This document shows, one piece after another, positions 1-51,263 of a DNA stretch of 51,263 nt. Position 1 is the first letter of the stretch, and each line of letters starts with the position of its first letter. The position numbers and the translations under genes were made by a program. Source of the DNA: a bacterium HR35. GTDB taxonomy: Bacteria > Patescibacteriota > Minisyncoccia > UBA6257 > HR35. Location of the stretch: assembly GCA_002898235.1 (NCBI GenBank), contig BEIL01000002.1, forward strand, positions 1-51,263, given 5' to 3'. The notes beneath the pieces were generated by a model. The model searched no databases. It was not told where the DNA came from and worked only from the letters and a program-made list of their open reading frames with translations.

Positions 1-123
1 AGATTATTAAATTTATTAGGTAGAGGAGCTGGGGGAGGTCAACAACCACAACAACCACAACAACCACAACAACCACAACAACCACAACAACCACAACAAG
101 GGGGATTGCCGGGTCTTACTTAA
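1..123 (+). CDS. C-terminal end of a protein with a Gln-Gln-Pro repeat tail (5' end outside window)
   Basis: The frame is open from base 1 to the TAA at 121-123, so this is the last 40 codons of a gene beginning before the window. The visible part starts with a short Leu/Asn-rich stretch and a Gly-rich linker. It then has six exact Gln-Gln-Pro units plus a final Gln-Gln, and ends GGLPGLT. Nothing in it identifies a family. It lies 14 bases before the next gene of a secretion-pilus operon, so it is probably that operon's upstream member. Proline/glutamine tails of this kind are usually flexible and extracellular or linker-like (inference). Function unknown. Confidence 0.7.
   Translation, partial: RLLNLLGRGAGGGQQPQQPQQPQQPQQPQQPQQGGLPGLT
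40..99 (+). repeat. 9-bp tandem repeat (CAACAACCA) encoding Gln-Gln-Pro
   Basis: Six exact copies of the 9-base unit occupy 40-93, followed by two thirds of a seventh (94-99), all in frame with the partial gene. Because the copies are identical at DNA level, the number of units could vary by replication slippage without shifting the frame. Confidence 0.95.
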
Positions 124-137
124 TTTAATTCTGATCT

Positions 138-803
138 ATGGATAATAATTACGATTTATTACAACTTCTTGAAGGAAAAAGTTTGGCTCTGAGAGAGTTT
201 ATTTCTTCTGAGATTTTTATTAATTTTGCTTATAAAGTTTCTCAACTTGTAGGCTTGGATATTGATTCTTATATTAAATTATTCGATTATTTTACTGTTT
301 TATCTCTCCAAGGCTTTCCAGTTGAAGAAGCCGAAGATAGATTAAATGATTTCTTGCCTAATTTAACTGAGGAGCAAAAAAAGGTAATTATTAGAGAAAT
401 GGCTCTCAATTTAATTCCCACTTTAGAAAAAATTTGGGAAATAAAACCAGAAGATGAAGAATATGAAGAAAAAGTCAAAAGATATGTTGCTTTAATGGAA
501 GCTTTCCTAAATAGACCTTACAGCCGAATGCAAGTTCAAAAAAAGCTTGAAGAGGGTCAAAAAGAAGAAATTTTCTCAGCTCCAACACCTCAAATAAAAA
601 CAGAAGAAGAAGCTGCAAATATTTCAAAAAAAGAAGCTGCTATTGATTTAACTCCGATTAGTTGGCAACCTAATGTTCAAGAAGAAAAACAAGAAGAAAT
701 TGCTTCTTCTGAATTTTCTGAAATTCCTCAAATTAGTATTAAAATTAAAGAAGAAAAAACAGAAGAAAAAGAAGAAAAAACAGTTGATTTATCACAATTT
801 TAA
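138..803 (+). CDS. Hypothetical charged protein of the secretion-pilus operon
   Basis: A 221-residue protein that I do not recognise. Residues ~1-135 look like a compact, helical, soluble domain. Residues ~140-221 are a low-complexity Glu/Lys/Pro-rich tail that is probably disordered. There is no signal peptide and no membrane segment. It starts 14 bases after the preceding stop, and its TAA overlaps the next ATG by one base, so it is co-transcribed with the PrgI-like and VirB4-like genes. Context suggests a cytoplasmic or adaptor component of that machine, but this is inference from position only. Confidence 0.75.
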   Translation: MDNNYDLLQLLEGKSLALREFISSEIFINFAYKVSQLVGLDIDSYIKLFDYFTVLSLQGFPVEEAEDRLNDFLPNLTEEQKKVIIREMALNLIPTLEKIWEIKPEDEEYEEKVKRYVALMEAFLNRPYSRMQVQKKLEEGQKEEIFSAPTPQIKTEEEAANISKKEAAIDLTPISWQPNVQEEKQEEIASSEFSEIPQISIKIKEEKTEEKEEKTVDLSQF

Positions 804-1375
804 TGCCAAGAAGATTTTTTGTGCCAAAATATATTACTATCGAAGATAGACTTGAAGGATTGATTACTTTTAAACAACTTTTTGCTTTAATAATTGCTTT
901 TTTTATTTCTTATTTTGCTTTTAAAATCCATACTTACTTAGGAATTTTAGTTGGGATTTTAAGTTTTGGAGTAGCTATTTTAGGAACTTTCTGGATAGTA
1001 AACGGTAAACCATTTTTTAATGTTTTGCCTTCAGCTATTAAAACTTTACTCCAACAAGAAAAATATCTTTGGCAAAGAATACCAAGAACTTTTTATAAAG
1101 AAGTTTCTCTTCCTCAAGTAGAAGAAAAAGAAGTTTATCCAGAATTTATTGAACCAAGAAAAAGAGAATTAATTGAAGGTAATAAAATTGAATTAGAAAT
1201 TAAACAACCAGAAATTGTTCCTAGTTTTAGAGAAGTAGTTAAGGTTGATTTAGAAAAGCCTTTAGCTATTCAAAAAGATGAATTTGAAAAATTGGGTCAT
1301 CGACATGAAGCCAATCCTCATAATCCTTATCGTCTTTTCCCTTATATTAAATTTTATAAAACAAAATCTTCTTAA
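803..1375 (+). CDS. PrgI-like inner-membrane protein of a type IV secretion-like system
   Basis: A 190-residue protein. Residues 1-20 are a basic cytoplasmic stretch (MPRRFFVPKYITIEDRL). Two adjacent hydrophobic helices follow (about 26-45 and 48-66), then an amphipathic region and a charged cytoplasmic tail. This N-terminal layout with two transmembrane helices immediately upstream of a VirB4-type ATPase is what PrgI-family (VirB3-equivalent) proteins of Gram-positive and CPR conjugation-like systems show. It overlaps the upstream stop by one base and lies 5 bases before the next gene. The likely role is anchoring the VirB4 ATPase at the membrane. The charged tail after residue ~100 is longer than the core family and has no assignable function. 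Confidence 0.75.
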   Translation: MPRRFFVPKYITIEDRLEGLITFKQLFALIIAFFISYFAFKIHTYLGILVGILSFGVAILGTFWIVNGKPFFNVLPSAIKTLLQQEKYLWQRIPRTFYKEVSLPQVEEKEVYPEFIEPRKRELIEGNKIELEIKQPEIVPSFREVVKVDLEKPLAIQKDEFEKLGHRHEANPHNPYRLFPYIKFYKTKSS

Positions 1376-1380
1376 AAACT

Positions 1381-2010
1381 ATGCCTCAACCAACCTATTA
1401 TTTAATTAAAGTCAAAGAAATTAAAGATAATGTTTATATTTTAGAAGATGGCAGCTTGAGAGCTGTTTTAGCTGTTCCGGGAATAAATTTAGATTTAATG
1501 AATGAGGAAGACCAAAATTTATTTCTAAATCAGTTTAAAGCTCTTTTAGATGGCTTAGATTTTCCTTTACAAGTTTTTATTTATTCCCGCTACGAAAATT
1601 TAGACAATTACTTAAAAATTATTCAAGCTAGATTAGACGAAGAAGAAAATCCGTTAATTAAATTTCAAATTGAAGAGTATATGAAATTTTTAGAAGATTA
1701 TTTAGCCAATCATAAAGTAATGAAAAAAATGTTCTTTGTTATTATTCCTTATGATTCAGCTTCAGCTGGCGCTCCTTTGCCGTTAGCTAAAAAACTGCCA
1801 GAAACTCAAGATTATCAAGAAATGCTTTTTCAATTAGAAACGCGAATAAATTATGTTACTCAAATTTTAGCTAATATGGGATTAGTTCCCATTCGATTAA
1901 ATGATTTAGAGCTTTTAGAACTTCTTTTTGAAAGTTATAATCCTAGTCTTCGCTATGGAGAAATTCCTAAACAAATTATCGAAAAATTAACTGAATTTTT
2001 GGGCAAATGA
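1381..2010 (+). CDS. VirB4/TraC-like N-terminal domain as a separate protein
   Basis: A 209-residue soluble protein. It has the pattern of the N-terminal domain of VirB4/TraC-type conjugation ATPases: an early strand pair with a LEDGSLRAVLAVPG motif, a helical segment, and a strand-rich middle (MFFVIIPYD) used for contacts with the membrane partner. The following gene supplies the ATPase domain. The two overlap by four bases (ATGA at 2007-2010), which implies translational coupling and a one-to-one complex. In most bacteria these domains form one polypeptide, so this is a split VirB4. It contains no P-loop itself. The domain assignment rests on position and weak pattern matching. Confidence 0.65.
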   Translation: MPQPTYYLIKVKEIKDNVYILEDGSLRAVLAVPGINLDLMNEEDQNLFLNQFKALLDGLDFPLQVFIYSRYENLDNYLKIIQARLDEEENPLIKFQIEEYMKFLEDYLANHKVMKKMFFVIIPYDSASAGAPLPLAKKLPETQDYQEMLFQLETRINYVTQILANMGLVPIRLNDLELLELLFESYNPSLRYGEIPKQIIEKLTEFLGK

Positions 2011-3806
2011 TTAATTTAAATTTACCTTTTTTCGGTAAAGGCGGAAAAATAAAAATTCCTCTTCAGAAAGAATTAGCTGGCTTTGAAAAGATTAAAGAAT
2101 TAATGGCACCTCCTGGAGCTAATTTCCTTTTAGATTATTTTCAAATTGGCGAACTTTATGGCCGAACAATTATTGTTTTAGAATATCCTTCTTATTTAAT
2201 TGGTCCTTGGCTTAGCAGGATAATAGTTTTAGATGAACCTTTCAACTTATCTTTATTTTTCTATCCAACTGATACCGGAAAAATGTTAAGAAAGCTGGAG
2301 AAACAATTAGCTCGAATCGAAGCTCAAATTAGCGAAAGAGCAAATAAAGGGCAAGTAAGGTCTCCTGAATTAGAAACAGCTTACAAAAACGTTGAAGAAT
2401 TAAGAGATTTGTTAGTTCAAGCCGAAGAAAGATTGTTTACTGTCTCTCTTTATTTAACTATTTTTGCCAAAGATAAAAAGGAGCTTGATTTAAAAACAAA
2501 AAAAATTATTAAATCATTTGAAAGTGGCTTAATTTCTGCTAAGGAAGTAATGTTTCAACAAAAAGAAGGCTTTATTTCTACTTTACCTTTAGGAATTGAT
2601 GAATTAAAGGTTTCTTATAGTCTTAATTCATCAACCGCTTCTTCTTTCTTTCCTTTTATTTCTGTAGATATTGTTGATGAAGGCGGTATTTTTATGGGAA
2701 TTAATTTAATTGACGGTGGAGTTGTAATTTTAGATAGATTTAAATATGAAAACCCTCATCTATTAATTTTAGCTCGCTCGGGTTCAGGAAAATCTTATAC
2801 TGCTAAATTAGAAATTATGAGAAGCTTAATGATGAATATTGAAGTCATTGTTTTAGACCCAGAAAATGAATATAAATCAATTTGCGATGTTTATGGTGGA
2901 ACATTTATTCCTCTTTCTCTTCAATCAGATTACAATCTTAATCCTTTTGATTTACCCTCTTTAGCTGAAGGAGAAAATCCTTATGATATTTACAAAGAGC
3001 ATATTTCTAACTTAATCAATTTAATCGAACTTTTAATTGGTGAAAAACTTTCCTCTCAAGAATTAGCTTTAGTTGATCGAGCTTTAAATCAAACTTATTT
3101 AGCTTTTAATATTTCTCCAGAATTTGGCTGGGAAAAAACTGAAATTTTTCCAACGCTTAATGATTTTGAAAAAGTTTTAAGAAGCACTGTTGGTGGTGAA
3201 ACCATTGCTGATAAACTTTATCCTTATACCGAAGGAACCTTTGCTGGCTTTTTAAATAAACAAACAAATGTTGAAATGGATAATCGCTTAATCGTTTTTG
3301 GTTTAAAAGACTTGCCTGAAGTTTTAAGACCGATTGGCATGTTTATTGCTTTAAGTTTTATTATGAATAGAGTAAAAAGAAAATTAAAAAAAAGAGTTTT
3401 GATTATTGACGAGGCTTGGTGGATTATGAAACAACCTTTTGGAGCTGAATTTCTTTTAAATGTCATCAAAAGAGGAAGAAAATATAAGTTAGCAGTTACT
3501 AATATAACTCAGGATGTTGAAGACTTTTTAAATTCAGAATATGGTAAGCCAATTATTACTAATTCAGCTATAATTTTCTTAATGAAACAATCAACAGCTT
3601 CAGCTGACTTATTAAAGCAAATTTTTTACCTTTCTGAAGGAGAAAAAAATTTTTTAGTTCAGGCAGAAAGAGGCAATGGTATTTTAATTGCTGGTGGTAA
3701 AAGAGTTCCTTTGTATGTTTTAGCTTCTTATGCTGAAGACCAAATTATAAGAACTAGGCCGGATCAATTAATAGCTTTAGAGAAAGTAAAAGATTTAGGC
3801 CTTTAA
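2007..3806 (+). CDS. VirB4-like secretion/conjugation ATPase
   Basis: A 599-residue AAA+-type ATPase that would power assembly of, or secretion through, a type IV secretion-like pilus. A Walker A motif (ARSGSGKSYTAK) lies near residues 255-266. A Walker B with the VirB4-typical VLIIDEAWWIM lies near 463-473, followed by KRGRKYKLAVTNITQD, a region usually seen in VirB4/TraE/TrsE proteins. Residues ~90-150 form a charged helical segment. The first ~200 residues correspond to the rest of the VirB4 N-terminal region, complementing the small upstream gene. It is followed after one base by a membrane protein gene. It could work in DNA transfer, protein export or pilus dynamics. No relaxase or VirD4 coupling protein is visible in the window. 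Confidence 0.85.
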   Translation: MINLNLPFFGKGGKIKIPLQKELAGFEKIKELMAPPGANFLLDYFQIGELYGRTIIVLEYPSYLIGPWLSRIIVLDEPFNLSLFFYPTDTGKMLRKLEKQLARIEAQISERANKGQVRSPELETAYKNVEELRDLLVQAEERLFTVSLYLTIFAKDKKELDLKTKKIIKSFESGLISAKEVMFQQKEGFISTLPLGIDELKVSYSLNSSTASSFFPFISVDIVDEGGIFMGINLIDGGVVILDRFKYENPHLLILARSGSGKSYTAKLEIMRSLMMNIEVIVLDPENEYKSICDVYGGTFIPLSLQSDYNLNPFDLPSLAEGENPYDIYKEHISNLINLIELLIGEKLSSQELALVDRALNQTYLAFNISPEFGWEKTEIFPTLNDFEKVLRSTVGGETIADKLYPYTEGTFAGFLNKQTNVEMDNRLIVFGLKDLPEVLRPIGMFIALSFIMNRVKRKLKKRVLIIDEAWWIMKQPFGAEFLLNVIKRGRKYKLAVTNITQDVEDFLNSEYGKPIITNSAIIFLMKQSTASADLLKQIFYLSEGEKNFLVQAERGNGILIAGGKRVPLYVLASYAEDQIIRTRPDQLIALEKVKDLGL

Positions 3807-3807
3807 A

Positions 3808-5016
3808 ATGAAAGGTTTTCTTTATCTTCCACTTTTGTTTTTAGCTTTTATTATTGATGTGATTGAAATAATTTTAAGCTTAGCCGATTCAACAGTTATT
3901 CTCATTGTCTTACACATTCTTCAAATTTTACTTGATCTTTTATTTAATCTTTTATTTTTGGTAATTTTTTTACCTTCAATTTTTGAAGCTCTTAGAGAAA
4001 AAAGAGCAAAAACTGTTTTAATTAGAAGAATTGTTGCTTTTCTTACAGAAGCTATTGGTGAATCAATTCCTGTTTTAGATTTCCTACCTATTAGATCTCT
4101 AACTATTTTTTTTATGTGGCTTGATGAATCAGGAATAATTGAAAAAATCCAAAAAAAGATAAGCGAGACAATTTCTAAAGCTTCTCAACTTCCGGTCATT
4201 GGTACCTTGGTTAAAAAATATTCAGAAGTTTTAGAACAACCATTAGTTAAAGAAGTTTTACCAAGAGTTGTTTCCAATAAAGCTATTGAAACTTTATCTC
4301 CGATTTCTTCTCTTCCTCAAACACCCCAGGTTATTCAACCTAAAAAAATAGAGACTTCTCCAAAAACTCCTTATCTTAAATCCGCTAAATTATCTACTCG
4401 AGGAACTGTTTTTGTTTTCCTCTTTTTCTTTTCTCTTTTTTCCTTTTCTTCAATTTCTTTAGCTCAAACAAAAGAGGTTTATTTCTTTACTAAAAAAACC
4501 AAAGACGGAATTATTGTCTCAAGTATTTTTGTTAATCCAAAAACTAAAACCATTTACGAACCGCCTCCAGTTTCTAAATTTGATTGGAAAATTCCTTTTT
4601 CTCAAGATTTTTCAATTACTTCTTATAAAAGTTTTTTAAAAGTTGATCCTGACCCTAAATTTAAAAGAGAATCAGCTAAAATTAAACTTTTTGTTTCCGG
4701 CATAAGTTTTAAAGATAAAAAATTTTATGAAGGCGAGGTTTTTCTTCCCTCTCCTGATATTTCAATTATTAAAATTAAAAACTCCTATTTTGAACTGCCA
4801 TTTTTAGGAAAAATCGAAGGTAATGAAATTCTTAGTTATAAAACTTGGAATTTTACTTCTGACAATTTAACTAATGTTTGGAAGTTAAATGATATTTTCC
4901 TTAGTAATCAAAGGCAACTAAATATTAATTTAATTTCCCCTGGCCTGCTTTCTTTAGAAGTAGTTAATTTAAACAATCGTAACGAAAAAGTGATAAAATT
5001 TCTTTTAGTTAAATAA
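3808..5016 (+). CDS. Membrane protein with an internal signal-peptide-like segment
   Basis: A 402-residue protein without a recognised family. The N-terminal ~65 residues are strongly hydrophobic (two probable membrane helices), followed by a charged region and a Pro-rich linker to about residue 185. A second hydrophobic stretch near residues 196-220 is preceded by Lys/Arg and ends in SLAQ, just like a cleavable signal peptide. The last ~180 residues are strand-rich and would be extracellular. It therefore reads as a membrane part joined to an exported beta-rich part. It sits between VirB4 and the VirB2-like fusion with one-base spacings, so it probably belongs to the same machine, perhaps in a VirB6/VirB8-like place (inference). 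Confidence 0.7.
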   Translation: MKGFLYLPLLFLAFIIDVIEIILSLADSTVILIVLHILQILLDLLFNLLFLVIFLPSIFEALREKRAKTVLIRRIVAFLTEAIGESIPVLDFLPIRSLTIFFMWLDESGIIEKIQKKISETISKASQLPVIGTLVKKYSEVLEQPLVKEVLPRVVSNKAIETLSPISSLPQTPQVIQPKKIETSPKTPYLKSAKLSTRGTVFVFLFFFSLFSFSSISLAQTKEVYFFTKKTKDGIIVSSIFVNPKTKTIYEPPPVSKFDWKIPFSQDFSITSYKSFLKVDPDPKFKRESAKIKLFVSGISFKDKKFYEGEVFLPSPDISIIKIKNSYFELPFLGKIEGNEILSYKTWNFTSDNLTNVWKLNDIFLSNQRQLNINLISPGLLSLEVVNLNNRNEKVIKFLLVK

Positions 5017-5323
5017 AATGCCCAACATTCAATCAATTTTAAGTTGTTATGACCTTCAGAGTTGTTTTCAGGCTGTTTATAATTTAGGTTTAGTTTTGCT
5101 TTTTGTTTTAGCTTTTTTGAATATGGTTTATGGAGCTGTACTTTATCTTTTTTCAGCTGCAAGTATTTTTAGTAAAGAGGAAGGAAAAAATAGGATTATT
5201 AACTCTATTGGAGCAATTGCTATAACCTTAATCTTGCCTCAAATTTTAAATATTATTAATCCTGGTATTTTTCAAGTTAAGCTTTGGATTCCAACTATTC
5301 AAGAAGCTAAAAGTCCGGTTTTT
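5010..5323 (+). repeat. 314-bp near-identical inverted duplicate, copy A
   Basis: Bases 5010-5323 match the reverse complement of 47382-47695 with a single difference (C at 5233 against T in the other sense strand), a silent change in an Ile codon. The match includes eight bases before the ATG (TAAATAAA), which here contain the stop codon of the upstream gene, and stops abruptly after codon 102. It encodes the whole VirB2-like two-helix module. Confidence 0.97.
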
Positions 5324-5869
5324 AAGACAGAAGCTCTTTGGGGAGAAGCTGAAATTGTAAATCAAGTAAATAGCGTTATTCCTACCCAAGCTTATTATTG
5401 GCTTGATCCAAATAAAGCTGGGAAATTAGCTGATTATACTTGTTTTAGTAACGCAATTTATGTAGATAAAAACGATTCTCTATTTGGAAGCTCGACGTCT
5501 TATAATGGTATCCCTGTTTCTTCCTTGGTTAATAAACAATTGGTTGAGTGTGTAACTCCAAAATATTCTAACTTTAGGATAACTCAAGGTTATAATCCTG
5601 GTTCTTTTGATAAATCTCATCAATTAGGCTATGGAATTGATATTATTCCTAATGATGGAAATTATCAAGCTTTAACAAATGCCTTAGTTAATTGCGGTTT
5701 TTCTGTTTTAAACGAAAGCGAAAGAGTAATTGAATGTTATGGCGAAGGAAGTACTAGGCTAGTTAAACCTTGTCCTTCTGAATGTAGAAGCAGCTATCTT
5801 AAACCTGGTTGTGTTTGTGCTTATACCGGACCTCATCTTCATGCTGCTTTAATGGTCAGAGAAAAATAA
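5018..5869 (+). CDS. VirB2/TrbC-like two-helix domain fused to an M15/M23-like metallopeptidase domain
   Basis: A 283-residue protein. Residues 1-102 contain two hydrophobic helices (about 21-48 and 60-82) separated by a short basic loop, the layout of VirB2/TrbC pilins, though without an obvious cleavable leader. The C-terminal part is Cys-rich. It carries SHQLGYGID near residues 200-208, which fits the HxxGxAxD zinc motif of LAS/M15 peptidases, and TGPHLHA near 270-276, which resembles the HxH end motif of M23/LAS enzymes. A cell-wall peptidase is therefore likely; M15 versus M23 cannot be settled by eye. The first 306 bases are almost identical to the start of the gene at 46707-47687. It begins one base after the upstream stop, so it is an operon member. 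Confidence 0.75.
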   Translation: MPNIQSILSCYDLQSCFQAVYNLGLVLLFVLAFLNMVYGAVLYLFSAASIFSKEEGKNRIINSIGAIAITLILPQILNIINPGIFQVKLWIPTIQEAKSPVFKTEALWGEAEIVNQVNSVIPTQAYYWLDPNKAGKLADYTCFSNAIYVDKNDSLFGSSTSYNGIPVSSLVNKQLVECVTPKYSNFRITQGYNPGSFDKSHQLGYGIDIIPNDGNYQALTNALVNCGFSVLNESERVIECYGEGSTRLVKPCPSECRSSYLKPGCVCAYTGPHLHAALMVREK

Positions 5870-5885
5870 TAGCAAAATAAGAAAA

Positions 5886-7040
5886 ATGAGAAAACAAATA
5901 ATTTTTTTAGTAGGTTTAGGAGTAATAGTCATTATTTTAGTTGTTTCAATAGTAGGCTATTTTGCTACTCGACCTAAAACTCAGCCAACAAAACCCCAAG
6001 TAGTTGAAGTTTTAGAAGAGAAACCATCTCCACCAGCAGCAATAGAAGAAAAAAAAATAACTTTACCCGGACTTCAAATTACTACTTCAGAAAGTACGAC
6101 CTCAGAAAACATTGAGGAAATACCAACAACTACTTTAGGACAATTAACCAAGCCCCTTTTTGAAAAGGAGTATATTTTTGCTGGTTTAATCTATCCTTAT
6201 GTTTATCTTTATGATCCTGGAGAGGGTATTTTGAAATATATCAATTTAGATGACAAAACTTATAAAGAGCTTTATCGAAGTTTTTCTCTTTATTACCCTT
6301 TGGTTTCGCCTACAAGAAAAAGAATTGTTTTTCAAGAAAACAATGTTTGGAAGGTTTTAGATTTGTCACTTGACGAAACTAAAACGCTTAATTATCAACT
6401 TTCTGATTTTGCCTGGAAAAATGACGAACTTTATTATTTTGCTTTTGATGAAAATCGCGGCGGTGGGGTATATAAATTTTCTGACTTTAATAAAGAACCA
6501 ATACTTTTAAGCAAATTAAATTTACCTGAAGCCAAGATGGAGATTTTTGGTGATTCTCTTTTAGTTTGGGCCTCTCCTCTTATTTCTTATAATTCACCAA
6601 TATTTCTTCTAGACTTAAAAAGGCCGGCAGCTTTTAAACTAATTTTTGAAGAAAAGACTTATCCTTCGCTTTTAGCTAATAGTAGTGGTGAGTATCTTTT
6701 TTTAAGCTCAGTTGAAAATGGTTTGTGGGTTTCTAAAATTTATAATCGAAGCTTTAAGGTAATTAAAGAATTTAATTGGGGAAGCTTAAAGGAAAAGTGT
6801 ACTTTTCAAAAAGTTTTGGTATGTGGAGTACCAATCAATCAAGAAACAGATTTAATTTCTTGGTATCATTTAAATAAAAGCTTTAATGATAAGATAATTA
6901 TTTTTGACCCAGTTAAAAAAGAAGAAAAAGAAATAATTTTAGATAAAAATTATGATGTTTTATATCCTCAATTAACACCTTTAGGAGTTATTTTCTTAAA
7001 TCGAAACGATTCAAAACTTTATTTAGTTACCTTAGAATAA
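5886..7040 (+). CDS. Membrane-anchored beta-propeller-like surface protein
   Basis: A 384-residue protein. A short basic start leads into one hydrophobic helix (about residues 5-27) that acts as an uncleaved anchor. A Pro/Thr/Ser/Glu-rich stalk follows to about residue 95, then a strand-rich region with recurring patterns such as YPYVYLYDPGEG, SFSLYYPLVSPTRKRIVFQ and DFAWKNDELYYFAF. These resemble blades of a WD40/TolB-like beta-propeller. The protein would face outward, held by the stalk. It is the last + strand gene of the operon (16 bases after the peptidase fusion) and converges on yidC. The exact function is unknown. Confidence 0.7.
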   Translation: MRKQIIFLVGLGVIVIILVVSIVGYFATRPKTQPTKPQVVEVLEEKPSPPAAIEEKKITLPGLQITTSESTTSENIEEIPTTTLGQLTKPLFEKEYIFAGLIYPYVYLYDPGEGILKYINLDDKTYKELYRSFSLYYPLVSPTRKRIVFQENNVWKVLDLSLDETKTLNYQLSDFAWKNDELYYFAFDENRGGGVYKFSDFNKEPILLSKLNLPEAKMEIFGDSLLVWASPLISYNSPIFLLDLKRPAAFKLIFEEKTYPSLLANSSGEYLFLSSVENGLWVSKIYNRSFKVIKEFNWGSLKEKCTFQKVLVCGVPINQETDLISWYHLNKSFNDKIIIFDPVKKEEKEIILDKNYDVLYPQLTPLGVIFLNRNDSKLYLVTLE

Positions 7041-7041
7041 T

Positions 7042-7665
7042 TTATTTTTCTAAAGAAATTGGTTTAAGTTTTTCTTCATAAAAAAGAAAAAGTTTTTTCT
7101 CAATTATTAACAAAATAAGGTTCGTTAGCCAATAGATTGAAAAAATAGCCGGGAAATTAATTATTACTAAAGCAATTAAACCAATCAACAAAAATTGGTT
7201 TTTCAAATCTTCTTTATTAAAGAGATAGACGCTTAAGAATTGAAAAAAGATAGTTAGTCCGATTAAAATGGGATTTTTAGAGGCTAAGTTAATCACCCCC
7301 AAAAACATTAAATTTTTATTTTCTGCCAAAATTTTCTTTAAAAGAAAAAAAATGGCAATTAAAAGAGGAAATGGTAAAAACTGAAAAACGATAGAAAGAA
7401 AAGGGTTAAATTTTTCTTCTTGATAAATTTTATTAATTTCTTCTAATTGTTTTAAGGGATCATTTTTATGTTTTTCCATAAGATTTTTTATTTTTGGTCT
7501 AATCTTTTTTAGTTTTATTTCTTCTTTAAAAACTAAATAACTTAAGGGCAAAATCGAAAGCCTAAAAAGAAAAGTAAATAAAATCAAAGCTAAGCCATAA
7601 TCATTAGTTAGAGAGTATAAAAATTTATAAAAACCTAAAAAGTTTTCTGTTAAAAAATTAATCAT
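7042..7665 (-). CDS. yidC: Membrane protein insertase YidC/Oxa1
   Basis: A 207-residue polytopic protein of the YidC/Oxa1/Alb3 family, which inserts proteins into the cytoplasmic membrane with or without SecYEG. The sequence shows the family core: a first helix after YGLALILFTFLFRL with the conserved Arg inside the membrane segment, then a cytoplasmic coiled hairpin rich in Lys/Glu (about residues 48-85). Further hydrophobic helices follow, including one ending SIYWLTNLILL. It lacks the large periplasmic domain of Gram-negative YidC, like short Gram-positive and CPR versions. It overlaps rnpA by 8 bases in the standard rpmH-rnpA-yidC order. Confidence 0.93.
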   Translation of the reverse strand: MINFLTENFLGFYKFLYSLTNDYGLALILFTFLFRLSILPLSYLVFKEEIKLKKIRPKIKNLMEKHKNDPLKQLEEINKIYQEEKFNPFLSIVFQFLPFPLLIAIFFLLKKILAENKNLMFLGVINLASKNPILIGLTIFFQFLSVYLFNKEDLKNQFLLIGLIALVIINFPAIFSIYWLTNLILLIIEKKLFLFYEEKLKPISLEK

Positions 7666-7999
7666 TTATTTTTTGTAAGAGTTTTAATAATTCTTGTTCT
7701 AATTCTTTAATTTTTTTTTCGACCAATTCCCTCTTAATTAATAAAATGACGAAATCATACTTTTTTTCCACTAATTTTCCCCAATTTTTTCTAATTATTT
7801 CGTAAATTTTTCTTTTAAGTTTATTTCTAATCACCGCCTTCTTGAAAATCTTTATTTCTGGTTTTACTGAAAACCTCGGATAAGATAAATTATTTGGCCT
7901 ATAAAAAATAAGAAAATTTTCCGATTTTAAGCTCTTTCTTTTCTCAATAAAAAAATTTTTCAAATCATCGCCTTTTAATCTAAAAATCTTTTTTAACAT
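7658..7999 (-). CDS. rnpA: Ribonuclease P protein component
   Basis: A 113-residue basic protein. It contains the RnpA signature region KKAVIRNKLKRKIYEIIR near residues 53-70, matching the RNR motif that binds RNase P RNA, preceded by the RFSVKPEIK strand. It combines with the RNA encoded at 19956-20302 to trim tRNA 5' ends. It lies 6 bases after rpmH and overlaps yidC, so the three are one transcript, the arrangement found next to dnaA in most bacteria. Confidence 0.93.
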   Translation of the reverse strand: MLKKIFRLKGDDLKNFFIEKRKSLKSENFLIFYRPNNLSYPRFSVKPEIKIFKKAVIRNKLKRKIYEIIRKNWGKLVEKKYDFVILLIKRELVEKKIKELEQELLKLLQKIND

Positions 8000-8005
8000 T
8001 AAATC

Positions 8006-8119
8006 TTAAGCTAATCTTTTTCTTCCTTTTCTTCTTCGTCTTTGAAGAATCTTTCTTCCAGCTTTAGTCCTCTTTCTAACTAAAAATCCTGATGTTCTTT
8101 TCTTTTTTCTCTTGGTCAT
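8006..8119 (-). CDS. rpmH: Ribosomal protein bL34 (short N-terminus)
   Basis: A 37-residue, Lys/Arg-rich protein of the large ribosomal subunit. The core TSGFLVRKRTKAGRKILQRR followed by RRKGRKRLA matches bL34 well. The usual start of the family (MKRTYQPS) is missing and replaced by MTKRKKKR, so the protein is several residues shorter than the typical 44-46. It starts 50 bases from the divergent dnaA and heads the rpmH-rnpA-yidC transcript. Confidence 0.93.
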   Translation of the reverse strand: MTKRKKKRTSGFLVRKRTKAGRKILQRRRRKGRKRLA

Positions 8120-8128
8120 TTTTGTCTC

Positions 8129-8158
8129 TTGAAGTCAATCTCTAGTTTATATTATAAT
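8129..8158 (+). promoter_or_regulatory. Predicted sigma-70-type promoter of dnaA
   Basis: A TTGAAG at 8129-8134 and a perfect TATAAT at 8153-8158 with an 18-base spacer lie 11 bases upstream of the dnaA ATG, which implies a very short leader. The -10 lies in a near-palindrome (TATTATAATA), so it could also serve as the -10 of the divergent rpmH transcript, although I see no good -35 for that direction. Confidence 0.6.
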
Positions 8159-8169
8159 ACATCTTAAAA

Positions 8170-9537
8170 ATGACACCTAGCACTTTTGAAAATCTTTGGC
8201 AAGAAGTTTTATCTGAGATTAAAAATAAATTAGGAGAAAAAACTTTTAACATTTGGTTTAACGAATTTTCACCTAAAACTTTTATCCATAATTCTTTAAA
8301 AATAGAAGTTCCAAGTAAATTCGTTAAAGATTGGATTGAAAAAAATTATTTTCAAACAATCTGCCAAATAATAAAAAGCAAATTTCCTGAGGTAAAAGCC
8401 GTTGAAATTATTGTTAATTCAGAAAAAACAACAATTATTAGACAAAAATCTACGGTCTTTAAAAGGCTTCAAAGTTTGGCTTTAAAAACTAGCAAAGGGA
8501 TTTTTGATATTAATCCCCAAACTAATTTAAATCCTCGTTATCGGTTTGATAATTTTGTTGTTGGCAAAACTAATGAGTTAGCTTTTACTGCTTGTCAAGC
8601 GGTAGTTAAAAATTTAGGAAGTCTTCATAATCCCCTTTTTATTTATGGACCAGTAGGAGTTGGTAAAACTCATCTTCTTCAAGCAACTGGAAATGAAATT
8701 TGTAAAATTTATAAAAATTTAAAAGTTAAATACATTACTACCGAAGATTTTACCAATCAATTTATAAACTCAATTAAAAATCAGAGCGTTGAAGAGTTTC
8801 GTTTCCGTTTTCGCGATGTTGATGTTTTAATTTTAGATGATGTTCATTTTCTTTCAGGTAAAATTAGCACTCAAGAAGAGTTATTTCATACTTTTAACTT
8901 CCTTTATAATCTTTCTAAACAAATAATTTTTTCCTCTGATAGACCGCCGGCTTTAATTCCTGATATTGAAGAAAGACTAAGATCACGATTTGAAGGCGGT
9001 TTAATTGTTGATATTAATCCTCCTGATTTTGAAACTCGAGTAGCTATTTTAAAAATGAAAGCTCAAGAAAAAGGCTTAGAATTGGAAAATGAAATTTTAG
9101 AGTATATTGCTGAAAAATTCACTAATAATATTCGTGAATTAGAGGGTGTTCTTTCTTCAATTTATTTTGAAAGCCAATTAAATAAAAAAATTACTTTAGA
9201 AATTGTTAAAGAAATTATAAAAAGATTTTCTAAAGAAGTTTATCGTAAGTTTACTCCTCGAAAAATAATTAAAACTATTGTGAATCATTATGAGTTAAAA
9301 GAGGAGGAGGTTTTATTAAAAAAAATTAGGAATAAAAATTTAGTTCAAATAAGACAAATCTTGATTTACCTTTTAAGAGAATACGCCCAACTTTCTTATA
9401 CTTCAATCGCCGAACTTCTTAAAAAAGACCATACAACTATTATTTATTCTTATGAAAAAGTTGTGGAAAAGTTGAAAACTGATGAAGCTTTAAAACAAGA
9501 AATTGAAATTTTAAAATCAAAATTAAACGAGGTTTAA
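8170..9537 (+). CDS. dnaA: Chromosomal replication initiator DnaA
   Basis: A 455-residue initiator that binds DnaA boxes and opens the origin in its ATP form. Domain I is residues ~1-85 (WQEVLSEIKNKLGEKTFNIW). The AAA+ domain begins at NPRYRFDNFVVGKTNELA, with Walker A GPVGVGKTH at ~160-168 and Walker B LILDDVHFL at ~218-226. Sensor I and arginine-finger segments follow (ERLRSRFEGGL). The C-terminal DNA-binding helix-turn-helix ends with KKDHTTIIYSYEKV, matching the family signature DHTTV. The length is normal. It lies upstream of dnaN and divergent from rpmH, as at many bacterial origins. Confidence 0.97.
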   Translation: MTPSTFENLWQEVLSEIKNKLGEKTFNIWFNEFSPKTFIHNSLKIEVPSKFVKDWIEKNYFQTICQIIKSKFPEVKAVEIIVNSEKTTIIRQKSTVFKRLQSLALKTSKGIFDINPQTNLNPRYRFDNFVVGKTNELAFTACQAVVKNLGSLHNPLFIYGPVGVGKTHLLQATGNEICKIYKNLKVKYITTEDFTNQFINSIKNQSVEEFRFRFRDVDVLILDDVHFLSGKISTQEELFHTFNFLYNLSKQIIFSSDRPPALIPDIEERLRSRFEGGLIVDINPPDFETRVAILKMKAQEKGLELENEILEYIAEKFTNNIRELEGVLSSIYFESQLNKKITLEIVKEIIKRFSKEVYRKFTPRKIIKTIVNHYELKEEEVLLKKIRNKNLVQIRQILIYLLREYAQLSYTSIAELLKKDHTTIIYSYEKVVEKLKTDEALKQEIEILKSKLNEV

Positions 9538-9629
9538 AAGTTTTTTTAACAACTTTTTAAAAAATCAATGTATAAATTTAAAGTTTTTATTTATAAAATT
9601 TAAAACAAATTAACAATTCCCCAAGAAAT
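9538..9629 (+). other. A+T-rich dnaA-dnaN spacer
   Basis: A 92-base gap made almost only of A and T, with short runs of A and T. I see no good TTATCCACA-type DnaA box in it. A near-match on the minus strand (TTTTCCACA, 9462-9470) lies in the end of dnaA. It is a plausible unwinding element if the origin is here, but nothing more can be shown. Confidence 0.3.
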
Positions 9630-10754
9630 ATGATTATTACTGTTTCTAAAGAAAAATTAAAAGAAATAGTCCAAATAGTAAGAAGTATTTGTCCTCGAAA
9701 AACTGATATTAATATCTTGAATTATTTTTATTTAGAAGCTAAAGATGAAGAATGTTCTATTTTAGCTACCGATTTAGAAATAAATTATCAAACAAAATTT
9801 CCCGCTAGAATCGAAAAAGAAGGTAAAATTTTGATTCCTGCTAAACAATTTGAAAACATTGTTGATAATCTTTATGAAGAAGATGTAACTCTTGAAGTCA
9901 ATGGCGATATTCTTTATTTAAGAGGAAAAAAATTTTTTCTTAATCTTCCTGGATTAAGTCAAACAGATTTTCCCACTTTTTCCCCAGTTATTAAAGATAA
10001 ATTTTTTGAAATCGACAATGAAATTTTTTTAAATGTTATTGAAAAATTTAAGCCTATTTTAAAAACATCAGATATTAGACCGGAGTTTGCTGGAGTTTAT
10101 TTCGATTTAACTACTCAAGGATTGAACCTGGTAGTCACCGATTCTTTTCGTTTGGCTTATCAAAAAATTAAAAACATTTTTTATGAAACCAATCTTGATA
10201 AAATAAGCGTTTTAATTCCTTTAAGATTAATTAAAGAATATCTTGGACTTAAGAAAAAAGGAGTAAAATTAAGGATTTATTTTGAAGAAAGTCAAATCTC
10301 GTTTGAAGTTGGCAATCATCTTTTTACTAGTAAAATTATAGCCTTAGATTATCCTGATTATAAAGGTTATTTAGAGCAAAATAACTTCCTTTTTACTATT
10401 GAAATTGAAAAAGAAGAAGTTTTAAAAGCTCTTAAACTGAATAAGGTTTATGCTGGAGATTTGAAAGAATTAGAGGTTATTTTTAACTTTGATGAGCAAA
10501 AGCTTTATCTAATTTCTAGAAATGAACTTTTAGGCGAGGTTAAAAATGAAATTGATTTTGATTTAAAAGAAAACAATTTTAACCGCAATGAATTTAAATT
10601 AAAATTTAATACTGATTTTTTCTATGATGGTTTTGATTCTTTTGAAGCAGAAAAAGTACTAGTTAATTTCTTTTCAGCTAGTGAAGATACTTTTCCTCTT
10701 TATTTAACTTCCCCCGCAGAAGAAGATTTTATCTATATTTCAATGCATCTTTAA
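9630..10754 (+). CDS. dnaN: DNA polymerase III beta subunit (sliding clamp)
   Basis: A 374-residue ring clamp subunit that tethers polymerase to DNA. The three repeated clamp domains are recognisable: domain 1 with ILNYFYLEAKDEECSILATDLEI, domain 2 with RPEFAGVYFDLTTQGLNLVVTDSFRLAY, and domain 3 ending in the ligand-binding-groove segment YLTSPAEEDFIYISMHL, close to the family end (PxxxxxxYVxMPMR). Only the final residues differ from the canonical MPM(R/K) ending. It is downstream of dnaA by 92 bases and overlaps the next gene at TAATG. Confidence 0.96.
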   Translation: MIITVSKEKLKEIVQIVRSICPRKTDINILNYFYLEAKDEECSILATDLEINYQTKFPARIEKEGKILIPAKQFENIVDNLYEEDVTLEVNGDILYLRGKKFFLNLPGLSQTDFPTFSPVIKDKFFEIDNEIFLNVIEKFKPILKTSDIRPEFAGVYFDLTTQGLNLVVTDSFRLAYQKIKNIFYETNLDKISVLIPLRLIKEYLGLKKKGVKLRIYFEESQISFEVGNHLFTSKIIALDYPDYKGYLEQNNFLFTIEIEKEEVLKALKLNKVYAGDLKELEVIFNFDEQKLYLISRNELLGEVKNEIDFDLKENNFNRNEFKLKFNTDFFYDGFDSFEAEKVLVNFFSASEDTFPLYLTSPAEEDFIYISMHL

Positions 10755-10972
10755 TGTTAAAAAAAATCGATTTTAAAATTCCTCTGGTTTTTAAGATAGC
10801 TAATTTTTTAAAGAAAAACTTTCCTTATGCTAAAATCCAGATTAAAAAGAAAAAAGAACATTTAGAAATTTATTTTTTAAGTCCAGTAGATCCTTATAAA
10901 GTTGAAGAATTTAAAGCTTTTTTAAGACAGCAAAAATTTTTATCCTTTCAAATTTATTTTAAAAAGAGTTAA
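10754..10972 (+). CDS. Small basic hypothetical protein downstream of dnaN
   Basis: A 72-residue, Lys-rich protein with alternating helix and strand character and no signal or membrane segment. I do not recognise it. Its ATG overlaps the dnaN stop (TAATG), so it is translationally coupled to the clamp. In other bacteria this place often holds recF or a small S4-like RNA-binding protein (YaaA), but the sequence shows neither. Its 3' end overlaps the convergent PBP gene by 14 bases. Confidence 0.6.
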   Translation: MLKKIDFKIPLVFKIANFLKKNFPYAKIQIKKKKEHLEIYFLSPVDPYKVEEFKAFLRQQKFLSFQIYFKKS

Positions 10973-12986
10973 GCCATTTCTGAACACCTATTTCCCATTT
11001 TTCAAATTGAGGGTCTTGGTAAGGATTTTCTGGAATTGGTCCTAAAGGATCATAACGATTAACATAAAAGAGAATATCATGAATTCCATATTCAGAAACC
11101 CAATTACCATTTAACATTGGTTTATTAACTATTCTTTGTTCTGGTGGATCAAATTTATTTTCAATTAAAATACCTTCTTCTTGAAGCTTGACAAGAAAAT
11201 CATGAAAAATTGGCAAAGCAGCGACCAAACTAGCACCCAAAGAATTCATTCTTTTTCCACTTGTATTTCCAGCCCAAACTCCAACAGCTAAATTTTTAGT
11301 ATAACCAAAAGTCCAAGCATCTTGATAGAATTGCGTTGTTCCAGTTTTAAGAGCAACCTCATCAGAACCAAAATCAGTTAAATAAAAACTCCTTTGAAAA
11401 AGCCCTCTTCTAGCCTCTTTATCTTTTAAAATATCAGTTACTAACCGAGCTGTTTCAGTAGAAATAATTCTTTTTTCTTGCGGAAAATATTCGTAAATTA
11501 CCTCACCATCTCTTTGAATTATTTTTAAAATTAAAGATTGAGAAACTAAAACTCCATCATTAGCTAAGGCTCCATAAAATCTAATTAAATCAGCCATTCT
11601 TATTTCAGCTGTTCCCAAACCGAAAGATAAACCATAATAATTTATTGGTTTAAGATAATCAATTCCTAATTCTTTTATCAAATTTTCAACCCTTTCCGGA
11701 ATAGCTAAATAATAAACTTTGACCGAAGGAACATTTCGAGATTCAGCTAAAGCTTGTCTTAAAGTCACTGGTCCTTTAAAAAGATTATCAAAATTTTTAG
11801 GACGATAATTATTACCAAAATCAGTAGGAACATCAAAAACAATAGTTTTATCAGGATAACCCAATTCAAATAAAGCAGCGTAAATCAAAGGTTTAATAGC
11901 TGATCCTGGTTGTCTAGGTCTAAAAGGAACATTAACCTGACCATCGATTGATTCATCAAAAAAATCTTTAGAGCCAACTAAAGCTAAAACTTCTCCAGTT
12001 TGAGGGTTAATAGCCATCAAAGCAGCATTAGCTCCTCCATATTTTTTTTTGTTTTCTTTAGCTCGTTTTTGAATAATTTCTTCGGCTATTTTTTGAATTT
12101 TAACATCTAAAGTAGTAATTACTTTTAAATTTAATTCTTCTAAGCTTTGATTAGGAAACATCTTTTTTAAAGAATTAACTACTTCCATAACAAAATGAGG
12201 AGCGATTATTCCTTGGTATTTATTTTTAACTAAACCTATTTCTTCTTGAAGACTATTTTGATATTCTTTTTCGGAAATGAAATTATTCTCATAAAGCTTT
12301 TTTAAAATAAAATCCCTTCTTTCTTTGAGTCTTTTAAGGTTTTCAGGAGAAGTGGGAGCATAAAAAGCCGGAGATTTAGCTATCGCAGCTAAAGTAGCAG
12401 CTTCAGCCCAATTTACTGTTTGAATCTTTTTATTAAAATAATAATCGCTTGCTGCTCCAATGCCGATATTACCCTCTCCTAAATAGATAAAATTTAGATA
12501 ATAAGTTAAAATCTCCTCTTTTGAATAACGGGATTCAATTTTAATAGCCAAAATTATTTCTTTCAATTTCCTGATAAAGCTTTTTTCATGAGATAAAAAA
12601 AGATTTCGAGCTAATTGCTGAGTGATTGTTGAACCACCGTAGGTTAAACTTCCAGTTTTTAAATTTAGATAAATCGACCTTAAAATACCTCTCAAACTTA
12701 TACCTTTGTGTTTAAAGAAATCAATATCTTCAGAAACAAGAAATGCTTTTATAACTTTATCAGGAATTTCTTGATAATCAACCCATTGACGCCGAAACCC
12801 AATTTTGTAAAGAAGCACTTTTTCCGTTCGATCATAAATTTCAACTCCGCCACTAATAATTTTTTCTCCTAAGATATTTGGATCAGGTAAAGTGGAAGCC
12901 AAATAAAAATAAACTAGAATTAAGAAAGAGAAAGAAAGAAAAAGAAAACTTAAAATTATTTTTAATAAAAAACCTCTTTTTTTCAT
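10959..12986 (-). CDS. Class A penicillin-binding protein (transglycosylase-transpeptidase)
   Basis: A 675-residue bifunctional peptidoglycan synthase. An N-terminal signal anchor (residues ~8-30) is followed by a GT51 glycosyltransferase domain with EDIDFFKHKGIS near residues 86-97 (catalytic Glu) and GGSTITQQLARN near 113-124. The transpeptidase domain has the active-site serine in PGSAIKPL near residue 360, an SRN motif (ESRNVPSVK), and the LKTGTT box near 545. All three penicillin-binding motifs are present, so the enzyme should be active on the outer face of the membrane. It diverges from pilB with only 25 bases between start codons. Confidence 0.95.
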   Translation of the reverse strand: MKKRGFLLKIILSFLFLSFSFLILVYFYLASTLPDPNILGEKIISGGVEIYDRTEKVLLYKIGFRRQWVDYQEIPDKVIKAFLVSEDIDFFKHKGISLRGILRSIYLNLKTGSLTYGGSTITQQLARNLFLSHEKSFIRKLKEIILAIKIESRYSKEEILTYYLNFIYLGEGNIGIGAASDYYFNKKIQTVNWAEAATLAAIAKSPAFYAPTSPENLKRLKERRDFILKKLYENNFISEKEYQNSLQEEIGLVKNKYQGIIAPHFVMEVVNSLKKMFPNQSLEELNLKVITTLDVKIQKIAEEIIQKRAKENKKKYGGANAALMAINPQTGEVLALVGSKDFFDESIDGQVNVPFRPRQPGSAIKPLIYAALFELGYPDKTIVFDVPTDFGNNYRPKNFDNLFKGPVTLRQALAESRNVPSVKVYYLAIPERVENLIKELGIDYLKPINYYGLSFGLGTAEIRMADLIRFYGALANDGVLVSQSLILKIIQRDGEVIYEYFPQEKRIISTETARLVTDILKDKEARRGLFQRSFYLTDFGSDEVALKTGTTQFYQDAWTFGYTKNLAVGVWAGNTSGKRMNSLGASLVAALPIFHDFLVKLQEEGILIENKFDPPEQRIVNKPMLNGNWVSEYGIHDILFYVNRYDPLGPIPENPYQDPQFEKWEIGVQKWLNSF

Positions 12987-13011
12987 TAAAATTTATTTTA
13001 AACTATTAATC

Positions 13012-14658
13012 ATGAAAGATATTTGGGAGGAAATAAAAAAAAGGAAAAGAGAACAAGAAGAATTTTTGGCTCAAAGATTAGCTACTGAGTTAGGAGTTCC
13101 TTATTTTAATTTTGATTATTTAAAACCAAATCCATCTGCCCTTGAGTTTATTCCTAAAGAAATAGCTGAAAAGTTAAAACTTATTCCAATTGAAGACGAT
13201 GGAAAAAAAATAACCATTGCTTTAGTTAACCCTTTAATAGAAGGCTTAAAGGAATTTTTTCAAAGTTTAAGAGAAAAAAGAAAGGAAATTGTTTGGGGAA
13301 TAATTTCTGAATCAAGTTTAGCTAAAGGTTTAGAAGAATACGGTTTTTTAAACCTAAAGAAAATTAAAATTACAAAAACTTTAGATATTAAACCAGAAAT
13401 TGTTTCTAAAATCAATCAAGAGCTAACCCGCAAAGAAATGCTCCAAGCCTTTTGTCAAGATTTAATAAAAGAGTCTCCTTTTTTTATTTTGGACACCTTA
13501 ATAGCCGGAGCTTTAAAATTTGAAGCTTCTGATATTCATCTCGAACCTTATGAAGATAGAGCCGTTGTTAGGTATAGATTGGATGGTTTGCTTTATGATG
13601 TTTTAACCTTACCTCGACAAGTTTATGAAGTGATTAAAAATCGTCTCAAAATTATCTCTGGCTTAATGCTTAATATAACAGACAAACCTCAAGATGGTAG
13701 TTTTTCTCTTAATTATCAAGGAGAAAGAATTGACTTTCGAATTTCTTCATTGCCAACTGATTATGGTGAAGCTTTTGTGATTCGAGTTCTTATCTTTGCT
13801 AAAATAATTAAAAACTTAGAAGAATTGGGTTTAAGAGAAGACGATTACCAAATACTTTTAAAACACATCTATTCTCCCAATGGTCTTATTTTAAACACCG
13901 GACCAACTGGCTCAGGTAAAACAACCACCCTTTATTCAATCTTATTAAAAATCAAAAAACCAGAAATAAAAATAATTACTTTGGAAAATCCGATTGAATA
14001 CCGAATTGAAGGTATAACTCAAGTAGAAATTGATGAAAAAAGAAATTTAACTTTTGCTGAAGCTCTAAGATCATTTTTGCGTCATGACCCAGATGTTATT
14101 TTAGTAGGAGAAATAAGAGATAAAGAAACAGCCATTACTGCTGTTCAGGCTTCTTTAACTGGTCATTTAGTTTTATCAACTCTTCATACCAATGATTCTT
14201 TAGGAGCCATTCCTAGACTTATAAGCTTAGAAGTAGATAAACAATTAATCTCTTCTTCTTTAAAATTAGTGATTGCTCAAAGATTAGTTAGAAAAATTTG
14301 TCAAAATTGTAAAGAAGAATATCAACCCGATGAAGAAACCAAAAATAAAATTAAAAAATATTTAAATAATCTACCTAATAGAGTAAAACTAAATGTCGAT
14401 TGGGATAAATTAACTTTAGCTAAAGGTTTAGGTTGTTCTTTTTGTTTTAATACAGGTTATAAGGGAAGAATAGCTATTTTTGAATTGTTTGAAGTAAAAA
14501 GAGAGTTGGAACCTATAATTTTAAAAAATCCAACCGAAGAAGATATTTTTCAAAGCATAAAAGATGACTTTGTTACTCTTAAACAAGATGGTCTAATAAA
14601 GGTTATTCAAAAAATAACTACTATTGAAGAAGTAGAAAGAGTAGCTGGTTTGTTATAA
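13012..14658 (+). CDS. pilB: Type IV pilus assembly / type II secretion ATPase (PilB/GspE family)
   Basis: A 548-residue hexameric ATPase that drives pilin polymerisation. The N-terminal ~110 residues resemble the MshEN/GspE-N domain (LATELGVPYFNFDYLKPNP, FIPKEIAEKLKLIPIE). The core has ASDIHLEPYEDRAVVRYRLDG, Walker A GPTGSGKTTTLY near 297-308, the Asp box, and Walker B DPDVILVGEIRD near 359-370. A four-cysteine zinc motif follows, CQNC (~430) and CSFC (~476), as in PilB and GspE. No other pilus genes (pilC, prepilin) are adjacent, so the partners lie elsewhere. GspE and PilB cannot be told apart by sequence alone. Confidence 0.93.
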   Translation: MKDIWEEIKKRKREQEEFLAQRLATELGVPYFNFDYLKPNPSALEFIPKEIAEKLKLIPIEDDGKKITIALVNPLIEGLKEFFQSLREKRKEIVWGIISESSLAKGLEEYGFLNLKKIKITKTLDIKPEIVSKINQELTRKEMLQAFCQDLIKESPFFILDTLIAGALKFEASDIHLEPYEDRAVVRYRLDGLLYDVLTLPRQVYEVIKNRLKIISGLMLNITDKPQDGSFSLNYQGERIDFRISSLPTDYGEAFVIRVLIFAKIIKNLEELGLREDDYQILLKHIYSPNGLILNTGPTGSGKTTTLYSILLKIKKPEIKIITLENPIEYRIEGITQVEIDEKRNLTFAEALRSFLRHDPDVILVGEIRDKETAITAVQASLTGHLVLSTLHTNDSLGAIPRLISLEVDKQLISSSLKLVIAQRLVRKICQNCKEEYQPDEETKNKIKKYLNNLPNRVKLNVDWDKLTLAKGLGCSFCFNTGYKGRIAIFELFEVKRELEPIILKNPTEEDIFQSIKDDFVTLKQDGLIKVIQKITTIEEVERVAGLL

Positions 14659-14662
14659 AAAG

Positions 14663-15000
14663 TGGAGGTGGGGGGAATCGAACCCCCATCGGAGGAAAAA
14701 GAATTATCGGTTCTCCTAGCGCAGTCTGTTTTTAAAATTTGCTTTTTGAGAGGAAAAACAGACAAACCTCTCAAAAGCTAGGCTCTTAATTTCGGTTTTA
14801 GGCTAGAGCCATCACCTAAAACCTAAGAGGGATTTTTTTAACCCCTAAGAAACTCCCCTCTAAAGTTTCTTAGAAGCCGCTCTTTACTTTACGAAAGAGC
14901 GTAAACTGGGACTCTGTTGGCACTTTAAGAGGCTATTAAGGGAGCCACCCTGCTAGCTCCGATAATTCTTTTTTTCCTCCTCGACCTCCATTCCACCCCC
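14663..15000 (-). ncRNA. ssrA: Transfer-messenger RNA (tmRNA)
   Basis: Read on the minus strand, the RNA begins GGGGGTGGAATGGAGGTCGA and ends with a T-arm (GGGGGTTCGATTCCCCC) and CACCTCCA. The 5' GGGGGUG pairs with 3' CACCUCC to form the acceptor stem, and CCA is not encoded. A resume codon GCC at 14921-14919 opens a short reading frame (A-N-R-V-P-V-Y-A-L-S) that stops at TAA 14891-14889 inside a hairpin (CGCUCUUU/AAAGAGCG), the usual place for the tag stop. Several stem-loops fit the pseudoknots. It rescues stalled ribosomes with SmpB, whose stop codon directly abuts its 5' end. A T5 run follows the 3' end. Confidence 0.93.
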
Positions 15001-15444
15001 TTAATATTTTTTGAGAATTCTTTCTTTTTCTCTTTGAAATTCTCTTTTCTTAATTTTTTCTCTAATCTCAAATTTTTTAAGACCCCGAACTAAAGCAATT
15101 TCAACTTTTATTAACCTGTTTTTATTATAAATTTTCAAAGGAATAATTGTCAAGCCCTTGTTTTTTAATTTACTTAAAAGATAATTTATTTCTTTTCTTT
15201 TTAAAAGAAGTCTCCTTGGCCTTAAAGGATTATAAAAAGGTGGTGTATTTTTTTCTTGATAGGGAGGTAAATAAAAATTTATTAAAAAAAGTTCATTGCC
15301 CTTTTTGCTAACATAACTACCTTGAAGACTGCCTTTACCACTAAAAATCGATTTTACTTCAAAACCATAAAGCTCAATTCCAGCTTCAAATTTTTCTAAA
15401 ATTTCGTAATTTCTAAAAGCATCTTTGTTTTGAATAAGCACCAT
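15001..15444 (-). CDS. smpB: SsrA-binding protein SmpB
   Basis: A 147-residue basic RNA-binding protein that delivers tmRNA to stalled ribosomes. The oligonucleotide-binding fold is recognisable: NYEILEKFEAGIELYGFEVKS, then SLQGSYVSKKGNELFLIN, a central PFYNPLRPRRLLLKRKEI, and GLTIIPLKIYNKNRLIKVEIALVRGLKK. The basic C-terminal tail (KIKKREFQREKERILKKY) reaches the decoding centre in known structures. The stop codon is immediately followed by the tmRNA 5' end, so smpB and ssrA appear to be one transcription unit. It diverges from ftsK with 21 bases between start codons. Confidence 0.96.
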   Translation of the reverse strand: MVLIQNKDAFRNYEILEKFEAGIELYGFEVKSIFSGKGSLQGSYVSKKGNELFLINFYLPPYQEKNTPPFYNPLRPRRLLLKRKEINYLLSKLKNKGLTIIPLKIYNKNRLIKVEIALVRGLKKFEIREKIKKREFQREKERILKKY

Positions 15445-15465
15445 TGTTTTTTATAATTTAAGTTA

Positions 15466-17565
15466 ATGGGAAAAAATAATAAAAAATCAAAAATTAAAAC
15501 CGACTGGTTTGAAAAGATAAAAGTTATTCTTCTGTCAGAAAATTTTAAACCATTTTTAGGTTGGTTTTTAATTTTTCTTTCTTTTTTTCTTTTAATCTCT
15601 ATTTTTAGTCCTTATGGCAAAATAACTTCAAAAATAAATTTATTTCTTATTAGGTTTTTTGGTTGGAGTGAATATTTTTTAGTTTTTTCTTTTTTGGGTT
15701 TAGCCTATTTTCTTTTTAAAAATTTAAAATGGTTTGATGTTTTTAAAAGAGGTTTTGGTCTCCTTTTTCTATTTTTTTTCATCAATTTTTATTTTCATTA
15801 TTTTTTTCGCGAAGGCGGAATTTTAGGTAGCTTACTTTTTTCTCTTTCTTTTGCTTTGGGTAGCTTGGGAGCTTTTATCTTTTATTTTCTTCTGTCATTT
15901 TTTGGTGCCTGGCTTATTTTTGAAAATAAGTTCATAGAAATTTTTCTTAATCTCTTTTATCAAGTTAAACAAGAAACAGAAAAGATAAAGTTGATTAAAA
16001 AAGAACCAGTAGAAGCACCATTAAAGGGAGTAAAGCAGGAAATAAAATTAGAAAAAGAATTTAAAGAAAAAAAAGAATTAAAAACTGAAAAACCTAAAAT
16101 CAATTTTAGAAAAATTATTCAACAAGGAAAATGGGAATTACCACCAGTTGAAATTTTAAAACAAGCTAAAGAAGAGGTCATTGCTCCTGATGTTAAAAAA
16201 ACTTCAGAAATAATCTTGAAAACATTGGAAAGTTTCGAAATAAAAGCTGAAATAGTTAATGTTGAAATAGGTCCGGCAGTTACCCGTTTTTCTTTAAAAC
16301 CAGGAGAAGGAATTAAACTTTCAAAAATAATTAGTCTCCAAAACGACATCGCTTTAGCTTTAGGTGTTCCCAATTTAGTTTTAGAAACACCAGTTCCTGG
16401 AAGAGCAGTTATCGGAATTGAGGTGCCAAATATTAAACCAGCTGTTGTCAGAATAGGAAATTTAATTAATTCTCCTGAGTTTTTAAACTCTGATGAACTT
16501 CTGCTTTTTCCGGTGGGAAGGAAAATAAATGGCGAAGCTTATTTTGCTGATTTGGCCAAAATGCCTCATCTTTTAATTGCCGGAACTACTGGTTCAGGAA
16601 AATCAATTTTTATCCATAACCTTTTAATTTCTTTTTTAATGAAAAATACTCCAGAAACATTAAATCTTTTGCTTATTGATCCTAAAAGAGTTGAATTGAT
16701 TAATTATCAATCCTTACCTCATCTTCTTTTAGAGCCGGTAACTGATCTTAAGAAAGCTTTAATTGTTTTTAATTGGCTAGTTGAAGAAATGGAAAATCGT
16801 TATCAACTTTTAGAAGCTTCTGGTTCAAGAGATATCGATAGCTATAATCGAAAGCAAATTCAAAAAAAGGAGAAAATTATACCCCGCATAGTTTTAATCA
16901 TCGACGAGATGGCTGATTTGATGGTAACTTATGGTTCTTCAGTAGAGACAATGATTATTAGGTTAGCTCAAATGGCCCGAGCAACAGGTATTCATTTAAT
17001 TTTAGCTACCCAAAGGCCTTCAGTTGACATTGTTACTGGTTTAATTAAAGCTAATATTCCTAATAGAATTTGTTTTAAAGTAGCTAGTCAAATTGATTCT
17101 CGAACAGTTTTAGATGTAAGTGGAGCAGAAAAATTAATCGGCTCAGGTGATGCTTTGTTTATTTCGACTGAACTCCATTTTCCTTTAAGAATCAAAACAC
17201 CTTTTGTTTCTGAAGAGGAAATCCATAGAGTTGTCAAGTTTTGGTCTCAGCAAATAGAAAAAATTTCTCCAGAAGAACTTCAAAAAATCTCTTTTGAAGA
17301 AATTGAAAGAAAGTTTTTGCCCGTACTTGACGAAGAAGCTGAAGATTCTGAACTTTTTAAGCAAGCAGTTTATATTGTAGTTAATGCTGGCAAAGCTTCA
17401 ACCTCGCTTCTTCAAAGAAAATTAAAAATAGGCTATGCTCGAGCTGCCAGACTTTTAGATTTAATGGAAGAGAGAGGAATAATTGGTCCTCAAGAAGGTT
17501 CAAAGCCAAGAAGAGTTTTGGTTACTCCTGAAGAAGTTGAGGAACTTTTTAAAGAAGAAGCCTAA
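15466..17565 (+). CDS. ftsK: DNA translocase FtsK/SpoIIIE
   Basis: A 699-residue membrane-anchored motor that clears chromosomal DNA through the division septum. About four hydrophobic helices lie in residues ~22-160, followed by a short charged linker (shorter than in E. coli). The motor domain begins near 235, with Walker A GTTGSGKSIFIHNLL near 373-387 and Walker B RIVLIIDEMADLM near 480. Residues ~636-699 are the gamma winged-helix domain (KAVYIVV-like start, LLQRKLKIGYARAARLLDLMEERGI region) that reads KOPS-type polarity sequences. The last four bases overlap the convergent pilin-like gene. Confidence 0.96.
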   Translation: MGKNNKKSKIKTDWFEKIKVILLSENFKPFLGWFLIFLSFFLLISIFSPYGKITSKINLFLIRFFGWSEYFLVFSFLGLAYFLFKNLKWFDVFKRGFGLLFLFFFINFYFHYFFREGGILGSLLFSLSFALGSLGAFIFYFLLSFFGAWLIFENKFIEIFLNLFYQVKQETEKIKLIKKEPVEAPLKGVKQEIKLEKEFKEKKELKTEKPKINFRKIIQQGKWELPPVEILKQAKEEVIAPDVKKTSEIILKTLESFEIKAEIVNVEIGPAVTRFSLKPGEGIKLSKIISLQNDIALALGVPNLVLETPVPGRAVIGIEVPNIKPAVVRIGNLINSPEFLNSDELLLFPVGRKINGEAYFADLAKMPHLLIAGTTGSGKSIFIHNLLISFLMKNTPETLNLLLIDPKRVELINYQSLPHLLLEPVTDLKKALIVFNWLVEEMENRYQLLEASGSRDIDSYNRKQIQKKEKIIPRIVLIIDEMADLMVTYGSSVETMIIRLAQMARATGIHLILATQRPSVDIVTGLIKANIPNRICFKVASQIDSRTVLDVSGAEKLIGSGDALFISTELHFPLRIKTPFVSEEEIHRVVKFWSQQIEKISPEELQKISFEEIERKFLPVLDEEAEDSELFKQAVYIVVNAGKASTSLLQRKLKIGYARAARLLDLMEERGIIGPQEGSKPRRVLVTPEEVEELFKEEA

Positions 17566-17879
17566 GACCTTAAACTTTCAATAAAATTTTTTAGCAAATT
17601 AGGAACAAAAAAAGAAGCAATTAAAAGAATTAAACCTAAAATAACATAAAGAAAAGACTGATGAAGTTCTTTAACTTCTCCTTTAGCAAAAATATATTTT
17701 AAACCTAAGAAAATTAAAACTAAACTACCAAAAAGCATTAAAGCCGAAAAGGCAAAACGAATAATGTTAGTTAAAATCCTAAAAACCTCTTTTTCAATTT
17801 TAGCAAAACCATCTTCCTGAGCTAAAGCTAAGTTATTAAAAATTAAAATTAAAACTAAGATCAATAATATTTTTTTCAT
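17562..17879 (-). CDS. TrbC/VirB2-like pilin candidate
   Basis: A 105-residue protein. It has a clear signal peptide (MKKILLILVLILIFNNLALA, cleavage after LALA), a short charged segment, and two hydrophobic helices (about 42-62 and 76-96) joined by a short basic loop (AKGEVKELHQS). This is the size and layout of TrbC/VirB2 major pilins. It stands alone between ftsK and a tRNA, about 10 kb from the VirB4 operon, so whether it is the pilin for that machine is inference. It has no sequence identity to the two-helix module at 5018 beyond the layout. Confidence 0.75.
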   Translation of the reverse strand: MKKILLILVLILIFNNLALAQEDGFAKIEKEVFRILTNIIRFAFSALMLFGSLVLIFLGLKYIFAKGEVKELHQSFLYVILGLILLIASFFVPNLLKNFIESLRS

Positions 17880-17916
17880 TAACTTAAATTTTATTTTAAA
17901 ATTAAAAGAGAAAAAA

Positions 17917-17987
17917 GCCCCTATAGCTCAAAGGAAGAGCGTCTCCGTCCTAAGGAGAAGATGGAGGTTCGAGTCCTCCTAGGGGCA
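17917..17987 (+). tRNA. tRNA-Arg (anticodon CCT)
   Basis: A 71-base cloverleaf. The acceptor GCCCCTA pairs with TAGGGGC, with discriminator A at 17987. The anticodon stem TCTCC/GGAGA encloses the loop GTCCTAA, whose positions 34-36 are CCT. The T-arm GGAGG-TTCGAGT-CCTCC is standard. CCA is not encoded. Confidence 0.95.
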
Positions 17988-17993
17988 AAGTTA

Positions 17994-19181
17994 ATGAAGG
18001 CTAATTTTTATTTTTTTATTTGTCTCTTTTTAATTTTTCTTTTATTTATTCTTCAACCTCAAAGAACTTCATTAGGAAGGTTTAAAGTGCTTTCTTATCC
18101 TGAATTGCTCAATAATTATCAGCGAATAAAAGTTTTAGATTTAGCCAATAAAGAAATTTATACCCTTTATTTATCTAAAGATATCAAACTAAGCTTAGGA
18201 GATGAGTTGATTTTAGAAAATTTTTATCTTCAAAATGAAAAAATTTATTTTCCTCAAAAAATAATAGTCAAAAAAAATAAAAATTTTTTCCTAAACTTAG
18301 CTCAAAAATTAAAAGAATTTTATGATAATCGAATTCAACAAAACCTTCCTTGGCCAGAAGAAAATATTTTAAGGGGAATTATTTTAGGAGAAAAAATAGA
18401 AGATTATGAACTTTATCAAAATTTTCAAAAAGCAGGAGTAGCTCATATTTTAGTTGCTTCTGGTAGTAATTTGGTTCTAATTTCTTCAATTTTTCTTTTA
18501 ACCCTTAGAAGTTTGAAATTTTTAAACTTCAAAATCGCTTCAATTTTGCTTATTTTAGTTTTAACTTTTTATTTGTTTTTAGTTGGCTTTGAAGGCAGCA
18601 TTTTAAGAGCTTATCTTTTTTCTCTCTTTTTAATAATTATTAAAAATTTTGCTGGAAGAATTCCTTTGAAAAGAAATATTATTATTACTTTAGTTTTAAT
18701 TTTTATCCTAATTTCGCCTAAATTCTTTTTAGAACTCGGCACTCTACTTTCTTTTTTATCTTTTTTAGGAATAATTTATTTAGCTCCGTTTTTAAAAGCT
18801 AAATTCTTAAATTTTGTTAAAAACAATTTTTTTTCTGAGGTTATTAGCCAAACTCTTAGTTCTTATATATTTGTTTTTCCTTTGGTTAATTTTTATTTTC
18901 AATCATTCAATATTTTTTCGCCCTTTTTCAATCTCCTAATTTTACCCCTTCTTCCTTATGTTTTTTTCTTAGGTCTTTTTTCTTTTTTACCCTTTTTCTC
19001 CTTTTTAGTTTTACCTCTTCTTTATTTTTTGAAAATGCTAGTAAACTTAGCCTCAATTTTCCCTTCTATTTCAATTTCTTTTCCTCTTTCTTTTTATTTT
19101 CTTTACTTCTTAGTTATTTTTTATTTTGTCTATAAAATAAACAAAAATGAAAACATTGAATTTAATTTTGCTTTTCGCTAA
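17994..19181 (+). CDS. comEC: ComEC/Rec2 membrane channel part (competence domain)
   Basis: A 395-residue polytopic protein. An N-terminal helix and a soluble strand-rich domain (about residues 30-110) are followed by the ComEC competence region, with the signature GVAHILVASGSNLVLISSIFLL near 147-168 (family form GxxHLLAISG). About eight further hydrophobic helices follow. It would form the pore through which transforming single-stranded DNA enters. An in-frame ATG at 17961 lies inside the tRNA, so the ATG at 17994 is taken as the start. The metallo-beta-lactamase domain normally at the C-terminus is encoded by the next gene, overlapping by 35 bases. Confidence 0.88.
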   Translation: MKANFYFFICLFLIFLLFILQPQRTSLGRFKVLSYPELLNNYQRIKVLDLANKEIYTLYLSKDIKLSLGDELILENFYLQNEKIYFPQKIIVKKNKNFFLNLAQKLKEFYDNRIQQNLPWPEENILRGIILGEKIEDYELYQNFQKAGVAHILVASGSNLVLISSIFLLTLRSLKFLNFKIASILLILVLTFYLFLVGFEGSILRAYLFSLFLIIIKNFAGRIPLKRNIIITLVLIFILISPKFFLELGTLLSFLSFLGIIYLAPFLKAKFLNFVKNNFFSEVISQTLSSYIFVFPLVNFYFQSFNIFSPFFNLLILPLLPYVFFLGLFSFLPFFSFLVLPLLYFLKMLVNLASIFPSISISFPLSFYFLYFLVIFYFVYKINKNENIEFNFAFR

Positions 19182-19953
19182 TTTTTTAATTTATTCAATT
19201 TTTTGGCAAATAGTTTTTTCTAAAGATATTTTACTTTTTCCCGATATTGGGCAAGGTAAAAGTTTTATTTTGAAAGATTCCAGAGTAATTTTTATTTATG
19301 ATGTTGGCAAAGAAAACATAAAAATTATAAGAACCCTTCAAAAAGTTATGCCCTTTTACAGAAAAGATATTGACATTTTAATTATTTCCCATCCAGATAC
19401 TGACCATTATTTAGCTCTTAATTTTCTTGAGAAAAAATATAAAATAAGGAATCTTTTAATTAATCAAACTGCTTTAAAAGATTTTTACTTTTCTCAATTA
19501 GTTAATCAATTAAAAAACCAAGGAACAAAAATCGTTTTTTTAAAAGAAAAAGATAGAATAATCTTTAATGATACCTTAATTTTTGTTCTTCATCCAGATA
19601 AGGTTTATAAACAAGACAATAATAACTCTCTTGTAGTTTACGGAAAAATTAAAAATATTTCCTTTCTTTTAACCGGTGATATTGAAAAAATAGGAATTGA
19701 AGAAAACTTAATTAAATATTTAAAACTTCTAAAAGGAGTAACAATTTTAGATTATCCTCATCATGGCTCCCGTTTTTCTTTGGTTCATAATTTTTTTAAA
19801 GAACTTAATCCTAAAATAGTTGTCATTCAATCAGGTTTTAATAAATATGGTCATCCACATAAAGAAGTTCTTGATTTTTTTAAAAAAGAAAATAAAATTT
19901 TATGGTTAACTAATTTGAACGGTGACCTAATTTTAGATTTGGGTTATAATTAA
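19147..19953 (+). CDS. ComEC-type metallo-beta-lactamase domain protein
   Basis: A 268-residue protein with an N-terminal hydrophobic helix (signal or anchor, residues ~5-24) and a metallo-beta-lactamase fold. The metal ligands are visible in IISHPDTDHYLAL (near residues 79-91), LLTGDIEK (near 176) and DYPHHGSRFS (near 203). This is the hydrolase domain found at the C-terminus of ComEC, thought to degrade the non-imported DNA strand. Here it is a separate polypeptide whose ATG lies within the end of the membrane gene in another frame, so the two are translationally coupled. A frameshift in one ancestral gene is an alternative, but the new signal-like start argues for a stable split. Confidence 0.85.
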   Translation: MKTLNLILLFANFLIYSIFWQIVFSKDILLFPDIGQGKSFILKDSRVIFIYDVGKENIKIIRTLQKVMPFYRKDIDILIISHPDTDHYLALNFLEKKYKIRNLLINQTALKDFYFSQLVNQLKNQGTKIVFLKEKDRIIFNDTLIFVLHPDKVYKQDNNNSLVVYGKIKNISFLLTGDIEKIGIEENLIKYLKLLKGVTILDYPHHGSRFSLVHNFFKELNPKIVVIQSGFNKYGHPHKEVLDFFKKENKILWLTNLNGDLILDLGYN

Positions 19954-19955
19954 AT

Positions 19956-20302
19956 AAGGGAAGAACAGCCAATCGCTGGGGTTTTAAAATCCCAGAGGAA
20001 AGTCCGGACACCCAAAAAGGAAAGCTCCGAAAGGAGCTGGGGCGAAAGCCCCAAGAAGGAGGCACAGAGACCATACTATCCAGCTTTTTAGCTGGAAAAA
20101 GGTGAAAAGAATGGGGGTGTCTAAAAAATCATTTTTAGGCTACCCCATTATCTTCTGAAGCAATTCAGAAGATTGTCTCCTTCTTTTCCGGGTGCAAGGC
20201 CGTGCCTGCTTTTAAGCAGGAGTGCCGCTTGTCCTCCTTAGTAATAAGGAGGCCAGACAGATGATTGGCTAAAACAGAATCCGGCTTACGTTCTTCCCTT
20301 TT
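19956..20302 (+). ncRNA. rnpB: RNase P RNA (type A-like)
   Basis: The RNA begins AAGGGAAGAAC and ends GTTCTTCCCTT, which pair as the P1 helix. Universal core elements are present: GAGGAAAGTCCGGACA (CR-I, near 19993), ACAGAGACCATACTATCC-like CR-II/III text near 20064, GGGTGCAAGGCCGTGC further on, and the CR-V region CAGACAGATGATTGGCTAAAACAGAATCCGGCTTACG near the 3' end (positions 20253-20290, key bases AGA and CCGGCUUA). It forms the ribozyme core with RnpA (7658-7999). Confidence 0.96.
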
Positions 20303-20336
20303 TATTTTTTGTTATTAAAACTAATATTATAAAAAA

Positions 20337-21044
20337 ATGGCAGGACATTCCCATTGGGCCCAAATAAAAAGAAAGAAAGCAGTCCTTGATGTTAAAAAGA
20401 GTCAGCTTATAAGCAAATTGATTAATGCGATTACAGTTGCTGCTCGTGAAGGAAATAATCCAGAGACAAACCCAAAACTAAGAAATGCTATTGAAAGAGC
20501 TAAGGAATTTAAAGTTCCTTTAGAAAATATTGAAAGAGCAATTAAAAAGGCAGAAGATAAAAATTTAAATTTAGAAGAGGTTTGGTATGAAGCTTATTTT
20601 GAAGAAGTTTCTCTTTTAATTAAGGCAATTACAGATAATAAAAATAGAACCTTGGGTGAAATTAAACATGTTCTGAATAAGTTCAATGCTAAATTAGCTA
20701 CTCCGGGATCAGTTAAATGGAATTTTGAAGAAAAAGGAGTAGTTGAAATATCGAAAACGAATGAAGATAAGATTATTGGTTTTTTCGACCTTATTAGTGA
20801 TCTTCAAGAGAAAAATGAAAACATAATGTTAATTACTAGTGTAAAAAATCTGAATGAACTTAAAAACAAACTTTTAGAAGCAAAAATAGAAATTTTAGAT
20901 TCTTACATTGAATTTTTCCCATTAAATCCTATAGAAATTAAAGATAAAGCTAAACTTGAACAAATAACAAATTTAATTAATGAACTCTTAGAATTGGAAG
21001 ATGTCGATGAGGTATTTACTAATGTTAAAAATCTTGACTTTTAA
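20337..21044 (+). CDS. yebC: YebC/PmpR family protein (TACO1-type translation factor or regulator)
   Basis: A 235-residue protein. It starts with the hallmark MAGHSHWAQIKRKKAVLD followed by REGNNPETNPKLRNAIERAK, the helical N-terminal domain of the YebC family. The mixed alpha/beta remainder contains KWNFEEKGV and ends in a typical ELLELEDVDEVFTNV. Members have been described as transcription regulators and, more recently, as factors that help ribosomes through difficult sequences, and the sequence cannot decide between these. The length is standard. It follows rnpB by about 35 bases and may be expressed from the same region. Confidence 0.94.
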   Translation: MAGHSHWAQIKRKKAVLDVKKSQLISKLINAITVAAREGNNPETNPKLRNAIERAKEFKVPLENIERAIKKAEDKNLNLEEVWYEAYFEEVSLLIKAITDNKNRTLGEIKHVLNKFNAKLATPGSVKWNFEEKGVVEISKTNEDKIIGFFDLISDLQEKNENIMLITSVKNLNELKNKLLEAKIEILDSYIEFFPLNPIEIKDKAKLEQITNLINELLELEDVDEVFTNVKNLDF

Positions 21045-21103
21045 TAAAAAACACTTGAAAATTTTTAAATAAAACGGTCGTTAATTAGAGAAGAAAGAGA
21101 TTA

Positions 21104-21367
21104 ATGGTAAAAATTTTCTCACCCGATTTGGAAGAAATTTTAAGGATTTTGATGCAAGGAGATGAAGAAGAGGAAGAAGGAGGTTTGATTTTTGAAGGAC
21201 CAGAAGAAGAGGAACCAGAAGAAGAGGAAGAAGGAGATGAAGAAGAAGAGGAACCAGAAGAAGAGGAAGAAGGAGATGAAGAAGATTTAAGCTTTGAAGA
21301 AGAAGGTTGGGAAGAAGAACTAACCTTTGAAGAAGGCGAAGAAGATGAAGAAGAGGAAGAGTGGTAA
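21104..21367 (+). CDS. Extremely acidic low-complexity protein
   Basis: An 87-residue protein in which more than half the residues are Glu or Asp. The first ~18 residues (MVKIFSPDLEEILRILMQ) form an amphipathic helix that could be a folded or binding element. The rest is acidic repeat with two exact 13-residue copies and ends in a Trp. It is preceded by a purine-rich GAGAAGAAAGAG that could act as a ribosome-binding site and is followed by a strong terminator, supporting a real gene. It may mimic nucleic acid, act as a chaperone tail, or resemble the acidic tail of RNA polymerase delta. None of these can be shown. Confidence 0.7.
   Translation: MVKIFSPDLEEILRILMQGDEEEEEGGLIFEGPEEEEPEEEEEGDEEEEEPEEEEEGDEEDLSFEEEGWEEELTFEEGEEDEEEEEW
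21203..21280 (+). repeat. Perfect 39-bp tandem duplication in the acidic gene
   Basis: Bases 21203-21241 and 21242-21280 are identical, so 13 codons (EEEEPEEEEEGDE in register) are doubled without disturbing the frame. Exact identity suggests a recent slippage or duplication event. Confidence 0.93.
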
Positions 21368-21396
21368 TTTTACAAAAAGTTAAAAATCTAAAACAC

Positions 21397-21424
21397 ACCC
21401 CCTCTTTTAAAAGAGGGGGTTTTA
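21397..21424 (+). terminator. Intrinsic terminator
   Basis: A perfect 24-base palindrome (21397-21420, arms ACCCCCTCTTTT and its complement) is followed by TTTT and preceded by an A-rich stretch. It ends the acidic-protein transcript and may also work in the opposite direction. Confidence 0.9.
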
Positions 21425-21440
21425 ATTTTAAAATAAAAAA

Positions 21441-21890
21441 ATGGAGATTTTAATTAAAAATTTAAAAGAAGCAAAAAAATTTTTTAAAAATTTAAAAAAC
21501 AAAATTATTTCTAAAAGAATAGTTCTTTTAATTGGTAATTTAGGAGCTGGAAAAACAACCTATGCTCAATTAATAGCTAAAGAATTCAAAATTAAAGAAC
21601 CTCTTCAAAGCCCAACTTTTATTCTTTGGCAAAAATACGAATTTAAATTCAAAAATAGAAAGTTTTATCTTAATCATTTAGACCTTTATCGAATTAATAA
21701 ACCCCAAGAAATTTTAAAACTTGATTTAAAAAATGAATTAAAGAAAAAAGAAAATATATTTTTGATTGAGTGGGGAGAAAAAATTGAAAAATATTTAAAA
21801 AGAAAAAAAATAAAGTTTTTAAAAGTCGAGATTAAAATTTTAAACAAAGATCAAAGATTGCTTGAATTAAATGAAAGTAGTTTTAATTGA
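21441..21890 (+). CDS. tsaE: tRNA t6A biosynthesis ATPase TsaE
   Basis: A 149-residue P-loop protein that works with TsaB and TsaD in making threonylcarbamoyladenosine at position 37 of ANN-decoding tRNAs. A Walker A motif, LLIGNLGAGKTTYAQLIAK, lies near residues 29-47. The family segment SPTFILWQKYEF follows, and then the conserved LNHLDLYRI and FLIEWGEKI. The C-terminal ~30 residues are Lys-rich. It lies 16 bases after the terminator, and its 3' end overlaps polA by 20 bases. Confidence 0.95.
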   Translation: MEILIKNLKEAKKFFKNLKNKIISKRIVLLIGNLGAGKTTYAQLIAKEFKIKEPLQSPTFILWQKYEFKFKNRKFYLNHLDLYRINKPQEILKLDLKNELKKKENIFLIEWGEKIEKYLKRKKIKFLKVEIKILNKDQRLLELNESSFN

Positions 21891-24387
21891 CGCCAACGCT
21901 CTTCTTCATCGAGTTTATCATGCTCTTCCTAGATTGACAGATTTTCAAGGAAGGCCAACTAATGCTCTTTATGGTTTAGCTAATATTTTACTTAAATTTT
22001 TAAAAGAATATAAGCCAGATTATATTTTTGCTCTTTACGATAGACCAGAACCAACTCTAAGACATCAAGTTTTTAAGGATTATAAAGCTCAAAGACCAAA
22101 AGCTCCAGATGATTTAAGAATCCAAATTAATCTTTCTAAAAAAATATTTTTAGCCTTTGACATTCCGATAATTGAAAAACCTGGTTATGAAGCTGATGAC
22201 TTAATAGCTACTCTTAAGAAAATTTTTCAAACAAAGGCTCAAGAAATTTTAATTTTGACAGGCGATCTTGATACTCTTCAGTTAGTTGATGAAAAAACAA
22301 AAATTTTAACAATGAAAAAAGGCATTTCTGAGCTCCAAATTTACGATTCTCTAGCAGTCAAAAATAAATTTGGGATTTTACCTCAACAGATACCAGATTT
22401 TAAAGCCCTAGTAGGTGATAAATCAGATAATATTCCTGGGGTGCCTGGAATTGGTCCTAAAACTGCAGCTCTTTTGCTTAATAAATACCAAACATTAGAA
22501 AATTTATTTGAAGCTACAGAAAAAGAAAAAATTGATCCACTTTTAAAAAATAAAATCTTTAATCTTAAAGATAAACTGCTTTTTTTTAAAAATTTAGTAA
22601 TTTTAAAAGATGATATTGAGTTAAATTTTAATCCTGAAGATTTAAAATATAGCGGTTATAAAGAAGAAAAATTAATTGAAGTCTTTAAAGAATTTGATTT
22701 TCGCTCTCTTATTCAGAGATTAACTAAAACTACACTTTTTTCTTTCAAGCCCCAGGATCAACCAATCGATTTTGCTTTTGAAAAAGGAGAAATTGAAAAT
22801 CTAAAATCTCCCTTCTTTTTTGAATTAGCTAAAGAAAAAATAAATGTTTTCGACGGAGAAAAATTAAAAATATTTACGCTAAATGATTTAGAAAAAATCC
22901 TTCTTCTTCCTCATCAAAAAATCTGTTATGATTTTAAAGAAATTATTAAAGTTTTGCTTAAAAACGATTTTTATTTTGATAAAAAAATAAATTTAGAAAC
23001 AATTTTTGATTTTAAACTTGTTTTTTGGCTTCTAAATTCAGATAAAGGCGATTTTAGTTTAGAAGAAATTTTAGATTTTTACTTAAAAAATAATTCAAAT
23101 TATTATCAAAAAATATTAACGGTTTATCAAATTTTAGTTAATGAATTAAAAGAAAAAGAACTTTTAAATCTTTATCGTGATTTAGAAATTAAAATTTCAC
23201 CAATTTTAGCCAGAATGGAATTAAGAGGAATAAAAGTTGATTTTGAAAAGCTAACAACTTTTAAAAAATTTTTAACAATTAAAATTGATTCTTTAAAAGA
23301 AGAAATTTATAAGCTAGCCCAAAGAAGATTTAATCTTAATTCTCCTCAAGAATTAAGCTATGTTTTGTTTACTGTTTTAAAATTGCCGACAAAATATATA
23401 GCTAAAACAAAAACAGGCATTTTTTCAACTCAAGAAAGCGAATTATTAAAATTAATAAATGTCCATCCAATTATCGAAAAAATTTTAGAATACCGAGAGT
23501 TAGGGAAACTTTTAAAAACTTATACTGAAGGATTTTTAAAGTTTGTTGATCCTAAAGAAAAGAGAGTTTATACTATTTTTAATCAAACAAAAGCAGCTAC
23601 TGGAAGAATTATTTCTGAAAAACCAAATCTCCAAAATTTACCTTTAAGAGGTGAGTTGGCAAAAAATTTTAGAGAAATTTTTGTTAGTCAAGACAATTTT
23701 GTTTTTGTTGGAGCTGATTATTCACAAATTGAATTAAGAATTTTAGCCTATCTTTCTCAAGATGAAGGTTTAATTTTGGCTTTTAAAAATGACTGGGATA
23801 TTCATAGCGAAGTAGCTAAATATCTCTTTGGTGAAATTAATGAGGAAACAAGAAGAAAAGCAAAGATAGTTAATTTTGGTATAGTTTATGGAATTTCGGC
23901 TAAAGGTTTAGCTGAAAGATTGAGAATAAATTTAACCGAAGCTCGAAAAATAATCGAAAGATTTTTTAGTTTTTACCCCAAAGTTAAAGAATATCAAGAA
24001 AAAACTTTAGAATTTGCTAGAAAAAATGGTTATGTAGAGACTCTTTTAGGAAGAAAAAGATTTTTGCCAGAAATTAATACCCTAAGTTATCGAGAAAAAA
24101 CCGAAGTGGAAAGAATAGCGATTAATATGCCAATTCAAGGATTGGGAGCTGATATTTTAAAGAAATCAATGATTGAGATTGAAAAAATGATTTTAGAAAA
24201 AGAATGGCAAAATAAAGCTTTTTTTGTTTTAACTATTCATGATGAAATAATTTTTGAAGTAGCTGAAGAAATTAAAGAAGAATTTAAGGTTATAATAAAA
24301 GAAATAATGGAAAATGTTTTAACTTTAGGAGTTCCTCTTAAGGTTAATATTCGCGAAGGAAAAAATTTAGCTGATTTAATTAAATGA
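21871..24387 (+). CDS. polA: DNA polymerase I
   Basis: An 838-residue family A polymerase. Residues ~1-290 are the 5'-3' exonuclease (VVLIDANALLHRVYHALP, YKAQRPKAPDDL, GDKSDNIPGVPGIGPKTA). Residues ~300-440 correspond to the 3'-5' exonuclease fold but lack the expected DxE first motif (the strand reads FFFELAKEKI), so proofreading is probably lost. The polymerase domain has the motif A region DYSQIELRILAYLS near 616, the O-helix RRKAKIVNFGIVYGIS near 670, and HDEIIFEV near 790. It removes primers and fills repair gaps. It overlaps tsaE upstream and the kinase gene by ATGA downstream. Confidence 0.96.
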   Translation: MKVVLIDANALLHRVYHALPRLTDFQGRPTNALYGLANILLKFLKEYKPDYIFALYDRPEPTLRHQVFKDYKAQRPKAPDDLRIQINLSKKIFLAFDIPIIEKPGYEADDLIATLKKIFQTKAQEILILTGDLDTLQLVDEKTKILTMKKGISELQIYDSLAVKNKFGILPQQIPDFKALVGDKSDNIPGVPGIGPKTAALLLNKYQTLENLFEATEKEKIDPLLKNKIFNLKDKLLFFKNLVILKDDIELNFNPEDLKYSGYKEEKLIEVFKEFDFRSLIQRLTKTTLFSFKPQDQPIDFAFEKGEIENLKSPFFFELAKEKINVFDGEKLKIFTLNDLEKILLLPHQKICYDFKEIIKVLLKNDFYFDKKINLETIFDFKLVFWLLNSDKGDFSLEEILDFYLKNNSNYYQKILTVYQILVNELKEKELLNLYRDLEIKISPILARMELRGIKVDFEKLTTFKKFLTIKIDSLKEEIYKLAQRRFNLNSPQELSYVLFTVLKLPTKYIAKTKTGIFSTQESELLKLINVHPIIEKILEYRELGKLLKTYTEGFLKFVDPKEKRVYTIFNQTKAATGRIISEKPNLQNLPLRGELAKNFREIFVSQDNFVFVGADYSQIELRILAYLSQDEGLILAFKNDWDIHSEVAKYLFGEINEETRRKAKIVNFGIVYGISAKGLAERLRINLTEARKIIERFFSFYPKVKEYQEKTLEFARKNGYVETLLGRKRFLPEINTLSYREKTEVERIAINMPIQGLGADILKKSMIEIEKMILEKEWQNKAFFVLTIHDEIIFEVAEEIKEEFKVIIKEIMENVLTLGVPLKVNIREGKNLADLIK

Positions 24388-25673
24388 ATCTATTTAAAAA
24401 TCTTTTAGAAAAACTTAAAAAACAGGTAAATATTTATTTTTCAGGATTTTTTCTTTTTCTTTTAATTATTGGACTTTTGATAAGCGATTTTAATTTTCTT
24501 AAAATTTATCTTTTTATTTTGATTTTAATTTTTTTTAATTTTTTAGGTTATCAATTTTATCTTATTAGAAAACCTTCAAAAGAAAAATCTATTTTTCCAA
24601 TTTTGACAAACATCTTGGAAAATCTCCAAGAAGGAATAGTTTTTTACGACGAAAATTTAAAAATTATTTACGCTAATAAAAAATTTGCTGAAATAGTCAA
24701 GTTGAAAAAAGAAGATTTGGAAAAATTAGAGATTGGACAATGGATGCTTAAAAATAAAACTTATGAAATTTTGGGAAATATTTTTTTCCCTTTTATTAAT
24801 GGCGAAGAAATAAAAATAATATCCGAAAAGCCTTTTGAAATAATTGAAGTAAGTTTTAAATTTCCAGAAGAAAAATATTACACCGTTGGCTATTGGGAGG
24901 CCGAAATTGAAAATAAAAAAACTAAAATAAGATTAGTCATTGATAGAACTAAAGATGTAATTGAAAGCCAAAAAAGAATGGAGTTTATTCAATTAGTAAG
25001 CCACAATCTTTTATCTCCTTTATCTGAAATAAGGTGGTTACTAGAATCGATAGACGAAGAATCTCTAAATGAGGAAAACAAAAAAATTATTAGCGATGTT
25101 TTAGAAATTGTTAGAAATTCTATTGTTTTTTCTCAAAATATTCTGACTTTTGTTAGAGCAGAAAAAGGAGTTCTTAGTTTGAATATTAACGAATTTAACT
25201 TAGAAGAGCTTTTAAAGAAGATTCTTCTTTCTTTTCAAAAAAGAATTAAAGAAAATAATTTAAAAATTGAAGCTGAAATTTATGAAAAAGCTAAAAATTT
25301 GATTGGCGATGAAACTCTTATTTTCTTAGCCCTATTTTCTCTAATTGAAAATGCAATTGTCTATAATAAAACTGGTGGTTTAGTTAAAATCACTGCTCAA
25401 AAGGTTGAAGGCAGACCTTATGCAGAAATAATTATTGAAGATACCGGTATAGGTATGTCGCCCGAGGTTTTAGAGAATTTATTTAAACCATATTTCCGAG
25501 GAGAAAAGGCTAAAGAAAAAGAAGTTGGCGGATTTGGGATTGGTCTTTATTTGGCTAAAAAAATTATCGATCTTCATGGAGGAGAAATAAAAGTTTTTTC
25601 AGAAGAAAATAAGGGAACAAAGGTAGTTGTTACTTTACCTTTAGAAAAATCACTTATTCCTGGTATAATTTAA
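24384..25673 (+). CDS. Membrane PAS-domain histidine kinase (orphan)
   Basis: A 429-residue sensor kinase. Two hydrophobic helices (about 18-34 and 37-52) precede a PAS-like domain (ILENLQEGIVFYDENLKIIYANKKF near 72-96). The dimerisation/phosphoacceptor helix has LVSHNLLSPLSEIRWLLES with the phospho-accepting His near residue 206. The ATP-binding domain shows the N box IENAIVYN (~316), G1 DTGIGMS (~354) and G2 GFGIGLYLAKKI (~384). There is very little outside the membrane between the helices, so it may sense membrane or cytoplasmic signals. No response regulator is adjacent, so the partner is unknown. Its ATG overlaps the polA stop. Confidence 0.92.
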   Translation: MNLFKNLLEKLKKQVNIYFSGFFLFLLIIGLLISDFNFLKIYLFILILIFFNFLGYQFYLIRKPSKEKSIFPILTNILENLQEGIVFYDENLKIIYANKKFAEIVKLKKEDLEKLEIGQWMLKNKTYEILGNIFFPFINGEEIKIISEKPFEIIEVSFKFPEEKYYTVGYWEAEIENKKTKIRLVIDRTKDVIESQKRMEFIQLVSHNLLSPLSEIRWLLESIDEESLNEENKKIISDVLEIVRNSIVFSQNILTFVRAEKGVLSLNINEFNLEELLKKILLSFQKRIKENNLKIEAEIYEKAKNLIGDETLIFLALFSLIENAIVYNKTGGLVKITAQKVEGRPYAEIIIEDTGIGMSPEVLENLFKPYFRGEKAKEKEVGGFGIGLYLAKKIIDLHGGEIKVFSEENKGTKVVVTLPLEKSLIPGII

Positions 25674-25680
25674 AAATATA

Positions 25681-27126
25681 ATGCTCAAACCTCGAGTAAG
25701 ATTTGCTCCTTCGCCAACCGGCAAACTTCATTTAGGAAGTGCTCGAACGGCTCTTTTTAATTTTCTTTTTGCTCGCTCTCAAAAAGGAGTCTTTCTTCTA
25801 AGAATAGATGATACTGATAAAATCCGTTCTAAAAAAGAATATGAAGAAGATATTTTAGATAGTTTGAATTGGCTAGGCTTATATTCCGATGAAGAAATTG
25901 TTCGTCAAAGCGAAAGGCTTGATCTTTATGAAAAAATAATTAAAGCTCTTTTAGATAAAGGCTATGCTTATTATTGTTTTTGTTCTAAAGAAGAATTAGA
26001 AGCTCGAAGACAAGAACAATTAACTCGAGGAGAAGTTCCTCGCTATTCAGGCAAATGTCGTCAGCTTACTTCTCAAGAAGTTAATCAAAAATTAGCTAAA
26101 GGAGAAAAGTACGTTATTAGGCTTAAAGTACCAGAAAAGAAAATTACTTATAAAGATTTTTTGAGAGGAGAAATTCCTTATGATTTTCGCTTATTAGGTG
26201 ATTTTGTTATAGCTAAAAATGAAAGAGAACCTCTCTATCTTTTAACTTCTCCAATTGATGATCATTATCAAGGAATAACCCATGTTATTCGAGGAGAAGA
26301 TCATTTGCCTAACACTCCTAAGCAACTTTTGATTTTTAAATATCTAGAATGGGAACCACCAATTTTTGTTCATTTGCCCCTTATTTTAGGCCCTGATGGT
26401 AGTAAGCTTTCTAAAAGACATGGAGCTAAAAGTATAAGCGAATATCGAGAAGCTGGTTTCTTGCCAGAAGCTTTGATTAATTTTTTAGCTCTTTTAGGTT
26501 GGCATCCCGAAGGAGATCGAGAAATTATTACTCTCGAAGAAATGATTCGAGAATTTAAATTAGAGAAACTTAACAAAACCCCAGCTCGCTTTAATTTTTC
26601 TAAATTAATTTTCTTCAATCGTTATTATCTTAAACAAAAACCGAATAACGATTTACTTCAATTGCTTGATTTTTCAAACTATGGCAATTGGCAGAATGAT
26701 AATTTTTTAGCTCTTAATGGTCTGAATTATTCTCGAGAAAAAATTTTAAAAATTATTAATCTCGGCAAAGAAAGAGCTTCGGTTGTTAATGAAATTTTGT
26801 TGACTGTTGATTTTTTCTTTAAAGATTTTGATTATGATAAAAACCTTCTTTTATGGAAAAATTCCTCTTTTGAGGAAATAAAAATCAACCTTCAAGCAAT
26901 TGAAAACGAGTTTAGAAAATTAAAAGAAGAAGAATTTAAAAGTGAAAAACTGAAACAGATATTGGATAACTTAGCTGGTGAAAATAAAGGACCAGTTTTT
27001 TGGCCTTTAAGAGTAGCCCTTTCGGGGAAAGAAGCTTCGCCTCCACCATTTGAATTAGCTGAAGTTTTTGGTAAAGAAAAAACCTTGGAGTTGATTAATA
27101 AAGCTCTAAAAAAATTAGGCGATTAA
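25681..27126 (+). CDS. gltX: Glutamyl-tRNA synthetase
   Basis: A 481-residue class I synthetase that charges tRNA-Glu, and probably also tRNA-Gln in genomes that use the amidotransferase route (inference). The HIGH-type motif is in RFAPSPTGKLHLGSARTA (HLGS at residues 17-20) and the KMSKS-type motif is KLSKRHGA near 241-248. The C-terminal helical anticodon-binding domain ends with GPVFWPLRVALSGKEASPPPF, typical for the family. It lies 7 bases after the kinase gene. Confidence 0.97.
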   Translation: MLKPRVRFAPSPTGKLHLGSARTALFNFLFARSQKGVFLLRIDDTDKIRSKKEYEEDILDSLNWLGLYSDEEIVRQSERLDLYEKIIKALLDKGYAYYCFCSKEELEARRQEQLTRGEVPRYSGKCRQLTSQEVNQKLAKGEKYVIRLKVPEKKITYKDFLRGEIPYDFRLLGDFVIAKNEREPLYLLTSPIDDHYQGITHVIRGEDHLPNTPKQLLIFKYLEWEPPIFVHLPLILGPDGSKLSKRHGAKSISEYREAGFLPEALINFLALLGWHPEGDREIITLEEMIREFKLEKLNKTPARFNFSKLIFFNRYYLKQKPNNDLLQLLDFSNYGNWQNDNFLALNGLNYSREKILKIINLGKERASVVNEILLTVDFFFKDFDYDKNLLLWKNSSFEEIKINLQAIENEFRKLKEEEFKSEKLKQILDNLAGENKGPVFWPLRVALSGKEASPPPFELAEVFGKEKTLELINKALKKLGD

Positions 27127-27128
27127 TA

Positions 27129-27365
27129 ATGATTAAAAAATTTTTTGATTTAACTTTAAAAATCGTTATTTTTCTTCTCCTAATAGCTCTTTTGCCAAAG
27201 GATTTTCTTTTGGATTTAAAGACAAAAATAGATTCCCTAGGATTAATAAAAATTTTAAAAACTGGCTTAGCTAATTTTTTTAATTTTGTTAAAAATTATA
27301 ATCTTTTTAATTTAAATCAATTTTTAGCTTTAATTTATAACTATTTAAAAAATTTGTTAAAATAA
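27129..27365 (+). CDS. Small hydrophobic hypothetical protein
   Basis: A 78-residue protein. A basic start is followed by one strong membrane helix (about residues 8-27, IVIFLLLIALLP), and the rest is an amphipathic Asn/Leu/Lys-rich region. I do not recognise it. It begins two bases after the gltX stop and ends seven bases before glmS, so it is an operon member rather than random open frame. A single-pass membrane peptide is the most that can be said. Confidence 0.55.
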   Translation: MIKKFFDLTLKIVIFLLLIALLPKDFLLDLKTKIDSLGLIKILKTGLANFFNFVKNYNLFNLNQFLALIYNYLKNLLK

Positions 27366-27372
27366 TTTTCTT

Positions 27373-29169
27373 ATGTGTGGCATTATTGGTTATTTGGGCA
27401 ATAAAAAAGCTTTAGAAATTTTACTTGATGGCTTAGAAAAATTAGAATATCGAGGTTATGATTCTTGTGGTTTAGTTATTTTTAATTCTTCACAAAATTA
27501 TTATCTTCAAAAAACAGTTGGTTCAACAAAAGCATTAAGAGAAAAAATAAAAAGCTTATTTGAAGGAAATTGGGGAATTGCTCATACTCGTTGGGCTACC
27601 CACGGAGGAGTAACAGATTTTAATGCTCATCCTCATTATGATTGTCGACAAGAAATTTTTGTTGTTCATAACGGAATAATTGAAAATTTTAAAGAAATTA
27701 AACAAAGGCTTTTAGAAAAAGGACATAAATTTTCTTCAGAAACTGATACTGAAGTTTTCGCCCATTTAGTTGAAGATTATTTGAAATTAGAAAAATCTTT
27801 GGAGGAAGCAGTTAAAAAGGCGATTAAAGAAATTGAAGGTACGTTTGCTTTCTTGGTTGTCAGCAAAAATGAGCCGGAGAAAATTATCGGCATAAAAAAA
27901 TCAAGTCCTTTAATTTTAGGAGTGGGCAAAAACGAATTTCTTTTAGCCTCAGATCCAACACCCATTTCTTTTTTGACAAAAAATGTAGTTTATTTAGATG
28001 ATTATGATATGGTGATTTTAAAAAAAGATGGTTTTCAAATCTTTTCTCTTAAAGAAAATAAATATAAAAAGCCGAAAATAAATTCTATTGATTGGGAAAT
28101 AAAAACTGAACAAAATAATATTTTTGAGCATTATATGTTGAAAGAAATTTTTGAAGAAGCAAAAGCATTTGGTGAGACTATCAAAGACAAAATTCAAGAA
28201 AAAAAAGTTATTTTTGAAGAACTAAATGGTTTAAAAATAGAAAGAATTAATAAAATAATATTGACTGGTTGCGGAACAGCTTATTATGCTTGTCTTTACG
28301 GCAAATATCTTTTCGAAGATTATTTGGAAAAAGAAACTCGAGCAGAAATTGCTTCCGAATTAAGATACGAAAATTATTCTTATGATAAAAAAACTCTTTT
28401 TATCTGCATTAGCCAATCAGGAGAAACTATTGACACCCTAGAAGCTCTAAAAATAGCTAAAGAAAAAGGAGCAATTACGGTTGGCATAATTAATGTTCCT
28501 GGTTCTTCGATGACTAGAATTGTTGATTATTTAATCTTAACTAAAGCTGGTCCAGAGCTTGCTGTTGCTTCAACTAAAGCTTTTATTTCCCAATTATCCA
28601 TTCTTTATCTTTTAGCTTTTTATTTTGCCAAAAATAAAAACCCCGATTATCTTTACGAATTTTTAAGTTTAAAGAACAAAATTGAAGAAATGCTAGCTAA
28701 AAAAGAAGAAATTGAAAGTTTGGCTAAAAATTTAATTGATTTTAAAAATTTCTATTATTTAGGAAGAAAGTATGAATATCCAATTGCTCTTGAAGGAGCT
28801 CTAAAGCTTAAAGAAATTGCTTATGTTCATGCTGAAGGTTATCCGGCCGGAGAAATGAAGCATGGTCCTATCGCTTTAATTGATAAAGATTTTCCTACAA
28901 TAGTTTTAGCTCCTCAAGATTCTCTTTTCGAAAAATCTATTTCTAATTTAGAAGAAATCAAAGCAAGGAAAGGAAAAGTAGTTTTAATTTCTGATTCAGA
29001 AAAAGATTTTGAAGTTTATTCTCAAATTAAAATTCCTCAAACCAAAGAAGAATTTTATCCCTTTTTAATCACCCCCTTAATTCATCTTTTTGCTTATTTT
29101 TTTGCCAAGCATTTAAAAAGAGAAATAGATAGACCTCGAAATTTAGCTAAGTCAGTTACAGTTGAATAA
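27373..29169 (+). CDS. glmS: Glutamine-fructose-6-phosphate aminotransferase
   Basis: A 598-residue enzyme that makes glucosamine-6-phosphate, the first step to UDP-GlcNAc for peptidoglycan. The class II glutaminase domain starts MCGIIGYLG with Cys2 as nucleophile and contains RGYDSCGLV and HTRWATHGGVTDFNAHPH. Two SIS sugar-binding domains follow (LTGCGTAYYACLYGKYLFED, CISQSGETIDTLEALKIAK, YLGRKYEYPIALEGALKLKE). It ends in the family signature DRPRNLAKSVTVE. The length is normal. No glmS ribozyme or long leader is present (only 7 bases upstream). Confidence 0.97.
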   Translation: MCGIIGYLGNKKALEILLDGLEKLEYRGYDSCGLVIFNSSQNYYLQKTVGSTKALREKIKSLFEGNWGIAHTRWATHGGVTDFNAHPHYDCRQEIFVVHNGIIENFKEIKQRLLEKGHKFSSETDTEVFAHLVEDYLKLEKSLEEAVKKAIKEIEGTFAFLVVSKNEPEKIIGIKKSSPLILGVGKNEFLLASDPTPISFLTKNVVYLDDYDMVILKKDGFQIFSLKENKYKKPKINSIDWEIKTEQNNIFEHYMLKEIFEEAKAFGETIKDKIQEKKVIFEELNGLKIERINKIILTGCGTAYYACLYGKYLFEDYLEKETRAEIASELRYENYSYDKKTLFICISQSGETIDTLEALKIAKEKGAITVGIINVPGSSMTRIVDYLILTKAGPELAVASTKAFISQLSILYLLAFYFAKNKNPDYLYEFLSLKNKIEEMLAKKEEIESLAKNLIDFKNFYYLGRKYEYPIALEGALKLKEIAYVHAEGYPAGEMKHGPIALIDKDFPTIVLAPQDSLFEKSISNLEEIKARKGKVVLISDSEKDFEVYSQIKIPQTKEEFYPFLITPLIHLFAYFFAKHLKREIDRPRNLAKSVTVE

Positions 29170-29170
29170 A

Positions 29171-30157
29171 ATGAATAAAATAAAAAAAATAAATTTAGTT
29201 TGTCTTGGTGGAGGAACTGGATTATCTCAAGTTTTAACAGCTTTTAAAAATAGTCTTGGTAAGGAAATAAAAAGAATCTCAGCTATTGTTACAGTTGCTG
29301 ATTCTGGAGGAAGCACAGGAATTTTAAGAAAAATTTACGATATTCCCGCTATTGGGGATATTCGCAATTGCCTTTTAGCTCTTTCTGATATTGAGGAGTA
29401 TATTAAAAAAGCTTTTAGTTATCGCTTTAAAGGAAATGGTTTAAAAAATCACCCCTTAGGCAATCTTTTTTTAGTTGCTCTTTTAGAGACTCAAGGTAAT
29501 TTAGAAAAAGCAATTAAAATAGCCTCCAAAGTTTTAAAAATAAAAGGAGAAGTTATTCCTTCAACCCTAGAAAATATAAACTTAGTAGCTAAATTTACTA
29601 ATGGAAAAATAATCGTTGGTGAAGATAAAATTCCTAAATATGCTTTGAGGACTAATCAACAAATTAAAGATTTATGGTTGAAGCCAAAAAATCCAAGAGC
29701 AACTAAGTTAGCTTTAAAAAGAATAAAAGAAGCAGATGTTATTTTAATTGGTCCGGGTAGTTTATATACCAGTATTTTGCCCAACTTTTTAGTTTCTGGT
29801 ATAAGCGAAGAAATAAACAAAAGCAAAGCCTTAAAAATATTTATCCTAAATCTTCTTACTCAACCAGGAGAAACAGATAATTTTAAGGCTAGTGACCATT
29901 TAAAAGAATTTTTAAGGATTTCTCAAGTTAAAAAGATTGATATTCTTTTGGCTAATAAGACAAAACCACCTAAAGAATTTTTAAAGAAGATAAAAGAAGA
30001 AAATAAAAAAATTGTTTTAATTGACAAAAAAGAAATTAAAAAATTGGGCGTTGAGTTAGTTGAAAAAGATTTGGCTAATTTAAAAGATATTTATTTCAAG
30101 CATTCTCCTTCAAAAATAAAAAAAGCAATTTCCAAAATTATCAAAAATAGGTTATAA
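29171..30157 (+). CDS. yvcK: YvcK/CofD-like gluconeogenesis/cell-wall factor
   Basis: A 328-residue protein of the YvcK family, which binds UDP-sugars and is needed for cell shape and wall synthesis under some carbon sources. The N-terminal Rossmann-like motif VCLGGGTGLSQVLTAFKN is followed by VTVADSGGSTGILRK, PAIGDIRNCLLALS, HPLGNLFLVALL and VILIGPGSLYTSILPNFLV, all hallmarks of the family. The ATG at 29171, one base after the glmS stop, is preferred to a TTG at 29162. Its place after glmS fits a role linked to UDP-GlcNAc supply. Confidence 0.93.
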   Translation: MNKIKKINLVCLGGGTGLSQVLTAFKNSLGKEIKRISAIVTVADSGGSTGILRKIYDIPAIGDIRNCLLALSDIEEYIKKAFSYRFKGNGLKNHPLGNLFLVALLETQGNLEKAIKIASKVLKIKGEVIPSTLENINLVAKFTNGKIIVGEDKIPKYALRTNQQIKDLWLKPKNPRATKLALKRIKEADVILIGPGSLYTSILPNFLVSGISEEINKSKALKIFILNLLTQPGETDNFKASDHLKEFLRISQVKKIDILLANKTKPPKEFLKKIKEENKKIVLIDKKEIKKLGVELVEKDLANLKDIYFKHSPSKIKKAISKIIKNRL

Positions 30158-30167
30158 TTTTTATATA

Positions 30168-30329
30168 ATGGCTAATAAAAATAGAACCTTAATCAAACTT
30201 AAGTGTTCAGCTTGTGAGGCGATTAATTATTATTACTGGAAGAAAAAAGGAGCTGAATATAAATTGAACTTGAAAAAATATTGTAGCAATTGTCGAAAAC
30301 ACACTCAACATAAAGAATTTAGAAAATAA
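30168..30329 (+). CDS. rpmG: Ribosomal protein bL33
   Basis: A 53-residue protein of the large subunit. It shows the zinc-ribbon form of bL33: KLKCSACEAINYYYWKKKG with the first Cys pair and YCSNCRKHTQHKE with the second. It is the normal family length. A TATAAT (30153-30158) just upstream might serve as a -10 element with an almost leaderless message. The tRNA-Trp gene begins two bases after its stop, so the two may share a transcript. Confidence 0.95.
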   Translation: MANKNRTLIKLKCSACEAINYYYWKKKGAEYKLNLKKYCSNCRKHTQHKEFRK

Positions 30330-30330
30330 A

Positions 30331-30404
30331 GGGGGAGTAGCTCCAATTGGTAGAGCAGCGGTCTCCAAAACCGCAGGTTGGAGGTTCGAATCCTCCCTCC
30401 CCCG
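30331..30404 (+). tRNA. tRNA-Trp (anticodon CCA)
   Basis: A 74-base cloverleaf. The acceptor GGGGGAG pairs with CTCCCCC, with discriminator G at 30404. The anticodon stem GCGGT/ACCGC encloses the loop CTCCAAA with CCA at positions 34-36. The T-arm is GGAGG-TTCGAAT-CCTCC. The 3' CCA is not encoded. Reading UGG as Trp, with UGA used as stop here, fits the standard bacterial code. Confidence 0.96.
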
Positions 30405-30425
30405 CAAAGTAAGTTAAACTAATTA

Positions 30426-31139
30426 ATGGCTAAATATTTTGATGAAGAGAAGTGGATAAAAATTCTTAAACAACCCGATTGGTATTTAGAAATTATTGAT
30501 GAAATTAGATCTCTTCGAGAATTAGCTAATAAAAACAAAAATCCAGAAATTATAGAAGAAATATATCAATTTTTCGAAAAACAATTAGAAGACAATAAAA
30601 TTGCTTTAGCTAAAGAAGGACCTAATTGGGATAAGGAAAGGAAGCCAATAGATACTATTGTTATTCATCATACAAGTTTGCCTCCAGGAATTACTTGGCA
30701 AAGATTAAGCGCAATTCAGCTGATTAATATCTATGCTACTTATTATGCAAATCCTTATTATGAAGAAGAAAAGCATTTAAAGGGAAAGCCGATTTATTCT
30801 GGTCATTTTAGAAATGGCAAGCAGGTTTTTTATACTTACCACTGGCTTATAAGAATGGATGGATCTTGGGAAAGACTTTTAAATGATGATGAAATTGGTT
30901 GGCAAGCAGGCAATTGGGAAATAAATTGTCGAAGTATAGCTATTTGTTTAGATAATGATTTTGAAAACTCTTCTCCCCCAGATTTTTTACTTGAATCAAT
31001 AGCTAAATTGATAAAAGAAAAATACCCTCAAGTTAAACCAGAAAGAATATTTGGTCATTTAGAAATTAAACCCAAAATTACTTGTCCTGGAAATAAATTT
31101 TTAACTGATTGGAAACCAAAACTAATAGAATTGTTATAA
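30426..31139 (+). CDS. N-acetylmuramoyl-L-alanine amidase family protein (Amidase_2/PGRP fold)
   Basis: A 237-residue protein. Residues ~1-70 are a charged helical extension. The zinc amidase domain follows, with TIVIHHTSLPPG near 76-87 (first His ligand), YHWLIRMDGSW near 138-148, NCRSIAICL (~181) and FGHLEIKPKITCPGNKF near 209-225 (His and Cys ligands). The metal-site motifs are complete, so it should cleave the bond between MurNAc and the stem peptide. There is no signal peptide or membrane helix, which is odd for a wall enzyme. It may act on recycled wall fragments, or leave the cell by another route. A start at 30426 directly after tRNA-Trp fits. Confidence 0.87.
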   Translation: MAKYFDEEKWIKILKQPDWYLEIIDEIRSLRELANKNKNPEIIEEIYQFFEKQLEDNKIALAKEGPNWDKERKPIDTIVIHHTSLPPGITWQRLSAIQLINIYATYYANPYYEEEKHLKGKPIYSGHFRNGKQVFYTYHWLIRMDGSWERLLNDDEIGWQAGNWEINCRSIAICLDNDFENSSPPDFLLESIAKLIKEKYPQVKPERIFGHLEIKPKITCPGNKFLTDWKPKLIELL

Positions 31140-31147
31140 AATTTAGA

Positions 31148-31705
31148 TTAAAGTCCCAGCTCTTCGCTGATTTCTTGCATTGCTTTTAAAGTTATTTCAG
31201 CTAATTCTTCTAATTTTAATCCTAACATTTCTTCAGCTTTTAAAATTATTTCTCTATTAACTCCTTTAGCAAAAGATGGCTCTTTAAATTTATTTAAAAT
31301 TCTTTCTACTGTCACTTCGCTTAATTTTTTATTTGGCATTACCAAAGCAACGGCAACAATAAAACCAGTCATTTCCTCACAAGTATATAAAGCTTTTTCT
31401 AATTTTGTTTCCGGGATAAATCCTTGCAGATGATTATGTTTTTTTATAGCTTCAATTACCTCTTTAGGAAAACCTTCTTTTTCTAAAATTTCAACAGCAA
31501 TTAATGGATGTTTTTCGGGAGTTTCTTTTGTTATTTCCCAATCTAAATCATGTAAAAGCCCTGCTAAAGCCCAAATTTCTTCATCTTCGCCATATTTTCT
31601 TGCTAAATGTCTCATCAAATTTTCAGTTGCTAAAAGATGTTTTTTTAAATTAGGATTTTTAATATATTGATCAATTAACTTTAAAGCTTTTTCTCTTAAC
31701 TCCAT
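31148..31705 (-). CDS. HD-domain phosphohydrolase-like protein
   Basis: A 185-residue all-helical protein with the HD-domain pattern: a first His in KKHLLATENLMRHLARKYG (~20-38), the paired LAGLLHDLDWEITKETPEKHP near 46-66, and IKKHNHL near 87-93. These are metal ligands in HD and HDIG hydrolases. The substrate cannot be read from sequence; relatives act on nucleotides or phosphate esters. It is convergent with the amidase gene with 8 bases between them. A short A+T-rich gap (31706-31749) precedes it, in which a minus-strand TATAAT suggests its promoter. Confidence 0.82.
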   Translation of the reverse strand: MELREKALKLIDQYIKNPNLKKHLLATENLMRHLARKYGEDEEIWALAGLLHDLDWEITKETPEKHPLIAVEILEKEGFPKEVIEAIKKHNHLQGFIPETKLEKALYTCEEMTGFIVAVALVMPNKKLSEVTVERILNKFKEPSFAKGVNREIILKAEEMLGLKLEELAEITLKAMQEISEELGL

Positions 31706-31749
31706 TTTTTTAAAAATTTTAATTTAATAAACAATATTATAACTTATCT

Positions 31750-32889
31750 TTATTTTTTAATTATATCTTCGCAGATTTCTTTTAGTCTTTTACTTGAATT
31801 TTCTTCATGAAATTTAAAGAATTTTGGATAAGCTTTTAAAATATTTTTTTGTAAATCAATAAATAGACCTTTATTTTTATATTGAAGCAAAATTTTTGCC
31901 CAATAATTAGGCTCGTCGCTTTTAATAAAAATTCCGCAGTTTGATGGTATGGCCTCTCTTGAACTTGAATAATCATAAACAAAAGGAGGTAAACCTCTTA
32001 AAAGTGATTCAAGATAAGTAAAACTAAAAACTTCAAAATTAGAAGCTGAAATAAAATAATCAAATTCTGTTAAGATATTAGGCAAATTTTTATTTTCAAT
32101 CCAGCCTAAAAACTCTACTTGATTTTCTAATTTTAAGCTTCTAACCAATTCTTCTAAGTTATCCCTTTCTTGTCCTTCACCAATAATGAAAAGTTTATAT
32201 TTTTTATTAATAAACCTTAAAGCTTTTATAATAATATCAACCCTTTTTTCTCTACTCAATCTTCCAAAATAAACTAAACTATTAGGTTCTTTTTCTTTGA
32301 TTTTAAAACCCGTAAAAAAATCACTACTTACTGGAATAGGTAGATAATAAGATTTTTTCCTAATCTTTTTTCCATATAATTTTTTAAAACTTTTAGCAAC
32401 AAAAATTACTGCTTGACTGTTTTTAATAATAAAATTTCTAAAAATTAAAGAGGGGAGAATTCCTATTTTTAAAAAATAACCCTCAAAATCAAATTTATCT
32501 AATCTAAAATTTTTTGAAAAATAATCATAATTAGTATGAAAAACAAAAGCAAGCTTTTTGTTTAAAAGTTTTGTTTCTTGAGAAAGGGAAAGCAGAAAAG
32601 AAATTAATCCTGGTTCATTTAAAATTATCAAATCAACTTCCTTAATTTTATTAATAGCCTCCTTGGTTAAAAAAGTTCCAATTTCTAAACCTTTAAAAAC
32701 GAAAGAAAGGTTTAAAGCTGGAATTTCTATTATTCTTTCCGGATAGATATTTAATTTTTCTTTAGTTTTGTTTTTAAGTAAATAGGTTTCAATCCCAAGA
32801 TTATTTAAATTTTTAAACCATCTTAAACTGCAAAGCTGAGAGCCACCTCCGAATTTTGAAAAAATATCAAAAACTATAAGAAGCTTCAT
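31750..32889 (-). CDS. Glycosyltransferase family 4-like protein
   Basis: A 379-residue GT-B glycosyltransferase. The N-terminal half has the acceptor-domain start IVFDIFSKFGGGSQLCSLRW with the Gly-rich loop. The C-terminal half has NSLVYFGRLSREKRVDIIIKAL (~205-226), KLFIIGEGQERDNLEELV and VEFLGWIENKNLPNILTEFDYFISASNFE with the GT4 E-x7-E-type segment (SNFEVFSFTYLESLLRG). It transfers an activated sugar, probably to a surface glycan, in the cytoplasm. The substrate is unknown. It is separated from the HD gene by about 44 bases and is probably independently expressed. Confidence 0.9.
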   Translation of the reverse strand: MKLLIVFDIFSKFGGGSQLCSLRWFKNLNNLGIETYLLKNKTKEKLNIYPERIIEIPALNLSFVFKGLEIGTFLTKEAINKIKEVDLIILNEPGLISFLLSLSQETKLLNKKLAFVFHTNYDYFSKNFRLDKFDFEGYFLKIGILPSLIFRNFIIKNSQAVIFVAKSFKKLYGKKIRKKSYYLPIPVSSDFFTGFKIKEKEPNSLVYFGRLSREKRVDIIIKALRFINKKYKLFIIGEGQERDNLEELVRSLKLENQVEFLGWIENKNLPNILTEFDYFISASNFEVFSFTYLESLLRGLPPFVYDYSSSREAIPSNCGIFIKSDEPNYWAKILLQYKNKGLFIDLQKNILKAYPKFFKFHEENSSKRLKEICEDIIKK

Positions 32890-32948
32890 TTATCAAATCT
32901 AATTTTAATTTACTAAAATGAAATTTTTTCGTTTAAAATAAATTAAAA

Positions 32949-33031
32949 GCCCGGGTGGCGGAATTGGTAGACGCGCTGTCTTGAGGGGGCAGTGGCGATG
33001 AGCCGTGCGGGTTCGAATCCCGCCCCGGGCA
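32949..33031 (+). tRNA. tRNA-Leu (anticodon GAG)
   Basis: An 83-base class II tRNA with a long variable arm. The acceptor GCCCGGG pairs with CCCGGGC, with discriminator A at 33031. The anticodon stem CTGTC/GGCAG encloses TTGAGGG with GAG at 34-36. The T-arm is GCGGG-TTCGAAT-CCCGC. CCA is not encoded. Confidence 0.95.
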
Positions 33032-33067
33032 CAAACCCCTTTTGATTTAAAACGATTAAATAAATTA

Positions 33068-33634
33068 ATGAAACTTTTGCCACTTAATAAACCTTTAAGA
33101 ATTTTACTCTTTACTAATGCTTTAATTAGAATTTCGGCTGCAATGTTGGCCCCAGTGTATGCTTTATTTGTTAAAAGAATCGGCGGTGATTTAATAGAAG
33201 CAAGCATTGGGGGCGGAATTTATGCTCTAATTGCTGGATTAACAACTATAATTTCTGGAAGGTTTAGCGATAAAGTAAAAGAAAATGAACTAATTCTAGT
33301 TTTAGGTTATTCAATAATGGGCGCAGGATTTTTGTTATATTTTTGGGTTAATTCTGTTATTTTTTTATTTATTGTCCAGGCTATTATTGCTTTTGGCGAA
33401 GCTCTTTATTTACCTGTTTTTGACGCTCTTTATACTAAACACCTCAACAAAAATATGGCAGGAAGTCAATGGGGTTTAAGAGAATCAATGAATTATTTTG
33501 TAATAGCCTTGGGAGCAATTTTTGGAGGAATAATAGCAACTCTTTTTGGTTTTCAAACAATGTTTGTTTTAATGTCAATTCTTTGTTTTGCTAGCGCTCT
33601 TTATATTTATCGTTTAAAAAGAACTGTTCTTTAA
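33068..33634 (+). CDS. Half-length MFS-like membrane transporter
   Basis: A 188-residue protein with about six hydrophobic helices, including the loop SGRFSDKVKENELILVLGY that resembles the MFS signature between helices 2 and 3 (GxxxDRxGRR type). It is half the usual 12-helix size, so it may dimerise or be a reduced transporter. An in-frame ATG at 33005 lies inside the tRNA-Leu gene, so the ATG at 33068 is preferred. The substrate is unknown. No frameshift or second half is visible downstream. Confidence 0.75.
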   Translation: MKLLPLNKPLRILLFTNALIRISAAMLAPVYALFVKRIGGDLIEASIGGGIYALIAGLTTIISGRFSDKVKENELILVLGYSIMGAGFLLYFWVNSVIFLFIVQAIIAFGEALYLPVFDALYTKHLNKNMAGSQWGLRESMNYFVIALGAIFGGIIATLFGFQTMFVLMSILCFASALYIYRLKRTVL

Positions 33635-33694
33635 AAATATTTCGGCTTGATTTTTAAAAAATAATTGTTAAAATTAAATAGGGAAAAATTTAAG

Positions 33695-33988
33695 ATGAAA
33701 ATAGTTTATTATTTGAAAAATTTAAAAAATCTACCTCAAGGAGTTGTTGATTTTATAAAAAGAAAATCTAAAAAACTTGAAAAAATAGAGGAGAAAGAAG
33801 GAGAAGGAATTTTAGAAATAGAGCTTAGAAAAGATAAAGAGACCAAAGAAAAATCTGGAATTTATAAAGTCAAAGTTATTTTTGATACTCCTAAAAGAAC
33901 AGCAAATATTATTTGGGGTTTCGGGAAAAATTTTTATCAAGCAATTAATGACGCTTTTAAAAAACTTTATCGTTCTTTAAGAAGATAA
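33695..33988 (+). CDS. hpf: Ribosome hibernation-promoting factor / RaiA family
   Basis: A 97-residue protein with the alpha/beta fold of HPF/YfiA. It has an N-terminal helix that should be preceded by a strand (VDFIKRKSKKLEKI), then EGILEIELRKDKETKEKSGIYKVKVIFD strands, and a final helix NFYQAINDAFKKLYRSLRR, matching the DMYAAIDxAxDKLxRQL motif of the family. Such proteins bind the 30S decoding site to silence ribosomes in poor growth. The ATG at 33695 is preferred to a TTG ten codons upstream. It is the short type, without the C-terminal dimerisation domain. It overlaps the topA 3' end by 12 bases, convergent. Confidence 0.75.
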   Translation: MKIVYYLKNLKNLPQGVVDFIKRKSKKLEKIEEKEGEGILEIELRKDKETKEKSGIYKVKVIFDTPKRTANIIWGFGKNFYQAINDAFKKLYRSLRR

Positions 33989-35707
33989 TTCTTTAAGTTT
34001 CTTCCAAAAATCAATCACAAATTTTTGATAATCCAATTTATCTAAAGCAATGTCATCTAATTTTTCTTCCATCAAGGCAGTAAATTTCAAGTCTACAAGT
34101 TCAGGATATCTTCCTTTTAAAAATTTATAAACAGCCTCACCTTTTTCAGTTGGTTTTAAAAAATTTTTTTCTTTAATAATATACTCTCTTTTCTTTAAAA
34201 TCTCAATAATTGGTACATAAGTTGAGGGTCTACCAATTCCTAATTCTTTCATTTTTTTAATTAAACTTGCTTCATTAAATCTTGATGGAGGTTTTGTTTC
34301 TACTTCTTTAAATTGAAATTCTAAAATATTAAAATTTTCTTTTTCTTTAACCTCTGGTCTTTTGGAGAATTTCTCTTTAACAGGAAAAATTTTAGCAAAG
34401 CCATCAAAAATTAGTTCTTTATTTATAGCTAAAAACAAAATAACGGACTTGTTCGGACTTGACACGGACTGTTCGGACATATTATTTTGTCCATTCTGTC
34501 CCTGCATAGTCTGTGTATAGTTTGTGTTCTGTCTAAATCCAGTCCGTGTGTCGTCCGTGTGTCGTCCGTGTTCAGTCTGCGATTTGAATAAATATTTACT
34601 TTCTAAATACTCTAATGGTTTAAAATGACTAGCAATTGTTACCATTAAAATTAATTGCCAAAGCTTTAAAAAATCTTTAGTTAAATTTGGTTTTTCTAAA
34701 GAAGTAGGTCTAATTGCCTCATGAGCTTCAAAGCTAATTTTTTCTTTTTTGCTTCTTGGCAAAGAAAAATAATTTTTACCATAATTTTTTTCAATAAATT
34801 CCTTTATCTTTAAAGAAAAATTTTTATTAATTGAATGACTATCAGTTCGATGATAAGTTATATAACCAGCCTCAAATAATTTTTGAGCAATAAACATTGT
34901 CTTTTTTGGAGGAAATTTTAAAAATTGATAAGCCATTCTTTGCAAATTTTCAGTATCTAAAGGAAGTGGTGGATAAATTTTCTTTTTTTCTTCAAGAATT
35001 TTTTCTAAAGTTAAATTTTTAATTTTTAAAATCTCTTTTTTTAGTGATTCAAGTTCTTCTTTCTTTAAATTTAAAATTTTTAAATTTTTATCAACCAAAA
35101 CTAATTTCAGAGGAAAATTTTCTAAAAGAGCATAAACATTAAAATATTTTTCTTTTTTAAAATTTCTAATCTCTTCTTCTCTTTCAATAATTAATCTTAA
35201 AGCTGCTGATTGAACTCTGCCAGCAGATGAACCAATTTTTTCTTTCCATAAAATTGGTGATAAAGTATAACCAAAAATTCTATCTAAATATCTTCTTCCT
35301 TTTTGAGCCCTCACTAAACTTTCTTTAATTTGAGTTAAATTTTTTAAAGCTTGGTAAAAAGCAGTAGGAATAATTTCATGAACAAATATCCTTTTAATTT
35401 TTGAATGCTCTTTTTCAGGTAAAATCATTTTAATTTCATAAGCAATCATTTCTCCCTCGCGATCAGGATCAGTTGCTAAAATTATTTCTTCTGCTTTGGA
35501 GCTTAAATTTTTAATTCTCTCGATTATTTTCTTTTTACCTTTGATTGGTACATATTTTGCTTCAATTTGATTATTTTTTAAATAAATTCCAAAAGAATTT
35601 GGGGGTAAATCTAATAAATGTCCATAAGTTGCTAAAACATAATAACCTTTTAAAAATTTCCTGATAGTTTTTGCTTTTGTTGGTGATTCAACAATTAAAA
35701 GCTTCAT
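33977..35707 (-). CDS. topA: DNA topoisomerase I, short form with internal insertion
   Basis: A 576-residue type IA topoisomerase that relaxes negative supercoils. The Toprim domain starts MKLLIVESPTKAKTIRKFL and has DPDREGEMIAYEI near 79-91. The active-site tyrosine lies in GYITYHRTDSHS near 282-293. Conserved GRPSTYVPII and LKPTEKGEAVYKFL follow. It ends soon after the core, without the usual C-terminal zinc ribbons. Residues of about 377-423 (DNA 34444-34578) are a Gln/Asn/Thr/Ser-rich insertion of different base composition between the YLESKYLFKS and ILFLAINKELIFDGF segments. The frame is kept, so the enzyme may still be active. It overlaps the dprA end by 20 bases. Confidence 0.93.
   Translation of the reverse strand: MKLLIVESPTKAKTIRKFLKGYYVLATYGHLLDLPPNSFGIYLKNNQIEAKYVPIKGKKKIIERIKNLSSKAEEIILATDPDREGEMIAYEIKMILPEKEHSKIKRIFVHEIIPTAFYQALKNLTQIKESLVRAQKGRRYLDRIFGYTLSPILWKEKIGSSAGRVQSAALRLIIEREEEIRNFKKEKYFNVYALLENFPLKLVLVDKNLKILNLKKEELESLKKEILKIKNLTLEKILEEKKKIYPPLPLDTENLQRMAYQFLKFPPKKTMFIAQKLFEAGYITYHRTDSHSINKNFSLKIKEFIEKNYGKNYFSLPRSKKEKISFEAHEAIRPTSLEKPNLTKDFLKLWQLILMVTIASHFKPLEYLESKYLFKSQTEHGRHTDDTRTGFRQNTNYTQTMQGQNGQNNMSEQSVSSPNKSVILFLAINKELIFDGFAKIFPVKEKFSKRPEVKEKENFNILEFQFKEVETKPPSRFNEASLIKKMKELGIGRPSTYVPIIEILKKREYIIKEKNFLKPTEKGEAVYKFLKGRYPELVDLKFTALMEEKLDDIALDKLDYQKFVIDFWKKLKELSS
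34444..34578 (-). repeat. G+C-rich repeat/inverted-repeat insertion inside topA
   Basis: About half G+C by hand count, in a genome near 30%. On the + strand, CGGAC occurs at 34444, 34454, 34465 and 34474, and CGTCCGTGTGT-type units recur with an 11-base period (GTCCGTGT at 34542, 34553, 34564). ACACGGACTG (34462-34471) is an exact inverted match of CAGTCCGTGT (34540-34549), so a hairpin is possible. The segment is a multiple of three, has no in-frame stop, and adds a polar, probably disordered loop to TopA. Confidence 0.85.
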
Positions 35708-36719
35708 TTAAATAAATTTTTCCTTCTTTATTAATAATAATCTCTTTAATTTCCAAAGAGGTTAAAATTTCAAGCAATTTTCCGATTTCTAATCCAGTTA
35801 ATTCTTTAAGTTCATCTATTGTTTTAGAAGAATCGTTGAGATTTTTAATAATTAATTTTTCTTCTGAACTAAGATGGATATCTATCTTTTTTTGTTTTTT
35901 ACCAAAAAGATTTAAAATCTCTTCAGGAGAAATTAAAAGATAGGCACCCTCTTGAATTAATTTTAAGTTGCCTCGATAATTTTTATCATAAATACTTCCA
36001 GGTAAAGCATAGATATCCTTTCCGTATTCTAAAGCAAATTTAGCTGTAATTAAAGAGCCAGAATTTTCTGGTGCCTCAATAATAATTATAATTTTTCCCA
36101 AAGCAGCAATAATTCTATTTCTTAAAGGAAAATGATGTGGTTTTTGAGGAGAACCTAACGGATATTCGCTAATTATTCCTCCACCTGATTCAATTATTTT
36201 TTCAACATACTTTTTTCTTGGGTCTTTTAGAATAACATCTAAACCACAACCAATAATAGCAAAATTTTCTTTTTTTACCTCCAGTGCCCCTAAGTGACTA
36301 GCCAAATCAATTCCATAAGCTAAACCACTAATTATTGTTAGACCGTTTTCAGCAAAAATTTTTGAAAATTCTTTAGCTGTTTTTTCTCCAATTTTTGAAG
36401 GCTTTCTAGTGCCAACAACAGCTATTTTATTTTTAAATTTATTTAAATTTTTTTCTCCTAAAACAAAAATTCCTAAAACATAAGTTTTATTTTCTTTTAA
36501 TTCTCTCGGAAACTCTTTATCTGAAATTAAAATTAAATCACCACCAATTTTTTGAAGTTTATCATATTCTTTTTCCCAGTCGAGTTTCTTTTTAAATTCT
36601 TTTTCTAATACTTGAAAAATCTTTTTAAAGGATTTATATTTTTTATATAACTTTAAAACTTTCAAGTTAGGCGGTTCAAAATTAAATACTAAACCAAGAT
36701 AATAAACTTTTTCTTCCAT
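35688..36719 (-). CDS. dprA: DNA processing protein DprA/Smf
   Basis: A 343-residue protein that binds incoming single-stranded DNA during transformation and loads RecA. The Rossmann-like core is clear: KIAVVGTRKPSKIGEKTAKEF, TIISGLAYGIDLASHLGAL, AIIGCGLDVILKDPRKKYVE, GGIISEYPLGSPQKPHHFPL and SGSLITAKFALEYGKDIYALPG. A C-terminal winged-helix-like domain lies at ~275-343. With the split ComEC it supports a DNA uptake route. Its ATG overlaps the ATG of the divergent gene by two bases (CATG at 36717-36720). The 20-base overlap with topA suggests co-translation. Confidence 0.95.
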   Translation of the reverse strand: MEEKVYYLGLVFNFEPPNLKVLKLYKKYKSFKKIFQVLEKEFKKKLDWEKEYDKLQKIGGDLILISDKEFPRELKENKTYVLGIFVLGEKNLNKFKNKIAVVGTRKPSKIGEKTAKEFSKIFAENGLTIISGLAYGIDLASHLGALEVKKENFAIIGCGLDVILKDPRKKYVEKIIESGGGIISEYPLGSPQKPHHFPLRNRIIAALGKIIIIIEAPENSGSLITAKFALEYGKDIYALPGSIYDKNYRGNLKLIQEGAYLLISPEEILNLFGKKQKKIDIHLSSEEKLIIKNLNDSSKTIDELKELTGLEIGKLLEILTSLEIKEIIINKEGKIYLNEAFNC

Positions 36720-37059
36720 GATTCAAGAATTGTGGTTTCTTGATTTTTTGGCTCTAATTTTTGTTAGATTTGTTTTAGCTTATTATTATTTTAACTATTG
36801 GAAAAATAAAAACGAAAATCTTCAACAAAAAATTTTAGCTGTTATTTTTATTTCAGCTTCTTTACTTTTAGTTGTTGGCTATTATACTTCCTTTCTTTCT
36901 TTTTTCTTTCTTTTTTATGAATTATTTGATTTATTTAAAACTATATTAGCAAAAAAGGATTTTACTATTAATTTACTTAAAATTTCTTTAATTTTGGTTT
37001 TACTTTTTATTGGTCCAGGAAAACTTTCCCTTGATAGATTATTTAATGTTAGATTTTAA
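36718..37059 (+). CDS. DoxX-like small membrane protein
   Basis: A 113-residue protein with four hydrophobic helices, ending GPGKLSLDRLF, which resembles the DoxX-family end (GxGxYSLDxLL). Relatives are membrane proteins with suspected roles in redox or thiol stress. The assignment rests on the layout and this motif only. The start codon overlaps that of the divergent dprA, and the 3' end overlaps the next gene by 14 bases. Confidence 0.6.
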   Translation: MIQELWFLDFLALIFVRFVLAYYYFNYWKNKNENLQQKILAVIFISASLLLVVGYYTSFLSFFFLFYELFDLFKTILAKKDFTINLLKISLILVLLFIGPGKLSLDRLFNVRF

Positions 37060-38320
37060 AAAATTTTTATTTTTCTTTTTTCTGACTTTTAATGGAGTTT
37101 TTGCTTCTGAGCTTTATATTTCAGAAATAATGTATAATCCCAAAGGAAGTGATGATGGCAATGAATGGGTCGAAGTTGTTAATCTTTCGAGTGGTTTTAT
37201 AAAAATTTTTGGTGGTCGAAATGGTTGGCGATTTAATGATGGCGAAAATCATCTTTTTGAAGATTTAACTATAGAATTAGCTCCAGGAGAGGTTTTAGTT
37301 ATTGCTCAAAATAAAAATAAATTTTTAACAACCTATCCTTATTTCAATCAAAAATTAATAGAAGTTAAAAATATGAACTTAAAAAATAGCGGCGGAACTA
37401 TTAGTTTGTTTGATGAAAAGAAGAATTTAATAACTTTAAGAACTTACTCTAAAGATTGCGGTGGAGAAGAGAATGATTTTACTATTATTTTTTTGAATGA
37501 CCGGTGTTATGAAAATGAAGTCATTAAGGGTACTCCTGGAAAATATCCTGATATACCTAAAAAAGATAAAGACCATAAGGAAGAAAATAATCTTTCTTCT
37601 TCAACTCAGACAACAAATATTAAGGAAACATTAACTTCAACTCCTACTCCAACAAGTTCTTCACCTACTTTATCTGATTCTCAAAGTCAAAAATCAGAAG
37701 ATGAGGAAATTGGCTGTTTAGTAATAAATGAGTTTTTACCTAATCCTCAAGGAAGAGATGAGGCTAAAGAATTTGTAGAAATTTTCAATGACTGTTCTCA
37801 AGAAATTAATTTAACAGGCATTTTGTTAAAAATAGGCAGATATAAAATTAAGCTTGAGGGAAAAATTAAAGGACAAGAATATTTAGTAATTTCTAATGCT
37901 GATAAAAATTTTTTTATTAGAAATACTAAAGAAACACTTGAATTAATTAAAAACAATAATGTTTTTTATCGAATTTCTTATAACGGCAAAGCTCCCGAAG
38001 GACTTTCTTTTTCTCGAGTTGAAGAAGAATGGGGCTGGACTGAACCAACTCCCGGTAAAGAAAACAAAGCTTCTTTTATTGATTTAGCTTCAATTAGAGA
38101 AAATAATAAGGAAGATAATAGTTATAATCCTGATTATGTTTTTAAAACTGACGATCAAAAAACTCCATCTAATTTTATTGAAAAAAGTCAATTGGCTGAA
38201 TTAAATTTAACTACTAATAATAACTATTTTCCAGATAAGATCAATCTTTTTCTTCTTTTCTTTTCTTTACTTTTTATTCTAACTTTAATTTTCCTTTTTG
38301 TTTTTTTATTTAAGTTTTAA
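37046..38320 (+). CDS. Secreted/anchored lamin-tail-domain (LTD) surface protein
   Basis: A 424-residue protein. The signal peptide MLDFKKFLFFFFLTFNGVFA is followed by a lamin-tail-like domain: ELYISEIMYNPKGSDDGNEWVEVVN, DLTIELAPGEVLVIAQN, NMNLKNSGGTISLFDE. A Ser/Thr/Pro-rich linker leads to a second LTD-like domain (CLVINEFLPNPQGRDEAKEFVEIFN), a charged linker, and a C-terminal membrane helix (~400-422). LTDs are beta-sandwiches common on CPR cell surfaces, where they may bind DNA, glycans or partner cells (function inferred). The ATG at 37046 gives a proper signal peptide and is chosen over a TTG at 37010. Confidence 0.85.
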   Translation: MLDFKKFLFFFFLTFNGVFASELYISEIMYNPKGSDDGNEWVEVVNLSSGFIKIFGGRNGWRFNDGENHLFEDLTIELAPGEVLVIAQNKNKFLTTYPYFNQKLIEVKNMNLKNSGGTISLFDEKKNLITLRTYSKDCGGEENDFTIIFLNDRCYENEVIKGTPGKYPDIPKKDKDHKEENNLSSSTQTTNIKETLTSTPTPTSSSPTLSDSQSQKSEDEEIGCLVINEFLPNPQGRDEAKEFVEIFNDCSQEINLTGILLKIGRYKIKLEGKIKGQEYLVISNADKNFFIRNTKETLELIKNNNVFYRISYNGKAPEGLSFSRVEEEWGWTEPTPGKENKASFIDLASIRENNKEDNSYNPDYVFKTDDQKTPSNFIEKSQLAELNLTTNNNYFPDKINLFLLFFSLLFILTLIFLFVFLFKF

Positions 38321-38899
38321 GACATCAAATTTGAAGTTTTTATAGTTAGCAATTAATCTTTCTAAAGATTCAGTTTCAATTTTTTTGTTTAATTTTTGAG
38401 TAACTTCAAAAAATTTAGAATGATTAATTTTAACGCCCCACAAAGAAGGTTCGAAAACTCCTTGAAAATAACTTTCACCTAAAACAATTTTTTCGCTAAT
38501 AAAGTAAGGTGAATGATGGAAATTATTTAAAGTTTCTATTCCTAAAAGAATATAGGCAGAAGCTAATTTTAATTTTTGATTTTCATTTAAAATTTCACTC
38601 GAAGCTACAAACATTTGAGGAGTAATTTTTGTTTCTAATTTTTCAATTGACGAATCATCGGCTAAGGAATGAAAGAAATCATGAAGCAAAAGAAAAATAA
38701 TTGACCATTTTTCAATTTCTTCTTTTGAAAGCTCGTTTAATTCGAAATAACCTTTAACTTTGTTAATATTTTTTAAAGAAGCCAGAAAAAATTTAGCCTC
38801 CTCTTTGGGTATGAAATTAAAATTTAAATCTAAGCTTCCTTTTTCTGAATTGGAAATAATGTTTAGAAGAAAGTCTTTTATTGAAGTTGAGTGTCTCAT
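38306..38899 (-). CDS. Hypothetical helical protein with attenuator-like leader
   Basis: A 197-residue protein of mainly helical prediction. It has a His-containing segment WSIIFLLLHDFFHSLADD (~80-97) and later FHHSPYFISEKIVLGESYFQG. The HD/HH pairs might bind metal, but no family is recognised. No signal peptide is present. It is convergent with the LTD gene (15-base overlap). Its ATG comes 13 bases after a strong hairpin with T-run on the same strand, so its expression should depend on read-through of that structure. Confidence 0.65.
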   Translation of the reverse strand: MRHSTSIKDFLLNIISNSEKGSLDLNFNFIPKEEAKFFLASLKNINKVKGYFELNELSKEEIEKWSIIFLLLHDFFHSLADDSSIEKLETKITPQMFVASSEILNENQKLKLASAYILLGIETLNNFHHSPYFISEKIVLGESYFQGVFEPSLWGVKINHSKFFEVTQKLNKKIETESLERLIANYKNFKFDVLKLK

Positions 38900-38912
38900 T
38901 TTTTAAAACTAA

Positions 38913-38945
38913 AAAGACCCCCTTTGTGGGGGCCTTTTCTTTTTG
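38913..38945 (-). terminator. Hairpin T2 just before the 38899 start codon
   Basis: CCCCC (38918-38922) and GGGGG (38928-38932) enclose a five-base loop, extended by AAAAG/CTTTT pairs around one mismatch. On the minus strand it is followed by TCTTTTT, and on the plus strand by a long T-run, so it could terminate in both directions. Confidence 0.65.
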
Positions 38946-38992
38946 TTTTTATTTAATTTTTCGCCTTTTATTAAAAAAAAGAAAAGGCCCCC
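38928..38992 (-). promoter_or_regulatory. 17-bp perfect inverted repeat overlapping T1 and T2 (possible antiterminator)
   Basis: Bases 38928-38944 (GGGGGCCTTTTCTTTTT) are the exact inverse complement of 38976-38992. The right arm uses bases of T1, and the left arm uses the GGGGG of T2. Forming this hairpin would therefore break both terminators, the logic of an attenuator or riboswitch. No known ligand-binding motif was recognised. Confidence 0.55.
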
Positions 38993-39011
38993 AACTTCTT
39001 TTGAAATTGGG
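38971..39011 (-). terminator. Hairpin T1 with T-run in the minus-strand leader
   Basis: On the minus strand CCCAATTTC (39011-39003) pairs with GAAGTTGGG (38998-38990) around an AAAA loop, followed by GGCCTTTTCTTTTTTTT. This is a good intrinsic terminator located about 50-70 bases after the predicted transcription start. Confidence 0.7.
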
Positions 39012-39068
39012 AAACCTTTGTTAAATTAATAATCAAGCAATAACTTCTACTCATTTTTATTAACCAAT

Positions 39069-39097
39069 ATTTTAACAACTAGTTTTTTAAAAGTCAA
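39069..39097 (-). promoter_or_regulatory. Predicted sigma-70-type promoter for the 38899 gene leader
   Basis: On the minus strand TTGACT (39097-39092) and TAAAAT (39074-39069) are separated by exactly 17 bases. The expected start near 39062 gives a ~160-base leader before the ATG at 38899. The remaining bases between 39098 and 39190 are A+T-rich without other clear signals apart from a TTTTCCACA (39102-39110) resembling a DnaA box. Confidence 0.65.
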
Positions 39098-39190
39098 GTT
39101 GTTTTCCACAAGCAATTTAAAAAATTTTCATTTAGGTTTTAAAATAGAAATCAATTAAGGGTCGAATTAATGTTTTTTATTTTAAATTAA

Positions 39191-39874
39191 ATGAACCAAC
39201 CTCTAAGTTTGGTCGATGTTTTAAATAATTATCTCTTATCTCTCTATCCCACCCTCTTAAATAGTTTCTTTAATCTTCTTTTAGCATTGGTTGTTATTTT
39301 TGTTGGTTGGCTTGTTAGTTATTTTTTTAAATTATTAGTAGAATTAGTTTTCGAGAGAGCAAAATTTAAAGAACTTTTAACTAAAGCTAACTTAGCTCAA
39401 TACTTTGAGGATTTTTCCTTCGAAGAAAGAGCTTCTAAAATTTTAGGCGATGCTGCCTTTTGGTTCGTTTTTCTTATTTTCTTAATGACAGCTACTGATA
39501 TTTTAGGCTTAAATGTAGTAACCTCCTTTTTGAAGGATTTACTTTACTTTATTCCTAAAGCTATTACAGCTGCTTTAGTTGTTTTAGCCGGTTTTATCTT
39601 TGGTGATTTAATTAAAAAAATTGCTTATGGATTTTTTAAGGGATTTGAAAGAAAAAGTGCAGATTTTTCTTCTTCAATAATTAAATGGTCTATTGTAGTT
39701 TTCTCTTTGGTTACAGCTTTAAATGTTTTAGGAATAGCTAATGAAATTATTAATACTTTGCTTTTTGGTTTTGTTCTCTTTTTTGGTTTAGCTGGTGGTT
39801 TAGCTTTTGGTTTAGGTGGCCAGGATTTAGCCCGAGAAGTATTAGAAAGCTTGAGAAATAAATTTCGTAAATAA
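39191..39874 (+). CDS. Conserved TM-helix (MscS-related) membrane protein
   Basis: A 227-residue protein with about five hydrophobic helices. The last is GLAGGLAFGLGGQDLAREVLE near 198-218, the glycine-rich pore-like repeat of the conserved TM-helix family related to MscS channels. A second similar pattern appears around KAITAALVVLAGFIFGDLIKK. The soluble MscS beta domain is absent, so this is either a minimal channel or a membrane scaffold. It ends just before the rRNA promoter. No functional assignment beyond the family is possible. Confidence 0.8.
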   Translation: MNQPLSLVDVLNNYLLSLYPTLLNSFFNLLLALVVIFVGWLVSYFFKLLVELVFERAKFKELLTKANLAQYFEDFSFEERASKILGDAAFWFVFLIFLMTATDILGLNVVTSFLKDLLYFIPKAITAALVVLAGFIFGDLIKKIAYGFFKGFERKSADFSSSIIKWSIVVFSLVTALNVLGIANEIINTLLFGFVLFFGLAGGLAFGLGGQDLAREVLESLRNKFRK

Positions 39875-39875
39875 A

Positions 39876-39904
39876 TTGACTTAAATAAAAATTTTAGCTA
39901 TAAT
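39876..39904 (+). promoter_or_regulatory. rRNA (23S-5S) promoter
   Basis: TTGACT (39876-39881) and a perfect TATAAT (39899-39904) are spaced by 17 bases, starting two bases after the upstream stop codon. A TGCTTTAAAA at 39970-39979 resembles a boxA antitermination element. The transcript would carry a ~120-base leader before 23S. Confidence 0.8.
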
Positions 39905-39994
39905 ATTATTTAAATAGAATTGGCGCTAAATTTTAGTTTGTCTTAATAATTGATGAAGAGAATTTTTGTTGCTTTAAAAGAAAACTAAAAATTT

Positions 39995-40046
39995 AAGAAA
40001 GATATGATTAATGTTGAGACAATAGTTAAGGGTTGATCAAAGAAAA
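39995..40046 (+). other. 5' strand of the 23S processing stem
   Basis: Bases 39995-40046 are complementary to 43785-43836 along about 50 pairs, with two single-base bulges. This encloses 23S in a long duplex of the type cut by RNase III during maturation. Confidence 0.9.
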
Positions 40047-42105
40047 GGTTACGGGCTAAGGGTGGATGCCTTGGGAGGAGGTGGCGATGAAGGACGCGGC
40101 TAGGCTGCGAAAAGCCTGGGGGAGGCGCCTAGCAGCCGTTGATCCCAGGATTTCCGAATGGGGTAACCTGTCCTAACGATAAGTTAGGACATCCAGAGGG
40201 ATTAGCTCCTCTGGAGGCGGACCCGGGGAAGTGAAACATCTCAGTACCCGGAGGAAAAGATACCAATTCGGTATTCCCTGAGTAGCGGCGAGCGAAAAGG
40301 GAAAAGCCCAAACGCGAGCTCCATAAGGAGCAAGCGGGTTAAAGGGCCAAAGCGTTCTCTTTAAAAAAGTTTTTGATCCTGGTGCATGGGATCAAACTTT
40401 TTTAAAGAGAGGTAGGGTTACAAAAGAAATCGTTAGCCGAAAGCGCTGGAAAGCGCTGCCAAAGAGGGTGAAAGCCCCGTAGGCAAAAACGATTTCTCCC
40501 TACTGCTTTGGTTCCTGAGTACCCCGAGGAATGATAACCTTGGGGGAAATTGCCGGAACCAACCGGTAAGGCTAAATACACCTCCTCACCGATAGTGCAC
40601 CTAGTACCGCGAGGGAAAGGTGAAAAGCAGGCCGGAAGGCCGGTGAAATAGAACCTGAAACCCTTAGCCTACAAAGAGCACAAGCCCGTAAGGGTGAGTG
40701 CGTGCCTATTGAAGAATGAGCCGGCGAGTTTGGGATGCTCGCTTGGTTAAGGCCAGTCAAGGCCGAAGCCAAAGGGAAACCGATTTGGTCTGAAAAGGGC
40801 CAAATTAAGTGGGCATCCCAAGACCCGAAGCCAGACGATCTACCCGTGGCCAGGGTGAACTTCACCGAAAGGTGGGGGGAGGCCCGAACCCGTGGGTTTC
40901 GCAAAACCTTGGGATGAGCTGCGGGTAGGAGTGAAAAGCTTATCGCGTCTGGGAATAGCTGGTTCTCCCCGAAATAGCTTTAGGGCTAGCGGACGTTAAT
41001 AGCCTCTTGGAGGTAGAGCACTAATAAGTTGGTAAAGGGCGAAAGCCCAGCCAACTTATTAAACTCCGAATTCCAAGAGGTGTTCCGTCTAGTCAGCCCA
41101 TGGGGGATAAGCTCCATGGACAAGAGGGGAACAACCCAGATTCCCAGCTAAGGCCCCAAAATCCCAGCTAAGTAGGAAAGGTAGTATCTCTCCTATGACA
41201 ACTAGGAGGTTGGCTTAGAAGCAGCCATCCTTTAAAGAGTGCGTAACAGCTCACTAGTCGAGGAGAGATGCACCGAAACATTTACGGGTTTAAGCTGGGT
41301 GCCGAAGCTGGAATCTAGGAAGCTTTTTGCTTCCTAGAGGTAGGGGAGCATTCCATTCGCGTTGAAGGTCCATCCGCGAGGAGGACTGGAGCGAATGGAA
41401 GAGAGAATGCCGGCATGAGTAACCGCAAATCGCCTGAGATGGGCGATCGCCGTAAGGGCAAGGTTTCCTTGGCAATGGAAATCAGCCAAGGGTTAGGCGG
41501 GACCTAAGGTAAACCCGAAAGGGGTAGTCGATGGATAGCCGGTTAATATTCCGGCCCCACTCTTTGATTCCGATGGGGTGACGAGGGATATAAGGAGAGG
41601 AGAGGTAATGGTTACTCTTCTTCCTTAAACTAGAGGGCGAGGTAGAGCAAATCTCTACCTCTAGGGTCAAGAGCCCAGCCCTCGATTAAGGAAGGAAGTC
41701 TTCTTTTAGAAGACAACCTCTCCGAAGAGCCCTCCAAGAAAAGCCTCTAAGGATAAATCAAAGAGTGCCCGTACCGGAAAACCGACACAGGTGCCCGAGG
41801 CGAGTAGCCTAAGGCGAACGGGTGATCCCTCCTCAAGGAACTCGGCAAAAAAGCGGGCGTAACTTCGGGAGAAGCCCTCCCTGTAGTATGCCAAAAGCAT
41901 ACTCCAGGGCGCAGCGAACGTCTCCCTGGCGACTGTTTACCAAAAACACAGCTCCCTGCTTAACTGGTAACAGGAAGTATAGGGGGTGACGCCTGACCGA
42001 TGCCGGAAGGTTAAAGCATCAGGGTAGTTACTGAAGTAGCTTAGCTATTTCAGTAACTGCTCATGGTGCTAAGCCCCGGTCAATGTCGGCCCTAACCCTG
42101 AGGGT

Positions 42106-42836
42106 TGATCCAAAGCGGATTGGGCCCTCATAAAATCCAGCTATATGCTGGGACACCTCGATAGTCGGTCATTACCGAGTTTTAACTTGCTAAGCCAAAA
42201 GTCCCAAGATGGGCTAGCTTAGCGAGAAGGTGAAAAAATGATACGTAGAGGCAACCAGCAGGAAAGGCTTTCTACTAGAGATAGGCTTGGGTATTTTTTA
42301 GCAGGCTTTGTTGAAGGAGAAGGAAGTTTCACGGTTCAAGTAAGGTTTCATCCTGGAACCAAATTTGGTATAGCAATTGATCCTGAGTTTTACTTATACC
42401 AACACCAGAAAAGAAAAAAAATTTTAGAACTTGCTCAAGAATTCTTTCAAACAGGTAAAATATGGAAAAAACCTGGAACAGAAAATGTGCTGGTTTATGG
42501 TATAAAATCAAGAAGAAGTATAATCGAAAAAGTTGTGCCTTTTGTTGAAAAATATTTGCTACCTTATACTTCAAGAAAAGAGCAAATAGAATTTTTTTTA
42601 AATGTTTTGAAAATGCTTGAAGAAAAAAAGCATCATACAAAAGAAGGAATTTTGGAAATTGTTGATTATCTCTATTCTACAGAAAGAAAATTTAAAATAC
42701 CCAAGTCTACACTAGTAGAAAGAATCCTCAGAGGCCATACGCTGGACAGGTCATAAAGGAAAATATAGGGAACTAAGATTGTCCTTTATGGCCTGAAGAT
42801 ATGGTCCAGCCCCTATGGTGACATAGGGATAAGCTG
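42106..42836 (+). mobile_element. Group I intron in 23S rRNA (E. coli position ~1923)
   Basis: The 5' exon ends GAGGGU (42100-42105), which pairs with the guide GCCCUC (42124-42129) with the obligatory U-G at the splice site. The core has P2 CCAGC/GCUGG (42137, 42147), P7 CUGGAC (42742-42747) with GUCCAG (42804-42809) in the conserved GAAGAUAUGGUCC segment, P8 CAUAAAGGA/UCCUUUAUG (42752, 42782) and P9 CCCUAUG/CAUAGGG (42811, 42822). The terminal G is 42836. Splicing rejoins helix 69 as six perfect pairs (GGCCCU with AGGGU|C). The size is 731 bases including the endonuclease gene. The site matches that of the Chlamydomonas I-CeuI intron. Confidence 0.88.
42238..42756 (+). CDS. LAGLIDADG homing endonuclease (single-motif) encoded in the intron
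   Basis: A 172-residue protein with one LAGLIDADG-type helix, GYFLAGFVEGEGSF near residues 18-31. It should therefore act as a homodimer, like I-CreI and I-CeuI. Strand/helix segments (FTVQVRFHPG, YLYQHQKRKKILELAQEFF, SIIEKVVPFVEKYLL) fit the fold. It would cut intronless 23S genes at the insertion site and spread the intron. A good ribosome-binding site (GAGAAGGTG) precedes the ATG, unlike most genes here. Its 3' end runs into the P7 and P8 5' strands of the intron, so the coding sequence and ribozyme share bases. The frame is intact. Confidence 0.93.
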   Translation: MIRRGNQQERLSTRDRLGYFLAGFVEGEGSFTVQVRFHPGTKFGIAIDPEFYLYQHQKRKKILELAQEFFQTGKIWKKPGTENVLVYGIKSRRSIIEKVVPFVEKYLLPYTSRKEQIEFFLNVLKMLEEKKHHTKEGILEIVDYLYSTERKFKIPKSTLVERILRGHTLDRS

Positions 42837-43329
42837 CCGAAGGTAGCGCAATTCCTTTCCGGGTAAGTTCCGGAGCGCATGAAAGGCGTAACGACTGGGG
42901 AACTGTCTCGAGGAGGGGCCCGGTGAAAATGCAATCCCCGTGAAGATGCGGGGTGCGGGCAACGGGACGGAAAGACCCCGGGAGCTTTACTGGGCTCACT
43001 CATTGGTTTTGGTTAGATGATGCATAGTGTAGCGGGGAGGCTATGAAGCTCTGCTTTCGGGCAGAGTGGAGCCGTCAATGGAACACCCGCCTTCATCTAG
43101 CTGAAACCTAACCCATTTAGCTAAAATGGGAACAGTGAGTGGGGGCCAGTTTCACTGGGGCGGTGGCCTCCTAAAAAGTAACGGAGGCGTCCAAAGGTCG
43201 GCTTGTCCTGGATGGAAACCAGGATGAAAGTGTAAAGGCAAAAGCCGGCCTGACTGCAAGGCTGACAAGCCGAGCAGAGGCGAAAGCCGGGCTTAGTGAC
43301 CCGACGGCCCTTTTTGGAAAGGCCGGAGA

Positions 43330-43364
<35 letters not shown>

Positions 43365-43481
43365 GTGTGGCCCGAGAGTCCACATCGACGGCCACGCTCG
43401 GCACCTCGATGTCGGCTCACCCTAGCGCGGGGCTGAAGAAGGTCCCAAGCGTCGGGCTGTTCGCCCGTTAAAAGGGTACGT

Positions 43482-43516
<35 letters not shown>

Positions 43517-43784
43517 CATATCTGTTGCCCGCGTTTGGAAGCCTGAGGGGAGCTGGTCCTAGTACGAGAGGACCGGACTGGGGCAGCCTCTGGTGTACCA
43601 GTTGTTCCTCCAGGAGCATCGCTGGGTAGCTATGCTGCCACGGGATAAGCGCTGAAAGCATCTAAGCGCGAAACCCACCCCAAGATTAGGCTTCCTTTAT
43701 TAGCCCCCAGGAAGATCACCTGGTTGATAGGCCCCTACTGGAAGCTCGGCAACGGGTTGAGGTTAGGGGTACTAATGGGCAAAA

Positions 43785-43836
43785 TTTTCTTTGATCAACC
43801 CTTAACTTATTGTCTCAACATTAATCATTCTTTCTT
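43785..43836 (+). other. 3' strand of the 23S processing stem
   Basis: Partner of 39995-40046. It includes the 23S 3' terminal helix and extends to within about ten bases of 5S, so cleavage here would separate 23S from 5S. Confidence 0.9.
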
Positions 43837-43844
43837 TAAAAAAT

Positions 43845-43963
43845 TCCCCGGTGGCCGTATGTCCGAACTGGAACCACCTCTTTACATTCCGAACAGAAAG
43901 GTGAAACGGTTCGGAGCCGATGGTAGTGCCCAATAAGGGTGCGAGAGTAGGTGCTGCCGGGGT
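43845..43963 (+). rRNA. rrf: 5S ribosomal RNA
   Basis: The sequence runs from TCCCCGGTGGCCGTA to GGTGCTGCCGGGG, with the terminal helix closing CCCCGG/CCGGGG and the internal CGAACTGG and CCGAACAGAAAGG-type loop B/C elements. It lies about 45 bases after 23S. A T5 run directly after the closing helix probably makes it the transcript terminator as well. Confidence 0.95.
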
Positions 43964-43985
43964 TTTTAGTTTAAAATAAAATTTA

Positions 43986-44744
43986 ATGAACTCAAGATTT
44001 TTCAAACAATTAAAAATTGCTTTTTTATTTTTCTTCCCCATTTTTATCTTTTTGGGTTTTAAAATTGTTCCTTTATTTTTAACTCCCCCTTCTTGTTTTG
44101 ATAATAAAAAAAATCAAGGAGAAATTGGTATTGATTGTGGAGGCCCTTGTCCTCCTTGTGAAATTAAATCTCTTCAACCTTTAACTATTTCTTCTTTGAG
44201 GAAAATTAAATATCCCGATGGAAGTTATGATTTAGCTGCTAAAGTTTTTAATCCTAATGAAAAATGGGGACTTAAGGAAATTGCTTATTCATTTGTTTTG
44301 TTTGACGAAGAAGGAAAAAAAATTTATGAAACTTCAAAAGAAAAATCAATTATTTATCCTAATGAAACTCGATGGCTTATTCTTCAGAATTTAAAACTTC
44401 CAGACTTTTCTTCTTTTAAACTTAATTTAGAAATCGATAATTATAATTGGCAGCCCATGGAAAATAATTTTTCTCCTCTTTATCTTGTTTATTATGAGCC
44501 AACTTTTGAAAAAACATCTTTTGGAAGTTATCACATCTTTTTTAATGTTTATAATAAATCAATATATGATTTTGATAAAGTCGAAGCTATTGTTTTTATT
44601 TATGATGAAAACCAGGAAATTATTGCTTTAAACCGGGTAAATTTTAAAATAAACCATGATACAATAGAAAAAGTAGAGTTTATTAATAATACTCTCGATA
44701 AAGAACCAAAAGGTCTAGAAATTTTTTTTCAACTTAATCAATGA
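43986..44744 (+). CDS. Membrane-anchored surface protein with a Cys-rich DCGGPCPPC motif
   Basis: A 252-residue protein. One N-terminal hydrophobic helix (about 10-33) is followed directly by SCFDNKKNQGEIGIDCGGPCPPC (residues 37-59, four Cys, a motif widespread at the start of bacterial outer-surface proteins). Two strand-rich regions follow that look like immunoglobulin-like beta-sandwiches (YDLAAKVFNPNEKWGLKEIAYSFVLF, and SYHIFFNVYNKSIYDFDKVEAIVFIY). It is likely exposed on the cell surface. The function is unknown. Its last four bases overlap trpS, so it is co-transcribed with it. Confidence 0.75.
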   Translation: MNSRFFKQLKIAFLFFFPIFIFLGFKIVPLFLTPPSCFDNKKNQGEIGIDCGGPCPPCEIKSLQPLTISSLRKIKYPDGSYDLAAKVFNPNEKWGLKEIAYSFVLFDEEGKKIYETSKEKSIIYPNETRWLILQNLKLPDFSSFKLNLEIDNYNWQPMENNFSPLYLVYYEPTFEKTSFGSYHIFFNVYNKSIYDFDKVEAIVFIYDENQEIIALNRVNFKINHDTIEKVEFINNTLDKEPKGLEIFFQLNQ

Positions 44745-45718
44745 AAACAGTTTTAACTGGTATTAAACCTACAGGAGAAATCCATTTAGGGAATTATTTA
44801 GGAATGGTTCAACAACTTAGCGATCTTCAGGAAAAACATAAAAGCTTTTTGATGATTGCTAATTTGCATGCCCAAACAGTTCCTTATAATCCTAAAGAAT
44901 TAACTGATTTGACATTTGAATTAGTCTCTTCTTTAATAGCTTTAGGCATTAAACCTCAAAAAACTACTATTTTTCTTCAATCAGATAATCCTTACCATCC
45001 TTATTTATCTTGGATTTTAGGTTGTTTAACTTATTTAGGTGAGCTTCAGAGAATGCATGAATTCAAAGAACAAAGCGAAAGATATAAAAAAGAAGGTGTA
45101 GGTTCAGGAATTTTAATGTATCCGGTTTTGATGGCAGCTGATATTTTGCTTTATAATGCTGATCTTGTTCCAGTTGGTGAAGATCAAAGACAACATCTTG
45201 AACTCACTCGAGAAATAGCTAGAAGATTTAATAACCGTTTTGGAAAAATTTTTAAAATTCCAGAAGCTTTAATTCCTAAAGAAACTTATAAAATTATGAG
45301 CCTTTCAAATCCACTTAAAAAAATGTCAAAATCATTGCCTGAAGGATGTTTGGAAATTTTTGCTCCTGAAAAAGAAATTGAAGAAAAAATTATGAAAGCC
45401 ATTACTGATTCAGGAAAAGAAATAAAATATGATCCTCAAAATAAACCTGGGATTAGCAATCTAATGATTATTTATAAATACCTTACTGGCAAAACTTTAG
45501 CAGAAATTGAAAATGAATTTCAAAATGTTTCTTATGTGGATTTCAAAAAAGAAATTGTTAAAGCTTTTTTAGAACATTTTTCTCAAGCTAGAGCTTTGAA
45601 AAGAAAAATAAAAAAGAAAGATGTTTTAGAAATTTTGAAGGCGGGAAAAGAAAAAGCAATCAAAACTTCAACTCCTTTAATTGAAAAAATAAAAAAAATC
45701 ACTGGCTTAAAAGTTTGA
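44741..45718 (+). CDS. trpS: Tryptophanyl-tRNA synthetase
   Basis: A 325-residue class Ic synthetase that charges the tRNA-Trp found at 30331. The HIGH-type motif is in LTGIKPTGEIHLGNYLGM (residues ~5-22), followed by MIANLHA and GEDQRQHLELTREIARRFN. The KMSKS motif is LKKMSKSLPEG near residues 192-202. The family length is standard. The stop codon lies inside the -35 region of the rplJ promoter. Confidence 0.97.
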   Translation: MKTVLTGIKPTGEIHLGNYLGMVQQLSDLQEKHKSFLMIANLHAQTVPYNPKELTDLTFELVSSLIALGIKPQKTTIFLQSDNPYHPYLSWILGCLTYLGELQRMHEFKEQSERYKKEGVGSGILMYPVLMAADILLYNADLVPVGEDQRQHLELTREIARRFNNRFGKIFKIPEALIPKETYKIMSLSNPLKKMSKSLPEGCLEIFAPEKEIEEKIMKAITDSGKEIKYDPQNKPGISNLMIIYKYLTGKTLAEIENEFQNVSYVDFKKEIVKAFLEHFSQARALKRKIKKKDVLEILKAGKEKAIKTSTPLIEKIKKITGLKV

Positions 45719-45744
45719 CTTTACTTCATTTTTTGTGTTAAAAT
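45715..45744 (+). promoter_or_regulatory. rplJ-rplL promoter
   Basis: TTGACT (45715-45720) overlaps the trpS stop. With an 18-base spacer it is followed by TAAAAT (45739-45744). It would transcribe the L10 leader and both ribosomal protein genes. Confidence 0.7.
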
Positions 45745-45751
45745 TTAGATT

Positions 45752-45814
45752 AATTAAAGCCGAAGACAGGAGGGGCCTTAAGGCTTAAAACTTAATTACC
45801 CTCCCGAGGCAAAA
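45752..45814 (+). promoter_or_regulatory. Ribosomal protein L10 leader
   Basis: The leader contains AAAGCCGAAGACAGGAGGGG, a hairpin segment CCTTAAGG and a closing CCCTCCCGAGGC just before the rplJ ATG. The GCCGAAGACAG core with GGAGGG/CCCTCC pairing matches the known L10 leader, to which the L10-L12 complex binds to repress its own synthesis. Confidence 0.75.
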
Positions 45815-46315
45815 ATGAGAAAAGAAAAAAAACAAAAAATTATTACTGATTTAAAGCAAAAATTCGAGACTTCTTCAGCCTACGCTCTTTTTAGTTTACT
45901 TAACTTATCGGCAGAAAATTTAGAATTTTTAAGAAGAGAAGCTAAGAAAAATAGCGGTTTAGTTCAGGTAGTTAAAAAAACATTAGTTTATAAAAGTAAT
46001 CCCGAATTTTCTTTTAGCGATGAAGAACTTAAAGAACCATTTGCTTTTCTTTGGTCATTTGATGAAGATTTAAAAGCTTTTAAAGTTTTGAATCAAATCA
46101 AAAAACAGGAAATAGAAATAAAAGTTTTAGGAGGTTATTTTGCTAAAAGAAAACTTACTCCCAATGATGTTTGGGAATTGGCTAATCTTCCTTCTAAAGA
46201 AGAGCTCTTAGCTAAACTTCTTTCTCGATTAAATTCACCACTTTTTCATTTAAATCTAACTTTAAATTCACCTTTAAAAAATTTAATTTTAGTTTTGTCG
46301 GCTATTAAAAAATGA
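45815..46315 (+). CDS. rplJ: Ribosomal protein uL10
   Basis: A 166-residue stalk-base protein that binds 23S rRNA and carries L7/L12 dimers on its C-terminal helix. The N-terminal domain shows KKQKIITDLKQKFETSSAYALFSLLNLSAENLEFLRREAKKNSG and later VLGGYFAKRKLTPNDVWELANLPSKEELLAKLL, characteristic of uL10. It is likely autoregulated through the leader just upstream. It stands 11 bases before rplL. The usual upstream uL11/uL1 genes are not here; trpS is instead. Confidence 0.94.
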   Translation: MRKEKKQKIITDLKQKFETSSAYALFSLLNLSAENLEFLRREAKKNSGLVQVVKKTLVYKSNPEFSFSDEELKEPFAFLWSFDEDLKAFKVLNQIKKQEIEIKVLGGYFAKRKLTPNDVWELANLPSKEELLAKLLSRLNSPLFHLNLTLNSPLKNLILVLSAIKK

Positions 46316-46326
46316 TCTAATTAAAA

Positions 46327-46704
46327 ATGTCTGACAAAATCCAACAAATCATCCAAATGATTGAAAACTTAACAGTCGTCGAATTAAACGAATTAGTAAA
46401 GGCTTTAGAAGAAAAATTTGGAGTTTCAGCTGCTGCTTTTGTAGCGGCTGCTCCAGTTCAAGCTCCTGCCCAAGCTGAAACTCAAACCGGTGGGACAGTT
46501 GAAGTTGTTTTAGTTGATGCTGGAGCTAATAAAATTAATGTGATTAAAGTTTTGCGTGAACTAAATCCCAATATGTCTCTTAAAGATGCTAAAGATGCTG
46601 TTGATAATCCTCCTTATAAAGTAGCTTCAGGAATTGAAAGAGCTAAAGCTGAAGAGATTAAGAAAAAATTTGAACAAGCTGGAGCTAAGGTTGAGATTAA
46701 ATAA
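46327..46704 (+). CDS. rplL: Ribosomal protein bL12 (L7/L12)
   Basis: A 125-residue stalk protein that recruits translation GTPases. The N-terminal dimerisation domain (IQQIIQMIENLTVVELNELVKALEEKFGVSAAA) is followed by an Ala/Pro/Gln hinge (residues ~37-55). The C-terminal globular domain has VEVVLVDAGANKINVIKVLRE and SLKDAKDAVDNPPYKVASGIE. All hallmarks are present and the length is normal. It is convergent with the VirB2-like fusion gene with a two-base gap. Confidence 0.97.
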   Translation: MSDKIQQIIQMIENLTVVELNELVKALEEKFGVSAAAFVAAAPVQAPAQAETQTGGTVEVVLVDAGANKINVIKVLRELNPNMSLKDAKDAVDNPPYKVASGIERAKAEEIKKKFEQAGAKVEIK

Positions 46705-46706
46705 AA

Positions 46707-47687
46707 TTAAAGCTTACCGCAGTTTACTTTCCAAACATAAGGATTTCCTGGCGAAGAATATTGATTAATTGCTTGAAGAACAGAAAAAGGAATGCTCACA
46801 TAATTTCCATTAGCAGGATCTTTAAGATAAATACAATCTTGATAGATTTGATTACTTCCACCTCGTTGAGGAATAGAACACTGATTTAAGTATCCGACAG
46901 CTAAAAGATAATGACCAGCAGGATAGGTATTATCTCTAATATTGATAATAAATTTTTCTCCAGTTTTGATTCCGTTTAAAAAATCATCCCAAGAAGAAAT
47001 TCTGTCAGCTTTAGTATCAATAAAAGCTTTATTAGTTCCTCGATACCCGCCCAATCCTTGACTTACAGCTTCATTAGCTGTTTTTACAATATAATTTTTA
47101 ATTTCTGTTTTTTCTTCTTGACTAATTCCATCGTTGCAGAAATTAGAGCAATTAGCTTTTAACATAGCTAAGGAAACAATTCCGCAACCAGATGGCCCAA
47201 TATATCCATCACCATACCGAATATTAGCATAATCAGGATCGGTTTGTTTAACTAAAGGCACTCCATAATAGCAATCATAGCTAGAAACTTGATTTCTTCC
47301 AACGCCTGGCGGAGACAGATAATTTACATAACCCGGAGGAGAAGAAACGGTTCGATAACCCATTAAACCACCAAAAGTTTCAAAAACCGGACTTTTAGCT
47401 TCTTGAATAGTTGGAATCCAAAGCTTAACTTGAAAAATACCAGGATTAATAATATTTAAAATTTGAGGCAAAATTAAGGTTATAGCAATTGCTCCAATAG
47501 AGTTAATAATCCTATTTTTTCCTTCCTCTTTACTAAAAATACTTGCAGCTGAAAAAAGATAAAGTACAGCTCCATAAACCATATTCAAAAAAGCTAAAAC
47601 AAAAAGCAAAACTAAACCTAAATTATAAACAGCCTGAAAACAACTCTGAAGGTCATAACAACTTAAAATTGATTGAATGTTGGGCAT
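46707..47687 (-). CDS. VirB2-like two-helix domain fused to a C39/papain-like cysteine peptidase domain
   Basis: A 326-residue protein. Residues 1-102 are identical at protein level to the N-terminus of the gene at 5018, with two hydrophobic helices. The rest is unrelated to that gene. It has IGPSGCGIVSLAML near residues 160-173 (nucleophile Cys), AGHYLLAVGYL near 255-265 (His) and LKDPANGNYVSIPF near 288-301 (Asp/Asn), the catalytic order of C39-type and related papain-like peptidases. Several extra Cys could form disulphides outside the cell. A peptidase, amidase or toxin role on cell-wall or protein targets is inferred. It stands alone between rplL and tRNA-Arg(TCG), away from the secretion operon. 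The start is fixed by the duplicated ATG. Confidence 0.77.
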   Translation of the reverse strand: MPNIQSILSCYDLQSCFQAVYNLGLVLLFVLAFLNMVYGAVLYLFSAASIFSKEEGKNRIINSIGAIAITLILPQILNIINPGIFQVKLWIPTIQEAKSPVFETFGGLMGYRTVSSPPGYVNYLSPPGVGRNQVSSYDCYYGVPLVKQTDPDYANIRYGDGYIGPSGCGIVSLAMLKANCSNFCNDGISQEEKTEIKNYIVKTANEAVSQGLGGYRGTNKAFIDTKADRISSWDDFLNGIKTGEKFIINIRDNTYPAGHYLLAVGYLNQCSIPQRGGSNQIYQDCIYLKDPANGNYVSIPFSVLQAINQYSSPGNPYVWKVNCGKL

Positions 47688-47695
47688 TTTATTTA
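47382..47695 (-). repeat. 314-bp near-identical inverted duplicate, copy B
   Basis: The reverse complement of 5010-5323 with one difference (47472). The match starts eight bases before the ATG and ends after codon 102, exactly where the two encoded proteins diverge. It lies ~30 bases from tRNA-Arg(TCG). Confidence 0.97.
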
Positions 47696-47725
47696 GATTT
47701 TAAACTGATTTATAATTTTTTTTAA

Positions 47726-47798
47726 GCCCCTGTAGCTCAACTGGAAGAGCGCGTGGCTTCGGACCACGAGGTTGGGGGTTCGAGTCCCTCCAGGGGCA
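47726..47798 (+). tRNA. tRNA-Arg (anticodon TCG)
   Basis: A 73-base cloverleaf. The acceptor GCCCCTG pairs with CAGGGGC, with discriminator A at 47798. The anticodon stem CGTGG/CCACG encloses CTTCGGA with TCG at 34-36. The T-arm is GGGGG-TTCGAGT-CCCTC, with one weak closing pair. CCA is not encoded. Confidence 0.94.
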
Positions 47799-47801
47799 AA
47801 G

Positions 47802-48809
47802 TTAAAGTTTTCTTCTTTTAATTTTTTCGTAAAGATAGAGAAAATAATATTTTGGTTTAAAAACAAAATCTAAAGTTGGTAAAAAATCTATTCTTTTTCC
47901 TCCAAAACCAATTTTAAAAAGACTTAAACCATACCAAGGATGACTGGGCTCTAATTTTTTTGCCAATCCCCAAAAATTATAATAACGACAATTTCTTTTT
48001 TTCGCCTCTTGCATTATTTCCCATTGGATTTTGTAGTTTAAGGGTTCTTTAATTGGTAAAGAGGCTGAATGATGATAAAAAGCTATTTGATGAGAAAAGA
48101 TAATTAAAGCTGCTGAATAATATTTATTTTCCACTTTACCTAAAAAAAGCAAAGCTTTATTTTTTTGAGAAAAAATTTTAAATTCTTCAAAAATAAAGCT
48201 TTTAGGATAAGGAATGAAATTTTTTCTTTGAGCAAGATCTTGATATAATTTCCAAAAAATTTCAATTTTAGTTAAATCAGTTGTTTTTTCAATTTCCAAA
48301 AATGGTTTTTTAAGAGAATCTAAAACCATTTTTCGATGACTATCCTTCATTTCTTTAAGCATTTCTTCATCGCTCTTTAATTCTTTAAGAAAAAAATTTT
48401 CGCTAACAGCATAAGTAGGTGCTAATTTAAATTTCAATTTTTTAAAAATTTTTAAATAATTTTCTTCATTAGCCAAACAGGAATTAATTCTTAAAAAATC
48501 ATATTTCTTGGAATACCCATTTTCTTTTAAAAATTTAATTAAAGCTTGAATTCCAACTTCCAAAAATTCTTCCTTAATTACTGGTCCGTGATGAATAACT
48601 AAACCGCTAGCTAATTTTCTTTTATAGCCAATAAGTTGACTTAAACCAACCAATTGATTTTTATAAAAGAAACCTAATCTTAAAACTGAACGACCTAAAT
48701 TTTTTTCCATTTCACCATACTCCCAATCTTGAAGAAAACTTAAATAATTATTCTCATCTAAAAATTCCTGCCAACCTTTTTCTTCTTCAAAAATTTTTAT
48801 TTCAACCAT
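47802..48809 (-). CDS. FemX/FemAB-like aminoacyl transferase
   Basis: A 335-residue protein with the double GNAT-like fold of FemABX enzymes, which add amino acids from aminoacyl-tRNA to the peptidoglycan precursor side chain. Visible landmarks are FLQDWEYGEMEKNLGRSVLRLGF near the start, VIHHGPVIKE, the MKDSHRKMVLDSLKK linker (no long coiled coil, so FemX-like), SAALIIFSHQIAFYHHSASL, and the end signature YYNFWGLAKK with SLFKIGFGGKRIDFLPTLD. It overlaps the next upstream gene by 13 bases and is in one transcript with the aminotransferase-like and Mur ligase-like genes. Confidence 0.88.
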   Translation of the reverse strand: MVEIKIFEEEKGWQEFLDENNYLSFLQDWEYGEMEKNLGRSVLRLGFFYKNQLVGLSQLIGYKRKLASGLVIHHGPVIKEEFLEVGIQALIKFLKENGYSKKYDFLRINSCLANEENYLKIFKKLKFKLAPTYAVSENFFLKELKSDEEMLKEMKDSHRKMVLDSLKKPFLEIEKTTDLTKIEIFWKLYQDLAQRKNFIPYPKSFIFEEFKIFSQKNKALLFLGKVENKYYSAALIIFSHQIAFYHHSASLPIKEPLNYKIQWEIMQEAKKRNCRYYNFWGLAKKLEPSHPWYGLSLFKIGFGGKRIDFLPTLDFVFKPKYYFLYLYEKIKRRKL

Positions 48810-50005
48810 TTTTTAAGTTTTTCCAAAACAAGATAAGCTTCTTCTTCAGAAATTAGAGTTGGTAGATTAAAAACAGTTTGACTTATTTTTTCGGCTTGAG
48901 GACAACTTTTTTCTTGATAATCAAAAATTTTTAAATTATTACTACAAGGAGCCAAAACACATCTATACCAATCGCCTAAATAAATATTATCTTTTTTAAA
49001 ATCTTCTAAAATTTCTTTTCTCAATTGGGAAAAAACCGGAAACCTTAAAAAATTTGGTTCTCCTTGAAAGCTGAAATTTAAAAGATTGCTATTAATATAA
49101 ATTTGAGCTATTTTTTTTCTTTGATTATTGAATTTTTCTAATTTTTTAAGTTGATTTAAAAGCAAGGGAAAAAGTTTGTCAGGAAATTTTCTTAAATAAT
49201 TCTTAGGTTTAATTCCTTGTTTTTCTTCTGAAGTTACCATTTCTGGAGTTATTTCTAAAAATCTTAAAAATCTAATAGCCCCTTTAGTTACTTTTAAGTG
49301 ATAATATTTTTTGAGTTTTAATAAAATTTTTGTTCCTAAAAGAAGCCCTTTAACTTCCCAATCAGACCATTCATTTAAACTTTTATAATTTTCTAAACAA
49401 TCTTTTTTTAAAAAGTCATTTCTAATAATTAAAGCTCCACCAATAATACTCGAAATTACTTTATTTCGATTAAAACTTAAAAGAGTTGCATCGCCAAAAT
49501 TACCTAAATAATTACCTTCATATCTTGCTCCTAAAGCATGAGTTAAATTTTCAATCACAAAAATATTTTTTTCTTTAGCCAACCTCAAGATTTCTTCTAA
49601 TTTTGCTGGAATACCGAAAGTATTTTGAATAATTAAAGCTAAAGAATTATAACCAACCTTACTTTTTAAATCTTCTAAATCAAAATTGAAATCATCGCCA
49701 ATATCAACAAAAACAGGTCGCAGATTAGCAAATTTTATTGCATTAGGAACAACTAAACAAGAAAACGCTTGAGTCAAAACTTCTTGACGGTTATCAATCC
49801 TTTTTAAAATTGAAAGAAAAAAAGTAAGTGCTTCTCGGGCTGAGCCGAAAAATAAAATTTCTCCCTGAGGAAAATATTTTCTTAATTCTAATTCAACCTC
49901 CCTTTGAGCTCTTAAGTCTTCATAACCCTTCAAAATTTTTTCAATTAATTCTTCATCATCTCGTTCAAAATTAGGTAATAAATCGATATTAATCAGTTTT
50001 TTCAT
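48797..50005 (-). CDS. DegT/DnrJ/EryC1-type PLP aminotransferase-like protein
   Basis: A 402-residue fold type I PLP enzyme of the sugar aminotransferase kind. FFGSAREALTFFLSIL (~53-68) is the cofactor phosphate-binding start. VLTQAFSCLVVPNAIKFANLRPVFVDI follows, then the active-site region ATLLSFNRNKVISSIIGGALI with the probable PLP lysine (NRNK, ~182). The usual ExxLGYNxR motif and the exact SxHxxK spacing are not seen, so activity may differ from classical family members. ATG at 50005 is preferred to a TTG at 50011. It overlaps the Mur ligase-like gene by 17 bases and FemX by 13, suggesting a shared wall or surface-glycan pathway. Confidence 0.82.
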   Translation of the reverse strand: MKKLINIDLLPNFERDDEELIEKILKGYEDLRAQREVELELRKYFPQGEILFFGSAREALTFFLSILKRIDNRQEVLTQAFSCLVVPNAIKFANLRPVFVDIGDDFNFDLEDLKSKVGYNSLALIIQNTFGIPAKLEEILRLAKEKNIFVIENLTHALGARYEGNYLGNFGDATLLSFNRNKVISSIIGGALIIRNDFLKKDCLENYKSLNEWSDWEVKGLLLGTKILLKLKKYYHLKVTKGAIRFLRFLEITPEMVTSEEKQGIKPKNYLRKFPDKLFPLLLNQLKKLEKFNNQRKKIAQIYINSNLLNFSFQGEPNFLRFPVFSQLRKEILEDFKKDNIYLGDWYRCVLAPCSNNLKIFDYQEKSCPQAEKISQTVFNLPTLISEEEAYLVLEKLKKWLK

Positions 50006-51263
50006 TGCCAAGTTTAAGTTTTAAACCTCTAGGAAAACGATTAAAAATAAAAATACCCGTCTTTTCCTTAAATTTTTCTAAGAAATTATCTAAATCTTCT
50101 TGTTTTCTGGGAAAGAAAACTTTTTGAGGAATTAATTTTTTGAAAAAATGATATTCTTCTGGTTGGGTTAAGACTAAAACATCTAAATTCTGAAAAAGTT
50201 GAGCTAACTCTCGATAAATTTTTTTAGTTTCCCTTCCTAATTCTAAAAGTCCATTAAAAATAACTATTTTTTTGTCTAAATTCAATTCCTGAAAATATTT
50301 TAAACCTTCAATAACTCCCTTCAGATTAGCATTATAAGAATCATCGAAGATAACAAAATTTTTAATAAACTTAACCTGAAGAAAAGTTGAGGGTAGAGAG
50401 ATGTTTTTAATTTTTTCGCTTATTTCTTCTAAATTTAAAATCTTTTCTTCTAAAACAAAAGTTAAAGCTCCAACTAAATTTTCAATTTGAGGTGGATAAA
50501 AAAGATTGGTCTCTAAAAGATGACTATCCTCTCCAATTTTTAACTTAAAGATAGTTTTTTCTAGCTCTGAACTCAAAATTTCATAAGAATAATCGCCTTG
50601 TTTACCATAAGTAATTATTTTCAGTTCTTTATTTTTAAAATTTTTTTCAATTTCTTCTTTCAATTTAGCAAAATATTCATGATTAGAATTGATAAATACT
50701 TTCCCTTTTTTCATCCATTGTAAAGCTTCAAGTCCTTCGGCCCAAATAACATTCTCCATCCTTTCGCCAAATAGAAAATAATGTTGCTTAGTAATTCCAG
50801 TTATAAAAACATAATCAGGAATAATTGCTTTAGTAAGCCAAGCAATATTACCTAAAAAATAAGAACCTAACTCTAAAACTAAATAATCATAATTTTCTAA
50901 TTTTTGTCGAAGTAAAAATTTTAAGATCGAATACTCATGATTTATTCGCGGAGGTAAAGATAAAATTTTTTTATTCTGGAGAAGATAAACCAATATTTCT
51001 TTAAGTGAAGATTTTCCGTAGCTGCCAACGATCACTATTTTTTTAATTTCTAATTTTTTTAATTTTCTTTCAACTCTTCTTCGTAGCAGCCAGAGATAAG
51101 GACTGACCAAAATTTCAAAAAGCATCAAGGCTAAAACAAAAAAAGCTATCTGAAAATAAGAAATAAAAATTAAAGCAACAATTAAAGGATCATTTTTAGA
51201 AAGATAAATAAAAGAAAAATTTAAAAAGAGAAAAAGAAAAAGTAAAATTAAGGCTTTAGGAGT
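49989..51263 (-). CDS. Mur ligase (MurF-like) with N-terminal membrane segment, 5' end outside window
   Basis: The frame is open to the last base of the window, so 425 codons of a longer gene are seen. Two hydrophobic stretches lie before the ligase (at ~51260-51190 and ~51170-51110). The ATP-binding motif IVIVGSYGKSSLKEILVYLL resembles the Mur GTxGKTT loop but with Ser for the Thr. NHEYSILKFLL, YLVLELGSYFLGNIAWLTK, PDYVFITGIT and the C-terminal FVIFDDSYNANLKGVIEGL (a MurF hallmark) support MurF-type chemistry, joining an amino acid or dipeptide to a UDP-sugar-like substrate. Membrane anchoring is unusual for MurF, so it may act on a lipid-linked substrate. Confidence 0.82.
   Translation of the reverse strand, partial: TPKALILLFLFLFLNFSFIYLSKNDPLIVALIFISYFQIAFFVLALMLFEILVSPYLWLLRRRVERKLKKLEIKKIVIVGSYGKSSLKEILVYLLQNKKILSLPPRINHEYSILKFLLRQKLENYDYLVLELGSYFLGNIAWLTKAIIPDYVFITGITKQHYFLFGERMENVIWAEGLEALQWMKKGKVFINSNHEYFAKLKEEIEKNFKNKELKIITYGKQGDYSYEILSSELEKTIFKLKIGEDSHLLETNLFYPPQIENLVGALTFVLEEKILNLEEISEKIKNISLPSTFLQVKFIKNFVIFDDSYNANLKGVIEGLKYFQELNLDKKIVIFNGLLELGRETKKIYRELAQLFQNLDVLVLTQPEEYHFFKKLIPQKVFFPRKQEDLDNFLEKFKEKTGIFIFNRFPRGLKLKLGNEKTD

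Follow-up and report, generated by a model that had tools for sequence, protein, structure and literature searches.

The window, by which we mean the whole analysed stretch of 51,263 nucleotides, carries two genes in which one and the same module of a T4SS pilin family is fused to two different predicted peptidases, and throughout the GTDB family to which the window's genome belongs the module bears enzyme tails that vary between species and loci. The fusions, their synteny with virB4 and the variety of their tails are established by comparison of genome sequences. With a probability of roughly 0.55 we read these proteins as tethered wall enzymes of the Patescibacteria T4SS, with interchangeable heads and a VirB1-like role; that the module docks at the T4SS, that the tails are active enzymes and that they act like VirB1 is what we infer. 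What the T4SS does in Saccharibacteria is described as completely unknown in PMC11665869; fusions of pilin and enzyme next to virB4 suggest a direct and testable role, namely that of tethered wall enzymes. Moreover, an anchor that evolves in concert while its enzyme heads are exchanged is a clear example from nature of proteins being shuffled as modules in genomes of very small size.

The shared module and its two enzyme tails

The fusion gene at locus A (5018–5869, forward strand) encodes the T4SS-pilin-like module in codons 1–102 followed by an M15-like metallopeptidase tail, and the fusion gene at locus B (46707–47687, reverse strand) encodes the same module followed by a C39/papain-like tail. 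The shared block starts at 5010, 8 bp 5' of the ATG at 5018, and reaches to codon 102, where the identity ends. Its two copies, at 5010–5323 on the forward strand and, inverted relative to the first and 42 kb away, at 47382–47695 on the reverse strand, agree upon realignment in 313 of 314 bases, the lone mismatch being a synonymous ATC/ATT difference in codon 72; beyond the block the tails do not align. The initial annotation had described both the near-identity, including the upstream bases, and the unrelated remainders correctly. The window contains no other repeat of at least 60 bp, and the 596 kb genome contains only these two module copies. A 42-kb inversion between the copies was rejected as sole cause, since both flanks of locus B stay in place while its tail differs.

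In profile searches the module belongs to the two-helix T4SS_pilin family (PF18895, VirB2-like), with matches at E<=0.05 in 42 of 45 relatives and a best value of 2e-14. The window copy searched alone reaches E=0.052 and falls under the cut-off, which we count against the tethered-enzyme reading; the earlier label VirB2-like is true of the family. A conjugal pilin-like family of NCBIfam additionally matches the module weakly in two relatives, G001 and G012. The module consists of two hydrophobic helices, placed at residues 13–45 and 53–80 by a low-confidence model, with a basic loop between them, and its two N-terminal cysteines are kept in the closer relatives. The basic loop together with the conserved cysteines suggests that both module ends, and hence the enzyme tail, face outward. 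The structure models of the fusions are of low confidence, which likewise counts against the tethered-enzyme reading.

The locus A tail (5324–5869, forward strand) has no Pfam match when searched by itself, and Foldseek with the M15-tail model gave no usable match. A profile of the tail hits Hedgehog, a protein of the M15 fold, with E=1.7e-5, and the tail keeps the metal ligands and catalytic Glu H201, D208, E233 and H273-L-H275 (full-protein numbering). From the initial designation M15/M23-like, M15 can therefore be retained, while M23 was dropped in favour of the M15/Hedgehog-like profile. The locus B tail (46707–47381, reverse strand), annotated as a C39/papain-like cysteine peptidase with visible catalytic motifs, keeps this identity: it matches Pfam C39_2 with E=2.5e-4, slightly under the Pfam cut-off (the copy in G012 lies above it), its profile matches the PCAT C39 domain with E=0.001, and the Cys-His-Asp triad C168, H259 and D290 (full-protein numbering) is invariant across three relatives. 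In the window's family the C39-like domain is confined to fusions with the module; the M15-like domain, too, is carried by the module in nearly all cases, the exception being one weak match in G014. In the window's own genome a lysozyme-type tail gave no match in a query search performed without positive control. The assignment of the tails as wall-cleaving is derived from sequence motifs and profiles.

The virB4 neighbourhood and possible roles of the fusions

At locus A, where the genes given with coordinates lie on the forward strand, a 221-aa gene is followed by a PrgI-like (VirB3-type) T4SS gene (803–1375), identified by a weak profile match (E=0.012) and syntenic orthologues, a 209-aa gene without Pfam match that is conserved in the T4SS cluster (1381–2010), the gene of the only VirB4-like ATPase found in the genome (2007–3806), a 402-aa gene (3808–5016), the fusion, a 384-aa gene directly 3' of it (5886–7040), a yidC-like gene, a 113-aa gene and dnaA. 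The fusion at 5018 is the second gene past virB4, and a module gene lies two or three genes after virB4 in all 13 of the virB4 loci examined in the window's GTDB family, which bears out the initial placement beside a VirB4 machine. The genes at 3808–5016 and 5886–7040 are conserved in the family, fast-evolving and without significant Pfam match; they flank the fusion family-wide and may be unrecognised T4SS parts. The yidC-like gene and dnaA adjoin the cluster at 7042–9537, and an origin-proximal T4SS placement of this kind is reported for some Patescibacteria in PMC12102498.

We propose that residues 1–102 fold into a helical hairpin of the VirB2 kind, whose charged loop lies inside and whose two ends point outward, and which would dock at, or polymerise with, the VirB4/PrgI machine and thereby hold a wall-cutting enzyme outside the membrane. 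The tethered enzyme could then open the peptidoglycan at the site where it is traversed by the channel or pilus of the T4SS, one polypeptide doing the job of VirB1-type enzymes elsewhere, and each genome would keep a small set of wall enzymes on the same anchor. The bacterium probably makes its own cell wall, as three penicillin-binding proteins are encoded in the window's own genome; an SLT-family enzyme was not found there.

The main rival explanation, which we regard as possible but somewhat unlikely, is a host-directed display, in which the fusions would form part of a VirB2-type pilus or lie exposed at the surface, their tails would act against the wall or the proteins of a host or rival, and tail exchange would track host wall chemistry. 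Most CPR bacteria live as episymbionts, and in one of them epibiotic growth requires T4SS genes (PMC12102498, PMC11665869); furthermore, the tail repertoire varies between close relatives, and the papain-like model of the C39 tail, although of low confidence, is similar both to papain-like contact-dependent toxins and to PCAT peptidases. However, an immunity-like gene was not recognised next to the fusions, the genome has penicillin-binding proteins of its own, and the tail classes are those used on the producer's wall in T4SS assembly. The tail types fit the VirB1 class at least as well as delivery into a host or rival.

The surroundings of the other loci bear on a further reading, i.e., that the enzymes serve general wall maintenance in growth or division, unrelated to the T4SS, and that the module is merely a convenient membrane anchor. 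Locus B, downstream of 23S and 5S rRNA, comprises a Trp/Tyr-type tRNA synthetase gene, L10, L12, the fusion, tRNA-Arg, and FemAB-family, DegT-family and Mur-ligase genes, the names L10 and L12 resting on the size and placement of the genes and on the L10 leader, not on a Pfam scan. At locus C, which is found in other genera, the module copy follows a RecO gene and a class II tRNA synthetase gene. The module copies of loci B and C are not next to T4SS genes, which counts against tethering to the T4SS, and the position of two of the three loci among such housekeeping genes (L10/L12, FemX, Mur ligase; RecO, tRNA synthetase) favours wall maintenance. Nevertheless, we judge it quite unlikely, given the virB4-linked copy in every family locus seen and the membership of the module in a T4SS pilin family, which makes it no arbitrary transmembrane segment.

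Exchange of tails and concerted evolution of the module

Loci A, B and C were compared by synteny across the window's GTDB family, with the window's genome designated G000. At least seven tail types were identified: M15-like, VanY, C39-like, CHAP, lysozyme/SLT, L,D-transpeptidase and 3D. At locus A the tail is M15 in G000 and G008, L,D-transpeptidase in G002, CHAP in G003 and 3D in G005, G006, G007 and G011, the 3D label of G007 and G011 being given by similarity (a weak Pfam match with E=0.059 in G007, and 39% identity to G011). In G001 the locus A tail is a lysozyme as judged by the downstream 384-aa gene; its join to virB4 is uncertain, because an overlap of exactly 127 bp links its contig ends to other contigs, which we read as assembler k-mer junctions. 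The G001 junctions of M15 tail with L12 and of lysozyme tail with the 384-aa gene bypass the repeat and are hence safe. At locus B the tail is C39 in G000 and in contig L084, M15 in G001 and lysozyme in G003 and G008. Locus C bears M15 in G007 and G011, CHAP in G013, C39 in G012, and L,D-transpeptidase plus VanY in G005, where synteny rests on the upstream tRNA synthetase gene. Several tail types are thus shared between loci, and a given locus can bear different tails in different species, which upholds the initial view of a constant pilin-like module with exchangeable enzyme tails; the relatives do not carry a single tail type. Together these syntenic comparisons demonstrate that tails have been exchanged between loci.

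The C39 tail of G000 is 53% identical to that of G001 and 39% to that of L084, in contrast to the module and most shared flanking genes, which are closer to, or as close to, L084. A tRNA-Arg(TCG) gene (47726–47798, forward strand) lies upstream of the locus B fusion, and in G001 a segment of FemX 3' end and tRNA-Arg(TCG) has a second copy after the C39 tail (L064:5-77, L065:7296-7368); this arrangement suggests that a unit of tRNA, module and tail was duplicated or inserted there via module homology. The locus A copy of G013 (L077:8423-8848) is a short module gene of 141 aa with no recognisable enzyme tail and possibly reflects tail loss.

While the tails differ, the module copies within a genome can be nearly identical in DNA: 99.7% in G000, 99–100% in G001, 98.8% in G007 (on one contig) and 98.3% in G011. 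Identity is lower in G013 (92.9%), G012 (80%), G005 (77% and 72%) and G008 (73%); homogenisation is therefore not universal, and the copies at 72–80% in G005, G008 and G012 count against the tethered-enzyme reading. In module trees the copies cluster by genome, and the overall number of changes is the lowest that can occur, a value reached in 0 of 200 shuffles; only the G013 copies do not form a clade; the tested groupings by tail type or locus were rejected (AU p 3e-4 to 7e-59). At sites encoding the same residue, codons agree in 95–99% within G000, G001, G007 and G011, compared with 55–77% between genomes. The plain VirB2 pilins of the window's genome are 21–37% identical to each other, and class-level pilin arrays show mostly 28–57% identity, with one pair at 70%, so that homogenisation is specific to certain fusions. 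The plain short VirB2-like pilins (118–220 aa) form an array in the window's own genome (L095, C3:14000-28000; positions 5645-7957) between rpoB and a gyrase A-type gene. Protein-level selection alone was rejected as cause of the identity, as synonymous codons are identical too and adjacent plain pilins diverge.

The initial annotation had proposed a very recent swap or ongoing gene conversion. Same-tail fusions are common to several species while their modules group by genome, which speaks for a recurrent within-genome process and not for one recent swap. The tree and codon comparisons demonstrate that the module copies undergo concerted evolution. We propose that recombination between module copies (gene conversion, accompanied by crossover or the insertion of cassettes) maintains the similarity of the anchors within a genome while the tails move between loci. 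With identical modules, all enzymes would continue to fit one common dock, and the stretch of identity delimits what is apparently conserved in common. A single recent domain swap or an assembly chimera in the window genome alone, for which the repeat exceeding short-read k-mer length and the 127-bp contig ends of G001 could speak, is highly improbable and was rejected, since the pattern recurs in independent assemblies (G001, G003, G007 on a single contig, G011, G013, G019, G054 and G197), tail-downstream junctions outside the repeat differ between species, and same-tail-type fusions are found across species.

Distribution beyond the family and related systems

With the module profile, matches were obtained in all 113 genomes of the class and in 56 of the 59 phylum genomes, both as short pilins and as long fused forms. 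Wall-enzyme Pfam domains are present in only a few of the 55 long members fetched, mostly from the class, so that the association with wall enzymes is most pronounced in the window's own family; most long class members have a tail without wall-enzyme match, a further point against the tethered-enzyme reading, and when tails were surveyed across the class by regex, few could be typed with confidence. Outside the family, module copies within a genome are 96% identical over 272 bp in G054 and 99.6% over 545 bp in G019, and in G197, from another class of the same phylum, 99.8% over 500 bp, followed by SLT plus GDSL-type versus SLT plus amidase tails. That much of the CPR phylum uses combinatorial, recombination-maintained enzymes, tethered to pilus or channel on a homogenised T4SS pilin module, for breaching the host envelope in episymbiosis seems unlikely to us. 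Viral carriage was considered and rejected, as a search of viral contigs with the chosen patterns revealed no relative.

The R64 PilV shufflon joins a constant N-terminal pilin part to alternative C-termini. The fusions resemble it in this architecture, whereas here every tail is part of a complete gene with its own module at its own locus. No recombinase-driven cluster of invertible segments was seen in the window; shufflon-type phase variation was rejected, as each of the two genes is complete and has a module of its own, and the window has no large repeat pair apart from the module. Polymorphic toxin systems also combine a conserved N-terminal part with swapped C-terminal enzymes. The fusions share this organisation, but their tails in the family are mostly wall enzymes, and neither immunity genes nor orphan tail modules were recognised.

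In monoderm bacteria, VirB1 proteins are membrane-anchored wall enzymes (PMC12857230). The fusions are similar in their wall-cleaving domains to these hydrolases, e.g., PrgK of pCF10, TraG of pIP501 and Orf14 of Tn916, which are membrane-anchored, carry extracellular SLT, CHAP or related domains and serve the T4SS (PMC12857230). Unlike in these proteins, the anchor here is a pilin-family hairpin, there is usually one enzyme type per gene, and several interchangeable genes per genome use a homogenised anchor. PMC12102498 reports VirB1 homologues of Patescibacteria as mostly unlinked to virB4, and describes PF18895 pilins near virB4, in several copies per genome and in arrays of <=54% identity. 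For Ca. S. epibionticum, a Saccharibacterium that is in culture and has been studied genetically, the same paper reports that a peptidase and a lysozyme encoded 3' of virB4 are essential. The module agrees with these pilins in its two-helix family, virB4 proximity and multiple copies; it differs from them, considered as small, arrayed proteins of <=54% identity, in bearing enzyme tails and in the 99.7% DNA identity of the window copies. Pilin-enzyme fusions are not mentioned in the excerpts of PMC12102498, and no description of them was found in the main texts of the open-access papers searched.

Two further observations concern the assemblies and the rRNA locus. Contig L084 (JAUQQL010000027.1), titled Thermodesulfobacteriota, belongs to a close CPR relative of the window genome, which indicates a binning error. 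The 23S rRNA match at 40039–43794 extends over 3756 bp compared with 2925 in the model and probably holds an insertion or intron.
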